A model generated the notes under the pieces. It did not search any database, was not told where the DNA came from, and saw only the letters and a list, made by a program, of their open reading frames with translations. From Planctomycetota bacterium (GTDB taxonomy: Bacteria > Planctomycetota > Planctomycetia > Gemmatales > Gemmataceae), in NCBI GenBank assembly GCA_016872595.1, contig VGZJ01000013.1, positions 1-45,095 of the forward strand: DNA of 45,095 nucleotides, read 5' to 3'. Made by a program: the position numbers and the translations under genes. Positions 1 through 45,095 of the stretch are shown here, piece by piece. Position 1 is the first letter of the stretch, and every line of letters begins with the position of its first letter.

Positions 1-2
1 TC

Positions 3-2738
3 GCGGCCCCCAGCGCCGAAACGAAAGACGGCGTCGAGGCCACGCTGCTCCCCAGTTCGACCGGGCACGCCGCCGGCGCGCCGGGCACTATCGTCGGGGC
101 CGACCCGACTACGGCCGGCGGCGAGATCGGCGCGACCCTGCCCACGCCGGGCACGCGCGCGCCCGCCGGTTCGGTCGGGCCGCTCGGCAGCGACACCGGG
201 CCGATGTCCGCGTCCGCGGTGCCGGGCGCGAAGTCCGGCGTGTCGCCGTCCGCGACCGGCACGATGGTCGGCCGCTTCGCGCTGAAGGGGCTGCACGCCA
301 GCGGCGGGTTGGGCGAGGTGTTCACCGCGCGCGACACGGAGCTGAACCGCGAGGTCGCGGTCAAGCGCATCAAGTCGCGCTACGCCGACGACCCCGGCAG
401 CCGGCACCGCTTCCTGACGGAAGCCGAGCTGACCGCGCGCCTCGACCACCCCGGCGTCGTGCCCGTGTTCGGCCTCGTCAACGACGTGCGCGGTCGGCCG
501 TGCTACGCCATGCGGTTCATCCGCGGCGAAACCCTCAAGGACGAGATCGAGCGCTACCACGGGCTGAAGAAGCCAGAAGAGCAGAAGGCAGAGGAGAAAG
601 GACAGAAGACGGAACAGACAGACAAAACAGCAGAACAACAAGCCCCAAGTTCAGCGTCGTCCCCGCCGGGGACGACGACCACCGCCGTCCCGCGCTCGGT
701 CGCGTTCCGCCAGTTGCTCGCGCGGTTCCTCGCCACCTGTCAGGCCATCGGGTACGCGCACTCGCGCGGCATCATCCACCGCGACATCAAGCCGGCCAAC
801 ATCATGGTCGGCACGTTCGGCGAGACGCTCGTCGTGGACTGGGGCTTGGCGAAGTCGATGGCCGACGGACCGGACTTCGACCGCGTCATGAAGGCCGCGG
901 CCGAGGCCGGGTTCCGCCACGACCCGGACGCGACCGACATGCCGTCGCACATGACGCAGGCCGGTACCGCGGTCGGCACGCCGGCGTACATGGCCCCGGA
1001 ACAGGCCGCGGGTGACGTCGCGAAGGTCGGCCCCCCGGCCGACGTGTACGCGCTCGGCGCGACGCTGCACGTGATCCTGACCGGGGCCGCGCCGTTCAGC
1101 GGGAAGACGACCGCGGAGGTACTGGACGCGGTGCGCCGCGGCGCGCTCGTGCCGGCCGCGAGCGTCAACCCCGAGTGCCCCAAGCCGCTCGACGCCGTCG
1201 CGCGCAAGGCGATGGCCCTTCAACCCGAGGCCCGGTACGCGAGCGCGCTCGAACTGGCCGCGGACGTGGAGCGCTGGCTCTCCGACGAGCCCGTTTCGTG
1301 CTACCGCGACCCGCTGTTCGCGCGGCTCGCGCGGTGGGCCCGGCGGCACCCGGCGCGCGTCGCCGCGGGCGTGTCGCTGCTGCTCGCCGGCGTCGTCGCC
1401 GCCGCCGGCATCGCGTGGGCGATTCACTTGGGTGAGCAGCAGACCCGCGCGGAACAAGAGCGCACCGCGGCCGAGCGCGACAAAGTCATCGCACAAGAGA
1501 AGAAGACCGCCGCGGCGCTGGTGGACGTGGGGAAGGAGCGCGACAAAGTCGTCGCGCAAGAGAAACAGACCGACGACCAGCGCAAGCAGGCGGTGGACGC
1601 GCGCAACGTGGCCCGCGAGCGCTACGAGAAGGCCGTCGCCGCGTACAACGTGCTCGTCACCGACATCGACAAGAAAATGACCGACCGCGCGGGGCTGCAA
1701 GACCTGCGCAAGACGCTGCTGCTGAACGCCACCGACGGGCTGAAGCAACTCGTCGCGGGCGGCGGCGAGGGGAAGATCGGCGCGGACCGCACGCTCGTGG
1801 CCGCGTACCGGCAGATGGGCGACGTGTACGAACGCGTCGGCGACACCGCGAAGGCCCGCGACAACTTCCAGATCGCCGTGGACCGCGCGAACGAGGTGCG
1901 CGACGGCGCGCACAAGACCGGCACCGCGTCCGACAAGCGCGCCGCCGACCGCGACCTCGCGCGTTCGCTCCACGCCCTCACCGGGATCACCCGCAAGGCC
2001 GGCGACACGAAGGCCGCGCTCGCCAAGATCGACGACGCCATCAAGCTGTTCGCCGCGCTCGCCGAGGACATGGCCGACGCCGAAGCGCAGCAAGACCTCG
2101 CGAAGGCCCGCGTGCGGCGCGCCGAAATACTGATGGAGCGCGGTGAAACCGGCAAGGCGCTCCTCGACAGCGGCGCGGCGCTCGCCGCGCGCAAGGCGCT
2201 GCACGAGGCCAAGCCCGCCGACCCCGATTTGAAGCGCGACTTCGCCTCCAGTCTCGACGCGACCGCGGTGCTGCAACTGCGCACCGGGCGCACGAGGGAC
2301 GCGCTCGCCAGCGCGGAGCACGCGCTGGCGGCGCGCGCCGACCTCGCGAAGCAGCTCACCGGGCGCACCGACGCGGCCCGCGACCTCGGCGCGGCCCACG
2401 CCCGCCTCGGCGAAGTCCACTTCGAGCGCGGCCAGATGAGCGCGGCCCGGCAGTCGTACCGTTCGGGCGTCGACGTGATCGCCAAGCTCGCGGCGACGAC
2501 CCCAAGAGCGTCGGCGCGCGGGCCGACCTCGCGGCCCTCTACAGCCGGCTCGCGCAGGTGCAACTGCGCACCGGCGACGTGGCCGACGCGGTCGAGAGCG
2601 CCAAGCGCGGGAAGGAACTGGCGGCGCAGTTGGAGACGGACGACAAAGATTCGGCCGACGCCCGCCGCGACCACGCGCTGGCCCGCGAGCGGTACGGCGA
2701 GGCGCTGCTGGCCGCGGACCGCCCCGACGAGGCGCTGA
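3..2738 (+). CDS. Membrane-anchored Ser/Thr protein kinase with TPR region (5'-partial, frameshifted; N-terminal part)
   Basis: This phosphorylates Ser/Thr on unknown targets. The reading frame is open from the first bases, so the gene starts upstream; an internal ATG lies at 204 but the upstream Ser/Thr/Pro/Gly-rich codons look like part of the protein. Counting from ATG 204: a glycine-rich loop (GLHASGGLGEVF, about 29-40), the ATP lysine in VAVKRIK (K54), the catalytic loop HRDIKPAN (H192), DWG in place of DFG (D212), and MAPEQ (A264). A transmembrane helix follows at about 381-407, then a charged coiled coil and TPR-like helices, so the kinase is cytoplasmic and the repeats lie across the membrane. 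An A-rich Glu/Lys/Gln insert (about 116-146) sits between the kinase lobes. From about 2495 this frame gives Arg/Pro-rich nonsense while the TPR sequence continues in another frame, so residues after about 764 are not real. Confidence 0.85.
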   Translation, partial: AAPSAETKDGVEATLLPSSTGHAAGAPGTIVGADPTTAGGEIGATLPTPGTRAPAGSVGPLGSDTGPMSASAVPGAKSGVSPSATGTMVGRFALKGLHASGGLGEVFTARDTELNREVAVKRIKSRYADDPGSRHRFLTEAELTARLDHPGVVPVFGLVNDVRGRPCYAMRFIRGETLKDEIERYHGLKKPEEQKAEEKGQKTEQTDKTAEQQAPSSASSPPGTTTTAVPRSVAFRQLLARFLATCQAIGYAHSRGIIHRDIKPANIMVGTFGETLVVDWGLAKSMADGPDFDRVMKAAAEAGFRHDPDATDMPSHMTQAGTAVGTPAYMAPEQAAGDVAKVGPPADVYALGATLHVILTGAAPFSGKTTAEVLDAVRRGALVPAASVNPECPKPLDAVARKAMALQPEARYASALELAADVERWLSDEPVSCYRDPLFARLARWARRHPARVAAGVSLLLAGVVAAAGIAWAIHLGEQQTRAEQERTAAERDKVIAQEKKTAAALVDVGKERDKVVAQEKQTDDQRKQAVDARNVARERYEKAVAAYNVLVTDIDKKMTDRAGLQDLRKTLLLNATDGLKQLVAGGGEGKIGADRTLVAAYRQMGDVYERVGDTAKARDNFQIAVDRANEVRDGAHKTGTASDKRAADRDLARSLHALTGITRKAGDTKAALAKIDDAIKLFAALAEDMADAEAQQDLAKARVRRAEILMERGETGKALLDSGAALAARKALHEAKPADPDLKRDFASSLDATAVLQLRTGRTRDALASAEHALAARADLAKQLTGRTDAARDLGAAHARLGEVHFERGQMSAARQSYRSGVDVIAKLAATTPRASARGPTSRPSTAGSRRCNCAPATWPTRSRAPSAGRNWRRSWRRTTKIRPTPAATTRWPASGTARRCWPRTAPTRR

Positions 2739-3952
2739 CCGAGTTCGCCGCGGCCGAGAAGGTGCTGCGCGACTTGCGGAAGGAAGACGACGGCAGCGCC
2801 GCGGCGCAGCTCGACCTCGCCCGCGGGCTGGAGCGCCGCGGCGACGGCCTCGTCGCGAAGAACAACATGACCGAGGCGGTCGCGGCGCTGGGCGAGTCGG
2901 TGAAGATTCGCGAAGCGGTTGCGGCACAAGACGGCGGCAGCGCGAGCGCGAAGCGCGACCTCGCCACGGGCCTGTTCAAGCTGGCCGACGCGCACTGCAC
3001 GGCCGGGCAGCCGCGCCGGGCCGACGCCATCGCCGCCCGCGCCGCGGAACTGTTCGTGCAGCTCGCCGCCGCGGACCCCGACAGCGCGCGGGCCCGGCGC
3101 GACGAGGCGCAGGGCTTCGGCAAGTGGGGGCAGGTGCTCATGAACGGCGGGCACCTTACCGGCGCGCTGCTCGTGTGGCAGGGCGCGCAGGAGCGCTCCG
3201 CGGCGCTGGCGAAGGTGGACGCGGCCGACGTGCAGGCGAAGGAGGACGAGGCGACCGCGTGGGAGCGGCTCGCCGGGTTCTACGCCCGGCTCGGCAACTC
3301 GGACCGCGCGATGGAGGCGGCGCGCACCGCCGTGGACCAGTGGACCGCCATCGCCGCGGTCGCCAAGACGAAGGCCGACCGCCGCCGGCTCGCGCTCGCG
3401 ATGCTCCGGTGCGGCGACATCAGCGCCGAGGTGAAGCAACTGAAGACGGCGCGCCAGTGGTACGCGAAGGCCGCGGATCAGGCGAACGTGCCGGGCGACC
3501 CGCTGCTGGGGCCGGTGGCGAAGCGCGCGGCCGAACAGCTCGTGTACGCGGACGCGGTGGAGGCCGGGCTGAAGGACCCGGCCGCGGTGCTGGACGCGCC
3601 GGCCGCGGCCCGCGTGCCCGCGCTCCGCACGGTCGCCACCATCGAGCTGCGCGCCGACCACCCCACCACGGCCGCGACCGCCGCGGCGCTGCTCGCAAAG
3701 GAATCGCGCGCGGCCGACGACCTGTTCGCCGCGGCCCGCACCTTCGCCGGGTGCGCCGCGGTCACGCGGCTGGGCAAGGACACGCGCACCGGCTACGCGG
3801 CCGACGCGGTCGTCGCCCTGCGCCGCGCAACCGCCGCCGGCTTCCGCGACCCCGACGCGCTGACCGCCCCCGAATGGGACGCCGTCGCCCCCCTCGCCCC
3901 CGACTTCGCCAAAGCCCGCGAGGAACTGCTGAAACTGACGGAGAAGAAGTAG
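2495..3952 (+). CDS. C-terminal TPR part of the frameshifted kinase
   Basis: This is the continuation of the kinase above in a different frame, not an independent gene. Reading from 2495 gives a smooth join to the preceding helices (…AKLAA then DDPKSVGARADLAALYS…), which one extra base after 2494 would restore. It holds more TPR-like helical pairs rich in Ala, Arg, Asp and Leu and ends with ELLKLTEKK. An internal ATG at 2558 could start a separate 464-residue product, but it lies inside a repeat and no ribosome site stands out. The repeats probably bind partners outside the cytoplasm. Whether the frameshift is biological or a sequencing error cannot be told from this sequence alone. Confidence 0.75.
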   Translation, partial: DDPKSVGARADLAALYSRLAQVQLRTGDVADAVESAKRGKELAAQLETDDKDSADARRDHALARERYGEALLAADRPDEALTEFAAAEKVLRDLRKEDDGSAAAQLDLARGLERRGDGLVAKNNMTEAVAALGESVKIREAVAAQDGGSASAKRDLATGLFKLADAHCTAGQPRRADAIAARAAELFVQLAAADPDSARARRDEAQGFGKWGQVLMNGGHLTGALLVWQGAQERSAALAKVDAADVQAKEDEATAWERLAGFYARLGNSDRAMEAARTAVDQWTAIAAVAKTKADRRRLALAMLRCGDISAEVKQLKTARQWYAKAADQANVPGDPLLGPVAKRAAEQLVYADAVEAGLKDPAAVLDAPAAARVPALRTVATIELRADHPTTAATAAALLAKESRAADDLFAAARTFAGCAAVTRLGKDTRTGYAADAVVALRRATAAGFRDPDALTAPEWDAVAPLAPDFAKAREELLKLTEKK

Positions 3953-3987
3953 AGTGGGATCGTCGACACGCGCGGGTGCGTGTGTCG

Positions 3988-4845
3988 TTAGTGAACGACG
4001 AGTTGTGACATAGGAGTGAGCAGCTTCTCAACAGCGTCAACAAGCTCTATCTTTTTCCCCTTGGATTGGTTGCACGGCTGACAGAGCAGTTGCAGGTTCG
4101 CAGTCGTCGTCGCGCCGCCTTTGGCCACAGGAATGATGTTGTCGAATTGCAGATGCTGCTTCGTCCCGCATTTGACACACCGTCCGCTATCCCGACGCCA
4201 CACTACACCCTTTACCGCCTCTGGGATCAGCGCGCGCGTTGTCTGCTCGTATGGGAGCGGAGCGGGCGGAGCCTCAAAGGTAATTTCGGGTTCGATTTGG
4301 TCTTCGAGCGGGAACTTCTTCGCGTAATCCTTCAGCAACCCTTGAAAAGCGTCACGAAGTCGTCGCACCTCTGGGGCGTCCGGCGTACCGGCAGCAGAGT
4401 GAGTTTTCTTCTTGCAGTTCAAGCATTGATAATGAACCGACCGACCGTTCGGGCTGATCGACAGCAAGCGCATTGCGAACTCGTGGCACCGGAAACAAGG
4501 TTGCACAAGGAACCGGAGTTCAAGAGCCTCCTTCAGCTCTCCTCGCTTCTGCGAGACACGATCACGGAGCGCGTCTTTGTAGCTTTGAACTGGTGGCGAG
4601 ATTGGTTGTGAAGAGTGCGTCGAAGCCGGGAGCAAAGGCCGTGAAGGTAGCAATCGCACTTGGCCGCCAACAGGAACCGCAACTGTAGCAACACGCGGCC
4701 GAGCGGGAGGAGAAGCTTGTGCCCGCGGGTGATGGGGCACGCGCAACAGCTTCCCACACTTCGGGCAGTCAAGTTCGGTGCCGGCCCGATCTTCCTGCAA
4801 AGTGAGCCGGACCGAACAGGTCGTGCAGAGGATGACGATTGCCAT
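3988..4845 (-). CDS. Zinc-ribbon HNH endonuclease-like protein
   Basis: This 285-residue protein has three metal-binding parts. An N-terminal zinc ribbon has C7, C10, C27 and C30. A central pair of CxxC motifs (CFRC, then CLNC) follows. A C-terminal HNH/McrA-like nuclease fold reads GRCVKCG, then FDNIIPVAKGG, then LLCQPCNQSKG. The usual first catalytic histidine of the HNH motif (DHI) is Asn here (N236), so cleavage activity is doubtful. Base composition is lower in GC than the neighbours and codon use is less biased, which suggests recent transfer. The gene is convergent with the kinase (35-base gap) and stands alone. DNA or RNA binding is likely; the substrate is unknown. Confidence 0.75.
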   Translation of the reverse strand: MAIVILCTTCSVRLTLQEDRAGTELDCPKCGKLLRVPHHPRAQASPPARPRVATVAVPVGGQVRLLPSRPLLPASTHSSQPISPPVQSYKDALRDRVSQKRGELKEALELRFLVQPCFRCHEFAMRLLSISPNGRSVHYQCLNCKKKTHSAAGTPDAPEVRRLRDAFQGLLKDYAKKFPLEDQIEPEITFEAPPAPLPYEQTTRALIPEAVKGVVWRRDSGRCVKCGTKQHLQFDNIIPVAKGGATTTANLQLLCQPCNQSKGKKIELVDAVEKLLTPMSQLVVH

Positions 4846-4984
4846 TCAAACTCACGGGCTAGAGCGTCTACCAGTATTGGACTGATAGTAGCCATAGCAC
4901 CGTGCGATCACAAGCAGGTCGAACAGGATAACTGGATGCGTCAGTTTCAAGTTGGATTGCTGTAGGTCGCGGTCGAGCGAGGCT

Positions 4985-5098
4985 CTGCAAGCGAGGCCCG
5001 ACGGCCAGCTCGCTTTCGCATCTGCCGAAGTCGTCGCGGTCGTGGTGCCGCTGACGGCTGCGGCCGTCTACTTCACCGTGCGGTCGTTCAACGGGTAG
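4985..5098 (+). pseudogene. Possible C-terminal remnant of an unidentified protein
   Basis: In the 354-base gap between the HNH gene and ndk, the frame ending at the TAG at 5096-5098 reads like real protein: EALQARPDGQLAFASAE, then the hydrophobic VVAVVVPLTAAAVYFTV, then RSFNG. There is no credible start codon upstream, and the sequence before about 4970 is lower in GC and reads as noncoding. It may be the tail of a gene cut when the HNH gene arrived. The family is not recognised. The rest of the gap shows nothing else I can support. Confidence 0.25.
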
Positions 5099-5199
5099 CG
5101 CTGTGCCGCACCAAGCGGTTCGCGCCCGCGGCGTAGACGAACGCGCGGCCGGTTCGCACCATGACCGGGACGCACTCCCACACCCACGAGGCCGGTTCC

Positions 5200-5646
5200 A
5201 TGCAGCGCACCCTCATTCTGCTCAAGCCCGACGCGGTCCAGCGCCGGTTGGTCGGCGACATCATCGGGCGGTTCGAGCGCAAGGGGCTGCGGCTCGTCGG
5301 CCTGAAGCTGGTCGCGGCCACGCGCGAACTGGCCGAGAAGCACTACGCGGTCCACAAGGGGAAGCCGTTCTACGAGAGCCTGCTGTCGTTCCTCACCAGC
5401 GGGCCGACGGTCGCGCTGGTGTGGGAGGGGCGCGAGGCCGTGACCGTGGGCCGCAACTTGATGGGCGTGACCGACGGCGCGAAGGCCCCGCCCGGCACCG
5501 TGCGCGGCGACTACGCGCTCTCCGTTCAGAACAACCTCGTCCACGGGTCCGACAGCGCCGAGAACGCGGCCATCGAAATCGCGCTCTGGTTCAAGACCGA
5601 AGAACTCGTGTCGTTCACCGCGACCGACGCCAACTGGATCGGGTAA
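5200..5646 (+). CDS. ndk: Nucleoside-diphosphate kinase
   Basis: This transfers the gamma phosphate of ATP to nucleoside diphosphates through a phosphohistidine, keeping the NTP and dNTP pools balanced in the cytoplasm. It begins QRTLILLKPDAVQRRLVGDI and has the family order: KPDAVQR, the middle FYESLLSFLTSGP region, RGDYALSVQNN, and the active-site NLVHGSDS with the phosphorylated His. The ATG at 5200 gives 148 residues, the usual family length, and has ACGAGG about eight bases upstream. An ATG at 5161 would add 13 His/Thr-rich residues without homology in the family. A palindromic repeat follows the stop. Confidence 0.95.
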   Translation: MQRTLILLKPDAVQRRLVGDIIGRFERKGLRLVGLKLVAATRELAEKHYAVHKGKPFYESLLSFLTSGPTVALVWEGREAVTVGRNLMGVTDGAKAPPGTVRGDYALSVQNNLVHGSDSAENAAIEIALWFKTEELVSFTATDANWIG

Positions 5647-5667
5647 GGACAGCGGTAGGAAAAAGGC

Positions 5668-5783
5668 GTAAGCCGCACGATTGAAGACGATAAAGGCACG
5701 ATGAAAGCAGAAGAGAATTGTCTTGAAGAACACTGACTTCTGTGTTGATCGTGCCGTTCTTCTGTGTTGATCGTGCGGTTGCT
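5668..5783. repeat. Bipartite palindromic repeat, GCACGAT family, copy 1
   Basis: Two inverted arms of about 45 bases flank a short centre. Each arm carries two spaced GCACGAT blocks about 22 bases apart (CCGCACGAT, then GGCACGAT, followed by an A/G-rich CAGAAG end). The right arm reads as the reverse complement (TGATCGTGCC, then TGATCGTGCGG). Copy 2 of the same family lies at 7614-7725. It fills much of the 306-base gap between ndk and the next gene. It could act as an RNA hairpin after ndk. No gene is seen in it. Confidence 0.8.
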
Positions 5784-5952
5784 GTCTTCTGACTTCAACA
5801 GCCACAGAGCGCGCCCCATGTGGCGCGACAGTTACAACCGGCGCGCCCGGCGCGCCGGTTGTGCGCGCGCGGACCGAACGAGTCGCACCGGACATTTCCC
5901 CGTGCCGAATGCTGGAGAGGATGGACGCGGTTCCCGCACGGAGGAGACACCG

Positions 5953-6261
5953 ATGAAGACGTTCGTTGCGGCGGCAGTGGTGGCGCTGGCCCTCGGTTCA
6001 CCGGCTCGCGCGGACGACCCGTTCCGCCCGTTCGCGGGCGTGGTCCCGCTGATGCCCGATGTATCTGATACGAAGCACGCGGGCCGCGGGGCGACCGGGC
6101 GCGCGCTGGTGTTCGACGCGCGCACCGGGGCCGCGGTCCCGACGGTAACGCGGCTGCACCCGGTGGTCGGCTCGGTCCAGCGCGCCGGCCACAAGCGGTT
6201 CAGCGCGACCACGTACAACCCGCTGATGGGCACCTTCGGCACACACACCTACCGGCGCTAG
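5953..6261 (+). CDS. Small secreted protein of unknown function
   Basis: This 102-residue protein starts MKTFVAAAVVALALGSPARA, a clean Sec signal peptide with a cleavage site after ARA. The start is fixed by a strong ribosome site (GGAGGAGA) about seven bases upstream. The mature part is short, rich in Gly, Thr and Arg, and ends with NPLMGTFGTHTYRR. No cysteine or membrane segment is seen after the signal. I do not recognise the family. It lies alone between ndk and moeA, with a putative TATAAC-like box between it and moeA, so it may be its own transcription unit. Confidence 0.7.
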   Translation: MKTFVAAAVVALALGSPARADDPFRPFAGVVPLMPDVSDTKHAGRGATGRALVFDARTGAAVPTVTRLHPVVGSVQRAGHKRFSATTYNPLMGTFGTHTYRR

Positions 6262-6408
6262 CACCGGCCCGCGCGCCGTTCCGCGGCGCGCGTCGCTCAC
6301 TTCCGATAGATCGCGCCCGGTCGTTGGTATAACATCTGCGTTCCGATGGAGCGACCGTGAAGCCCGGCTTTGCGGGCGACAAGTCGCGAGTCCCGCAGAG
6401 ATGTACCG

Positions 6409-7611
6409 ATGCTCGAAGTTGCCGAGGCGCTGGCGACCGTTCTTTCTCACACCAAGCCACTCAAGACCGAGGTTGCCGCGCTCACCACGGCGGCGCTCGG
6501 GCAGGTGCTCGCGGTCGATATTCTCGCGGACCTCGATTCGCCGCCGTTCGCGAAGGTGCTGCGCGACGGGTACGCGGTGCGCGCCGCCGATTGCGCCGCG
6601 CCCGGCGCGCCGCTGAAGGTCATCGAGGAGGTGCCCGCGGGGAAGGTGCCGACCAAGCCGGTCGGGGCCGGCGACGCGACACGCATCTTCACCGGCGCGC
6701 CCATTCCCGACGGCGCGGACGCCGTCGTGATGCAAGAGGACACGCGGCGCGCCGGGGATGTGGTCACGATCACCGACAGCGCCGTAAAACCGCGGCAGTG
6801 GGTGTTCGCTCAGGGCACCGAGATGAAGGCCGGGGCCGTCGTGCTGAAGGCCGGCACGCCCATCAACCCGGCCGCGTTCGGCGTACTCGCCAGCGTCGGG
6901 AAGACCGCGGTGCCGGCGTTCCCGTTCCCGCGCGTCGGCGTCATCGCCACCGGCGACGAACTGATCGAAGCCAACATGAAGCCCAAGCCGGGGCAGATCC
7001 GCAACTCCAACGGCCCCATGCTCACCGCGCTCACCGTGCGCGGCGGCGGGCTGCCGCGCTACCTCGGCATCGCGCGCGACGACCGCGCCATCACGCGCTC
7101 GCTGGTCGCGGAGGGGTTGGAGGTGTCCGACGTGGTGCTGCTGTGCGGCGGCGTGTCGGTGGGCGATTACGACCTCGTGCCGCAAGTGCTGACCGACCTC
7201 GGCGTGACGACGCACTTCCGCCAAGTGCTCGTGAAACCGGGCAAGCCGCTGCTGTTCGGGACGGGGCCGAAGGGCCAGCTCGTGTTCGGCTTGCCGGGCA
7301 ACCCGGCCAGCTCGTTCGTCGGGTTCGAACTGTTCGTGCGCCCCGCGATCCGCATCTTGGGTGGACACGCGGAGCCGGGTCCGCGCACAATCACGCTGCC
7401 GACGGCGGAGGGCATCGCCGAGAGCAACGACCGGCCGACGTACCGGCCGGCGCAGTTGGTGCAGGGCGCGACGGGTTGGACCGTGCGCATTTTGCCGTGG
7501 GGCGGCGCGCCGGACCTCGCCGGCCTGCAACCGGCCGACGCGCTGGTCGCGCTGCCCGCCGGCGACACCCGCGCCGACCCCGGCACGCCCGTAAGTGTCG
7601 TGTTGCTGTGA
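6409..7611 (+). CDS. moeA: Molybdopterin molybdenumtransferase MoeA
   Basis: This inserts molybdate into adenylylated molybdopterin, the last common step of molybdenum cofactor synthesis, in the cytoplasm. The sequence runs through the family's marks: LDSPPFAKVLRDGYAV, then FTGAPIPDGADAVVMQED, VGVIATGDEL, IRNSNGPML, LLCGGVSVGDYD, KPGKPLLFG and GLPGNPASSFVGFELFV, followed by a C-terminal beta domain. The ATG at 6409 begins MLEVAEALA and gives 400 residues, the usual length; an in-frame TTG at 6370 would add 13 residues that do not look like the family. No other cofactor gene is next to it. The stop is followed after two bases by a palindromic repeat. Confidence 0.95.
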   Translation: MLEVAEALATVLSHTKPLKTEVAALTTAALGQVLAVDILADLDSPPFAKVLRDGYAVRAADCAAPGAPLKVIEEVPAGKVPTKPVGAGDATRIFTGAPIPDGADAVVMQEDTRRAGDVVTITDSAVKPRQWVFAQGTEMKAGAVVLKAGTPINPAAFGVLASVGKTAVPAFPFPRVGVIATGDELIEANMKPKPGQIRNSNGPMLTALTVRGGGLPRYLGIARDDRAITRSLVAEGLEVSDVVLLCGGVSVGDYDLVPQVLTDLGVTTHFRQVLVKPGKPLLFGTGPKGQLVFGLPGNPASSFVGFELFVRPAIRILGGHAEPGPRTITLPTAEGIAESNDRPTYRPAQLVQGATGWTVRILPWGGAPDLAGLQPADALVALPAGDTRADPGTPVSVVLL

Positions 7612-7613
7612 AC

Positions 7614-7725
7614 ATTAGCCGCACGATGAACACAGACAAAGGCACGATCAGAACAGAAGACAAAGTGAATTGAACTCTGCCTTCTGCCTTGATCGTGTCT
7701 TGTCGGCGTTGATCGTGCGGCTAAT
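7614..7725. repeat. Bipartite palindromic repeat, GCACGAT family, copy 2
   Basis: The left arm begins ATTAGCCGCACGAT and continues with AGACAAAGGCACGATC. The right arm returns as GATCGTGTCTTGTCGG and ends GATCGTGCGGCTAAT, so both ends match over about 45 bases with scattered mismatches. The A/T-richer centre is about 15 bases. The first arm shares the CCGCACGAT and GGCACGAT blocks with the copy at 5668-5783. It lies between the moeA stop and the strong ribosome site of lnt, and may end moeA transcripts or be a passive element. Confidence 0.85.
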
Positions 7726-7755
7726 CCCGGCTTTGCCTCGTCGGAAGGAGTCCGC

Positions 7756-9573
7756 GTGAAGGCTCGCGTGTTTGCGCCCGCGGTCGCGTCGGGCGCGCTG
7801 CTGTGGGCGGCGTTCTTCCCGCTGAACCTCGGGCCGGTGGCGTTCGTCGCGCTCGTGCCGTGGGTGGCGCTGGTGCGCGCGCCGGTGTCGAACCGGCGGC
7901 GGTACCTCGCGGCCTACGCCGGCGGCGTCACCTTCTTCGCGCTCGCCACCAACTGGGTGCGCGTCGCGCACCCCATGATGTACCTGTCGTGGCTCGGTCT
8001 CGCGGTGTTGGTCCCGGTGTTCTGGCTGGGCGCGCTCGCGCTGCTGCGCAAGCTCGACGCGCTCAAGGTGCCGCTAGCGGTCGCGGTGCCGGTGGCATGG
8101 GTCGCGCTCGAGTACTGCCGGATGCACTTCCCCACCGGCTTCACGTTTATGAAGCCGCTTGGCGCGTACCAGATGATCGGCTTCGGCTGGTACTTCCTCG
8201 GCTACACCCAACACGAGTTCGTCGCGCTCATCCAAATCGCCGACCTCGGCGGTGTGTACGCCGTGTCGTTCGTTGTCGCCGCGGTGAACGGCGCGCTGGC
8301 GGACGTGCTGTTGCGCGAGGCGCGCGTGCGGCGCGTGTTGGGGTGGGAAAGGCAACCTACCTCCCTCGGCCCCCCCTCCCTGAAGGGAGGGGGGGAGGAA
8401 GACCTTACGAGCTCGCAAAGGTCCAACGTCGCGCAAGAGGCTTCGCGCGAATGCTCCCCCTTCCCTTCAGGGAAGGGGGTTGGGGGGTTAGGTTTCGCCC
8501 TCGCCCTCCTCGTCGCCAGTATCGCCTACGGCACCTCGCGCCTGAATCACGCGCCGTTCGCCGCGGGGCCGATGGTGGCGGCGATTCAGGGGAGCGTGTC
8601 GCAGGGCGAGAAAATGGCGCGCGGCGGCGGGCTGCGCGAACAGTACGCGCGCGCCTTCGGGCTGGCGTACCAACAGAACCCGCGCCCGGACCTAATCGTC
8701 TGGCCGGAGACGTGCTATTGGGAGGACTGGGTCGAGGTCGCTCCGGGGGCGAGCACCGGGGGCATGACCGACACGCAGCGCGCCGCGCTGGACGAAGCCG
8801 ACAAGCAGTTCCGCCGCCTCTGGGATGTGCCGATCCTGTTCGGTATCAGTGGGCACACGTGGGACGGCACGCGCTACACGAAGGGCAACACGGCGCTGCT
8901 CGTCGGGCCGCACCTGCGCGCCCCGGTGCGCTACGACAAAATGCACCTCGTGCCGTTCGGCGAGTACGTGCCGCTGGGCGACGTGCTGCCGTTCATGCAG
9001 TGGTTCACGCCCTACGAAAAGGGCTACGAGTGTACGCCGGGCGAAGCGTGGACGCGGTTCCCGTTGGTCGCCAAGGACGGCCGCGCGTTCACCTTCGGGT
9101 GCCTCATCTGCTACGAGGACTCCGACCCGTACCTCGCGCGGCAGTACGTCGCGCGCGACCCGGTCAGCTTCCTCGTGAACACCTCCAACGACGGCTGGTT
9201 CGACGGCACCGAGGAGCACGAGCAGCACCTCGCGATCTGCCGGTTCCGCGCGGTCGAGGCGCGCCGCGCGGTCGTGCGCGCGGTGAACATGGGCGTGAGC
9301 GCGGTCGTCGATTCCGACGGGCGCGTGGTCGCGCTCCCGCGGCCGGTGCGCGTCGAGGGCCGGCGCGTCACCCTCGGCGACTACCCGCTCGAAAGCTGGC
9401 GCGCCGCGAAGAAGGTCGAGGGCATCGTGTTGGTGGCGGTACCGCTCGACGACCGCAGTTCGTGGTACGCGCGGTTCGGCGACTGGCTCCCGGCGCTGTG
9501 CTGGGCCGCGGCGCTCGCCGCGGTGGTGGCGGCAAGGTTGGTTCGTGGCGAGCGGGGGGCGTCAGCCCCCTGA
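7756..9573 (+). CDS. lnt: Apolipoprotein N-acyltransferase
   Basis: This adds the third acyl chain to the N-terminal cysteine of lipoproteins at the inner membrane. The GTG start has GGAAGGAG five bases upstream. N-terminal hydrophobic helices come first (about 1-190), then a periplasmic nitrilase-like domain with the Glu-Lys-Cys triad: IVWPETCYWED (Glu), RYDKMHLVPFGEYVP (Lys) and FGCLICYEDSDP (Cys), then VNTSNDGWFDGT and a last helix. At 605 residues it is longer than usual (about 500-540). The excess is largely residues about 199-247, encoded by a palindromic repeat (8351-8495) inserted in frame between membrane segments. The last residues (GERGASAP) and the stop come from a second repeat. 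It leads a run of same-strand genes to dxs. Confidence 0.93.
   Translation: MKARVFAPAVASGALLWAAFFPLNLGPVAFVALVPWVALVRAPVSNRRRYLAAYAGGVTFFALATNWVRVAHPMMYLSWLGLAVLVPVFWLGALALLRKLDALKVPLAVAVPVAWVALEYCRMHFPTGFTFMKPLGAYQMIGFGWYFLGYTQHEFVALIQIADLGGVYAVSFVVAAVNGALADVLLREARVRRVLGWERQPTSLGPPSLKGGGEEDLTSSQRSNVAQEASRECSPFPSGKGVGGLGFALALLVASIAYGTSRLNHAPFAAGPMVAAIQGSVSQGEKMARGGGLREQYARAFGLAYQQNPRPDLIVWPETCYWEDWVEVAPGASTGGMTDTQRAALDEADKQFRRLWDVPILFGISGHTWDGTRYTKGNTALLVGPHLRAPVRYDKMHLVPFGEYVPLGDVLPFMQWFTPYEKGYECTPGEAWTRFPLVAKDGRAFTFGCLICYEDSDPYLARQYVARDPVSFLVNTSNDGWFDGTEEHEQHLAICRFRAVEARRAVVRAVNMGVSAVVDSDGRVVALPRPVRVEGRRVTLGDYPLESWRAAKKVEGIVLVAVPLDDRSSWYARFGDWLPALCWAAALAAVVAARLVRGERGASAP
8351..8495. repeat. 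CCTAACCCCCC-family palindromic element inside lnt (in frame)
   Basis: The left arm has ACCTCCCTCGG followed by the hairpin CCCTCCCTGAAGGGAGGG. The right arm has CTTCCCTTCAGGGAAG and ends GGGGGGTTAGGTTT. The reverse complement of the right arm matches the left arm and the arms of two other copies (10677-10788 and 43513-43659). The spacer is about 55 bases. The whole element is free of stops in the lnt frame and adds about 48 residues (…SLKGGGEE… to …SPFPSGKGVGG). Confidence 0.9.
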
Positions 9574-9622
9574 ATCGTATTGCGCGCGAAAGAGAACAGG
9601 GGGCTAACGCCCCCCGCTCGCC
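9547..9622. repeat. GGCGAGCGGGGGGCGT palindromic element at the lnt 3' end
   Basis: Left arm (9547-9572) is GGCGAGCGGGGGGCGTCAG plus CCCCCTG; the right arm (9597-9622) is its reverse complement with two changes. Each arm is also a small hairpin (GGGGGC, four-base loop, GCCCCC). The lnt stop TGA (9571-9573) lies at the end of the left arm, so the arm encodes the protein's last residues. A single arm of the same family lies inside the polyprenyl synthase gene at 13314. Confidence 0.9.
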
Positions 9623-9633
9623 AAGACCGAGGC

Positions 9634-9640
9634 ACGGAGG
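9634..9640 (+). promoter_or_regulatory. Ribosome binding site before a putative ATT start
   Basis: ACGGAGG lies six bases before an ATT codon (9647) that opens the frame of the following membrane protein. No ATG, GTG or TTG occurs in that frame between the upstream stop at 9605 and a TTG at 9713, so this site decides the start choice. Confidence 0.5.
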
Positions 9641-9646
9641 CCCGCC

Positions 9647-11134
9647 ATTCCACTCGCAACGCTCTTTTCCCCGTGGCTCGCGCCGCTGCTCATCGCGGCG
9701 TGGTGCGCCTTCTTGTTCCTGTACGGGTTGGACGCCGGGCCACTGTACCGCACCGAGGCGCTGCGCGCGATCATTGGGCGCGAGTGTCTGCACGGGCACT
9801 GGCTGTACCCGGTGCTGTACGGCGAACCGTTCCTGACGAAGCCTCCCGGCCACTACGCCGCCATTGGGTTGTGCAGCGTGCCCTTCGGCGACGTGAGCGC
9901 CGCGACCGCGCGCCTGCCCTCGGTGTTCGCCGCGACACTCGCCGTCGTGCTCGTGTACGGCACGTTCCGCCGCGTACTCGGCGAACGGCCGGCGCTGGTG
10001 ATGGCACTGCTGCTGCCGTGTTCGGTGCTGTGGCTCGACAAGGTGCCGAGCGCGGAAATCGACATGACGCTCGTCGGGTGGGTGACGGCGGCGCTGGTGC
10101 TGTTCCACCGCGCACTCGAAAGCGAACGGCGCGCGCCGTACATGATCGGCGCGCTGCTGTGCGTCGCGGGCGGCACGCTGACCAAGTGGACCGCGCCGGC
10201 GTTCTTCTACCTGACTGCGGTTCCGCTGCTGGCGTGGCGCGGGCAGTTGCGCCTCTTGAGCGGACGCGCGCACCTCGTCGCGGTGGGCGTCGCGGGCGCG
10301 GCGTGCGCGCTGTGGGCGCTCGCCGTCGTGCAGCAGGTGGGCTGGGACGCGCTCTCCGAAACGATCCGCAAAGAGGCCGCGTACCGCTTCGCGCCGAAGG
10401 CGAGCAAGGGCTACCCGTGGGCCGAACTCGCGACGTACCCGCTCGCGGTGTTCGCGGCGCACCTGCCGGTATCGGCGTTCGCGCTGCTCACCTTCCGGCG
10501 CGCGTTCTGGGCGCAGTGGGACGCGCGCGGCAAGTTGCTCCTGCAACTGCTCCACTGCTGGACGTGGCCGAACCTGCTGTTCTGGACGCTCGTGCCCAAC
10601 CACAACGTGCGCTACGCGCTCCCCATGAGCGCCGGGCTGATGGGCTTGGGTGTGATGGGGCTGTGGGGCTGGTGGAAGAAACCTAACCCCCCAACCCCCT
10701 TCCCTAGGAGGGAAGGGGGAGAAAGGCCAAGACCAGACTCTGACTCCCCCTTCCCTCCTAGGGAAGGGGGTTGGGGGGTTCGGTTCTTCCTTCTCTTCCT
10801 CCTCGGTTGGTTCGTCGTCAAAGTCGCGTTCGTCGAGTACGTCGTCCCCGCGCGAACGGCGAACCGCAACGCCGCCGACACCGGGGCGGAGTTGCGCGCG
10901 CGCGTGCCGCCCGGCGCGCCGGTGTACGTCTTCAAGTTGAAGGACGAGGGCGTGACGTTCTACTACGCGCGGCCCGCGGTGAAGTGCGCCGACACGCGCG
11001 CGCTGCCGAGCGGCGCGTACGCGCTCTTGATCCGCCAAGAGTGGGAAGATCGCACTGCGTTCGGCCCGCTCGAACTGCTACACTGCATGACCGATCAGCA
11101 GGGCGACCCAATATACCTCGTCCAGAAACCATGA
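9647..11134 (+). CDS. PMT/ArnT-like membrane glycosyltransferase (GT-C fold)
   Basis: This probably moves a sugar from a polyprenyl-phosphate donor to a lipid or protein on the outer face of the inner membrane. After a first hydrophobic helix comes the periplasmic loop typical of the family: LYRTEALRAIIGRECLHG, then YGEPFLTKPPGHY; the acidic residue in RTEA fits the catalytic position. About ten more helices follow, then a soluble tail (YVFKLKDEGVTFYYARP). The start is taken as ATT at 9647, because a good ribosome site precedes it and the first helix (PWLAPLLIAAWCAFLFLYG) needs it; TTG at 9713 would cut into that helix. An in-frame palindromic repeat (10677-10788) adds about 38 residues before the last helix. 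The stop overlaps the xseA start (ATGA). The acceptor is unknown. Confidence 0.8.
   Translation: MPLATLFSPWLAPLLIAAWCAFLFLYGLDAGPLYRTEALRAIIGRECLHGHWLYPVLYGEPFLTKPPGHYAAIGLCSVPFGDVSAATARLPSVFAATLAVVLVYGTFRRVLGERPALVMALLLPCSVLWLDKVPSAEIDMTLVGWVTAALVLFHRALESERRAPYMIGALLCVAGGTLTKWTAPAFFYLTAVPLLAWRGQLRLLSGRAHLVAVGVAGAACALWALAVVQQVGWDALSETIRKEAAYRFAPKASKGYPWAELATYPLAVFAAHLPVSAFALLTFRRAFWAQWDARGKLLLQLLHCWTWPNLLFWTLVPNHNVRYALPMSAGLMGLGVMGLWGWWKKPNPPTPFPRREGGERPRPDSDSPFPPREGGWGVRFFLLFLLGWFVVKVAFVEYVVPARTANRNAADTGAELRARVPPGAPVYVFKLKDEGVTFYYARPAVKCADTRALPSGAYALLIRQEWEDRTAFGPLELLHCMTDQQGDPIYLVQKP
10677..10788. repeat. CCTAACCCCCC-family palindromic element inside the glycosyltransferase (in frame)
   Basis: The left arm (10677-10721) starts AAGAAACCTAACCCCCCAAC and contains the hairpin CTTCCCTAGGAGGGAAG. 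The right arm (10743-10788) is its reverse complement with few changes (ends GGGGTTCGGTTCTT). The spacer is about 21 bases. It has no stop in the host frame and is translated as PNPPTPFPRREGG, a short spacer, then PFPPREGGWGV. Confidence 0.92.
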
Positions 11135-12381
11135 ACGCTGCTCCCGCTGCCCCGCAACCGCTCTCCGTGTCGCAGCTCACGGCGCAGGTCCGCGCGTCGG
11201 TCGAAGGGGCGTTCCCCTCGGTGTGGGTCGCGGGCGAGGTGTCCAACTTCACGCGTGCGGCCAGCGGGCACTGGTACTTCACCCTCAAAGACGCCGCGGC
11301 GCAAATCAAGACGGTCGCGTTCCGCGGCATCAACCTGCGCCTGCGCTTCGACCTCAAGAACGGCATGGAGATCGTCGCCCGCGGCCGGCTGACCGTGTTC
11401 GAGCCGAAGGGCGAGTACCAGTTCGTCGTCGAGGAGCTTCAGCCGAAGGGCGTGGGGGCCGCGGAGCTGGCCCTGCGCGAGCTGAAGGAGCGCCTGCTGG
11501 CGAAGGGGTACTTCGGCAAGGACCGCAAGCGCCCGTTGCCGCGCCCGCCGGCGCGCGTCGGGCTGATCGCCAGCGCCACCGGCGCGGCCGTGCGCGACAT
11601 GATCGAGGTGTTCGCGCAGCGGTGGCCGTTCACGGAAGTGATCGTGCGGCCGACGCGCGTGCAGGGCGAAGGCTCCGCGGCCGACGTCGCCCACGCGCTC
11701 AAACAACTCAACTGGCTGCACCGCAACAACAAGCTCGCGTTCGACGCCATCGTGCTCGGGCGCGGCGGCGGCAGCGCCGAAGACCTGTGGGCGTTCAACG
11801 AGGAAGTCGTCGCGGACGCGGTGTACGCCTCGCAGGTGCCGGTGATCTCCGCGGTCGGGCACGAAACCGACGTGACCGTGGCCGACCTCGTGGCCGACCA
11901 CCGCGCGGAGACGCCGACCGCGGCCGTGGTCGCGCTGACCCCCGACCGGCGCGAGGTGCTGGCGGCGCTCGGCACGCTGGGCGAACGCATGGCCGACGCC
12001 GCGGCGCGGCGGGTGCGGCTGCTGCGCCAGCGGCTCGACCAGCTCGCGGCGCGGCCCGCGCTGCGCCGCCCGCTCCAGCGCGTCCGCGACATCGAACAGC
12101 GGTTGGACGACACCGCGACCCGGCTGGCCCGCGCCGTGCGCCAGCGGCTCGTTCGCGCCTCACAAGAACTGACCGACGTTTCGGCCCGGCTCGAGGCTCT
12201 CAGCCCCTTGAAGGTGCTCGCGCGGGGCTATAGTTTGACGCTCACGAAGGACGGGGACCTCGTTCGCGACCCCGGCACCCTGCGCCCCGGCGACCTGCTG
12301 CTCACGCACGTCGCCCGCGGCTCGATCCGCTCGCTCGTCACGGAGGCGACGCGCGCGGCCGACGACCGCCCGGCCGGGTGA
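11131..12381 (+). CDS. xseA: Exodeoxyribonuclease VII large subunit
   Basis: This is the catalytic subunit of exonuclease VII, which degrades single-stranded DNA to oligonucleotides in the cytoplasm. At 416 residues it has the N-terminal OB fold (LSVSQLTAQVRASVEGAFP, VWVAGEVSNFTRAASGHWYF, TLKDAAAQIKTVAF), the catalytic domain (PRPPARVGLIASATGAAVRD, VLGRGGGSAEDLWAFNEE, VISAVGHETDVTVADLVAD), a long coiled-coil region from about 270, and the C-terminal LARGYSLTL. The ATG overlaps the upstream stop, which suggests coupled translation. xseB follows after 36 bases. Confidence 0.96.
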   Translation: MNAAPAAPQPLSVSQLTAQVRASVEGAFPSVWVAGEVSNFTRAASGHWYFTLKDAAAQIKTVAFRGINLRLRFDLKNGMEIVARGRLTVFEPKGEYQFVVEELQPKGVGAAELALRELKERLLAKGYFGKDRKRPLPRPPARVGLIASATGAAVRDMIEVFAQRWPFTEVIVRPTRVQGEGSAADVAHALKQLNWLHRNNKLAFDAIVLGRGGGSAEDLWAFNEEVVADAVYASQVPVISAVGHETDVTVADLVADHRAETPTAAVVALTPDRREVLAALGTLGERMADAAARRVRLLRQRLDQLAARPALRRPLQRVRDIEQRLDDTATRLARAVRQRLVRASQELTDVSARLEALSPLKVLARGYSLTLTKDGDLVRDPGTLRPGDLLLTHVARGSIRSLVTEATRAADDRPAG

Positions 12382-12417
12382 CGCGCCACTTTCGCCCCCA
12401 CGGACGGGACGCGCACC

Positions 12418-12744
12418 ATGCCCGAACCTGCCGAACCCGATCCGCCGCGACTCGAGGAGGCGCTCGCCGAACTCGACGGCATTTTGCGCGAACTCGAAGA
12501 CGGCACCACCACCCTCGAAGACGCCCTGACCCGGTACGAGCGCGGCGTGGCCCTGCTGCGCGCGTGCCACGGCCAACTGCGCGCCGCCGAGCAGCGCGTG
12601 AAGGTGCTCGCCGGGTTCACCGGGGACGGCGCGCCGGACCTGAAACCGTTCGACCACGTCGCCGCCATCGAAACCGCGAAGGCCGCGGTGCGGAAGCCCA
12701 CAGTCGGTTCGGCCCCTCCCGCGGATTCGGGAATACGCGAATGA
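12418..12744 (+). CDS. xseB: Exodeoxyribonuclease VII small subunit
   Basis: This small helical subunit binds the coiled coil of XseA and is needed for exonuclease VII activity. The core LEEALAELDGILRELEDG, then TTLEDALTRYERGVALLRAC, is the family signature. At 108 residues it is longer than the usual 70-80, with an extra C-terminal tail from about residue 68 (VLAGFTGDGAPDLKPFDHVA…) of unknown role. It sits between xseA and the polyprenyl synthase, as in many bacteria. Confidence 0.95.
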   Translation: MPEPAEPDPPRLEEALAELDGILRELEDGTTTLEDALTRYERGVALLRACHGQLRAAEQRVKVLAGFTGDGAPDLKPFDHVAAIETAKAAVRKPTVGSAPPADSGIRE

Positions 12745-12803
12745 CGCCGGGATCGCCTACACACGGGGAAAGTCGGCTAGCTTTGCACGGCAAAGTTGGT
12801 AAC

Positions 12804-13733
12804 ATGCACTCTCCCGACCGGCTGATCGCGGACCTGAAGCCGCGACAGGAACGTATCGACGCGGCGCTGCGGGAGTGGCTGGGGCGCACGGCCGGTGGCG
12901 CGCCGGGTGCGGTCCGCGAGGCGATGGCGTACAGCCTGTTCGCGCCGGGCAAGCGGCTCCGCCCGGTGCTGGCGGCGCTGGCGTGCGAGGCCGCGGGCGG
13001 TACGCTCGAACTGGCGCTGCCCGCCGGGTGCGCGGTCGAGATGGTTCACACGTACTCGCTGATCCACGACGACCTGCCGGCGATGGACGACGACGACCTG
13101 CGCCGCGGGCAGCCGACGTGCCACAAGAAGTATGGGGAGGCGCTGGCGATACTGGCGGGCGACGCGCTCCTGACGGCCGCGTTCGAGGTGCTCGCCGCCG
13201 GTTACGGCCCGCGCACCGCTGCGGTTAGTTGCCTAGAACTCGCCCGCGGTGCGGGCGCGGCGGGCATGGTCGGCGGGCAGGTGCTGGATTTGGAAGCGGA
13301 AGGCAAGATTGAGGCGAGCGGGGGGCGTAAGCCCCCCGAGGTTCTGGCGGACCTCGAAGACATCCACGCGCGCAAAACGGGCGCGCTGTTCCGCGCGGCG
13401 CTGCGGATGGGCGTGTTCGCGGCGCAGGCCGAGCGCCCGCACGGGGCCGACCCCGTGGCGCTTGCCGCGGCCGACGCTTACGCCGCGGCCTTCGGGCTGC
13501 TGTTTCAGGTAACGGACGACTTGCTCGACGTCGAAAGCACGGCCGACAAGACCGGCAAGCGGGTGGGCAAAGACGCCGCCCGCGGCAAGCTGACTTACCC
13601 CGGCCTTCTCGGAGTTGAGGCGAGCCGGGGCAAGGCGGCAGAACTGGGCCAAGCCGCGGTCGCCGCGGCCGAACAACTCGGTAGCGGGTTGCTCGCTGCG
13701 CTCGCCCAGTACGTGGTGGAACGTGACCGCTGA
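12804..13733 (+). CDS. ispA: Polyprenyl diphosphate synthase (farnesyl/geranylgeranyl type)
   Basis: This condenses isopentenyl diphosphate with allylic diphosphates to short-chain prenyl diphosphates. The first Asp-rich motif is HDDLPAMDDDDLRRG and the second is FQVTDDLLDVESTADKTGK; GKRLRPVLAALACEA and the lysine in GKDAARGKLTYPGLLG also fit. It has 309 residues. The ATG at 12804 is chosen because the family begins about there; no clear ribosome site is seen, and a TTTGC-loop-GCAAA hairpin lies just upstream. Residues about 171-178 (ASGGRKPP) are encoded by a repeat hairpin (13314-13338) inserted before the conserved helix ending DIHARKTGALF. Chain length cannot be read safely, so the symbol is by position next to xseB and dxs. 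Confidence 0.9.
   Translation: MHSPDRLIADLKPRQERIDAALREWLGRTAGGAPGAVREAMAYSLFAPGKRLRPVLAALACEAAGGTLELALPAGCAVEMVHTYSLIHDDLPAMDDDDLRRGQPTCHKKYGEALAILAGDALLTAAFEVLAAGYGPRTAAVSCLELARGAGAAGMVGGQVLDLEAEGKIEASGGRKPPEVLADLEDIHARKTGALFRAALRMGVFAAQAERPHGADPVALAAADAYAAAFGLLFQVTDDLLDVESTADKTGKRVGKDAARGKLTYPGLLGVEASRGKAAELGQAAVAAAEQLGSGLLAALAQYVVERDR
13314..13338. repeat. Single REP-like hairpin inside the polyprenyl synthase gene (in frame)
   Basis: GCGAGCGGGGGGCGTAAG followed by CCCCCCG forms a perfect eight-pair stem (CGGGGGGC / GCCCCCCG) with a GTAA loop. It matches one arm of the element at 9547-9622. It is translated in frame without a stop as part of ASGGRKPPE. Confidence 0.85.
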
Positions 13734-13739
13734 AGGCGA

Positions 13740-13830
13740 GATTTTCGATTGCAGATTTCTGATTGCAGATTGAAAGGCAGCCGGCGCGCGGCCTCCAATC
13801 GTCAATCACAAGTCTGCAATCAAGAATCCA
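13740..13830. repeat. GATTGCAGA palindromic element upstream of dxs
   Basis: The left arm (TTTTCGATTGCAGATTTC, then TGATTGCAGATTG) is mirrored by the right arm (CAATCGTCAATCACAAG, then TCTGCAATCAAGAATCC) over about 39 bases with mismatches. GC is far below the neighbours. It ends where the dxs ribosome site AAGGAGG begins, so a hairpin could affect dxs translation. Confidence 0.8.
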
Positions 13831-13843
13831 AGGAGGAGAAACT

Positions 13844-15748
13844 GTGACCACCAAATACCTGCCGAACATCAAGTCCCCGGCCGACCTGCACAAGCTCTCG
13901 GACGAGCAGTTGCAGGGACTGACCCACGAGATTCGCGACGAGCTGATTCGCGTACTCACCACGCGGCCGGCGCACTTCGCCAGCAACCTCGGCGTCGTCG
14001 AACTCACCCTCGCGCTACACCTCACGTTCGACTTCTCGAAGGACAAGGACCGGCTCATCTGGGACACGGGCCACCAGATTTACCCGCAGAAGCTCATCAC
14101 CGGGCGCTACGACCGCTTCCACACGATCCGCACGAAGGGCGGGCTGATGGGGTTCCCGCACCCCGGCGAGAGCGAGTACGACTTGTTCATGACCGGGCAC
14201 GCCGGGTGCAGCGTCAGTACCGTCTCCGGTCTCAAGGCCGGCGACGACCTGATGGGCCGTACGAACAACCACGCGGTCGCGGTGATCGGCGACGGCGCGT
14301 TCCCGTCCGGCATCGTGTTCGAGGCGCTCAACAACATCGGCGGCATGGGCCAGAACGCCCTCGTCATCCTGAACGACAACAAGATGAGTATCTGCCCGCG
14401 GACCGGCGGGCTGGGCAAGTACTTCGACCAGTGCCGCATGACCGGCCTCTATCAGGGCGGCAAGCGGCGGCTGAACCAGATCCTTTCCGCGATTCCCATT
14501 CTGGGGAGCATGGCGCACTCGGCGCTGGAGCAGTTCCGCGACGGCCTCAAGGCGTTCTTCAAGGACGGGATGCTGTTCGAGGAACTCGGGTTCCGCTACT
14601 TCGGCCCGGTGGACGGCCACGACCTGCCCGGCCTGCGCCGGATCCTGCGCGACCTCAAGGCGCAGAAGGGGCCGATCCTGCTGCACGTCCTCACGAACAA
14701 GGGCCACGGCGTGCCGCAGGCCGCGGAAGACCCGGTCACGTACCACACGCCGCCGGTGTTCGAGCAGATCGGCCCGGACCGCGCCATCGTGGCGCTGAAG
14801 AAGGGCGGGGCGAAGGCCTATACCGACGCCATCAGCTACGCGCTGCACCAAGCGATGCAGGACGACCCGAAAGTGACCGTGATGACCGCGGCCATGTGTC
14901 AGGGCAACAAGCTCGAACAGGTGCGCGCCGACTTCCCGGACCGCTTCTTCGACGTCGGCATCTGCGAGTCTCACGCGGTCGCGTTCGCCGCGGGGCAGGC
15001 GAAGGCCGGGCTTACGCCCGTTGTGGACATCTACAGCACGTTCCTACAGCGCAGCTTCGACCAAATCTTCCAAGAGGTGTGCCTCCAGAACCTGCACGTC
15101 GTGTTCTGCATGGACCGCGCCGGGCTGACCGGGCCCGAAGGCCCGACGCACCACGGCATGTTCGACGTGCCGTACATGCGGCTGTTCCCGAACATGGTGA
15201 GCATGGCCCCCGGCGACGAGGCCGACGTGCAGCCGATGCTGAAGTTCGCGCTCAAACACACCGGCCCGATCTCGATGCGCTACCCGAAGACGAATCTGGA
15301 GAAGGTGGACCGCAATGAGGCCGTGCCTCCCATCGAGATGGGCAAGGCCGAAGTGGTCTCGTGGGGCGAGGACGGGTGCTTCGTCGCGTTCGGCACGCTG
15401 CTGTCGAACTGCGTGAGCGCGGCGAAGAAGCTGAGGGCCGAGGGCATCCACATGGGCGTCATCAACGCCCGGTTCGTGAAGCCGCTCGACAAGGACACGA
15501 TCCTGCGCGCGGTCGAAACGCTGCCGCTGGTCGTGACCGTCGAGGAAGGGACCGTCGAAGGCGGGTTCGGGTCGGCGGTGCTGGAGGCCGCGAACGCGGC
15601 CGGCATCGACGCGCGGAACGTGATCCGCCGCGGCGTGCCGGACAAGTTCATCGAGCACGGCGACCGCAACGAACTGCTCGCCGACATCGGCCTCAGCGCC
15701 GACGCGCTCGTCGCGCTCGTGCGCGAACAGCGCGCGGCGCTGGTGTGA
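13844..15748 (+). CDS. dxs: 1-Deoxy-D-xylulose-5-phosphate synthase (divergent)
   Basis: This thiamine-diphosphate enzyme joins pyruvate and glyceraldehyde 3-phosphate in the first step of the MEP isoprenoid pathway. The GTG start is set by AAGGAGG with good spacing; the protein has 634 residues, the usual length. Family marks are HFASNLGVVELTLALH, the ThDP motif GDGAFPSG ending FEALNN, FEELGFRYFGPVDGHD, and DRAGLTGPEGPTHHGMFD. Several otherwise constant positions differ: GHQIYPQK where GHQAYPHK is usual, and GICESHAVAFAAG where GIAEQHAVTFAAG is usual; the catalytic Glu is kept. The position after xseA-xseB-ispA supports the call. The stop TGA runs directly into a palindrome. Confidence 0.9.
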   Translation: MTTKYLPNIKSPADLHKLSDEQLQGLTHEIRDELIRVLTTRPAHFASNLGVVELTLALHLTFDFSKDKDRLIWDTGHQIYPQKLITGRYDRFHTIRTKGGLMGFPHPGESEYDLFMTGHAGCSVSTVSGLKAGDDLMGRTNNHAVAVIGDGAFPSGIVFEALNNIGGMGQNALVILNDNKMSICPRTGGLGKYFDQCRMTGLYQGGKRRLNQILSAIPILGSMAHSALEQFRDGLKAFFKDGMLFEELGFRYFGPVDGHDLPGLRRILRDLKAQKGPILLHVLTNKGHGVPQAAEDPVTYHTPPVFEQIGPDRAIVALKKGGAKAYTDAISYALHQAMQDDPKVTVMTAAMCQGNKLEQVRADFPDRFFDVGICESHAVAFAAGQAKAGLTPVVDIYSTFLQRSFDQIFQEVCLQNLHVVFCMDRAGLTGPEGPTHHGMFDVPYMRLFPNMVSMAPGDEADVQPMLKFALKHTGPISMRYPKTNLEKVDRNEAVPPIEMGKAEVVSWGEDGCFVAFGTLLSNCVSAAKKLRAEGIHMGVINARFVKPLDKDTILRAVETLPLVVTVEEGTVEGGFGSAVLEAANAAGIDARNVIRRGVPDKFIEHGDRNELLADIGLSADALVALVREQRAALV

Positions 15749-15825
15749 AAAGTAGTAGGCACGCGCCGTGTACCGTTGCTGGACGTGAGGTTCAGCGACG
15801 GCACACGGCGTGCGCCTACTACTTT
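15748..15825. repeat. Palindromic element filling the gap between convergent dxs and HNH genes
   Basis: The left arm AAAGTAGTAGGCACGCGCCG, then TGTACCGT, and the right arm CGGCACACGGCGTGCG, then CCTACTACTTT, are inverted copies over about 28 bases with few changes. The element touches the last base of the dxs stop and the stop codon of the minus-strand HNH gene. It can fold in RNA from either strand, so it may serve as a shared terminator; no T-run of the classic sort is present. Confidence 0.88.
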
Positions 15826-16127
15826 CAGAGCTTCTTCTTCCGCGGCTTGTTGCGCGACTTCTGCGTGACCGGCTGCTTGCGCACCCACTTGATGAACGCC
15901 GCCAGTTCCGGGGCGGCGCGCAGGTCCGCGATGGTCGCGTACGACCGCGCCAGCGTGCCGTTGGTGAAGGTCGCGTGGATCATCCCGTGGCACGGCGAAC
16001 AGATCAACTCGACGTGGTCACTCGTCCCGCCCTCCGACTTCGGCAGGCAGTGGTGTTTGGTGAGCCGGGCGGCCGACGGGAACCCGCGGCCACACAGCGC
16101 GCACGGCGTGGGCTTCACTTCGTTCAT
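15825..16127 (-). CDS. Small HNH endonuclease-like protein
   Basis: This 100-residue protein has an HNH nuclease core: CALCGR (metal Cys pair), LTKHHCLPKSEGG (the His of the motif), HVELICSPCHGMIHATFTN (second Cys pair and the last His), then a helical tail ending in Lys/Arg (KSRNKPRKKKL) that could bind nucleic acid. The ATG at 16127 (MNEVKPTPCALCG) is chosen because the motif starts at once; upstream the frame stays open only as an antisense shadow of the TolB-like gene. It is divergent from that gene with a 63-base gap. Its target is unknown. Confidence 0.8.
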   Translation of the reverse strand: MNEVKPTPCALCGRGFPSAARLTKHHCLPKSEGGTSDHVELICSPCHGMIHATFTNGTLARSYATIADLRAAPELAAFIKWVRKQPVTQKSRNKPRKKKL

Positions 16128-16190
16128 ACCCCTACAATGATACACGGACCCGCGATAGGTTCGCGCCTCCCTCTTAGGAACCCCACCCCC

Positions 16191-17222
16191 ATGAACGCAC
16201 TTCTGCTCACGCTCGCGCTCGCCCCGGCCGCGGAGCCGGACGACTGGAAGACCGCCGAGGCCGCGCACTTCAAGAACATCAAGCAGCTCACGTTCGATTA
16301 CGTGCGCGCGGGCGAAGGGTACTTCTCGCCGGACGGCACGAAGATCATCTTCCAAGCCGAGGAGAAGGACACGGGCAACCCGTTCTACCAAATCTTCGTG
16401 ATGGACCTGAAGACGGGCAAAGCGGTGCGCGTCAGCCCCGGCACCGGGCGCACCACCTGCGGCTACTTCCACCCCAACGGTAAGCGGATCATCTTCGCCA
16501 GCAGCCACGGCGACCCGGACGCGAAGAAGCACCAAGAGGCCGAGGTCAGGCAGCGCGAGGAGGACAAGAAGAAGGGCGTGCGCCGCCGGTACTCGTGGGA
16601 CTTCGACTCGCACATGAAGATTTACGAGGCCGACCTCGACGGCGCGAACCTCAAGTGCCTCACCCCCGACGCGAAGGTGTACACGGCCGAGGGCAGCTAC
16701 TCCGCGGACGGCAAGAAGATCGTGTACAGCGCGGGCAACGCGCAGAACGTGCAACTGTTCACGATGGACGCCGACGGCAAGAACGCCAAGCGCGTGACCG
16801 ACGCGGCCAACTGCTACAACGGCGGCCCGTTCTTCAGCCCGGACGGGACGAAGATCGTGTTCCGCGCCGACCGCAAGGAGAAGGACCGGCTGCAACTGTT
16901 CGTCATCAACACCGACGGTACCGGCGAGAAGGCGCTGACCGCCGAGGACAAGTGGGTGTTCTGGGCACCGTACTGGTACAAGGACGGCAAGCACATCATC
17001 TACACGGGCGCGGACCACACGAACGAACTGGCGCGCCCGAACTACGACCTGTGGTGGATGAACACCGAGACGAAGAAGGCGACGCGCCTCACCTTCGCGC
17101 CGGGTCAGGACGTGCTCCCGGTGTTCAGCCCGAAGTACGACCGGGTGATGTGGACGAGCAACCGCGACGGCCGCGGCCCGACGCAGCTCTACATCGCCGA
17201 CTTCACCCCGCCGAAGGGGTGA
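16191..17222 (+). CDS. TolB/PD40-type beta-propeller protein, secreted
   Basis: The protein (343 residues) starts with a short hydrophobic segment (MNALLLTLALAPAAEP) likely to be a signal peptide. Repeats of the PD40 type follow: GYFSPDGTKIIFQA, YFHPNGKRIIFAS, SYSADGKKIVYSA, FFSPDGTKIVFRA, YWYKDGKHIIYTG and VFSPKYDRVMWTS, each with a strand naming a quantity (QIFVMDLKTGK, LFTMDADGKN). A Lys/Glu/Arg-rich loop (about 105-130) breaks the second and third repeats. It is probably a periplasmic binding or scaffold protein; no catalytic domain is seen. A TACAAT box at 16133-16138 is a weak promoter candidate. The TolC-like gene follows. Confidence 0.8.
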   Translation: MNALLLTLALAPAAEPDDWKTAEAAHFKNIKQLTFDYVRAGEGYFSPDGTKIIFQAEEKDTGNPFYQIFVMDLKTGKAVRVSPGTGRTTCGYFHPNGKRIIFASSHGDPDAKKHQEAEVRQREEDKKKGVRRRYSWDFDSHMKIYEADLDGANLKCLTPDAKVYTAEGSYSADGKKIVYSAGNAQNVQLFTMDADGKNAKRVTDAANCYNGGPFFSPDGTKIVFRADRKEKDRLQLFVINTDGTGEKALTAEDKWVFWAPYWYKDGKHIIYTGADHTNELARPNYDLWWMNTETKKATRLTFAPGQDVLPVFSPKYDRVMWTSNRDGRGPTQLYIADFTPPKG

Positions 17223-17298
17223 GGCCGGGCCAGTTCGCATGAAGCCGCGTAACCCGCGCGACCGATACAACCTGATGCCACCTGTCAGGGGAACGGAG

Positions 17299-18948
17299 AT
17301 GCGCGGGGCGTGGTATCGGCGCGTGATCGCGTGCGCGGCGCTGGGCGCGGTGCCGGCGTGCGCGCCGATTCGCCCGGACGCGCCCGCGCCGATGCGCCCC
17401 GCGGTCGCGCCCGTCGAAGTGAAATCGGTGGCGAACGTGCCCGCGCCGCCTCCGGCCGTCGCGGTCGGAACGCCCCTGCCCATCGACTTACCGACCGCGC
17501 TCGCGCTCGCCCGCGCGAACCCGCTCGACATTCAGATCGCCGGCGAACGGCTTCGCGCGGCCAGCGCCGCGCTCGACCGCGCGAACGTCATTTGGCTCCC
17601 GAACGTCGGGCTGGGCCTCGACTATTACCGGCACGACGGGCGCATTCAGGACATCGCCGGGGTCGTGTTCACCACGAGCCGCTCGTCGTTCCTCGTCGGG
17701 GCCGGGCCGACCGCCATCGTGCCGGTGGGCGACGCCATGTACGCCCCGCTCGCGGCGCGCCAAGTGGTGCGCGCGCGGCGGGCCGACGTGCAAACGGCGC
17801 ACAACGACACTACGCTCGCGGTCGCCGAGGCGTACTTCACGGTGCAGCAGGCCCGCGGCGACGTGGGCGGCGCGCTCGACGCGCTCCGCCGCGCCGAGGA
17901 ACTCGTGCGGTTGACGGAGAAGGTGGCCCCGGACCTCGCGCCGGCGGTGGAGATCAACCGGGCGAAGGCGGAAGCCGCCCGCCGCCGGCTCGCGGTCGAA
18001 GCGGCCCACGAGCGCTGGCAGGTGGCGAGCGCCGACCTCGCGCGCGTGCTGCGCCTCGAACCGGGTACGCTGGTCGAACCGACCGACGAACCGGCGCTGG
18101 CGGTCGAACTGTTCGACCCCGGCACGCCGGTCGCCGACCTCGTCCCGGTCGCGCTCACGAACCGCCCGGAACTGGCCGCGGACCAAGCGCTCATTCAGGC
18201 CGCGCTCGCGCGCGTGCGGCAGGAGAGGGTGCGGCCGTTCGTGCCCACGGTCGCGCTCCGCGGCGTCGGCTCGAACGTGCCGGGGCTGGCCGGGGGCTAC
18301 TTCGGCGGCGGCATCAACGCCGACGTGGGCAACTTCGGCGGCCGGTTCAGCTTCGACCTTCAGGCCGTGTGGGAGGTGCAGAACCTCGGGTTCGGGAACC
18401 GCGCGACGGTGCGCGAGCGCGAGGCCGAGCGGCGCGCCGCGCTGCTGGGCCTGATCCGCACGCAGGAGCGCGTGACGGCGGAAGTGGTTCAGGCGCACGC
18501 GCAAGCCCGCGGTGCCGCGAACCGGCTCCGGGCCGCGGCCGACGGCGTCGCGCACGCGGCGGAAGTGACCGAAAAGAACGTCCGCGGGCTGGTGCCGGGG
18601 AAGCGCGTGGGCGACCAGCTCGCGCTGGTGTTCCGCCCGCAGGAAGCGGTGGCCGCGGTCGCGGCGCTCGATCAGGCGTACCGCGACTACTTCGCCGCGG
18701 TGGGCGACAACAACCGGGCGCAGTTCCGGCTGTACCGCGCGCTCGGGCACCCGGCGCAGAACCTCGGCGACGTGCCGACGCGCGTCGTGCCGGTCCCGGC
18801 GCTCGCCGCGCCCGCGCCGAAGGCCGAACCGAAGGCGGACCCCAAGCCCGCGCCGCCGGCCGTGCCCGCGGTGCGCGCCGAACAGAATCCGCCACCGCCC
18901 GCGCCGCGCCCGGCCGAACCCGTCTGGCGAACCGCGGGCGGCAGTTGA
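17299..18948 (+). CDS. TolC-like outer-membrane efflux lipoprotein
   Basis: This is probably the outer-membrane channel of an export system. The ATG at 17299 begins MRGAWYRRVIACAALGAVPA with a Cys (AVPAC) that fits a lipoprotein signal; AGGGG lies about eight bases upstream. An upstream ATG at 17239 would place 20 charged residues before the signal. The body shows the outer-membrane factor pattern: PIDLPTALALARANP start helix, two long helical halves with AVAEAYFTVQQARGD and VTAEVVQAHAQARGAANRL, and NRPELAADQALIQAALA. A Pro/Ala-rich C-terminal tail of about 60 residues is extra. No inner-membrane pump or adaptor gene is next to it. Confidence 0.85.
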   Translation: MRGAWYRRVIACAALGAVPACAPIRPDAPAPMRPAVAPVEVKSVANVPAPPPAVAVGTPLPIDLPTALALARANPLDIQIAGERLRAASAALDRANVIWLPNVGLGLDYYRHDGRIQDIAGVVFTTSRSSFLVGAGPTAIVPVGDAMYAPLAARQVVRARRADVQTAHNDTTLAVAEAYFTVQQARGDVGGALDALRRAEELVRLTEKVAPDLAPAVEINRAKAEAARRRLAVEAAHERWQVASADLARVLRLEPGTLVEPTDEPALAVELFDPGTPVADLVPVALTNRPELAADQALIQAALARVRQERVRPFVPTVALRGVGSNVPGLAGGYFGGGINADVGNFGGRFSFDLQAVWEVQNLGFGNRATVREREAERRAALLGLIRTQERVTAEVVQAHAQARGAANRLRAAADGVAHAAEVTEKNVRGLVPGKRVGDQLALVFRPQEAVAAVAALDQAYRDYFAAVGDNNRAQFRLYRALGHPAQNLGDVPTRVVPVPALAAPAPKAEPKADPKPAPPAVPAVRAEQNPPPPAPRPAEPVWRTAGGS

Positions 18949-19022
18949 GCCGCGCCGCGGGCTACGCGCGCCGGGGCGGGTGTGGTACACTTCGGAGCGC
19001 CCCGCGGCGCACGGGTCCCGTC

Positions 19023-19628
19023 ATGCCGGACGAACAGCCCTCTTCCCTTAATACCGACGACCTGTGCTTCTGGGTCACGGAGCTGCGCGCCGGGCGCCCG
19101 AACGCGGCCGAGCCGACGTTTAAGAAGATCGTGGCGAAGGTCGAGGCGTTCGCCGCGGCGATGTTCAAGAAGTTCCCGCGCGTCGGCCGGTTCGTCGATC
19201 TCGACGACGTGGTTCAGAACAGCCTGATGCGACTGATCGCGGCCCTGCGCGACGTGCGCCCGACCTCGCGCAAACACTTCTACGCGCTCGCCAACGAGCA
19301 GATCCGGCGCGAGTTGCTCGACCTCGTGAAGCACTACTTCGGTCCGCGCGGGCACGGCACCAACCTCGGCCCGGCCGTCGTGGGCGAGGGGGAAGGGGAG
19401 GTCGCCCCGGTCGCCCCGGAACTGGAACTCGAACTGGAGCGGGCCGCGGCGTTCCACAAGGCCGTGGAGGAGCTGCCCGCCGAGGAGCGCGAGGTGGTCG
19501 GCCTGATCTACTACCACGACTGGCCGCGGGCCGAGGTCGCGAACCTGTTCGGCGTCAGCGCGCGCACCGTGCGCCGCTGGTTCGACGCGGCGATGGCGAA
19601 GGTGCGGGCGCGCGTCGGCGGGGCGTGA
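19023..19628 (+). CDS. ECF-type RNA polymerase sigma factor (planctomycete type)
   Basis: This directs RNA polymerase to a small promoter set. In 201 residues it has region 2 (RVGRFVDLDDVVQNSLMRLI, then RKHFYALANEQIRREL) and region 4 with a helix-turn-helix (ELPAEEREVVGLIYYHDWPR, then AEVANLFGVSARTVRRWFDA). A Gly/Glu linker of about 25 residues joins them. No anti-sigma gene is adjacent. It is convergent with a methyltransferase (3-base gap). Confidence 0.88.
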   Translation: MPDEQPSSLNTDDLCFWVTELRAGRPNAAEPTFKKIVAKVEAFAAAMFKKFPRVGRFVDLDDVVQNSLMRLIAALRDVRPTSRKHFYALANEQIRRELLDLVKHYFGPRGHGTNLGPAVVGEGEGEVAPVAPELELELERAAAFHKAVEELPAEEREVVGLIYYHDWPRAEVANLFGVSARTVRRWFDAAMAKVRARVGGA

Positions 19629-19631
19629 GCG

Positions 19632-20330
19632 TCAGCCCGCGCCGCGGCGGACGCGGTAGATGGTACCCTTCGTGCGCGCGCCGCCGGGTTCGCCGGCGCG
19701 GGCGAAGTCGGTCGTCACTGTGTACCCGGCCTCTTCGAGCTTCCACCGGAACACGCGCGCCGCGAGGCGGTCCGGATCGGCGATCAGGCACACGCCGCTC
19801 GGCGCGAGCACCGCGTCCAGCAGCCCGACGAGCGGGTTCACCAAGCGCTCTTCGTACATCAGGTCGGAGCCGATCACGACGCCGTATTTCAGGTCGGTGG
19901 GCGGGCAGCGGAAGTCGAGGGGCCGCGAGCGGAACCCGGCGGGGAACCCGTTGAGCCGGGCGTTCCGCTCCGCGAACGCGAGGGCCGTTTCGTCCACGTC
20001 GGAGAACGTCACGTCCAGCCCGCGGGCGAGGCACGCGACCCCGGCCAGCCCCAGCCCGCACCCCACTTCGAGCACGCGCACGGGTTGCGGGTACGTGGTC
20101 CACGGCTCGCGCAGAACGGCCTTGGCGAGCATCCGCGCGCTGGGCCAGAGGGTGGGCCAGTACGGGACGTACTCGTCCGCGGCGTAGGCCGAGCGGCACC
20201 ACGGGTGATCGAGGAGCTTGTCGCCCTCGGCGGGGCGCTCGAGGCGGAACGTGTGGTCCCCGACGAAGACCGTCTCGCGCACGGTTTCGGCGACCAACTC
20301 CGGCGGGGTGCAGTGGTAGCGCGGGGGCAT
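19632..20330 (-). CDS. SAM-dependent methyltransferase (Methyltransf_16-like)
   Basis: The 232-residue protein has the SAM-binding glycine motif VRVLEVGCGLGLAGVACLAR (about 84-103), the acidic FSDVDETALAFAERNARLNG, and VVIGSDLMYEERLVNPLV, a pattern found in small-molecule or protein-lysine methyltransferases of this family. The N-terminal DEYVPYWPTLWPSARMLAKA also fits. Its substrate is unknown. It lies 28 bases after the phosphoesterase and may be in the same transcript. Confidence 0.85.
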   Translation of the reverse strand: MPPRYHCTPPELVAETVRETVFVGDHTFRLERPAEGDKLLDHPWCRSAYAADEYVPYWPTLWPSARMLAKAVLREPWTTYPQPVRVLEVGCGLGLAGVACLARGLDVTFSDVDETALAFAERNARLNGFPAGFRSRPLDFRCPPTDLKYGVVIGSDLMYEERLVNPLVGLLDAVLAPSGVCLIADPDRLAARVFRWKLEEAGYTVTTDFARAGEPGGARTKGTIYRVRRGAG

Positions 20331-20358
20331 TACGGCGCGCGCACCACAACGAGGTGCT

Positions 20359-21237
20359 TCATAGTGTTCTGACGCAGGCGATCAGTTCGGCGTGGGAGAG
20401 CGGGCGGTCGGTGGGGATCAGCGCGAATCCGGCCGGGGCTTCGGCGCAGTCGAGGATCAGTTGCCGGTCGTTGGGCACCGCGAACCCGGCGTCGCACGCG
20501 ATGTGCCCGCTCACGAGCAGGTCCGCGCCCATCTTGCGCAGGTAGTTGGCCGCGGCGTCGGCGCTCGTGTCGCGGCCCCACAGCAGGCTGTGGACCGAGC
20601 CGCCCGGTTGTAGGTCTTCGGGGTCGTAGGCGTCGCGCTCCAGTCGCGCCGGGTCGAATAGTGGCAGGAACCGTGCCGCCGGCAGGCTGTGCGAGAACAG
20701 CACCCCGTTGGGCGCGCGCAGCACCACCGGGCACGCGCGGAACAGGTCGAGGTACGCCGCGTACACCTGCGGGCCGAACGCCGGGCCGTAGGCCTCGGCC
20801 ACGCCCTCGCGGAACAGGGCGTTCTGGTTCTCGTCGGCCTTCAGCACCGGGCGGTCGGTCCACTGCGCCAGCTCGTGGTTCCCCGGCAGGTAGTGCACCT
20901 GCTTGGGGAACTGGCACTTGAGCGCCGCGAACAGGTCCACCAGTTGGTGCGACTTGTCCCCGCCCTTGGGGTAGCGGAACCTCCCGTGGATCGCCTCTTG
21001 TATCACGAAGTGGCGGGCCGGGTTGTTCGCGAGGTCCGCGAGCTTCAGGAGCGCTTGGAAGTGGGCGACGTGGCCGTGCAGGTCGCCGGCGACGAGCACG
21101 TCGGCGCAGTTCTCGAGGCGCACCGTGTGCCCGCGGTGGCCGGGCGTGGCGCGCACGAGCGCCACCGCTTGCCGCAAGTGAGTCAGCATCCGTTCGGGCG
21201 CGGGCACGAGAGTTCCCCAAGGGCGCGATTCGCCCAT
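20359..21237 (-). CDS. Metallophosphoesterase (PPP-like protein phosphatase)
   Basis: This 292-residue protein has the calcineurin-like metal motifs: VLVAGDLHGH, the middle GGDKSHQLVDLFAALK (the usual GDxxDR is changed), YLPGNHELAQW, and VSGHIACDAGF near the end. It probably removes phosphate from phosphoproteins or other substrates with two metal ions. It lies 51 bases after a Ser/Thr kinase on the same strand, so it may reverse that kinase's work. No signal peptide or membrane helix is seen. Confidence 0.85.
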   Translation of the reverse strand: MGESRPWGTLVPAPERMLTHLRQAVALVRATPGHRGHTVRLENCADVLVAGDLHGHVAHFQALLKLADLANNPARHFVIQEAIHGRFRYPKGGDKSHQLVDLFAALKCQFPKQVHYLPGNHELAQWTDRPVLKADENQNALFREGVAEAYGPAFGPQVYAAYLDLFRACPVVLRAPNGVLFSHSLPAARFLPLFDPARLERDAYDPEDLQPGGSVHSLLWGRDTSADAAANYLRKMGADLLVSGHIACDAGFAVPNDRQLILDCAEAPAGFALIPTDRPLSHAELIACVRTL

Positions 21238-21288
21238 TGTACCATCTCGCGCGCGCCGCGGCGTCGGGGGATCGGAAGGGAGCTAAGA

Positions 21289-22566
21289 TCACTTCCCCAG
21301 CGCCTTGATGACCGCGCCCACACCCATAAGGCACAGGAGTACGATGCCGACGAGAAGGCTCGCCGTCATCCAGAGGGGCACCGACTCGCCGTGCCCGGCG
21401 GGCTTCGCACGGTACGAGGGCGCGGCCGGCGCGTCGTCGAGGTTCAGCGGCACGGTGTCGCCCGCGCCCATTTTGTCGGTGAGCTGCGCCCACGGCGACG
21501 TTTCCTCGTCGCCCGCGAGCGGCGTGCGGCCGGTCAGGAACCCGCTGTCGTAGCCCGCACTGACGGGGTACGCGGGCAGGTCGAAGTTCACCGCGTCGTC
21601 CACCGGGAACGCCACCGGCACGCACGCGGCGTCGAGGTGCGCGAGCACCTCCGCGGCGCTGGCGAACCGCGCGCCGGGGTCCGGCGCGAGCAGTCGGTGG
21701 ACGACGGCGGCGACGGCCGCGGGTACGTCGGGCCGGGCCTGCGCGACCGGGATCGGGGCCGCGCCGGGCGCGCGCCCGGTCAGCAGGAAGTAGAACACAC
21801 AGCCTAGCGAATAGAGGTCGGCGCGCGGGTCCGGGGTGCCGCGCCGCGCGCCGGGGAGCGCGAACGCGCCCGTCTTGCCCGCCTTCGGGATGCCGAAGTC
21901 CGCGATCTTGACCATCAGTGGGGCCGCCGGCGTGGGTCGCGCCACCAGCAGGTTCGTGGGCTTCAGGTCGCAGTGAACCATGCCGCGATTGTGGGCGTGG
22001 TCGAGGCCGGCCGCGGTCTGGCGCACGTACTCGCACGCCTCGGCCGCCGGGAGAGGGCCGCGGGCGCGCACCAGCGCGTCGAGATTCGGCCCGTCAACGA
22101 ACTCCAACACGAAATAGAAGCGGTCGTGCAGTTCGTTGGCGTCGTAGGCGGTGACGATGTTCGGGTGCGCGAGTTTGCCCGCGGCGCGCACGGCCCGGCG
22201 GTAGCGGTCGCGGTCCGCGGGCGTGCGAGTCAGTTCCGAGGCCAGCACCTTGAGCGCGACCGGGCGGTTCATCGTGCGGTGTCGGGCCTTGTACACGCGG
22301 CTCATCGTCCCGCGCCCGACCTGTTCCAGCAGTATGTAACTGTCGATGGCGAAGCCGTCGGTGCGGCCGAGCAACAGCCGGTCGGCTTGGAACCGGGTGA
22401 GCAACCCGGCGGCGACGAGGGCCGCGGCGGTGTCGGCGGCGGTGCCTTTGACGGCGACGAGCGCGCGGGCTTTCGTGAACTGCGCGGGCGCGAGGAGGCC
22501 GCTGGCCCGCACCGCATCGAGGAGCGCGGACCCGTCCGGCGGAGCGGCGGCGAGCGGGGCGGGCAT
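21289..22566 (-). CDS. Membrane-bound Ser/Thr protein kinase with shortened activation segment
   Basis: This 425-residue protein begins with an 80-residue helical region common in planctomycete kinases (LLAPAQFTKARALVAVKG, LLTRFQADRLLLGR). The kinase domain has the loop VGRGTMSRVYKA, lysine K106 (VALKVL), HCDLKPTN in the catalytic loop (D200, with Cys in place of Arg), and DFG (D223). After DFG the sequence jumps from PGARRGT to PDPRADLYSLGC; the usual YMAPEQ stretch is missing. The C-terminus has a membrane helix (WMTASLLVGIVLLCLMGVGA). The ATG at 22566 is chosen because the sequence before it is Arg-rich and reads as noncoding. It may be a weak kinase or a pseudokinase. Confidence 0.85.
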   Translation of the reverse strand: MPAPLAAAPPDGSALLDAVRASGLLAPAQFTKARALVAVKGTAADTAAALVAAGLLTRFQADRLLLGRTDGFAIDSYILLEQVGRGTMSRVYKARHRTMNRPVALKVLASELTRTPADRDRYRRAVRAAGKLAHPNIVTAYDANELHDRFYFVLEFVDGPNLDALVRARGPLPAAEACEYVRQTAAGLDHAHNRGMVHCDLKPTNLLVARPTPAAPLMVKIADFGIPKAGKTGAFALPGARRGTPDPRADLYSLGCVFYFLLTGRAPGAAPIPVAQARPDVPAAVAAVVHRLLAPDPGARFASAAEVLAHLDAACVPVAFPVDDAVNFDLPAYPVSAGYDSGFLTGRTPLAGDEETSPWAQLTDKMGAGDTVPLNLDDAPAAPSYRAKPAGHGESVPLWMTASLLVGIVLLCLMGVGAVIKALGK

Positions 22567-22764
22567 AGGTGACGTACCGGGTCGGCGGGCGCGGGTCCGG
22601 TCGCGGCTTCCTGCTCCGCGCTCTGAGTGTCGGACCACGGACACCACTCCAACAGTAGGTGACGTTTCCGCGCCGTGCGCCCGGTTCCGCCGGAATCGCC
22701 GCGCCCCTCACAAACATGACGATTCACCGCGCCCCGCTGACGTAACGTTCGGGTAACGTCCCCC

Positions 22765-22835
22765 GTTCGCGCACGGCGCGAACGCCCGCCTCAACTCATC
22801 AAACGCCCGCGCGCCGCGAACTTGCGCGGCGCGCG
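22765..22835. repeat. Two hairpins in the kinase-sigma gap
   Basis: Within the 295 bases between the sigma-factor stop and the kinase start are two perfect hairpins: GTTCGCGC-ACG-GCGCGAAC (22765-22783) and an 11-pair stem CGCGCGCCGCG / CGCGGCGCGCG with a six-base loop (22808-22835). On the minus strand they lie just after the sigma gene and may weaken readthrough. No T-run and no gene are seen in this gap. Confidence 0.6.
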
Positions 22836-22861
22836 AATGGGAAAGGTTCGTCGTTCGTTGC

Positions 22862-23584
22862 TCAGTCGGCTTCGGTGCGGTCGGGGAGCGGGTCGATCTT
22901 GGGGCGCGACTTGGTCGGCTTGGTCGGGCGCGCCGTACTCGCCGCCGCGCCGGGGGTCGGCGTTGGGTCGCGTAGCGCGCTCACGCTCAGGTGCGACGTG
23001 GAGGGCGGCGACATCTCGCGCAGCTTCTTCCGCGCCCGCGACAGGATCGCCCCGATGGTGTTCACCGGGATGTCCAGCGCCGTGCTGATCTCCTCGTAGG
23101 TGCGGCCCTCCATGTAGTAGAGCCGCACGATCTCGCGGTCTTGGCCCCGGAGCCGGCGCAGCAGCTTCTCCACCTCCTCCAAGCTCTCGAGGCCCTTATG
23201 CGCGGCGGGGGCGTCGTCCGGGTCCGGGGCCGCCAGCCGCGCGTCGCCCCGGCTGATCGCGTCGCGCACCTTCTGCCGCCGCGTCAGCTCGTGGACGCAC
23301 ACCCGCCGCGCGATCACGGTCAGGTACGTGGCAAGGCTCGACTCCTTGCGGAACTCGCGCAGCACCTTAAAGTTGTCGGCGACGAGGCGCAGCAGCACCT
23401 CGGCGGCGATGTCCTCGACGTCTTCGGGGGCGATGCGGACGCTGCGCAGGTGCGCCGTGTACCGTACGGTGTGGTAGATGAGGCTGAGGAAGCGGTCGAC
23501 GAAGTCGTTCCACGAACCCGGTTCGCGGGCGAGGCACCGTTTGAGAAGGGTGCGGTCGACGTCGGTGAACGGGGTCTCGTCCAC
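22862..23584 (-). CDS. ECF-type sigma-70 family RNA polymerase sigma factor
   Basis: The protein has region 2 (LIYHTVRYTAHLRSVRIAPE, then DVEDIAAEVLLRLVADNF, FRKESSLATYLTVIARRVCV) and region 4 (RLRGQDREIVRLYYMEGRTY, then EEISTALDIPVNTIGAILSR, ARKKLREM). A Ser/Thr/Pro-rich tail of about 45 residues follows, ending PKIDPLPDRTEAD, which could bind a partner. The GTG at 23584 (VDETPFTDVDRTLLKRCL) is chosen with an ACGGA-like site; another GTG at 23623 is possible, and the open frame further upstream reads as noncoding. It comes first in the minus-strand set sigma, kinase, phosphatase, methyltransferase. Confidence 0.85.
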   Translation of the reverse strand: MDETPFTDVDRTLLKRCLAREPGSWNDFVDRFLSLIYHTVRYTAHLRSVRIAPEDVEDIAAEVLLRLVADNFKVLREFRKESSLATYLTVIARRVCVHELTRRQKVRDAISRGDARLAAPDPDDAPAAHKGLESLEEVEKLLRRLRGQDREIVRLYYMEGRTYEEISTALDIPVNTIGAILSRARKKLREMSPPSTSHLSVSALRDPTPTPGAAASTARPTKPTKSRPKIDPLPDRTEAD

Positions 23585-23770
23585 GACCGTGATCCGTGGG
23601 GTGAAGGGGCCGGCCCGTGCCACTAGGAACCAGCGTACCCGGTCGGGCGTCGGTCCACAACCGCCGCGGTCGGGTTCCCCATAATACGTCCGCCCCCGCG
23701 CCCGGCCCAAACGGTCGCACCGGCGCGGCAACCTTTACCGCCCCAAAGGAGAAGGGAGGAACGAGAAGGG

Positions 23771-23802
23771 AAAACGAAAAAACGCCCGCCAAAGGCGGGC
23801 GC
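23771..23802 (-). terminator. Rho-independent terminator (minus strand)
   Basis: On the minus strand CGCCCGCC-TTT-GGCGGGCG is followed by TTTTTTCGTTTT, a classic stem and T-run. It lies after the IS5 remnant and the ridA gene and before the sigma-factor gene, separating the two minus-strand units. Confidence 0.8.
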
Positions 23803-23888
23803 GGGGAAGGGCAGTGGTGTTGGGGTTTGCGAAGTCGCATGGGCGAGCCGCCTGTCTTTTCACGTACTTTCGCTGCGTCATCGGCCGT

Positions 23889-24263
23889 TCATGTTTGGGG
23901 AGAGAACTCAACCCAACCGAGGGCATGTGGACAGTAGCTCTCCTGCAACAGGATCATACCGGCGGCTACGTACACGAAGGCCAAGTAGTTGCCGGCGGTC
24001 TTCTCGTACCGTGGCGACCCGGCGGTACTGCTTGGCCTTCGCCCAGAACCGCTCGACCAAGTTCCGGTCCTTGTACCGATGCCAGTCGGTGTCCCGTTGG
24101 ACCGTTCTGTTCTTCTGGGTCGGGATCACCACACGCGCGCCGACCGCGCGCACGCGCTCGACCACCGCATCGCTGTCGTATCCCTTGTCCCCGATACCCA
24201 CACGCCGGCGCGGGACCACCGGTCGAACCGACGCCACACCGCGTTCCAGTTCCCGAACGAGCG
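23889..24263 (-). pseudogene. IS5-family transposase, 3' remnant with frameshift
   Basis: The frame holds the end of a DDE transposase: VGIGDKGYDSDAVVERVRAV, VVIPTQKNRTVQRDTDWHRY and KDRNLVERFWAKAKQYRRVA with the catalytic Glu in the ERF motif. It then shifts frame: TRYEKTAGNYLAFVYVAAGM, then ILLQES, continues after a loss of two bases. The first half with the first two catalytic Asp residues is gone. The remnant begins right after the stop of ridA. No terminal repeats are seen. Confidence 0.8.
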
Positions 24264-24731
24264 TCACTTCTTCAACTGGAAGATCGCTTCGACTTCGACG
24301 CTGCAGCCGAGCGGGAGTTGGCCCATGCCGAGCGCGGTGCGGGCGTGGCGGCCGTGTTCCGGGCCGAACACTTCTTTCAGCAGGTTCGTTGCGCCGTTGA
24401 TGACGAGGTGGCAGTCGCAGAAGTCCGGGTCGGCGTTCACGTAGCCGGTCACGCGAACGACGCGCTCGATGCGGTCCAGCGAGCCGAGCTTGGTGACGAG
24501 CGCGCGCAGGATATTGGCCGCGCACAGCGCCGCGGCCTTCGTCGCGTCCTCGACCGACACCTGCGACGGCACCTTGCCCTTGCTCGTCAGCACGCCGGCG
24601 TCGTAGGGCACTTGGCCGCTGGCGTACACCGTGTCGCCGAGGACCGAGAGTAGGTCGATGACCGGCCCTTCCTTCGGGCCGCGGTCGAGCGGGTAGCCGG
24701 CGGCTTCGAGCTTCTTTTCGCGTTCGCCCAT
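24264..24731 (-). CDS. RidA/YjgF-family protein
   Basis: This belongs to the Rid family, whose best-known members hydrolyse reactive enamine or imine intermediates in the cytoplasm. The 155-residue sequence has GDTVYASGQVPYDAGVL, VEDATKAAALCAANILRAL, IERVVRVTGYVNADPDF and LPLGCSVEVEAIF. The usual arginine in the final conserved block (R105 of RidA, followed by xxVE) is not clearly present, so it may be a divergent Rid subtype, and a symbol is not given. The start is MGEREKKLEAAGYPL; a longer start at 24776 lacks support. The C-terminus is whole although the IS5 remnant touches it. Confidence 0.87.
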   Translation of the reverse strand: MGEREKKLEAAGYPLDRGPKEGPVIDLLSVLGDTVYASGQVPYDAGVLTSKGKVPSQVSVEDATKAAALCAANILRALVTKLGSLDRIERVVRVTGYVNADPDFCDCHLVINGATNLLKEVFGPEHGRHARTALGMGQLPLGCSVEVEAIFQLKK

Positions 24732-24789
24732 GACGTGGCACCTCGTAAGGAGACAGGTTGCCTGTCCTACGATCACGTGCGCCGCGCGG

Positions 24790-25170
24790 CTACGTCTTCG
24801 GCAGGCCCGGCGGCGCGACTGGTTGGTCGAACTCGACCGACTTCACGTAGGGCAGTTTCTTGAGCGCGTCCAGTAACTTCGCGCCGGTGTCCTTGTCGCC
24901 GCCGGTCCAGTGAACCGCGCCGCCGTTGATGATCGTGTACCAGTGTGTCAGCTTCACCTCCGGCTTGCCCGGCAGCTTCGCGGCCAGTTCCTTCAGGTCC
25001 TTCTCGAACAGCGGCTTGAACTCCTTCACCTTCGTGTTCGCCTCGACGTCGTTCACCTTCTTCCCGTTGAACTGGAAGATGAGGCCGTTGATCCCCTCGC
25101 CCGGCTTGCCGGGTTGCGGCGGCGGGGGTGGCGGCGCGGACACGGCCAGCACGAGCAGCGTAGCGAGCAT
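24790..25170 (-). CDS. Small secreted protein of unknown function
   Basis: This 126-residue protein starts MLATLLVLAVSAPPPPPPQP, a short signal-like segment followed by a Pro-rich linker. The mature part is a compact alpha/beta sequence (GLIFQFNGKKVNDVEANTKV, THWYTIINGGAVHWTGGDKD, LDALKKLPYVKSVEFDQP), possibly a small ferredoxin-like fold. GGAGG lies about seven bases before the ATG. I do not recognise the family. It is divergent from the esterase gene with a 66-base gap, so the two may share a promoter region. Confidence 0.75.
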   Translation of the reverse strand: MLATLLVLAVSAPPPPPPQPGKPGEGINGLIFQFNGKKVNDVEANTKVKEFKPLFEKDLKELAAKLPGKPEVKLTHWYTIINGGAVHWTGGDKDTGAKLLDALKKLPYVKSVEFDQPVAPPGLPKT

Positions 25171-25236
25171 GGTGCTACCTCCGATTGGGGCGAGTACACT
25201 ATCGGAACTTCTCTCCCGTAGAGTATCGGACCCGCC

Positions 25237-26265
25237 ATGCGACCGCTCGTTCTCGCTTTGCTCGCGTCATCCCCGACGCCGCTACTCGCCGCAGACCCGC
25301 CGAAGCCGATCAAGGTCTTCGTTCTCGCCGGGCAGTCCAATATGGAGGGCAAGGCGAAGATGTCGCTGGTGGAGTATCAGGCCGAGCAAGCCGCGACCCG
25401 CGACCTGTTCAAGCACTGGCGCAAAGACGGCAAGTGGACCGAGCGCGACGACGTGTGGATCAAGTTCCTCGACCGCAAGGGGAAGCTCACGGTCGGCTAC
25501 GGCTCGCCCAAGTGCATCGGCCCGGAACTGGAGTTCGGCACCGTCGTGGGCGACCGCTACGGCGAGCAGGTGCTGCTCATCAAGACCGCGTGGGGCGGGC
25601 GCAGCCTGTACCGCGACTTCCGTTCGCCGAGCGCGAAGCTGCCCGATGAAAAGGTACTGGAGCAGATGCTCACGAACTTGAAGAAGCAGAAGGGGAAGGA
25701 GAACAGCACGCTCGACGACGTGAAGAAGCCGTTCGGCGCGGCGTACCGTGACATGCTCGCGGAGGTCAACGGCACGCTCGCGGACATCAAGAAGCACTTC
25801 CCCGATTACAAGGATCAGGGCTACGAACTGGCCGGGTTCATCTGGTTTCAGGGCTGGAACGACATGATCTCGGCCGACGCAACCGCAGAGTACACCGTGA
25901 ACCTCGCGCACTTCATCCGCGACGTGCGGACGGACTTCAAGTCGCCGAAGTTGCCGTTCGTGGTCGGGCAAATGGGCGTGGACGGCGAGAAGGCGGCCGG
26001 CGGCGTGAAGAAGTTCAAGGACGCGCAGGCCGCGGTGGCGGATCTGAGCGAGTTCAACGGGAACGTGGCACTCGTAAAGACCGACGCCTTTTGGGACTTG
26101 GAAGCCGAGGCGGTGTTCAAGAAGGGGTGGCGCGAGAACATCGACGAGTGGAACAAGGTGGGCAGCGACTTCCCGTTCCACTATCTGGGTAGTGCGAAGA
26201 CCATGTGCAAGATCGGCCGGGCGTTCGGGCACGCTGTTCTGGAACTTCGTGGCGAGAAGAAGTAA
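25237..26265 (+). CDS. Secreted SASA-type carbohydrate esterase (sialate O-acetylesterase-like)
   Basis: The family removes acetyl groups from sugars. In 342 residues there is a signal peptide (MRPLVLALLASSPTPLLAAD), block I with the catalytic Ser (KVFVLAGQSNMEGKAK), IKTAWGGRSLYRDF, GFIWFQGWNDM, and near the end DFPFHYLGSAKTMCKIG with the Asp/His pair. A Lys-rich insert (about 130-165) separates the blocks. The stop shares its last base with the start of the next gene (TAATG), suggesting coupled translation. The natural sugar substrate is unknown. Confidence 0.88.
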   Translation: MRPLVLALLASSPTPLLAADPPKPIKVFVLAGQSNMEGKAKMSLVEYQAEQAATRDLFKHWRKDGKWTERDDVWIKFLDRKGKLTVGYGSPKCIGPELEFGTVVGDRYGEQVLLIKTAWGGRSLYRDFRSPSAKLPDEKVLEQMLTNLKKQKGKENSTLDDVKKPFGAAYRDMLAEVNGTLADIKKHFPDYKDQGYELAGFIWFQGWNDMISADATAEYTVNLAHFIRDVRTDFKSPKLPFVVGQMGVDGEKAAGGVKKFKDAQAAVADLSEFNGNVALVKTDAFWDLEAEAVFKKGWRENIDEWNKVGSDFPFHYLGSAKTMCKIGRAFGHAVLELRGEKK

Positions 26266-27428
26266 TGCGCAGTCGCCGCGCCAAATCTGTTCCGCCCGCC
26301 GCGCCCGTGGCGCGCGCGCCGCGCGCGGGGTTCTGGACGCGCCGCCGCGCCGTTTACGCTGCGCTCGTGCTGCTGGTCGGCGCGGCGGCGTGGGGGGCGT
26401 GGGAGCGGTGGAAGCCGGACCCGCTGCGCGAGGCCCGCGCCGCGCTCGACCGGCGCGAGTTCCAGACCGCCGTGAACCTGCTCGCGGCGCGGTTGGAGAA
26501 GAATCCGACCGACAAGGCCGCGGCCCTGCTCCTCGCACAAACGGCCCGCCGCGCCAACGATTTCAACCGCGCGCGGTTGCTGCACGCCGAGTACGAACAA
26601 CGGTTCGGTTCCACGCCGGAACTGGAGCGCGAGGTGCGGCTCTTGCGCGCGCAAACGGGCAGCGGTCCGGAACTGGCACGGGTGTTCGCGGAGGTTGTGG
26701 CGAAACCCGGCGCGCCCGACGCTGCGCTCGCGGCCGAGGCGTTCATCGAGGGGAAGTTCCGCGTGGTCGCGCCGCTGGGCGCGGGCCGCGCGGACCCGGC
26801 GACCGAGGAGGCCGCGCTCGCGGCGGTTGAGGCCGCGGCCCCGGACCTGACCCGCGCCGTCGACCTGTGGCTCGGCGCGCGCCCCGGCACGGCCGATCAA
26901 GTGCAGGGCCGGCTCTGGCGCGCGCGGCTCGACTTCGCGCTGAACAAGCACCCGAGTGGGGTCGCCGCGCTGCGCGAGGCACTGGCCCGCGACCCCGACC
27001 ACTACGAGGCCCGCTACCAACTGGCGCAGGCGGTCGCCCAGTCGGACCCGGACGCCGCCATCGCCCATTTCGAGCAGCTCCTGCAGGCGCGCCCGACCGA
27101 CACGGCCGTGCGGTTCGCGCTGGCGACCGCGTGCCGGAGCGTGGGCCGCGCCGCCGACGCCCGCCGGCTGCTCGACGCGATGCTGACCCGCGACCCCAAC
27201 GACCTGTCGGCGCTGATCGAACTCAGCCACCTCGAACTGGACGCGGGGAACCCGACGGCGGCCGAAGTACTGCTGAAGAAGGCCCACGCGCGCGTGCCGA
27301 ACATCGGTGAGACGAACCTCGCGCTGGCCCGGTGCATGCAACTGGCCGGGAAGCCCGCCGAGGCCGCGAAGTACCGCGCGCGGTTCGACGAGATCGAGGC
27401 CGCGCTCCGCACGCCGCCGAAGAAGTAA
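26265..27428 (+). CDS. Membrane-anchored TPR protein
   Basis: This 387-residue protein has a short cytoplasmic N-terminus, one membrane helix (AVYAALVLLVGAAAWGAW, about 32-50), then at least seven TPR-like repeats outside the cytoplasm: LREARAALDRREFQTAVNLL, AAALLLAQTARRANDFNRAR, YQLAQAVAQSDPDAAIAHFE, LATACRSVGRAADARRLLDA, LIELSHLELDAGNPTAAEVL and ALARCMQLAGKPAEAAKYRA. It probably acts as a scaffold. The start overlaps the esterase stop by one base. The next gene, after a palindrome, is a CRTAC1 lipoprotein; the pairing of TPR and CRTAC1 recurs twice downstream. Confidence 0.85.
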   Translation: MRSRRAKSVPPAAPVARAPRAGFWTRRRAVYAALVLLVGAAAWGAWERWKPDPLREARAALDRREFQTAVNLLAARLEKNPTDKAAALLLAQTARRANDFNRARLLHAEYEQRFGSTPELEREVRLLRAQTGSGPELARVFAEVVAKPGAPDAALAAEAFIEGKFRVVAPLGAGRADPATEEAALAAVEAAAPDLTRAVDLWLGARPGTADQVQGRLWRARLDFALNKHPSGVAALREALARDPDHYEARYQLAQAVAQSDPDAAIAHFEQLLQARPTDTAVRFALATACRSVGRAADARRLLDAMLTRDPNDLSALIELSHLELDAGNPTAAEVLLKKAHARVPNIGETNLALARCMQLAGKPAEAAKYRARFDEIEAALRTPPKK

Positions 27429-27516
27429 GAGTAGGCAACTCGCTCCGCGAGTTGCCACTTCCAAACACGCCCAACCCCGAAGAAATGGCAACTCGCGGAG
27501 CGAGTTGCCTACACTT
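27427..27516. repeat. GTAGGC-family palindromic element, ACTCGC variant
   Basis: Each arm holds GTAGGCAACTCGC, TCC, GCGAGTTGCC: a perfect ten-pair hairpin (GGCAACTCGC / GCGAGTTGCC). The second arm (27486-27512) is an exact inverted copy of the first (27431-27457); even the outer bases match. The spacer is 28 bases. It begins at the TPR gene stop and ends nine bases before the next start. Confidence 0.93.
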
Positions 27517-27525
27517 GAGAACCCC

Positions 27526-29280
27526 ATGCGCGCCCCGCTCCGCCGGTTCGGTCTGGCCGCCGCACTTGTCGCCGGCGCGTTCGCGTGCTCGCGCCCCGCG
27601 CCCACCGAGAAGACGCCGGAACCCGCGCCGCCGCCGGACCCCGCCGCGCCTCCGTACACCGGCCCGGCCTGGTTCGACGACGTGACCGAGGCGAGCGGCG
27701 TGCGGGCCACCACGCGCACCGGCGAAGAGGCCGACCGCTACACGATCCTCGAATCGCTGGGCTCCGGCGTCGCGCTGCTCGACTTCGACGGCGACGGCAA
27801 GCTCGACGTGTTCGTCGTGGGCGGCGGGTACTTCGGCGGCCCGGACAAGCTTGCCGGGCACCCGTCCAAGCTGTTCCGCAACACCGGAAACATGAAGTTC
27901 GAGGACGTGACCGCGACGGTCGGGCTGGAGCCGTTCGACTGGTGGTACACGCACGGCGCGGCCGTCGCCGATTACGACCGCGACGGCTGGCCCGACCTCG
28001 TCGTGACCGGGTTCGACCGCGTCGAAATGTTCCACAACGAGCCGGACGGGAAGGGCGGGCGCAAGTTCGTCGCGGTCGGCGCGAAACTCGGCCTGCGCGC
28101 GACCGGTTGGTGTACCGGGGCCGCGTGGGGCGACCTCGACGGCGACGGGTTCCCCGACCTGTACGTGTGCCGGTACTGCGACTGGTCGTTCGCCAACAAC
28201 CCGAACTGCAAGGCGCAAACGGGCGGCGTCCCGCGCGACGTGTGCCCGCCGCAGAAGTTCAAGCCACAGGTTCACGCGCTGTTCAAGAACGACAAGGGCA
28301 CCGCGTTCCGCGACGTGTCCGCGGACCACGCCTTCAAGCCCGACGGTTGCGGGCTGGGTGTGGTCACCGTGGACGTGAACGGCGACGGCAAGCCGGACGT
28401 GTACGTCGCCAACGACGCGACCAACAACTTCCTGTTCTTCAACCGCGACGGCAAACTCGAAGAGAAGGGGTTGGGCGCGGGCGTCGCGGTGGACGAGAGC
28501 GGCCGGTACAACGGCAGCATGGGCACCGACGCGGCCGACTACAACGGCACCGGGCGCGCGTCGATCTGGGTCACGAACTTTCAGGGCGAACTCCACGCGC
28601 TGTACCACAACCTCGGCGATGGGCGGTTCGATTTCCGCTCCCGCAAAGTCGGGATCGGCAGCATCGGGCTGTCCCGCGTCGGGTTCGGCACCGCGTTCGC
28701 CGACCTCGACGGCGACGGCTGGGAAGACCTCGCCGTCGTTCACGGGCACGTGCTCCGGCACCCGGCGTCCAGTTCCGCGAAGCAACTGCCCGTGCTGTTC
28801 CACAACGTGCCGGGCGACGACGGTCGCTCGTTCAAGGACGTGTCGAACCGCGGTGGCCCGTACTTCAAGGTGGCCGCGCTCGGGCGCGGACTGGCCGTCG
28901 GCGACCTCGACAACGACGGCCGCCCGGACCTCGTGACCACGCAGAGCAACGGTCCGGTCGCGGTCCTACGGAACGTGCCGGACCGTGGCGGGCAGCCGTG
29001 GCTCGGTCTGAAACTGATCGGCACGGCTCACCGCGACATCATCGGCTCCACGGTCACGATCGAGGGCGCGGCGCGCACGCTCACGCGATTCGTGAAGGGC
29101 GGCGGCAGTTACCTGAGCGCCAGCGACCCCCGCGTGCTGACCGGGCTGGGCGGCGTCGGTAAGGTCAAGCGCGTGACGGTTCGGTGGTCGTGGGGCGTAA
29201 CGCAGAGCTGGGACGGCATCGAGGCGGGCGCGTACTGGGAACTGCGCGAGGGGGAGAAGGTAGCGAAGAAACTGCCCTGA
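27526..29280 (+). CDS. CRTAC1-family lipoprotein (FG-GAP/VCBS repeats with ASPIC/UnbV domain)
   Basis: The 584-residue protein begins MRAPLRRFGLAAALVAGAFA followed by Cys, a lipoprotein signal, then a Pro-rich linker. Seven FG-GAP units with calcium-type Asp motifs follow: DFDGDGKLDVF, DYDRDGWPDLV, DLDGDGFPDLY, DVNGDGKPDVY, a decayed DYNGTGRASIW, DLDGDGWEDLA and DLDNDGRPDLV. The UnbV domain ends it (GSTVTIEGAARTLTRFVKGG, SYLSASDPRVLTGLGGV). A Cys-rich loop between repeats 3 and 4 (CRYCDW, NNPNC, DVCPP) may form disulfides or bind metal. It is probably a membrane-tethered periplasmic propeller; the ligand is unknown. Confidence 0.88.
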   Translation: MRAPLRRFGLAAALVAGAFACSRPAPTEKTPEPAPPPDPAAPPYTGPAWFDDVTEASGVRATTRTGEEADRYTILESLGSGVALLDFDGDGKLDVFVVGGGYFGGPDKLAGHPSKLFRNTGNMKFEDVTATVGLEPFDWWYTHGAAVADYDRDGWPDLVVTGFDRVEMFHNEPDGKGGRKFVAVGAKLGLRATGWCTGAAWGDLDGDGFPDLYVCRYCDWSFANNPNCKAQTGGVPRDVCPPQKFKPQVHALFKNDKGTAFRDVSADHAFKPDGCGLGVVTVDVNGDGKPDVYVANDATNNFLFFNRDGKLEEKGLGAGVAVDESGRYNGSMGTDAADYNGTGRASIWVTNFQGELHALYHNLGDGRFDFRSRKVGIGSIGLSRVGFGTAFADLDGDGWEDLAVVHGHVLRHPASSSAKQLPVLFHNVPGDDGRSFKDVSNRGGPYFKVAALGRGLAVGDLDNDGRPDLVTTQSNGPVAVLRNVPDRGGQPWLGLKLIGTAHRDIIGSTVTIEGAARTLTRFVKGGGSYLSASDPRVLTGLGGVGKVKRVTVRWSWGVTQSWDGIEAGAYWELREGEKVAKKLP

Positions 29281-29296
29281 AGCCGCTCGCGGCTTC
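29279..29296. terminator. Hairpin between convergent genes
   Basis: GAAGCCGC-TC-GCGGCTTC is a perfect eight-pair stem that starts inside the CRTAC1 stop codon and ends seven bases from the nitrilase stop. It can fold from both strands and may act as a shared terminator. No T-run follows. Confidence 0.5.
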
Positions 29297-29303
29297 GCAC
29301 GGG

Positions 29304-30284
29304 TTACCCCTTCGCACGCGTGGTGCGCTCCTCGTTCCCGGCAATTGTGATCGGCCCGGCGGCCGCGCAACCCGTTGGGTAAGCCGGCTTCGGCGCAGTC
29401 CGGTACGCCTCCACGCGCCGGTGGGCCAGCATGTGGTGCCCGGTGCGCCGGGCGCGCTCGGCCCGCACCGCGGCCACGTCCACCGGCCCTACCACGATCT
29501 TCTCGCCGGGGCCGGGGTCGGCCTGCGACAGAACGCGCCCGTCGTGATCCACGATCATGCTCCCGCCGGGCCACGAGAACGGCGGGTAGTGCGCCGCGCT
29601 CGCGCCTTGGTTCGCCGCGACCACGCAGGCAACGTTCTCCAACGCGCGGCAGCGGTTCACCACGGTCCACCAGTCCATCGGCGGGGTCGCGCCCCACGGG
29701 TCCATGTACGCCGAGACGCGAATCAGCACCTCCGCGCCTTGGAGCGCGAGTTCGCGAATCGCTTCGGGAAAGAGCCAGTCGTAGCAGATGGCGCACCCGA
29801 GTTTGCCGATCTCGGTGTCGGCCACCGGGAACGGGTTCTCGTCGTAGCTGGGGATGTCGTGCGGGCTGGCGTGAACCTCCCACGGGAGCCACGGGTGAAC
29901 TTTGCGGTACTTGGTCAGCAGCCCGTCCGGGCCGATCAGACAGGTCGTGTTGAACACGCAGCCGGGGTACTTCGTATCCACCTCTAGGAAGCTGCCCGTT
30001 TGGATGTAGACGCCGAGGTCGCGGGCCTTGATGTGGTAGCGGTGCGTGTGCTCGTTGGGGATTTGCACCGCGAGCTTGTCGCGCAGTTCCTCGACGGTCT
30101 CGTAGATGGGCGCGGCGTGCGCGAACTCGGGGAACACGACCAGTTTCACGTCGCCGAACGGCCGGTACCCGATCACGGCGCGGTCGATCATGCCGAGCAT
30201 GTGCCCGACGCGGTCGGGGATCGCGCCGCGGTCGGCGGGGTTCGCGAAGTCCGTTTGGCACGCGGCGGCGAGGTAGCGAAGCAT
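29304..30284 (-). CDS. Nitrilase-family carbon-nitrogen hydrolase
   Basis: The family cleaves nonpeptide C-N bonds of amides or nitriles with a Glu-Lys-Cys triad. In 326 residues: VVFPEFAHAAPIYET (E53), TKYRKVHPWLPWEV (K128), and GKLGCAICYDWLFPEAIREL (C167). Further fits are NTTCLIGPDGLL, ENVACVVAANQG and GGSMIVDHDGRVL. No signal peptide is seen, so it is cytoplasmic. The C-terminus (YRTAPKPAYPTGCAAAGPIT) extends beyond the core. The substrate is unknown. Confidence 0.9.
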   Translation of the reverse strand: MLRYLAAACQTDFANPADRGAIPDRVGHMLGMIDRAVIGYRPFGDVKLVVFPEFAHAAPIYETVEELRDKLAVQIPNEHTHRYHIKARDLGVYIQTGSFLEVDTKYPGCVFNTTCLIGPDGLLTKYRKVHPWLPWEVHASPHDIPSYDENPFPVADTEIGKLGCAICYDWLFPEAIRELALQGAEVLIRVSAYMDPWGATPPMDWWTVVNRCRALENVACVVAANQGASAAHYPPFSWPGGSMIVDHDGRVLSQADPGPGEKIVVGPVDVAAVRAERARRTGHHMLAHRRVEAYRTAPKPAYPTGCAAAGPITIAGNEERTTRAKG

Positions 30285-30389
30285 GGCGACGGGTTCCCTT
30301 TCAAAGGCGCGGCCAAACGAGGTGTCTGGTCCCGCGCCCGTCGAGTATCCTTACTTATCTCTCTCCTGTCGTCCATTGACGAGTACCCG

Positions 30390-33300
30390 ATGGAACCGAC
30401 CGAACCGCTCGCGCCGACCGCTCCCGCGCCGGAGGCCGTTCGCGTGGTGCCGCGCCCGGCGCGGCCGTTCGTGCCGTACGTGCCCGCCATCGGGCCGAGG
30501 CTGCGCGTGCTGCTGCTGATCGTGTTCGCGCTGTTCGCGTTCCTCGGCGCGACCGGCGTGTACCTCGGCGCGGTCTCGCTGCTGAACTACGCCCAGTCGC
30601 CCGTGAGCTACACGACGCCGTTCGCGCTGTGGGTGTTCCTCGCGCACATCGCGCTGGGCGTGCTGGGCACGGTGCCGTTCGTCGCGTTCGGCGCGTACCA
30701 CTGGGCCACTTCCCGCAACCGCCCCAACCGCGTGGCGGTGCGGCTCGGCATCATCCTGTTCTTCGCGGGTCTGCTGGTGTGCCTGTCCGGGTTCGCGCTC
30801 GTGCAACTCGACGGCCTGCCGCAGTTACCGACCGGCTCCATCGGCCGTGCGGTCGTGTACTGGCTGCACATCGTGTTGCCCGTAGGCGCGGTGTGGGCGT
30901 ACATTGCGCACCGCCGGGCCGGGCCGCGGATCAAGTGGCGGCTGGCGAAGGTGTGGGGCGCGGGCGTCGGCGTCTTCACTGTCGGCATGGTGGCGATGCA
31001 CGCCCAAGACCCGCAGAAGTGGTTCCGCGAAGGGCCGAAGGAGGGCGCGAAGTACTTCGAGCCGTCGATGACCCGTACCGCCGACGGCAAGTTCATCAAC
31101 GCCGACGTGATGATGATGGACGCCTACTGCGCCAAGTGCCACCAAGACGTGGCCAACGACCACTTCCACAGCGCCCACAAGTTCAGCTCGTTCAACAACC
31201 CGGCGTACCTGTTCAGTGTCCGCGAGACCCGCAAGCACGGCATGGACAAAGCCGGCAGCGTGAAGTCGTCGCGCTGGTGCGCCGGGTGCCACGACCCGGT
31301 GCCGTTCCTGAGCGGCGCGTTCGACGACCCGAACTTCGACGATGTGAACCACAAGACCGCGCACGCCGGCATTACCTGTACCGTGTGCCACGCGATGACG
31401 CACGTGAACGGCACTTTCGGCAACGGCGCGTACACCCTCGAAGAGCCGGCGCACTACCCGTTCGCCCGCAGCGAGAACAAGGGGCTGCAGTGGATCAACC
31501 AGCAACTCGTGAAGGCCAAGCCGGACTTCCACAAGCAGACCTTCTTGAAGCCGTTCCACAAGACCGCGGAGTTCTGCGCGACGTGTCACAAGGTGTCGCT
31601 GCCGGTGGAACTTAACGACTACAAAGAGTTCCTCCGCGGCCAGAACCACTACGATTCGTACCTGCTCAGCGGCGTGTCCGGGCACGGCACGCGCAGCTTC
31701 TACTACCCCGCGCAGGCCAAGCACAACTGCGCCGAGTGCCACATGCCGCTGAAGCCGAGTAACGATTTCGGCGCGAAGGACTTCGACAACAGCGGCAAGC
31801 GCACGGTCCACAACCACCGGTTTCCCGGCGCGAACACCGGTTTGTTCGAACTGCTCAAGACCGACCCGAAGTTCTCGCAGCACGCCCAAGAGTTCCAGAA
31901 GACCGTGGACATGCACACGGACTTCCTGAAGGGCACCGCGGCCGACGGCAGCGACAAGAAGGTGCGTATCGACATCTTCGGGCTGAAACCGGGCACGCTC
32001 GACACCGCGGGTCTCGTGCAACTGCGCCCCGAACTGCCGGCGCTGCAACCGGGCAAGACGTACGTCGTCGAGGTCGTGGTCCGCACGCTCGGCCTCGGGC
32101 ACCACTTCTCGCAGGGCACGGTCGATTCCAACGAAATCTGGGTGGACTTCCGCGCGACCGCGGGCGGCGTCGAGATCGCGCGCAACGGCGCGGTCGCGAA
32201 GCCCGACGAGAGCGGCGAGGTGGACCGCTGGGCGCACTTCATCAACGTCCACATGCTGGACCGCGAGGGGAACCGCATCAACCGGCGGAACCCGCAAGAC
32301 ATCTACACGCCGCTGTACGACAAGCAGATCGGCCCCGGGGCGGCGGCCGTGATGCACTACCGCATCGACGTGCCCGCGACGCTTACCGCGCCAATCGAAC
32401 TGACGGCGCGCGTGCGGTACCGCAAGTTCGATTACGAGTACATGAAGCTCGTTCACGGCGGGAAGGAGCCGCCGAGGTTGCCCATCGTGGACATGGCGAC
32501 GGACACGGTGACGCTGCCGGTCGCGGGTGGCGCCGCGGTGCCGCCGCAGGCGTCGCCCATCAAACCGTTGTGGCAGCGGTGGAACGACTACGGCATCGGC
32601 TGCTACCTCGAAGGCGGCGGCAAGCGCGGCCACTACAAGCAGGCGGAAGCCGCGTTCCAGAAGTTGCTCACCCTCGGCGACAAGGCGGCCGTGTCGCACG
32701 GGCACCTGAATCTCGGGCGCGTCTATATCGACGAGGGCCGTGTGGACGAGGCCGCGAAGCAACTGGACGCGGCCGGGAAGTGCGACCCGCCCGCGCCGGC
32801 GTGGAGCCGCGCGTGGTTCACCGCGCAGGTGAACACCGCGACCGCGACCCGCAAGGAGCACATCGACGCCGTGATCGCGGACCTCGAAAAGCTGCTCGAC
32901 CCGGCCACCCAGCCGCGCGAGCGCGGGTTCGATTTCACGAAAGATTACGTCGTGTGGAACGCGCTCGCGGCCCGGCTGTTCAACCGCCGGCAGTTCGAAC
33001 CGGCCGGTACCGACGCCCGGCGCGCGTTCGTCCTCCGTGCGGTCAAGGCCGCGGAGCGGGTGCTCGAACTCGACGCCGAGGACGTGGCCGCGCACGATCT
33101 GCTCGCACTGGCCTACGCCGAACTCGCCACGAACCCGCTGCAAGCGGTGAACCCGACCGACGTGTCGCCCGACTGGGTACTGAACCACGCCGGCATCGCG
33201 GCCGACCCGAAGCGCCCGGCGCAGAACCGGATCGAATCGAGCGCGCAGGTCGCCGCGGCGCTGCCCCTCCTCGCCCAACCGCGGCTGGCGACGATGCGCG

Positions 33301-33560
33301 ACGTACTCGCCAAGCTGCGCGCCGCGTACCACGCCGAGACCAGTGCCGAGGTGAAGGCGGCTCTGGCCGGCGCGCTGGCGAAGTACCATCGTGAGTCGCA
33401 CACGACGTACAAGCCGGACGAGAGCGCCCGGCCGAAAGCGACCGCGGCCTACCGCGCCAAGAACCCCGCGGCCAACTACGCCGCCCGCGACCGTGTGGTC
33501 TACCCCACGACCGCCGCGCACCGCGACTCGATCCTCAAGACCGGCGAACTGCCGAAGTAA
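30390..33560 (+). CDS. Five-heme cytochrome c with membrane N-terminus and TPR C-terminus
   Basis: This 1056-residue protein joins three parts. The N-terminal 200 residues hold about five membrane helices (LRVLLLIVFALFAFLGATGV, FALWVFLAHIALGVLGTVPF, GIILFFAGLLVCLSGFALVQ, VVYWLHIVLPVGAVWAYIAH, GAGVGVFTVGMVAM) with His in two of them, so heme b is possible. The periplasmic middle has five c-type heme sites: CAKCH (247), CAGCH (297), CTVCH (330), CATCH (396) and CAECH (447), with a beta domain after. The C-terminal part from about 730 has TPR-like repeats (SHGHLNLGRVYIDEGRVDEA). It likely moves electrons across or at the membrane; the donor and acceptor are unknown. CRTAC1 genes follow. Confidence 0.87.
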   Translation: MEPTEPLAPTAPAPEAVRVVPRPARPFVPYVPAIGPRLRVLLLIVFALFAFLGATGVYLGAVSLLNYAQSPVSYTTPFALWVFLAHIALGVLGTVPFVAFGAYHWATSRNRPNRVAVRLGIILFFAGLLVCLSGFALVQLDGLPQLPTGSIGRAVVYWLHIVLPVGAVWAYIAHRRAGPRIKWRLAKVWGAGVGVFTVGMVAMHAQDPQKWFREGPKEGAKYFEPSMTRTADGKFINADVMMMDAYCAKCHQDVANDHFHSAHKFSSFNNPAYLFSVRETRKHGMDKAGSVKSSRWCAGCHDPVPFLSGAFDDPNFDDVNHKTAHAGITCTVCHAMTHVNGTFGNGAYTLEEPAHYPFARSENKGLQWINQQLVKAKPDFHKQTFLKPFHKTAEFCATCHKVSLPVELNDYKEFLRGQNHYDSYLLSGVSGHGTRSFYYPAQAKHNCAECHMPLKPSNDFGAKDFDNSGKRTVHNHRFPGANTGLFELLKTDPKFSQHAQEFQKTVDMHTDFLKGTAADGSDKKVRIDIFGLKPGTLDTAGLVQLRPELPALQPGKTYVVEVVVRTLGLGHHFSQGTVDSNEIWVDFRATAGGVEIARNGAVAKPDESGEVDRWAHFINVHMLDREGNRINRRNPQDIYTPLYDKQIGPGAAAVMHYRIDVPATLTAPIELTARVRYRKFDYEYMKLVHGGKEPPRLPIVDMATDTVTLPVAGGAAVPPQASPIKPLWQRWNDYGIGCYLEGGGKRGHYKQAEAAFQKLLTLGDKAAVSHGHLNLGRVYIDEGRVDEAAKQLDAAGKCDPPAPAWSRAWFTAQVNTATATRKEHIDAVIADLEKLLDPATQPRERGFDFTKDYVVWNALAARLFNRRQFEPAGTDARRAFVLRAVKAAERVLELDAEDVAAHDLLALAYAELATNPLQAVNPTDVSPDWVLNHAGIAADPKRPAQNRIESSAQVAAALPLLAQPRLATMRDVLAKLRAAYHAETSAEVKAALAGALAKYHRESHTTYKPDESARPKATAAYRAKNPAANYAARDRVVYPTTAAHRDSILKTGELPK

Positions 33561-33674
33561 TGTAGGCGTCACGCCCCGCGCGATGCGCGTGGGGCGACCG
33601 CAGTTCGCAAGTGGCGACGCCCCCTGAGTGACCGTCAACACGCCGGGGCATCACGCGGAGCGTGATGCCTACAC
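33561..33674. repeat. GTAGGC-family palindromic element, TCACGC variant
   Basis: The right arm, read as reverse complement, is GTAGGCATCACGC, TCC, GCGTGATGCC, a perfect ten-pair hairpin. The left arm GTAGGCGTCACGCCCCGCGC, then GATGC, differs at three of about 26 positions. The spacer is about 50 bases. Compared with the ACTCGC variant at 27427, both sides of the stem changed together while the outer GTAGGC and the TCC loop stayed. It begins one base after the cytochrome gene stop. Confidence 0.85.
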
Positions 33675-33686
33675 TGAAAGCTACCT

Positions 33687-35567
33687 ATGCCCCGACCTCT
33701 CCATCTCGTCGTCGCCGCGGTCGCGGTCGCGGGCCTCGCGGTCGGCGGGTACTTCGGGTTCAAGTGGCTGAAGAAGCCGCCGCCCGAGGTCGCGCCGCTC
33801 GATACGCACAAGCCGCACGAGCGCCAGAAGCGCGACGTGCCCGCGATCACCTTCACCGACGTGACCGCGGCTAGCGGCGTGAAGTTCCACCACAACAACG
33901 GCGACTCCAACGAGAAACTGCTGCCCGAGACGATGGGCGGCGGGGTGGCTGTCTTCGACTACGACGGCGACGGCAAACCCGACATCCTCTTCGTCGGCGG
34001 AATCACATGGCCCGTCGGCCCCGACATCCCCACCGCCTGGCCCAATTCGCTGAAGCTGTACAAGAACCTCGGTGGCATGAAGTTCGAGGATGTTACGGGT
34101 GCAGTGGGTTTGGGTAGCGTGGACTGCTACGGCATGGGCGTCGCGGTGGGCGATTACGACAACGACGGACGCCCGGACATCTTCATCTCGTGCGTCGGCA
34201 AACACCGACTCTTCCACAACAGGGACGGCAAGTGGTTCGTTGATGTGGCCGAAGCCGCAGGCGTCGCCGGGATGACCGACTTGCCGAATGTGAAGCGCGA
34301 CGAGTTTCTCAAGCACGCGCCGCCGATCCCGTTCGGCGCGTCGGCCACGTTCCTCGACTACGACGGAGACGGTAAGCTCGACCTGTTCGTGTGCCACTAC
34401 CTCACATGGTCGCCGGCCATCGACAAGTCCATCAACGCGACCCTCGAAGGCGGCAAGCGGGCCTTCGTGCAGCCCAAGGACTTCCAAGGCGCGCAGTGTA
34501 CGCTGTACCGCAACGCCGGCGGCGGTAAGTTCGTGGACGTGACGAAGGACACCGGCATCCTCGTCGAAGAGAAAGAGGGCACCGCGGCCGGGGCGCAGGT
34601 CCGGCCCGTGGGCAAGTCGCTCGGCGTGCTGGTGTGCGACGCGGACGGCGACGGCTGGCCCGACCTGTACGTCGCCAACGACACGGTGCGGAACTTCTTC
34701 TTCCACAACGTGCCCGGTCCGAACGGCACGCGCCGCTTCGAGGAGAAGGGGTTGCCCATCGGCGCGGCCTACGCGGACAGTGGCGCGCCGCGCGCCGGCA
34801 TGGGCATCGACTGGGGCGAGTTCGCGCCGGGCCGGTTCGCCGCCGTCGTCGCCAACTTCGCCAACGAGCCGCTGACGTTCTTCGAGAAGACGCCCGGCAA
34901 ACTGCTGTTCTCGGACTCGACCGCGGTGGCCGGCCTGTCGGCCCCCAGCCGCGCCCCGCTCAAGTTCGGCACCTTCTTCTTCGACTACGACAACGACGGC
35001 CGGCTCGACCTGCTCGTGAGCAACGGCCACATCGAACCGGACGTGGCGACGATTCAAGCCAGCCAGACCCACGCACAGCCGGTTCACCTGTACTGGAACA
35101 CCGGCGACGACCAGTGCTTCTTCGAGCCGGTCACGGCCGAGCACGGCGGCAAAGACCTGTTCGCGCCGATGGTGGGCCGCGGCTGCACCTACGCCGACCT
35201 CGACGGCGACGGCGACCTCGACCTGATCCTCGTCGCCAACGGCGGCCCGGCGCGCGTCCTGCGCAACGACGCGCCCAACACGAACAAGTCCGTGCGACTC
35301 GACCTGCGCGGCGACGGCACGAAATCGAACCGCAGCGCGATCGGGGCCGTCGTCACGGTGGAAGCCGGTGGCAAAACCTACGTGCGCCACGTCGCAGGCG
35401 CGCGCGGCTACCTGAGCCAACCCGAGCTGGTGCTCACGGTCGGTATCGGTACCGCGACGAGGGCCGACAAAGTGACGGTACGCTGGCCCGGCAAAGACGG
35501 CGGCACCGAGACGTGGACGAACCTCGCCGCCGGCGCGCATATTCTGGAGCAAGGCAAGGCGAAGTGA
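33687..35567 (+). CDS. CRTAC1-family protein (FG-GAP repeats with ASPIC/UnbV domain), membrane-anchored
   Basis: The 626-residue protein has an N-terminal helix (LHLVVAAVAVAGLAVGGYFG) that serves as anchor or signal. Six FG-GAP units with calcium-type motifs follow: DYDGDGKPDIL, DYDNDGRPDIF, DYDGDGKLDLF, DADGDGWPDLY, DYDNDGRLDLL and DLDGDGDLDLI. The UnbV domain ends it (NRSAIGAVVTVEAGGKTYVR, HVAGARGYLSQPELVLTVGI). Unlike the CRTAC1 lipoprotein at 27526 it has no signal Cys. It lies between the five-heme cytochrome and the TPR/FG-GAP mosaic on the same strand with palindromes on both sides. Confidence 0.88.
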   Translation: MPRPLHLVVAAVAVAGLAVGGYFGFKWLKKPPPEVAPLDTHKPHERQKRDVPAITFTDVTAASGVKFHHNNGDSNEKLLPETMGGGVAVFDYDGDGKPDILFVGGITWPVGPDIPTAWPNSLKLYKNLGGMKFEDVTGAVGLGSVDCYGMGVAVGDYDNDGRPDIFISCVGKHRLFHNRDGKWFVDVAEAAGVAGMTDLPNVKRDEFLKHAPPIPFGASATFLDYDGDGKLDLFVCHYLTWSPAIDKSINATLEGGKRAFVQPKDFQGAQCTLYRNAGGGKFVDVTKDTGILVEEKEGTAAGAQVRPVGKSLGVLVCDADGDGWPDLYVANDTVRNFFFHNVPGPNGTRRFEEKGLPIGAAYADSGAPRAGMGIDWGEFAPGRFAAVVANFANEPLTFFEKTPGKLLFSDSTAVAGLSAPSRAPLKFGTFFFDYDNDGRLDLLVSNGHIEPDVATIQASQTHAQPVHLYWNTGDDQCFFEPVTAEHGGKDLFAPMVGRGCTYADLDGDGDLDLILVANGGPARVLRNDAPNTNKSVRLDLRGDGTKSNRSAIGAVVTVEAGGKTYVRHVAGARGYLSQPELVLTVGIGTATRADKVTVRWPGKDGGTETWTNLAAGAHILEQGKAK

Positions 35568-35571
35568 CGCC

Positions 35572-35693
35572 GCGCCCTCCGCGAGCACAGGGCTACGAAC
35601 GACCGCCCAACCGGGCGAAATCCAGACGACACCGGCTTACTCTTCGCCCCGGAGGGGCCGGCTTCCGTAGCACAGGGCTTCCGCCCTGTGCGC
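35572..35693. repeat. Degenerate palindromic element with GCACAGGGC hairpin
   Basis: The right part holds GTAGCACAGGGC-TTCC-GCCCTGTGC, a nine-pair hairpin (35670-35691). The left part (GCCCTCCGCGAGCACAGGGC, then TAC) looks like the inverted partner but has lost most of its stem. A second small hairpin (GCCCC-GGA-GGGGC) lies between them. It fills the 145-base gap between two co-directional genes. Confidence 0.65.
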
Positions 35694-35712
35694 CAATCGC
35701 GAGTCGAACACC

Positions 35713-38700
35713 ATGTCCATTTCTCCCCCGCCGCCGCCCGCTCCGTCGCCCGCGCCGCGAAAGCGGTCGCTGCTCCCGCTGCTGCTGGTACTGCTGCTCC
35801 TCGGCGGTGCCGGGGTCGGCGCGTACTTCGCGTGGTTCCGGAAGAAGCCGGAGCCGCCGCCGAAGCAGGACCTCGACGCGGCGCTCCAACGCAACGTGCG
35901 CGGCGTCGGGCTGATGGAGCGGTTCCGATACGCCGACGCGCAGAAGGAGTTCGCGGAGGCCGTGCGGCTCGCCCCGGACTGGGCACCGGCGCGCATAAAC
36001 CTCGGCATCGCGATGTTCAACCAGCAGCCGGCCGGCAACAAGACGCAGACGCAGCACATCGAGGAAGCCAAGGCCGTGTTCCGCGACGTGCTCAAGGCCG
36101 ACCCGGACAACAAGCACGCCCACTACTGCCTCGGCATTCTGGCCGATTACTTCGGAGACAAGCCCGAGGCGTACAAGCACTTCGCCGCGGTCAACACGCT
36201 CGACCCCAACGACGCGCACACGTGGCTGCGCGTCGGCTCTACGCACCCCGACAGCGAGTATTCCGCTGCCGCCCGCGACTGCTACGAGAAGGCGCTCAAG
36301 CTCGACCCGTACCTGAACGAGGCCCGCTACCGACTGTCGATGATCGTGCGCGAGACCGACCCGGCGCGGCAGAAGCAACTGCTCGACGACCTCGAAGCAC
36401 TGCGCAAAGCCGACCGCTACACCGAGTCGGGCATCAAGTACGGCGAGATGGGCAGGTACGCGGACGTGATCGGCCGCGACCTCTCGCGCACCGACAAGCC
36501 CGCGGTCGGCCCGCTGCCGCTGTTCGCCCCGCCCGGCGGGAAGGTGACGCTCGCGGCCGGCGCGAAGTGGGCCACCGCCGCCGACCTGAGCGCGACCCAG
36601 CGCGCGGCGCGCGAGCGCTTCGGCGCGACAATTGTGCTGTTCGACTTCAACGGCGACGACAAGCCCGACGTGTTCGTCGCTTCGGCCGTCGTCGAAGGCG
36701 GTAAGGTCCGCGACCTGTTGCTCCGCAACGACGGCGGCGGCAACTTCGAGGACGTGACGAAGGTGGCCGGACTCGACACCCCGCGGCCCAGCCTCGGCGC
36801 GGCTGCGGCCGACTACGACAACGACGGCAAGCCCGACCTCGTCATCACCGGGGCGGGCGAACAGCACCTGTTCCGCAACAAGGACGGCACGCGGTTCGAG
36901 AACGTGTCGGCCGCGGTCGGGCTGGACAAGGAAAAGGGCGTGTGCCTCGCGTGCGGGTGGATCGACCTCGACCAAGACGGCGACCTCGACCTCATCATCT
37001 GCAAGTACGCCGACGGCACGACGACCGCGTTCGACGCGGCCCCGCGCGAGGGGAAACTGGCGTTCGACACCCCCGCCGGCGGCACGCTGGTGTTCGAGAA
37101 CGTCGGGATCGCGCCGCCCAAGAAGGCGAACGAACCCGCGCCCGGCCTGACGACCGCGTTCAAGCCGTTCGACAAACTCGGCGCGCCCGCGAAGCCCACC
37201 GTCGCGCTCGTCGCCGGCGACCTCGACTCCGACCGCGACATCGACCTGCTGCTGCTGCCGGACGGCCGCGACCCCGTGGTGATCGACGACGACCGCCTCA
37301 TGCGGTTCAAGGCCCGCGCGCCGGCGTGGGCCACAAAGAGCGCACACAAGTGGAACGGCGGTCTCGTGCTCGACACCAACCACGACGAGCGCTCCGACCT
37401 GTTGTTACTTCGTGCCGACGGCGCGCCGATCTACTTGCTTTCTAAGGGCGCGAGCGACTTCGTGCCGGGCGACACCAACAGCCCCGCGCTGCGGCAGGCC
37501 GTGGCCGCGGACATCGACATGGACGGTTGGACCGACGTGGTCGGCCTGACCGCGGACGGCAAAGCGGTGCTGCTGCACAATCAGGGCGACGGCCGGCTCG
37601 CGCTGGTGAATACCGCGTTCGGCGACGCGACCGCGCACGCGCTCGCGGTGGCCGATCTCGACGGGGACGGCGCGCCGGACCTGCTGACGCTGACAGACGC
37701 CGGCCTCCAGTTCCACCGCAATCAGGGCAACGGCAACAGCGCCGTCCTCATCGACCCGCGCGGCAAGCGCGACATGCAGCCCAACATCCAGCGCACGAAC
37801 ACCGACGGCATCGGCACGTGGATCGTCGCGCAGGCCGGCACGCACTGGACCGCGGCCGAGCGCACCACCGCGTGCGCCGGCCTCGGTCAGTCGCTCGTGC
37901 CCACCGCGCTCGGTATCGGCAAGCGCGACCGCGCCGACGTGGTCCGCTTCAAGTGGCCCGATCTCGTGCTTCAGGCGGAACTCGACGTGGCGGCCCGCGG
38001 TGTGGTCAAGGTGATCGAACTGAACCGCAAGGAAACGTCGTGCCCGGTGCTGATGGTGTGGGACGGCGAGAAGTTCGTCTTCGTCACCGACTTCCTCGGC
38101 GGCGGCGCGCTGGGCGAGTCCGGCCCCGACGGGTCGGTCCGCCCGCCGCGCGGCGAGGAGAGTGTGAAGATCGAACCGGGATTGCTCGTACCGAAGAACG
38201 GGCAGTTCCTCATGAAGATCGCGGAGCCGATGGACGAGGTGCTGTACCTCGACCACCTGCGGCTCGATGTGATCGACCACCCGGCCGACGCGCACGTCTT
38301 CCCCGACGAGCGGTTCGTCTTCGCGCTGCCGAGCGCGTCGCAGAAGCTCTTGGCGTTTCGCACGCGCCACCTACCGAAGCGCGCGACCGACCACAAGGGC
38401 GCGGACGTGACGAAACTAGTGCTCGACCGCGACCGCCGCGCCGCGGACACGTTCGCGTGTCGCTCGTGGCTTGGCTACGCCGAGGATCATTCGCTCACGA
38501 TGGAGTTCCCCGAAGTCGCGGCCGGCGGCAAGTGGTATCTGGTGTTAGCGGGCTGGACCGAGTACCCGTACCCGGAGTCGATGTTCGCCGCGACCCGCGC
38601 CGGCGTCGCGCTCAAGCCGCCGGCGCTGGAGCGCCTCGACCCGGTGAGCGGGAAGTGGGTGCCGGTGTGCGACCTCGGCTTCCCCGCCGGGCTGCCGCGG

Positions 38701-39273
38701 GTGATGACGCGCGAACTGCCCGCCGACTTCCGCGGCGGCACGCTCCGCATCTCCACCAACATGCAAGTGTTCTGGGATCAGGTGTACTTGGCGAAGGCCG
38801 AAGACGCCGAGCAAGTCGGCAAGGTCACGACGCTGGACGTGAGCCGCGCCGACCTCGCGGCCCGCGGGTTCATGCAAGAGGTGTACCCCAACGGCCGCCC
38901 GCCTGTGGCGTACGACGACTCGAAGACCGAGGCCGTCGCGATCACGAAGTGGAAGGGCAACCTGACGCGACTGGGCGACGTGACCGATCTGCTGCGCGCC
39001 GCGGACGACCGCTTCGTGCTGTGCGGCCCCGGCGACGAGATCACGGTACGCTTCGACGCGACCAAGCTCCCGCCGCTGCCGGCCGGCTGGTCGCGCTCGT
39101 TCGTGCTGCGCTCGCACGGCTACTGCAAGGACAAGAGCGTCACGACCGTGACCGGCGCGGAAGTGGGTCCGCTGCCGTTCCGCGCGATGCCGAACTACCC
39201 GCACTTCGGCGACGCGAAGCCGCCCGCGACCGACGCCGACAAGTGGCACACGCGCCCCGCCGGTGGGCGGTGA
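35713..39273 (+). CDS. TPR / FG-GAP / UnbV mosaic protein, membrane-anchored
   Basis: This 1186-residue protein starts with a Pro-rich cytoplasmic stub, one membrane helix (SLLPLLLVLLLLGGAGVGAY, about 19-38), and TPR repeats to about 230 (MERFRYADAQKEFAEAVRLA, HYCLGILADYFGDKPEAYKH, ARDCYEKALKLDPYLNEARY). FG-GAP units follow: DFNGDDKPDVF, DYDNDGKPDLV, DLDQDGDLDLI, DLDSDRDIDLL, DIDMDGWTDVV and DLDGDGAPDLL. A UnbV-like part is at about 690-770. A last domain of about 400 residues begins SCPVLMVWDGEKFVFVTDFL and contains further beta-sandwich-like sequence; I do not know its family. It is probably a large periplasmic scaffold or folding factor acting with the cytochrome and CRTAC1 proteins upstream. 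Confidence 0.85.
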   Translation: MSISPPPPPAPSPAPRKRSLLPLLLVLLLLGGAGVGAYFAWFRKKPEPPPKQDLDAALQRNVRGVGLMERFRYADAQKEFAEAVRLAPDWAPARINLGIAMFNQQPAGNKTQTQHIEEAKAVFRDVLKADPDNKHAHYCLGILADYFGDKPEAYKHFAAVNTLDPNDAHTWLRVGSTHPDSEYSAAARDCYEKALKLDPYLNEARYRLSMIVRETDPARQKQLLDDLEALRKADRYTESGIKYGEMGRYADVIGRDLSRTDKPAVGPLPLFAPPGGKVTLAAGAKWATAADLSATQRAARERFGATIVLFDFNGDDKPDVFVASAVVEGGKVRDLLLRNDGGGNFEDVTKVAGLDTPRPSLGAAAADYDNDGKPDLVITGAGEQHLFRNKDGTRFENVSAAVGLDKEKGVCLACGWIDLDQDGDLDLIICKYADGTTTAFDAAPREGKLAFDTPAGGTLVFENVGIAPPKKANEPAPGLTTAFKPFDKLGAPAKPTVALVAGDLDSDRDIDLLLLPDGRDPVVIDDDRLMRFKARAPAWATKSAHKWNGGLVLDTNHDERSDLLLLRADGAPIYLLSKGASDFVPGDTNSPALRQAVAADIDMDGWTDVVGLTADGKAVLLHNQGDGRLALVNTAFGDATAHALAVADLDGDGAPDLLTLTDAGLQFHRNQGNGNSAVLIDPRGKRDMQPNIQRTNTDGIGTWIVAQAGTHWTAAERTTACAGLGQSLVPTALGIGKRDRADVVRFKWPDLVLQAELDVAARGVVKVIELNRKETSCPVLMVWDGEKFVFVTDFLGGGALGESGPDGSVRPPRGEESVKIEPGLLVPKNGQFLMKIAEPMDEVLYLDHLRLDVIDHPADAHVFPDERFVFALPSASQKLLAFRTRHLPKRATDHKGADVTKLVLDRDRRAADTFACRSWLGYAEDHSLTMEFPEVAAGGKWYLVLAGWTEYPYPESMFAATRAGVALKPPALERLDPVSGKWVPVCDLGFPAGLPRVMTRELPADFRGGTLRISTNMQVFWDQVYLAKAEDAEQVGKVTTLDVSRADLAARGFMQEVYPNGRPPVAYDDSKTEAVAITKWKGNLTRLGDVTDLLRAADDRFVLCGPGDEITVRFDATKLPPLPAGWSRSFVLRSHGYCKDKSVTTVTGAEVGPLPFRAMPNYPHFGDAKPPATDADKWHTRPAGGR

Positions 39274-39280
39274 GCACGAC

Positions 39281-39955
39281 CTACAAGGGCGGTACCGCGG
39301 CCATCGCCTTCTCATTGGCGGCCCTACGCCCCCGCGCGCCCAGAAGTTCCGGCTTGACCTTTTCCAAGTAGCGCACCAGCACGCCGAGCATGAGCGCTTC
39401 GACGATGACGACGGGCACGTGCGCGAGCAGCAGCACTTGCGCGAGGCGGTCCCAGTCCTCTTTACCGCCCCAGAGCAGCACGAAGAAATCGAGGAGCGCG
39501 GTCGCGGCCACGGCCCCGCCGCCGAGGATCACGCCGCGCGCGAACGCGCTCACGCCGAGTCGCAGCAGCACCGGGTACAGCATTCCGGCCGCGACCGCGG
39601 GCAGCGCCACCGTGCAGGTGTTGATGCCGATGGTCGTCTGCCCGCCGTGTTGGAGCAGGTAGTATTGCAGCGTGAGGCCGATGGCGATGGCGAGCGGGGC
39701 GCGCCGGCCCAGCACCACGCCCATCAGCCCGTTCAGGATCAGGTGGACGGTGGCCGGGACCACCACGAGCGGGACGTGAACCCCGGCCGCGACGAAGAAC
39801 GCCGCCGACAGCACGCCGATGCGCGGGACCTCCTGTTCGCGCACGCGCCACGCGGCGATGAGTAAGAGAACTGCCGCGCCCGCGAACCCGCACGCCCACC
39901 ACGGCGTGGCGAGCGCGCCGTCGGAGATGTGCATGGCGAAGAGGGACAGGGGCAT
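39281..39955 (-). CDS. CbiM-family cobalt/nickel transport permease (EcfS-like)
   Basis: The family is the metal-binding membrane component of ECF-type cobalt or nickel importers. The sequence has MHISDGALATPWW near the N-terminus, where the family uses Met1-His2 to bind metal, about six membrane helices, VHLILNGLMGVVLGR, and the HGGQTTIGINTC loop. The ATG at 39955 gives seven residues before MHISDG; the internal ATG at 39934 would put His at position 2, as metal binding requires, but has a poorer ribosome site. No ATPase, CbiQ or CbiN partner gene is in the window. The C-terminus is Arg/Lys-rich and cytoplasmic. Confidence 0.87.
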   Translation of the reverse strand: MPLSLFAMHISDGALATPWWACGFAGAAVLLLIAAWRVREQEVPRIGVLSAAFFVAAGVHVPLVVVPATVHLILNGLMGVVLGRRAPLAIAIGLTLQYYLLQHGGQTTIGINTCTVALPAVAAGMLYPVLLRLGVSAFARGVILGGGAVAATALLDFFVLLWGGKEDWDRLAQVLLLAHVPVVIVEALMLGVLVRYLEKVKPELLGARGRRAANEKAMAAVPPL

Positions 39956-39970
39956 TGTCGATCACCCAAC

Positions 39971-40032
39971 AGTTAGCCGCGAGTCGCGGGCGAGCGCGCC
40001 CGTTCGCGCTCGCCTGCGGCTCGCGGCTAACT
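39971..40032. repeat. Perfect-looking long inverted repeat (AGTTAGCCGCGAG)
   Basis: Two 28-base arms (AGTTAGCCGCGAGTCG, then CGGGCGAGCGCG; and the inverted partner) match at 26 positions around a six-base loop. The whole can fold as one long hairpin. It lies between the stop of the PVC cytochrome gene and the start of the CbiM gene, both on the minus strand. Confidence 0.85.
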
Positions 40033-40043
40033 CGGAATGGAAG

Positions 40044-43000
40044 CTACTTCCCGCCCAATACGGCCACCCGCGCGGGCGACTTGTCGACGTCGTCCAGTTC
40101 GACGCGCACGTCGTCGGTGCGCTTCGTGCGGTCGATGAGGACCGTGACCGTTTGCACGCCGGTCTTCAGGTCGAGGACCGTTTCCGGCTTCACCTCCACC
40201 GGCGTGTTGCCGACGTACACGGTCAGCCCGGCGACCGCGTTGAACTTGAGCTTCGCCGCGCCCGCGGTGGTCACATCGAGTTGGAACCGCAACACGCTCT
40301 GCGCCGCGGTGTCGTTCCACACGGTGAACTTGGGCAGGTCCGCGAGCGGCAGGTCGCCGCCGACCTTGCCGTAAGCGGAACTCCACGCGAACGGGTTGTC
40401 GGCCTCGGCCGCGGCGCTCACCCGCGTGCGGCGGAACAGGTTCAGGTTCGCCGGCGTCGGGTCGATCACCTCCCACCGGCGCACCAGCCGGGCCTTGCTC
40501 GGCGCGTAGTCGCCACCGACCTTACCCAGCTCGCTCAGGAACTTGACGAGGTCCGCGAACTCCTGCTTCGTCAGCGACTCGGTCAACCCTTCGGGCATCA
40601 GCGACTTGGTAGACTTGCTCCGTTCGGCCAGTTCCGTCGTGCGCAGGATCACGTCCTTGTCCTCGGCCGTGCGGAGCGTGATCATCCCGTTCGCCTCGCT
40701 GACCTTGATGCCCTGCACGACGCGCTCGCTCGCGGTCACGACGCGGGTCACGTCGAACCCTTCCTTGATCTGCTTGTGCGGGAGCAGGAGCGAATCGACG
40801 AGGTAGTCGGGCTGGGCGCTCGCGCCGATGCCGGTCATGTCCGGGCCGACGCGCCCGCCGGCCCCGGCGTAGGCGTGGCACGCGATGCACTGAAGCTCCT
40901 TGCGGCGGTACACCAGTTCGCCGCGGGCCGCGTTGCCGGTCTTCATCGCGTCGGTCGCCAGCGCCTTCACCTCGTCCGCGGTGGGCGGCTTGGGCGGCGC
41001 GCCGAGGTCGCCGGCCTTCGCGAGCGCCGCGGCCAACTCGTTCGCCGGTTGGCCCGACGCGCGAATCGCTTGCAGTCCGATCTTCGCCACGTCTTTGGGG
41101 AGCTTGGTGCCGGCGAGCGCCTCCGACAGGCTGACATTGCCGTACTTGCGGGTCACGAACGCGGTGAACAGGTCGGCGAGGCCCTCGTCGGCCTTTGCGG
41201 TGGGCAAGTACTTCGCGGCCTCCTTCGCAGCAACGGGGGTGTCCATCGCCGCGAGAGTGGCGAGCGCGAGCCGGCGCGTGGCTTCCGGCTGGTTCGCGCC
41301 GCAGGCGTGCTGCACGAACTCCTTCGAGCGGCCGGCCATCGAAATAAGGGCGTCGAAGGCCGCGAGCCGGTCCTCGACGGGCGTGGCCTTCTCCGGCACT
41401 GCGACGGCCTCGATCTTCGCGCGAAGAGCTTCGACGCGCCAGAACCCGGCGAGCCGGATCGCCGCGCGCCGGGCCGCGTCGTTGTCCGAAGCCATGAACT
41501 CTTCGAGCGCCTTCGGGTCGAACTTCTCTGGTGGGAAGATGACGCGCACGCGCACCGCGGTTTCGAGGCCGACGAGGAGCCGCGCGCGCTCCGGTTCGGT
41601 CAGCGCCTTGTCGGTGCGTGCGAACGTCAGCAACTTGCCGATGTGATCGGAATCGCCGACCTGCGCGAGCAGCAGCCACATGCCGATCAGGTTCTCCTTC
41701 GGCAGCTTGCCGCCCTGAATGAGCGCGTACACCGGCTTCGCGGTTTCCTTGTTGCCGATGGCGTTGAGCGCGAACGCCAGTTTCTTGGCGTCGCCGCCGA
41801 ACGTGAGCTTGCCCGCCTGGAACTCCGGGAGCCAGTACGGTTCGAGTTCGCGCACCGTCAGCCAGAGCGCGTAATCGAGCGTGCGGTCCATTTGCTTGTC
41901 GAGCGCGCCGAGTGCTTGGGCCACCGAAGCCGGATCGCGCCACGTGATCGACGCACGAACCGCTTCGAGGCGGACGCGCGGGTTCGCGTCGGTGGTCAGG
42001 TTCCAGAGCATCGTCGGCAGCGCGAAACCTTGTGGATTCTGGCTCTTGAGCCGGATCGCGGCGGCACGCACTTCCGGTGCTTTCGCTCGAAGTAGTTCGG
42101 TGGCGAGTACGTCGCTCCCGTCCGCGCCGAGGCCCGCGAGTACCCACGCCCCTTCGAGTTGCTCGGCCTCGGTGCGCTCGCCCTGTAACCAGATTTTCAG
42201 CGCCGGCAACACCTTCTCCGCGCCGCGTTCCTTCAGCACGCGTTTCGCCATCTGGCGCGTCCACTGCTCGGGTGCCTTCAGCGCGTCAAGCAGTTCCGGG
42301 ACGGTTGCATCGACCAACTTCGGCGGCTTGACGAGGTCGCGGCCCTTCGCGGTCACGCGCCAGATACGGCCGTGGGTCTTATCGCGGCGCGGGTCGCGGA
42401 AGTCCACCTCCCCGTGCTGGATGATCGGGTTGTACCAGTCGGCGATGTACAGCGCGCCGTCCGGCCCCATCTTCACGTCGATGGGTCGGAACGCCGGGTG
42501 GTTGCTCTTAATCACCTCCGTCATTTCGCGGCTGGCGAACGTGCTGCCGTCGTCCTTCAGTTTGAAGCGGCAGACGCGGTGACCGCGGAAGTCGTTGGTG
42601 ATGAGGTCGCCCTGCCAGTCGTCCGGGAAGTGCCGGCCGCTGATGACTTCGAGACCGCAATACTTGGGACTGCCGGGGTTCAGTCCGTGCAGCACGCGCT
42701 GGGCGTGCGGCCCTTGCGAAGTGAGGTAGTAGCCGCCGGGCACGACGTGGTTGATGCCCTCGCCGCCCGCGCCGTCGGTCGCCAGCGATTGCCCGTACTT
42801 GTCGAAGGCGTGGCCCCAACTGTTCACCCACCCGCGGGCGAAGATGTCCAGTTCGGTCTTGTCCGGGTTGAAGCGCCAGATGCCGCCGGCGTTCAGTCGC
42901 TTGACGCCCGTTGGCGTTTCGACGTGGCTGTGAATGTAGATGGACTGGTTGAAGTACAGGCGGCAGTCCGGCCCCCAGCGGAACGTGTGGATGATGTGGT

Positions 43001-43475
43001 GCGTGTCCTCGGTGCCGAAGCCGCTGAGCAGCACGCGCTTCTTGTCGGCCTTCTGGCCGGGCTTGCTCGCGCTCAGGTGAACCAGCTCGGTGCTGTTGGC
43101 GACGTATACGCCGCCGTCGCCGGGTTCGAGACCGGTGGGGATCAGCAGCCCGTCGGCGAACACGGTCGTCTTGTCGGCCTTGCCCGCGCCCTTCGTGTCT
43201 TCCAGCACGATGATCTTGTCGTTGGCCTTCTCGCCGGGCTTGATCTGCGGGTAGTGCTCGCTGCTGGCGATCCACAGCCGCCCCAGCGCGTCCCAGTTCA
43301 TCTGAATGGGCTTCGCGAGCAGCGGGTCCGCGGCCCACAGCGTCACCTCGAAGCCGGGCGCGACGACGAACGTCTTGCGCTCCAGTTCCGGGTCCGGGTC
43401 GGGCACGGTGGCCTTCGGCTGCGCGACGGCGAGGGAAGGGGAGAGGGCGAGGAGCGCGAGGGTGAGGTATCGCAT
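40044..43475 (-). CDS. PVC-type heme-binding CxxCH dehydrogenase
   Basis: This 1143-residue secreted protein starts MRYLTLALLALSPSLAVAQP, a Sec signal. A six-bladed glucose/sorbosone-dehydrogenase-like propeller follows (about 30-400: VAPGFEVTLWAADPLLAKPI, NWDALGRLWIASSEHYPQIK, VKMGPDGALYIADWYNPI), then HEAT-like helices (about 410-830), a single c-type heme domain (ELQCIACHAYAGAGGRVGPD, Cys863; the distal Met is likely in SKSTKSLMPEGL), and a C-terminal beta domain. The architecture is typical of planctomycetes and related phyla, where it is thought to oxidise sugars or polyols; the substrate is unknown. An SGNH hydrolase gene lies upstream on the same strand. Confidence 0.9.
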   Translation of the reverse strand: MRYLTLALLALSPSLAVAQPKATVPDPDPELERKTFVVAPGFEVTLWAADPLLAKPIQMNWDALGRLWIASSEHYPQIKPGEKANDKIIVLEDTKGAGKADKTTVFADGLLIPTGLEPGDGGVYVANSTELVHLSASKPGQKADKKRVLLSGFGTEDTHHIIHTFRWGPDCRLYFNQSIYIHSHVETPTGVKRLNAGGIWRFNPDKTELDIFARGWVNSWGHAFDKYGQSLATDGAGGEGINHVVPGGYYLTSQGPHAQRVLHGLNPGSPKYCGLEVISGRHFPDDWQGDLITNDFRGHRVCRFKLKDDGSTFASREMTEVIKSNHPAFRPIDVKMGPDGALYIADWYNPIIQHGEVDFRDPRRDKTHGRIWRVTAKGRDLVKPPKLVDATVPELLDALKAPEQWTRQMAKRVLKERGAEKVLPALKIWLQGERTEAEQLEGAWVLAGLGADGSDVLATELLRAKAPEVRAAAIRLKSQNPQGFALPTMLWNLTTDANPRVRLEAVRASITWRDPASVAQALGALDKQMDRTLDYALWLTVRELEPYWLPEFQAGKLTFGGDAKKLAFALNAIGNKETAKPVYALIQGGKLPKENLIGMWLLLAQVGDSDHIGKLLTFARTDKALTEPERARLLVGLETAVRVRVIFPPEKFDPKALEEFMASDNDAARRAAIRLAGFWRVEALRAKIEAVAVPEKATPVEDRLAAFDALISMAGRSKEFVQHACGANQPEATRRLALATLAAMDTPVAAKEAAKYLPTAKADEGLADLFTAFVTRKYGNVSLSEALAGTKLPKDVAKIGLQAIRASGQPANELAAALAKAGDLGAPPKPPTADEVKALATDAMKTGNAARGELVYRRKELQCIACHAYAGAGGRVGPDMTGIGASAQPDYLVDSLLLPHKQIKEGFDVTRVVTASERVVQGIKVSEANGMITLRTAEDKDVILRTTELAERSKSTKSLMPEGLTESLTKQEFADLVKFLSELGKVGGDYAPSKARLVRRWEVIDPTPANLNLFRRTRVSAAAEADNPFAWSSAYGKVGGDLPLADLPKFTVWNDTAAQSVLRFQLDVTTAGAAKLKFNAVAGLTVYVGNTPVEVKPETVLDLKTGVQTVTVLIDRTKRTDDVRVELDDVDKSPARVAVLGGK

Positions 43476-43512
43476 GGGGTGTTGTGGTTGGGTGGCGTGT
43501 TGGTTTCGCTCG

Positions 43513-43659
43513 AAGAACCTAATCCCCCGGCCCCCTTCCCTAGGAGGGAAGGGGGAGCACGCGCGCCGAACTTTCCGCGCGCCGGGTTGGTGTCCGGTTC
43601 TCCAATCGCGAATCCACCCCTTCCCTCCTCGGGAAAGGGGTCGGGGGGTTAGGTTTCTT
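43513..43659. repeat. CCTAACCCCCC-family palindromic element between genes
   Basis: The left arm AAGAACCTAATCCCCCGGC, with the hairpin CTTCCCTAGGAGGGAAG, is mirrored by the right arm ending GGGGGGTTAGGTTTCTT. The spacer is about 56 bases. It is the third copy of the family that also sits inside lnt and the glycosyltransferase. The SGNH hydrolase stop (TAA on the minus strand) overlaps its edge. Confidence 0.9.
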
Positions 43660-44539
43660 ACTTCTTCAACTCTTTCCTCAGGTTGGCGATTTCTTCTTCG
43701 CCCTTCGCAATGAACGGGTCGAACTCGGCCATCTCCTTCGCGTTCCGGCCCTGCTCGTGCTTGCGGAACCCGGTCAGGTACGTCTCGTTCTGGGGCCGCC
43801 ACTTGTTGAAGAACTGCTCGTTCTTGGCGATGACGGCCTTGCGGATCGCTTCGACCTTCTCGGTCGAGAGCCGCGCCTCCTCGTGGCCCAGCGCGAACCG
43901 GAAGCCGGTCGCGGTCTGGTCGTAGCCCTTCTCGTTCAGGTGCATCCCGTTGTCGCTGAAGTTGCTGAAGTCCGGGTGAATCTGGTACAGGTCGGCGAAG
44001 GTGTGGCCGTGCTTCGTGGCAAGCTCCCGGATGGATTCGCGGTACAGCGCGAGCTTCTCGTTCATCGGCTTCGGATCCGGCAAGCTCGCGGACTTGAAGA
44101 ACCGCATCGGCGAGAACAGCACGATCCGCGCGTTCGCGGGCTTCAGCGCGCCGAGCAACTTCTCCATGCCCCTCTCGAACTTGGGCAGGCCGTCTTTACC
44201 GGCGAAGGCCTCGTTCGTGCCGTAGCTGATGAAGATGACGGTGGGCTTGAGCGCGAGGGTCGGCTCGACGATCTGCTTGAAGCACGCGGCGGGGTTGTTG
44301 AAGTCGAACCGGCCGCGGGCCTCGCCGTGAACGGTGTCGCCGCTCCAGCCGAGGTTGCGGAACGTGATGTTCTTGTCCGGGTTCGCAGCGATCAGCGCCG
44401 CTTCCCAGTAACCGTATCGCTGCTCGCGCTCGACGAGCGTACTGCCGAGCCACACGACGCGGTCGCCGTCTTTGAACTCGAAGGCTTTGGGCGCGGCGGG
44501 CTGCGCGACGAACAGCGCGAGCGCGGCGGAGAGGAACAT
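43658..44539 (-). CDS. Secreted SGNH/GDSL-type hydrolase with altered block I
   Basis: The 293-residue protein has a signal peptide (MFLSAALALFVAQPAAPKAF). Blocks of the SGNH fold are VVWLGSTLVEREQRYG (block I, where GDSL is usual), FRNLGWSGDTV (block II), FISYGTNEAF (block III) and FSDNGMHLNEKGY with the Asp/His pair (block V). In block I the Ser nucleophile position reads Thr, so activity is uncertain. A Lys/Glu-rich helical tail ends it. A GAGGTGA ribosome site precedes the ATG. It lies upstream of the PVC cytochrome on the same strand, a pairing that may reflect common use on one polysaccharide. Confidence 0.87.
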   Translation of the reverse strand: MFLSAALALFVAQPAAPKAFEFKDGDRVVWLGSTLVEREQRYGYWEAALIAANPDKNITFRNLGWSGDTVHGEARGRFDFNNPAACFKQIVEPTLALKPTVIFISYGTNEAFAGKDGLPKFERGMEKLLGALKPANARIVLFSPMRFFKSASLPDPKPMNEKLALYRESIRELATKHGHTFADLYQIHPDFSNFSDNGMHLNEKGYDQTATGFRFALGHEEARLSTEKVEAIRKAVIAKNEQFFNKWRPQNETYLTGFRKHEQGRNAKEMAEFDPFIAKGEEEIANLRKELKK

Positions 44540-44611
44540 GATTCACCTCGCGGCGGGGTAGCGTTCAGGGTAGGCGGCGCGGCGCGGAAGAGAAGGCACT
44601 GGCGCGCGGCC

Positions 44612-44640
44612 TTGTCACCCGCGCGAACCGCCGGTATAGT
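44612..44640 (+). promoter_or_regulatory. Sigma-70-type promoter of tRNA-Gln
   Basis: TTGTCA (44612-44617) and TATAGT (44635-44640) are separated by 17 bases, close to the sigma-70 consensus. The tRNA begins 28 bases downstream. The rest of the 128-base gap before the tRNA shows nothing else. Confidence 0.65.
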
Positions 44641-44667
44641 TGCGGTGTCCGAAGTGAGTCACCCGAT

Positions 44668-44738
44668 TGGGGAATGGTGTAACGGTAGCACGAGTGACTC
44701 TGACTCACTTAGTCAAGGTTCGAATCCTTGTTCCCCAA
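44668..44738 (+). tRNA. tRNA-Gln(CTG)
   Basis: A full cloverleaf of 71 bases: acceptor TGGGGAA with TTCCCCA, D stem GTGT with GCAC, anticodon stem AGTGA with TCACT around the loop CTCTGAC (anticodon CTG, read as CUG, for CAG codons), variable loop TAGT, T stem CAAGG with CCTTG around TTCGAAT, and discriminator A. The CCA end is not encoded. Confidence 0.95.
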
Positions 44739-44744
44739 CTCACC

Positions 44745-44791
44745 CGAAGGCCCGCCGTGACAACAAGTTACGGCGGGCCTTCGGCTTTTTT
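44745..44791 (+). terminator. Rho-independent terminator after tRNA-Gln
   Basis: CGAAGGCCCGCCGT and ACGGCGGGCCTTCG form a perfect 14-pair stem around an 11-base loop, followed by GGC-type bases and TTTTTT. It ends the tRNA transcript. Confidence 0.92.
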
Positions 44792-45095
44792 ATCATTTCC
44801 CGTCCGACGAGGTAGACCACGGGCTAGACCAAGAAAAAGGCACAAATCGGCCCTTCCGCCACACCGTTCATTGCGGACGCCCCCCGGGAAGTTTAATGAC
44901 GGTGTTGCGATACTGCTCGGACCTGAAGCGAGCGTGGACGAACTGGACGGTTTGGACGGTCGCAGAGTAGACTCGTTGCGCAATAGGTGTTGGTTCAGTC
45001 GCACTTCGGCCAGACGATCCTGTGTGGTCGTTACCCGTACATCCGGTTGTGGAGTCCGGCGACGTTCTTCATCATCACCGTGTGACGACGGGGCG
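44792..45095. other. End of window, no supported gene
   Basis: These 304 bases show lower GC than the average and only short open frames (for example 78 codons on the minus strand overlapping the terminator) without ribosome sites or family likeness. I see nothing else here. Confidence 0.6.

Follow-up and report, generated by a model that had tools for sequence, protein, structure and literature searches.

The lnt locus and its palindromic element

The window (the whole stretch of 45,095 bases that we analysed) contains a gene for apolipoprotein N-acyltransferase, lnt, with a palindromic element inside its coding region (Table 1). The earlier note had described this element as a bipartite palindrome, and the description holds: the two 24-nt hairpins are 92% complementary to each other, and inverted tails, read from the sequence as AACCTA.. 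and ..TAGGTT, enclose both of them. Two hairpins in inverted orientation form a larger palindrome, as in REPINs, and the tails are terminal inverted repeats such as MITEs have. Folded as RNA, the element reaches -89.7 kcal/mol, compared with -64.6 +/- 4.3 for shuffled sequences (z = -5.9), and none of 200 shuffles was as stable. A comparison of the region 7500-11200 with Rfam gave 31 matches with E <= 1, mostly to microRNA models and none reaching its gathering score (the best, with E = 6.7e-8, was also below it). We take these as generic hairpin matches and have rejected identity with an Rfam family.

Table 1. Features of the window discussed in the text
Feature	Position	Strand	Basis or remark
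lnt, apolipoprotein N-acyltransferase, host gene	7756-9573	+	GTG start assumed; Pfam LNT_N and CN_hydrolase
Double-hairpin palindromic element	8351-8495		inverted ends AACCT..AGGTT at 8354-8494
Left hairpin CCCCCCTCCCTGAAGGGAGGGGGG	8371-8394		inverted-repeat search
Right hairpin CCCCCTTCCCTTCAGGGAAGGGGG	8456-8479		inverted-repeat search
Second copy	10682-10783		in frame in downstream PMT_2-type glycosyltransferase gene (9713-11134)
Third copy	43518-43653		intergenic, both neighbouring genes on the minus strand

The reading frame of lnt (605 aa) continues uninterrupted through the 145 bases of the element, which lie in frame and span approximately residues 200-246. The product matches the Pfam families LNT_N (2.3e-26) and CN_hydrolase (1.6e-19), and E318, K395 and C452, taken to be the catalytic triad as in E. 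coli Lnt, are invariant in 31 aligned proteins. Judged by its sequence, the gene with its insert is apparently intact; the insert is predicted to be translated as a floppy loop, and the protein bearing it is presumably produced and functional. The argument of the earlier note that the insert must be tolerated presumes that Lnt is essential in this bacterium. Of the earlier statement that the palindrome has no in-frame stop and adds about 48 residues, the first part is correct and the second has to be modified. The insert has 47 codons (8354-8494), but the loop that holds it is 78 aa long and the median over 81 genomes is 46 aa, which makes a net gain of about 32 aa.

The position of the insert also differs from the one first proposed, that is, between the helical part and the catalytic domain. 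In the AlphaFold model, the insert is flanked by the helices 167-195 and 240-263, and pLDDT falls to 49-53 in the blocks covering residues 201-240, compared with 87-98 in 151-200 and 92-98 in 241-280 (it also drops to 55-73 in catalytic-domain blocks near 391-430). This places the insert, modelled with low confidence, in a loop that joins two helices of the membrane part, one helix ahead of the catalytic domain. This is the TM6-TM7 loop, presumably on the cytoplasmic side if the topology is that of E. coli Lnt.

Two more copies in the window, one of them between genes, had been reported before, and both are there (Table 1); the other one lies in frame in the gene next to lnt. The window also contains further palindromes. 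A different palindromic repeat at 9543-9626 overlaps the last codons and the stop codon of lnt and has 85 matches in the same genome (both strands counted); a palindrome that resembles it by eye fills the TilS loop of two other genomes (G026 and G092). A third palindrome lies just upstream of lnt (7614-7725), with 26-nt arms that are 88% complementary.

A high-copy repeat family

The genome from which the window comes (G000) is a draft of 6.8 Mb in 590 contigs. A BLAST search of it with the element, in which 40 of 101 candidates were scored, gave at least 122 matches over both strands. With a half-element pattern allowing up to two mismatches we found 141 half-sites in this genome and none with the reversed pattern as a control. 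The half-site is present in 17 of the 19 genomes of the genus, with 0 to 184 occurrences per genome (reversed pattern: 0 to 4). Many full copies follow a rough consensus, namely AACCTA(A/C)CCCCCCGGCCCCC(T/C)TCCCT, a loop, the partner arm, a variable spacer and then the mirror image; both hairpins can still be recognised in divergent copies. The insert in lnt is thus confirmed as one member of a high-copy palindromic repeat family.

Copies in reading frame

How many copies lie inside genes was determined in a sample of 38 contigs or contig parts (1,444,031 bases), consisting of the window and of others picked by number: C4-C9, C11 and C14-C43, with C4, C11 and C14-C18 in part, and with C1-C3, C10, C12 and all later contigs outside the sample. 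A hairpin search allowing three mismatches found 48 hairpins, compared with 4-6 in each of five shuffles, and these were grouped into 27 elements, after dropping one-hairpin clusters without a tail. This excess speaks against chance low-complexity sequence. A misassembly of the lnt locus, for which the many contigs of the draft might be held responsible, was rejected because this loop also holds similar inserts in genomes that were assembled independently (L083, and L086 from a genome of two contigs); we find either of these two explanations hardly credible.

In-frame status was called from the codon bias on both flanks. A count of copies in genes against other copies, as suggested in the earlier note, gives 13 of the 27 elements in frame within genes, the other 14 not being called so; since the window had been chosen for its element, we also give the count without it, which is 11 of 24. 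Like the palindromic elements of Rickettsia (RPEs), the repeat is found in frame within conserved genes.

Phase and length could be compared for the 21 elements that have both tails (the remaining 6 of the 27 were excluded); note that all tests on elements ignore shared descent. Nine of the 11 two-tailed in-frame copies are read in a common codon phase (PTPPAPLPxGRGE...GGVG) and two are exceptions. All 11 in-frame copies are free of stops in frame 0 of either strand, as are 4 of the 10 others (Fisher p = 0.004; 9/9 and 4/9 with the window excluded, p = 0.03). The tail-to-tail length is 2 modulo 3 in 9/11 in-frame and 3/10 other copies (p = 0.03; 8/9 and 3/9 with the window excluded, p = 0.05), and if the ends AA..TT are counted in, the length of most in-frame copies is a multiple of three. 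Openness on the antisense strand, which largely follows from the palindrome and its length, says little about whether the element has been selected. Furthermore, the remaining two frames usually contain stops, so that the uniform phase is explained once reading through is required. Since the element is an inverted repeat, it gives much the same peptide, rich in proline and glycine (PTPPAPLPxGRGE...SPLPxGRGAGGVG), in either orientation.

Potentially, the repeat could be kept for a role in DNA or RNA, for example as a protein-binding site, as a transcription pause or for mRNA structure and stability, its translation being incidental. The hairpins are very stable, they remain recognisable in divergent copies, and the 14 sampled copies that were not called in frame would fit this explanation as well. 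On the other hand, such a role would not demand the restriction of phase and length that we see in the in-frame copies, and the same protein loop holds unrelated palindromes in other species, as described below. We therefore consider this explanation rather unlikely.

A larger set was obtained from contigs chosen by BLAST hit. It contains 49 clusters, of which 22 are in frame, 26 are other copies and one lies at an edge. The loose pattern that was used here matches shuffled sequence as well (35 matches in a local and 25 in a global shuffle), and for this reason our final counts rest on the sample of 1.44 Mb. In this partly similarity-selected set, 20 of the 22 in-frame copies are in the common phase, again with two exceptions, and a similar peptide is found in all 22, within 21 proteins. 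For 33 elements of 95-145 bases, partly chosen by similarity to the lnt element, we compared each element with its nearest sequence neighbour, and in 24 of the 33 cases both had the same status, in-gene or other (shuffled mean 16.1, p = 0.013; one of the "other" labels, in C21, was later called in frame by the final rule). We see in this a modest hint that a translatable sub-lineage may exist within the Gemmata family.

Host proteins

We compared the 21 proteins of the larger set that bear the 22 in-frame copies with Pfam. Matched domains flank the insert on both sides in MutL, two E2 acyltransferases, PutA, a UPF0261 protein and a PIG-L protein. Other inserts are found in membrane proteins (MFS, DcuC, MMPL and Lnt) or past the matched domain (FtsK, a kinase and an ABC protein). 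Finally, in TilS, an aldehyde dehydrogenase and a P-type ATPase it lies inside or at the edge of the catalytic domain, in the ATPase directly ahead of the GDGINDAP motif; these three cases mean that some inserts are outside any obvious linker. A single reading frame of the MMPL family (L060, on contig C86 of G000) has two in-frame copies, one of which is a single hairpin.

Palindrome-bearing loops across the Gemmataceae

Is the loop of Lnt special among related bacteria? Lnt was matched in 88 of 95 genomes of the family; 86 were fetched and 90 reading frames aligned, and after removal of four duplicates and five loops shorter than 25 aa, 81 genomes remained. The loop has a median length of 46 aa and varies from 27 to 94 aa. 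An inverted repeat with a score of at least 15 lies in this loop in 10 of the 81 genomes, and elsewhere between the conserved markers of Lnt there is none in 2,885 overlapping windows or 586 non-overlapping tiles. In a looser first control, 11 of the 81 stop-to-stop reading frames had a palindrome with a score of at least 12 outside the loop. In seven of the 81 (L088, L091, L094, L098, L099, L107 and L200) a strong palindrome lies outside the conserved markers, towards the ends of the reading frame, which means that gene ends receive palindromes as well. The loops that bear palindromes are longer than those without. Note that the counts for Lnt, and those for TilS below, ignore the relatedness of the genomes.

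According to the earlier note, homologs that lack the insert with precise ends would show an insertion. The alignments do not support precise ends; the loop is variable here, and its baseline residues were seemingly replaced. Nor do the homologs all carry one unrelated sequence of the same length, which the note had named as evidence against an insertion. The palindromes in the loop are of several seemingly unrelated kinds: the C-rich Gemmata type, a C-rich one from another genus (G090), and others in G091, G022, G087, G027 and G037. Four of them have many matches in their own genomes, at least 84 in G091, 82 in G087, 88 in G022 and 92 in G090 (both strands counted; 40 candidates scored in each genome). 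That related bacteria have unrelated palindromic repeats in the same loop of Lnt suggests that a few protein loops may be shared landing sites.

For TilS, we used the best 30 of 88 matching genomes, that is, the more similar ones, of which two incomplete sequences were dropped. Palindromes of several kinds lie in one loop in 12 of the remaining 28 sequences, and none was found elsewhere in TilS (0 of 426 overlapping windows, 0 of 96 tiles). TilS of G000 itself also bears the element. Most palindrome-free loops have 24-44 aa, and two long ones (58 and 77 aa) stay under the score. The loop lies between the conserved ends GTGLQGLRGIA and RPLL (L051 on C223 of G000, and L307-L336); it contains several kinds of palindrome and reaches 134 aa between these ends in G010.

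A third case might be the PMT-type glycosyltransferase gene adjoining lnt, to judge from a small sample. Among eight aligned orthologs, three (L229, L070 and L080) have no insert at this place, three (L071, L072 and L228) have related inserts, one (L073) has another insert, and L077 is cut short.

The host proteins could have put the peptide to use, as a functional linker or as a segment for interactions, in which case copies would be retained for their value to the host protein. It is indeed similar across the in-frame copies, and the loops of Lnt and TilS have been extended again and again. However, a strong palindrome is absent from the Lnt loop of 71 of the 81 genomes, sequence, length and family vary between species, and in G009 and G010, as far as we can infer, only a short remnant was kept. 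This explanation seems very unlikely to us.

Possible mobility and the search for a mobilising enzyme

We compared two close genomes, G009 and G010, whose long blocks are mostly 88-97% identical (about 94% around lnt). Five places were aligned by hand. In at least three of them G009 has the element and G010 has other sequence, and for one G010 copy we see a partial deletion in G009; a clean insertion present only in G010 was not seen in the five. We found no clean empty site and no target duplication in this comparison, but other sequence in the place of a simple join, and because the sequence is replaced, neither a precise join nor a target duplication can be read from these sites. In Lnt of both genomes there is a short PTPEG-like stretch that may be the remnant of a lost copy. 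The element is presumably mobile, or has been so.

A different explanation is that these loops are linkers that evolve fast, and that template switching or inverted duplication produces the palindromes on the spot, with no mobile elements involved. The replacements that distinguish close genomes would agree with it, as would the wide range of Lnt loop lengths, and for the palindromes of G027, G037 and G042 and of TilS in other genomes it stands. Yet the palindromes of G000, G091, G087, G022 and G090 match dozens of places in their own genomes. Local formation would give no genome-wide family, which counts against an origin in place, and as a general explanation it is highly improbable.

Among the matches listed for Y1_Tnp, we scanned 33 loci (5 in G000 and 28 in the genus) up to about 1.5 kb on each side and found the C-rich hairpin at none of them; RAYT was therefore rejected as the mobiliser. 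In G010, which is a single contig, there are 184 half-sites and no Y1_Tnp match. Mobilisation by a Y1 enzyme acting in trans, or by an enzyme of another kind, is possible. The Y1_Tnp (RAYT-like) genes of G000 have hairpins of their own: L046, L047 and L049 have at least two copies nearby (e.g. CCGGCCTCGCAGAGGCCGG around L049), and L045 and L048 have one. G009 has three Y1_Tnp matches, and among the places compared one-sided copies are found only in G009; these are too few for a conclusion.

Comparison with known repeats

The earlier note had likened the insert to the RPEs of Rickettsia, and the likeness bears out: a repeat family has in-frame copies in coding regions. Like the RPEs, the elements are palindromes of about 100-150 bp in frame within conserved genes (PMC10969869, PMC2229807, PMC3767692). 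In R. conorii, nearly half of the RPEs are reported to lie in ORFs, in frame, and to come from three of ten families (PMC10969869, PMC2229807, PMC3767692); one enzyme bearing an RPE is described as active (PMC2229807). The coding palindromic repeats reported from Wolbachia belong with the RPEs to the closest kind. Unlike the RPEs, the repeat described here occurs in another phylum, is a double hairpin very rich in C and G, and shares its host loops with unrelated families.

With REPINs and REP doublets the repeat shares two inverted hairpins, a variable spacer and a high copy number. REPs in Planctomycetes have been reported, and REPs within ORFs have been described, most of them in Opitutus terrae and R. 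conorii (PMC3733652). Unlike in the REPIN/RAYT system, no hairpin-bearing locus of a Y1 transposase was found among the 33 loci, and about half of the sampled Gemmata copies are in frame, whereas most REPs are intergenic as far as the same source describes them (PMC3733652). When the elements were inspected by eye, none had the REPIN tag GTAG or CGTC 5' of the hairpin; the 5' tails are mostly CCTAAC or CCTACC, and a single sub-lineage has GTAG, in its 3' tail.

The Class 3 TnpA-Y1 systems of Planctomycetes and Acidobacteria are similar in their planctomycete hosts and in their atypical hairpins of high copy number; they differ in that we did not recognise the reported CnGA foot by eye and found no link to a Y1 gene (PMC6006769). 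The Correia elements (NEMIS) of Neisseria, as outlined in PMC2229807, have a 107-bp species with open frames that is abundant in genes, and one of 155 bp, closed by stops in all frames, that is almost entirely intergenic. They are a precedent for coding and non-coding sub-lineages; that outline mentions no shared landing loop (PMC2229807).

The earlier note knew of no description of in-frame palindromes in planctomycetes, and we likewise found none in our searches, which covered the text of open-access papers; a list of ORFs with REPs accompanies PMC3733652 as a supplement.

Interpretation

The observed copy number, in-frame location, phase, loop position and recurrence are, in our judgement, best read as the result of REPIN- or RPE-like repeats, partly translatable, that persist in genes at permissive loops, and we consider this reading probable. 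The insert in lnt would then be one of the many copies of a non-autonomous Gemmata palindrome whose hairpins and tails are inverted, like those of REPINs, MITEs and RPEs. Some of the family would be translatable, in the sense that its in-frame copies are free of stops in one frame, whichever strand is read. Copies would reach genes by some route and survive wherever a permissive loop or linker of the protein can take them up, with purifying selection presumably acting as the filter on in-gene copies. In related species, unrelated families of palindromes would have entered the TM6-TM7 loop of Lnt on repeated occasions.

The most striking result, which goes beyond the original observation, is the pattern of shared loops. 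A more far-reaching proposal, which we put forward tentatively and would not yet bet on, is that a few permissive loops of housekeeping proteins of the Gemmataceae (Lnt TM6-TM7, TilS and the PMT-type protein) are shared landing pads which many unrelated palindromic families have entered independently and in frame, and that some of the Gemmata repeats have evolved, as elements, into a stop-free mobile linker that works in either orientation. If unrelated repeats do converge on the same loops, these loops would provide a natural map of insertion tolerance in conserved enzymes, one that is directly testable. In-frame palindromes are best known from Rickettsia, which is an obligate intracellular bacterium, and here we see them in a planctomycete with a large genome. 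With many inserts in genes beside many intergenic copies, the family offers a way to ask how selfish DNA becomes translatable.
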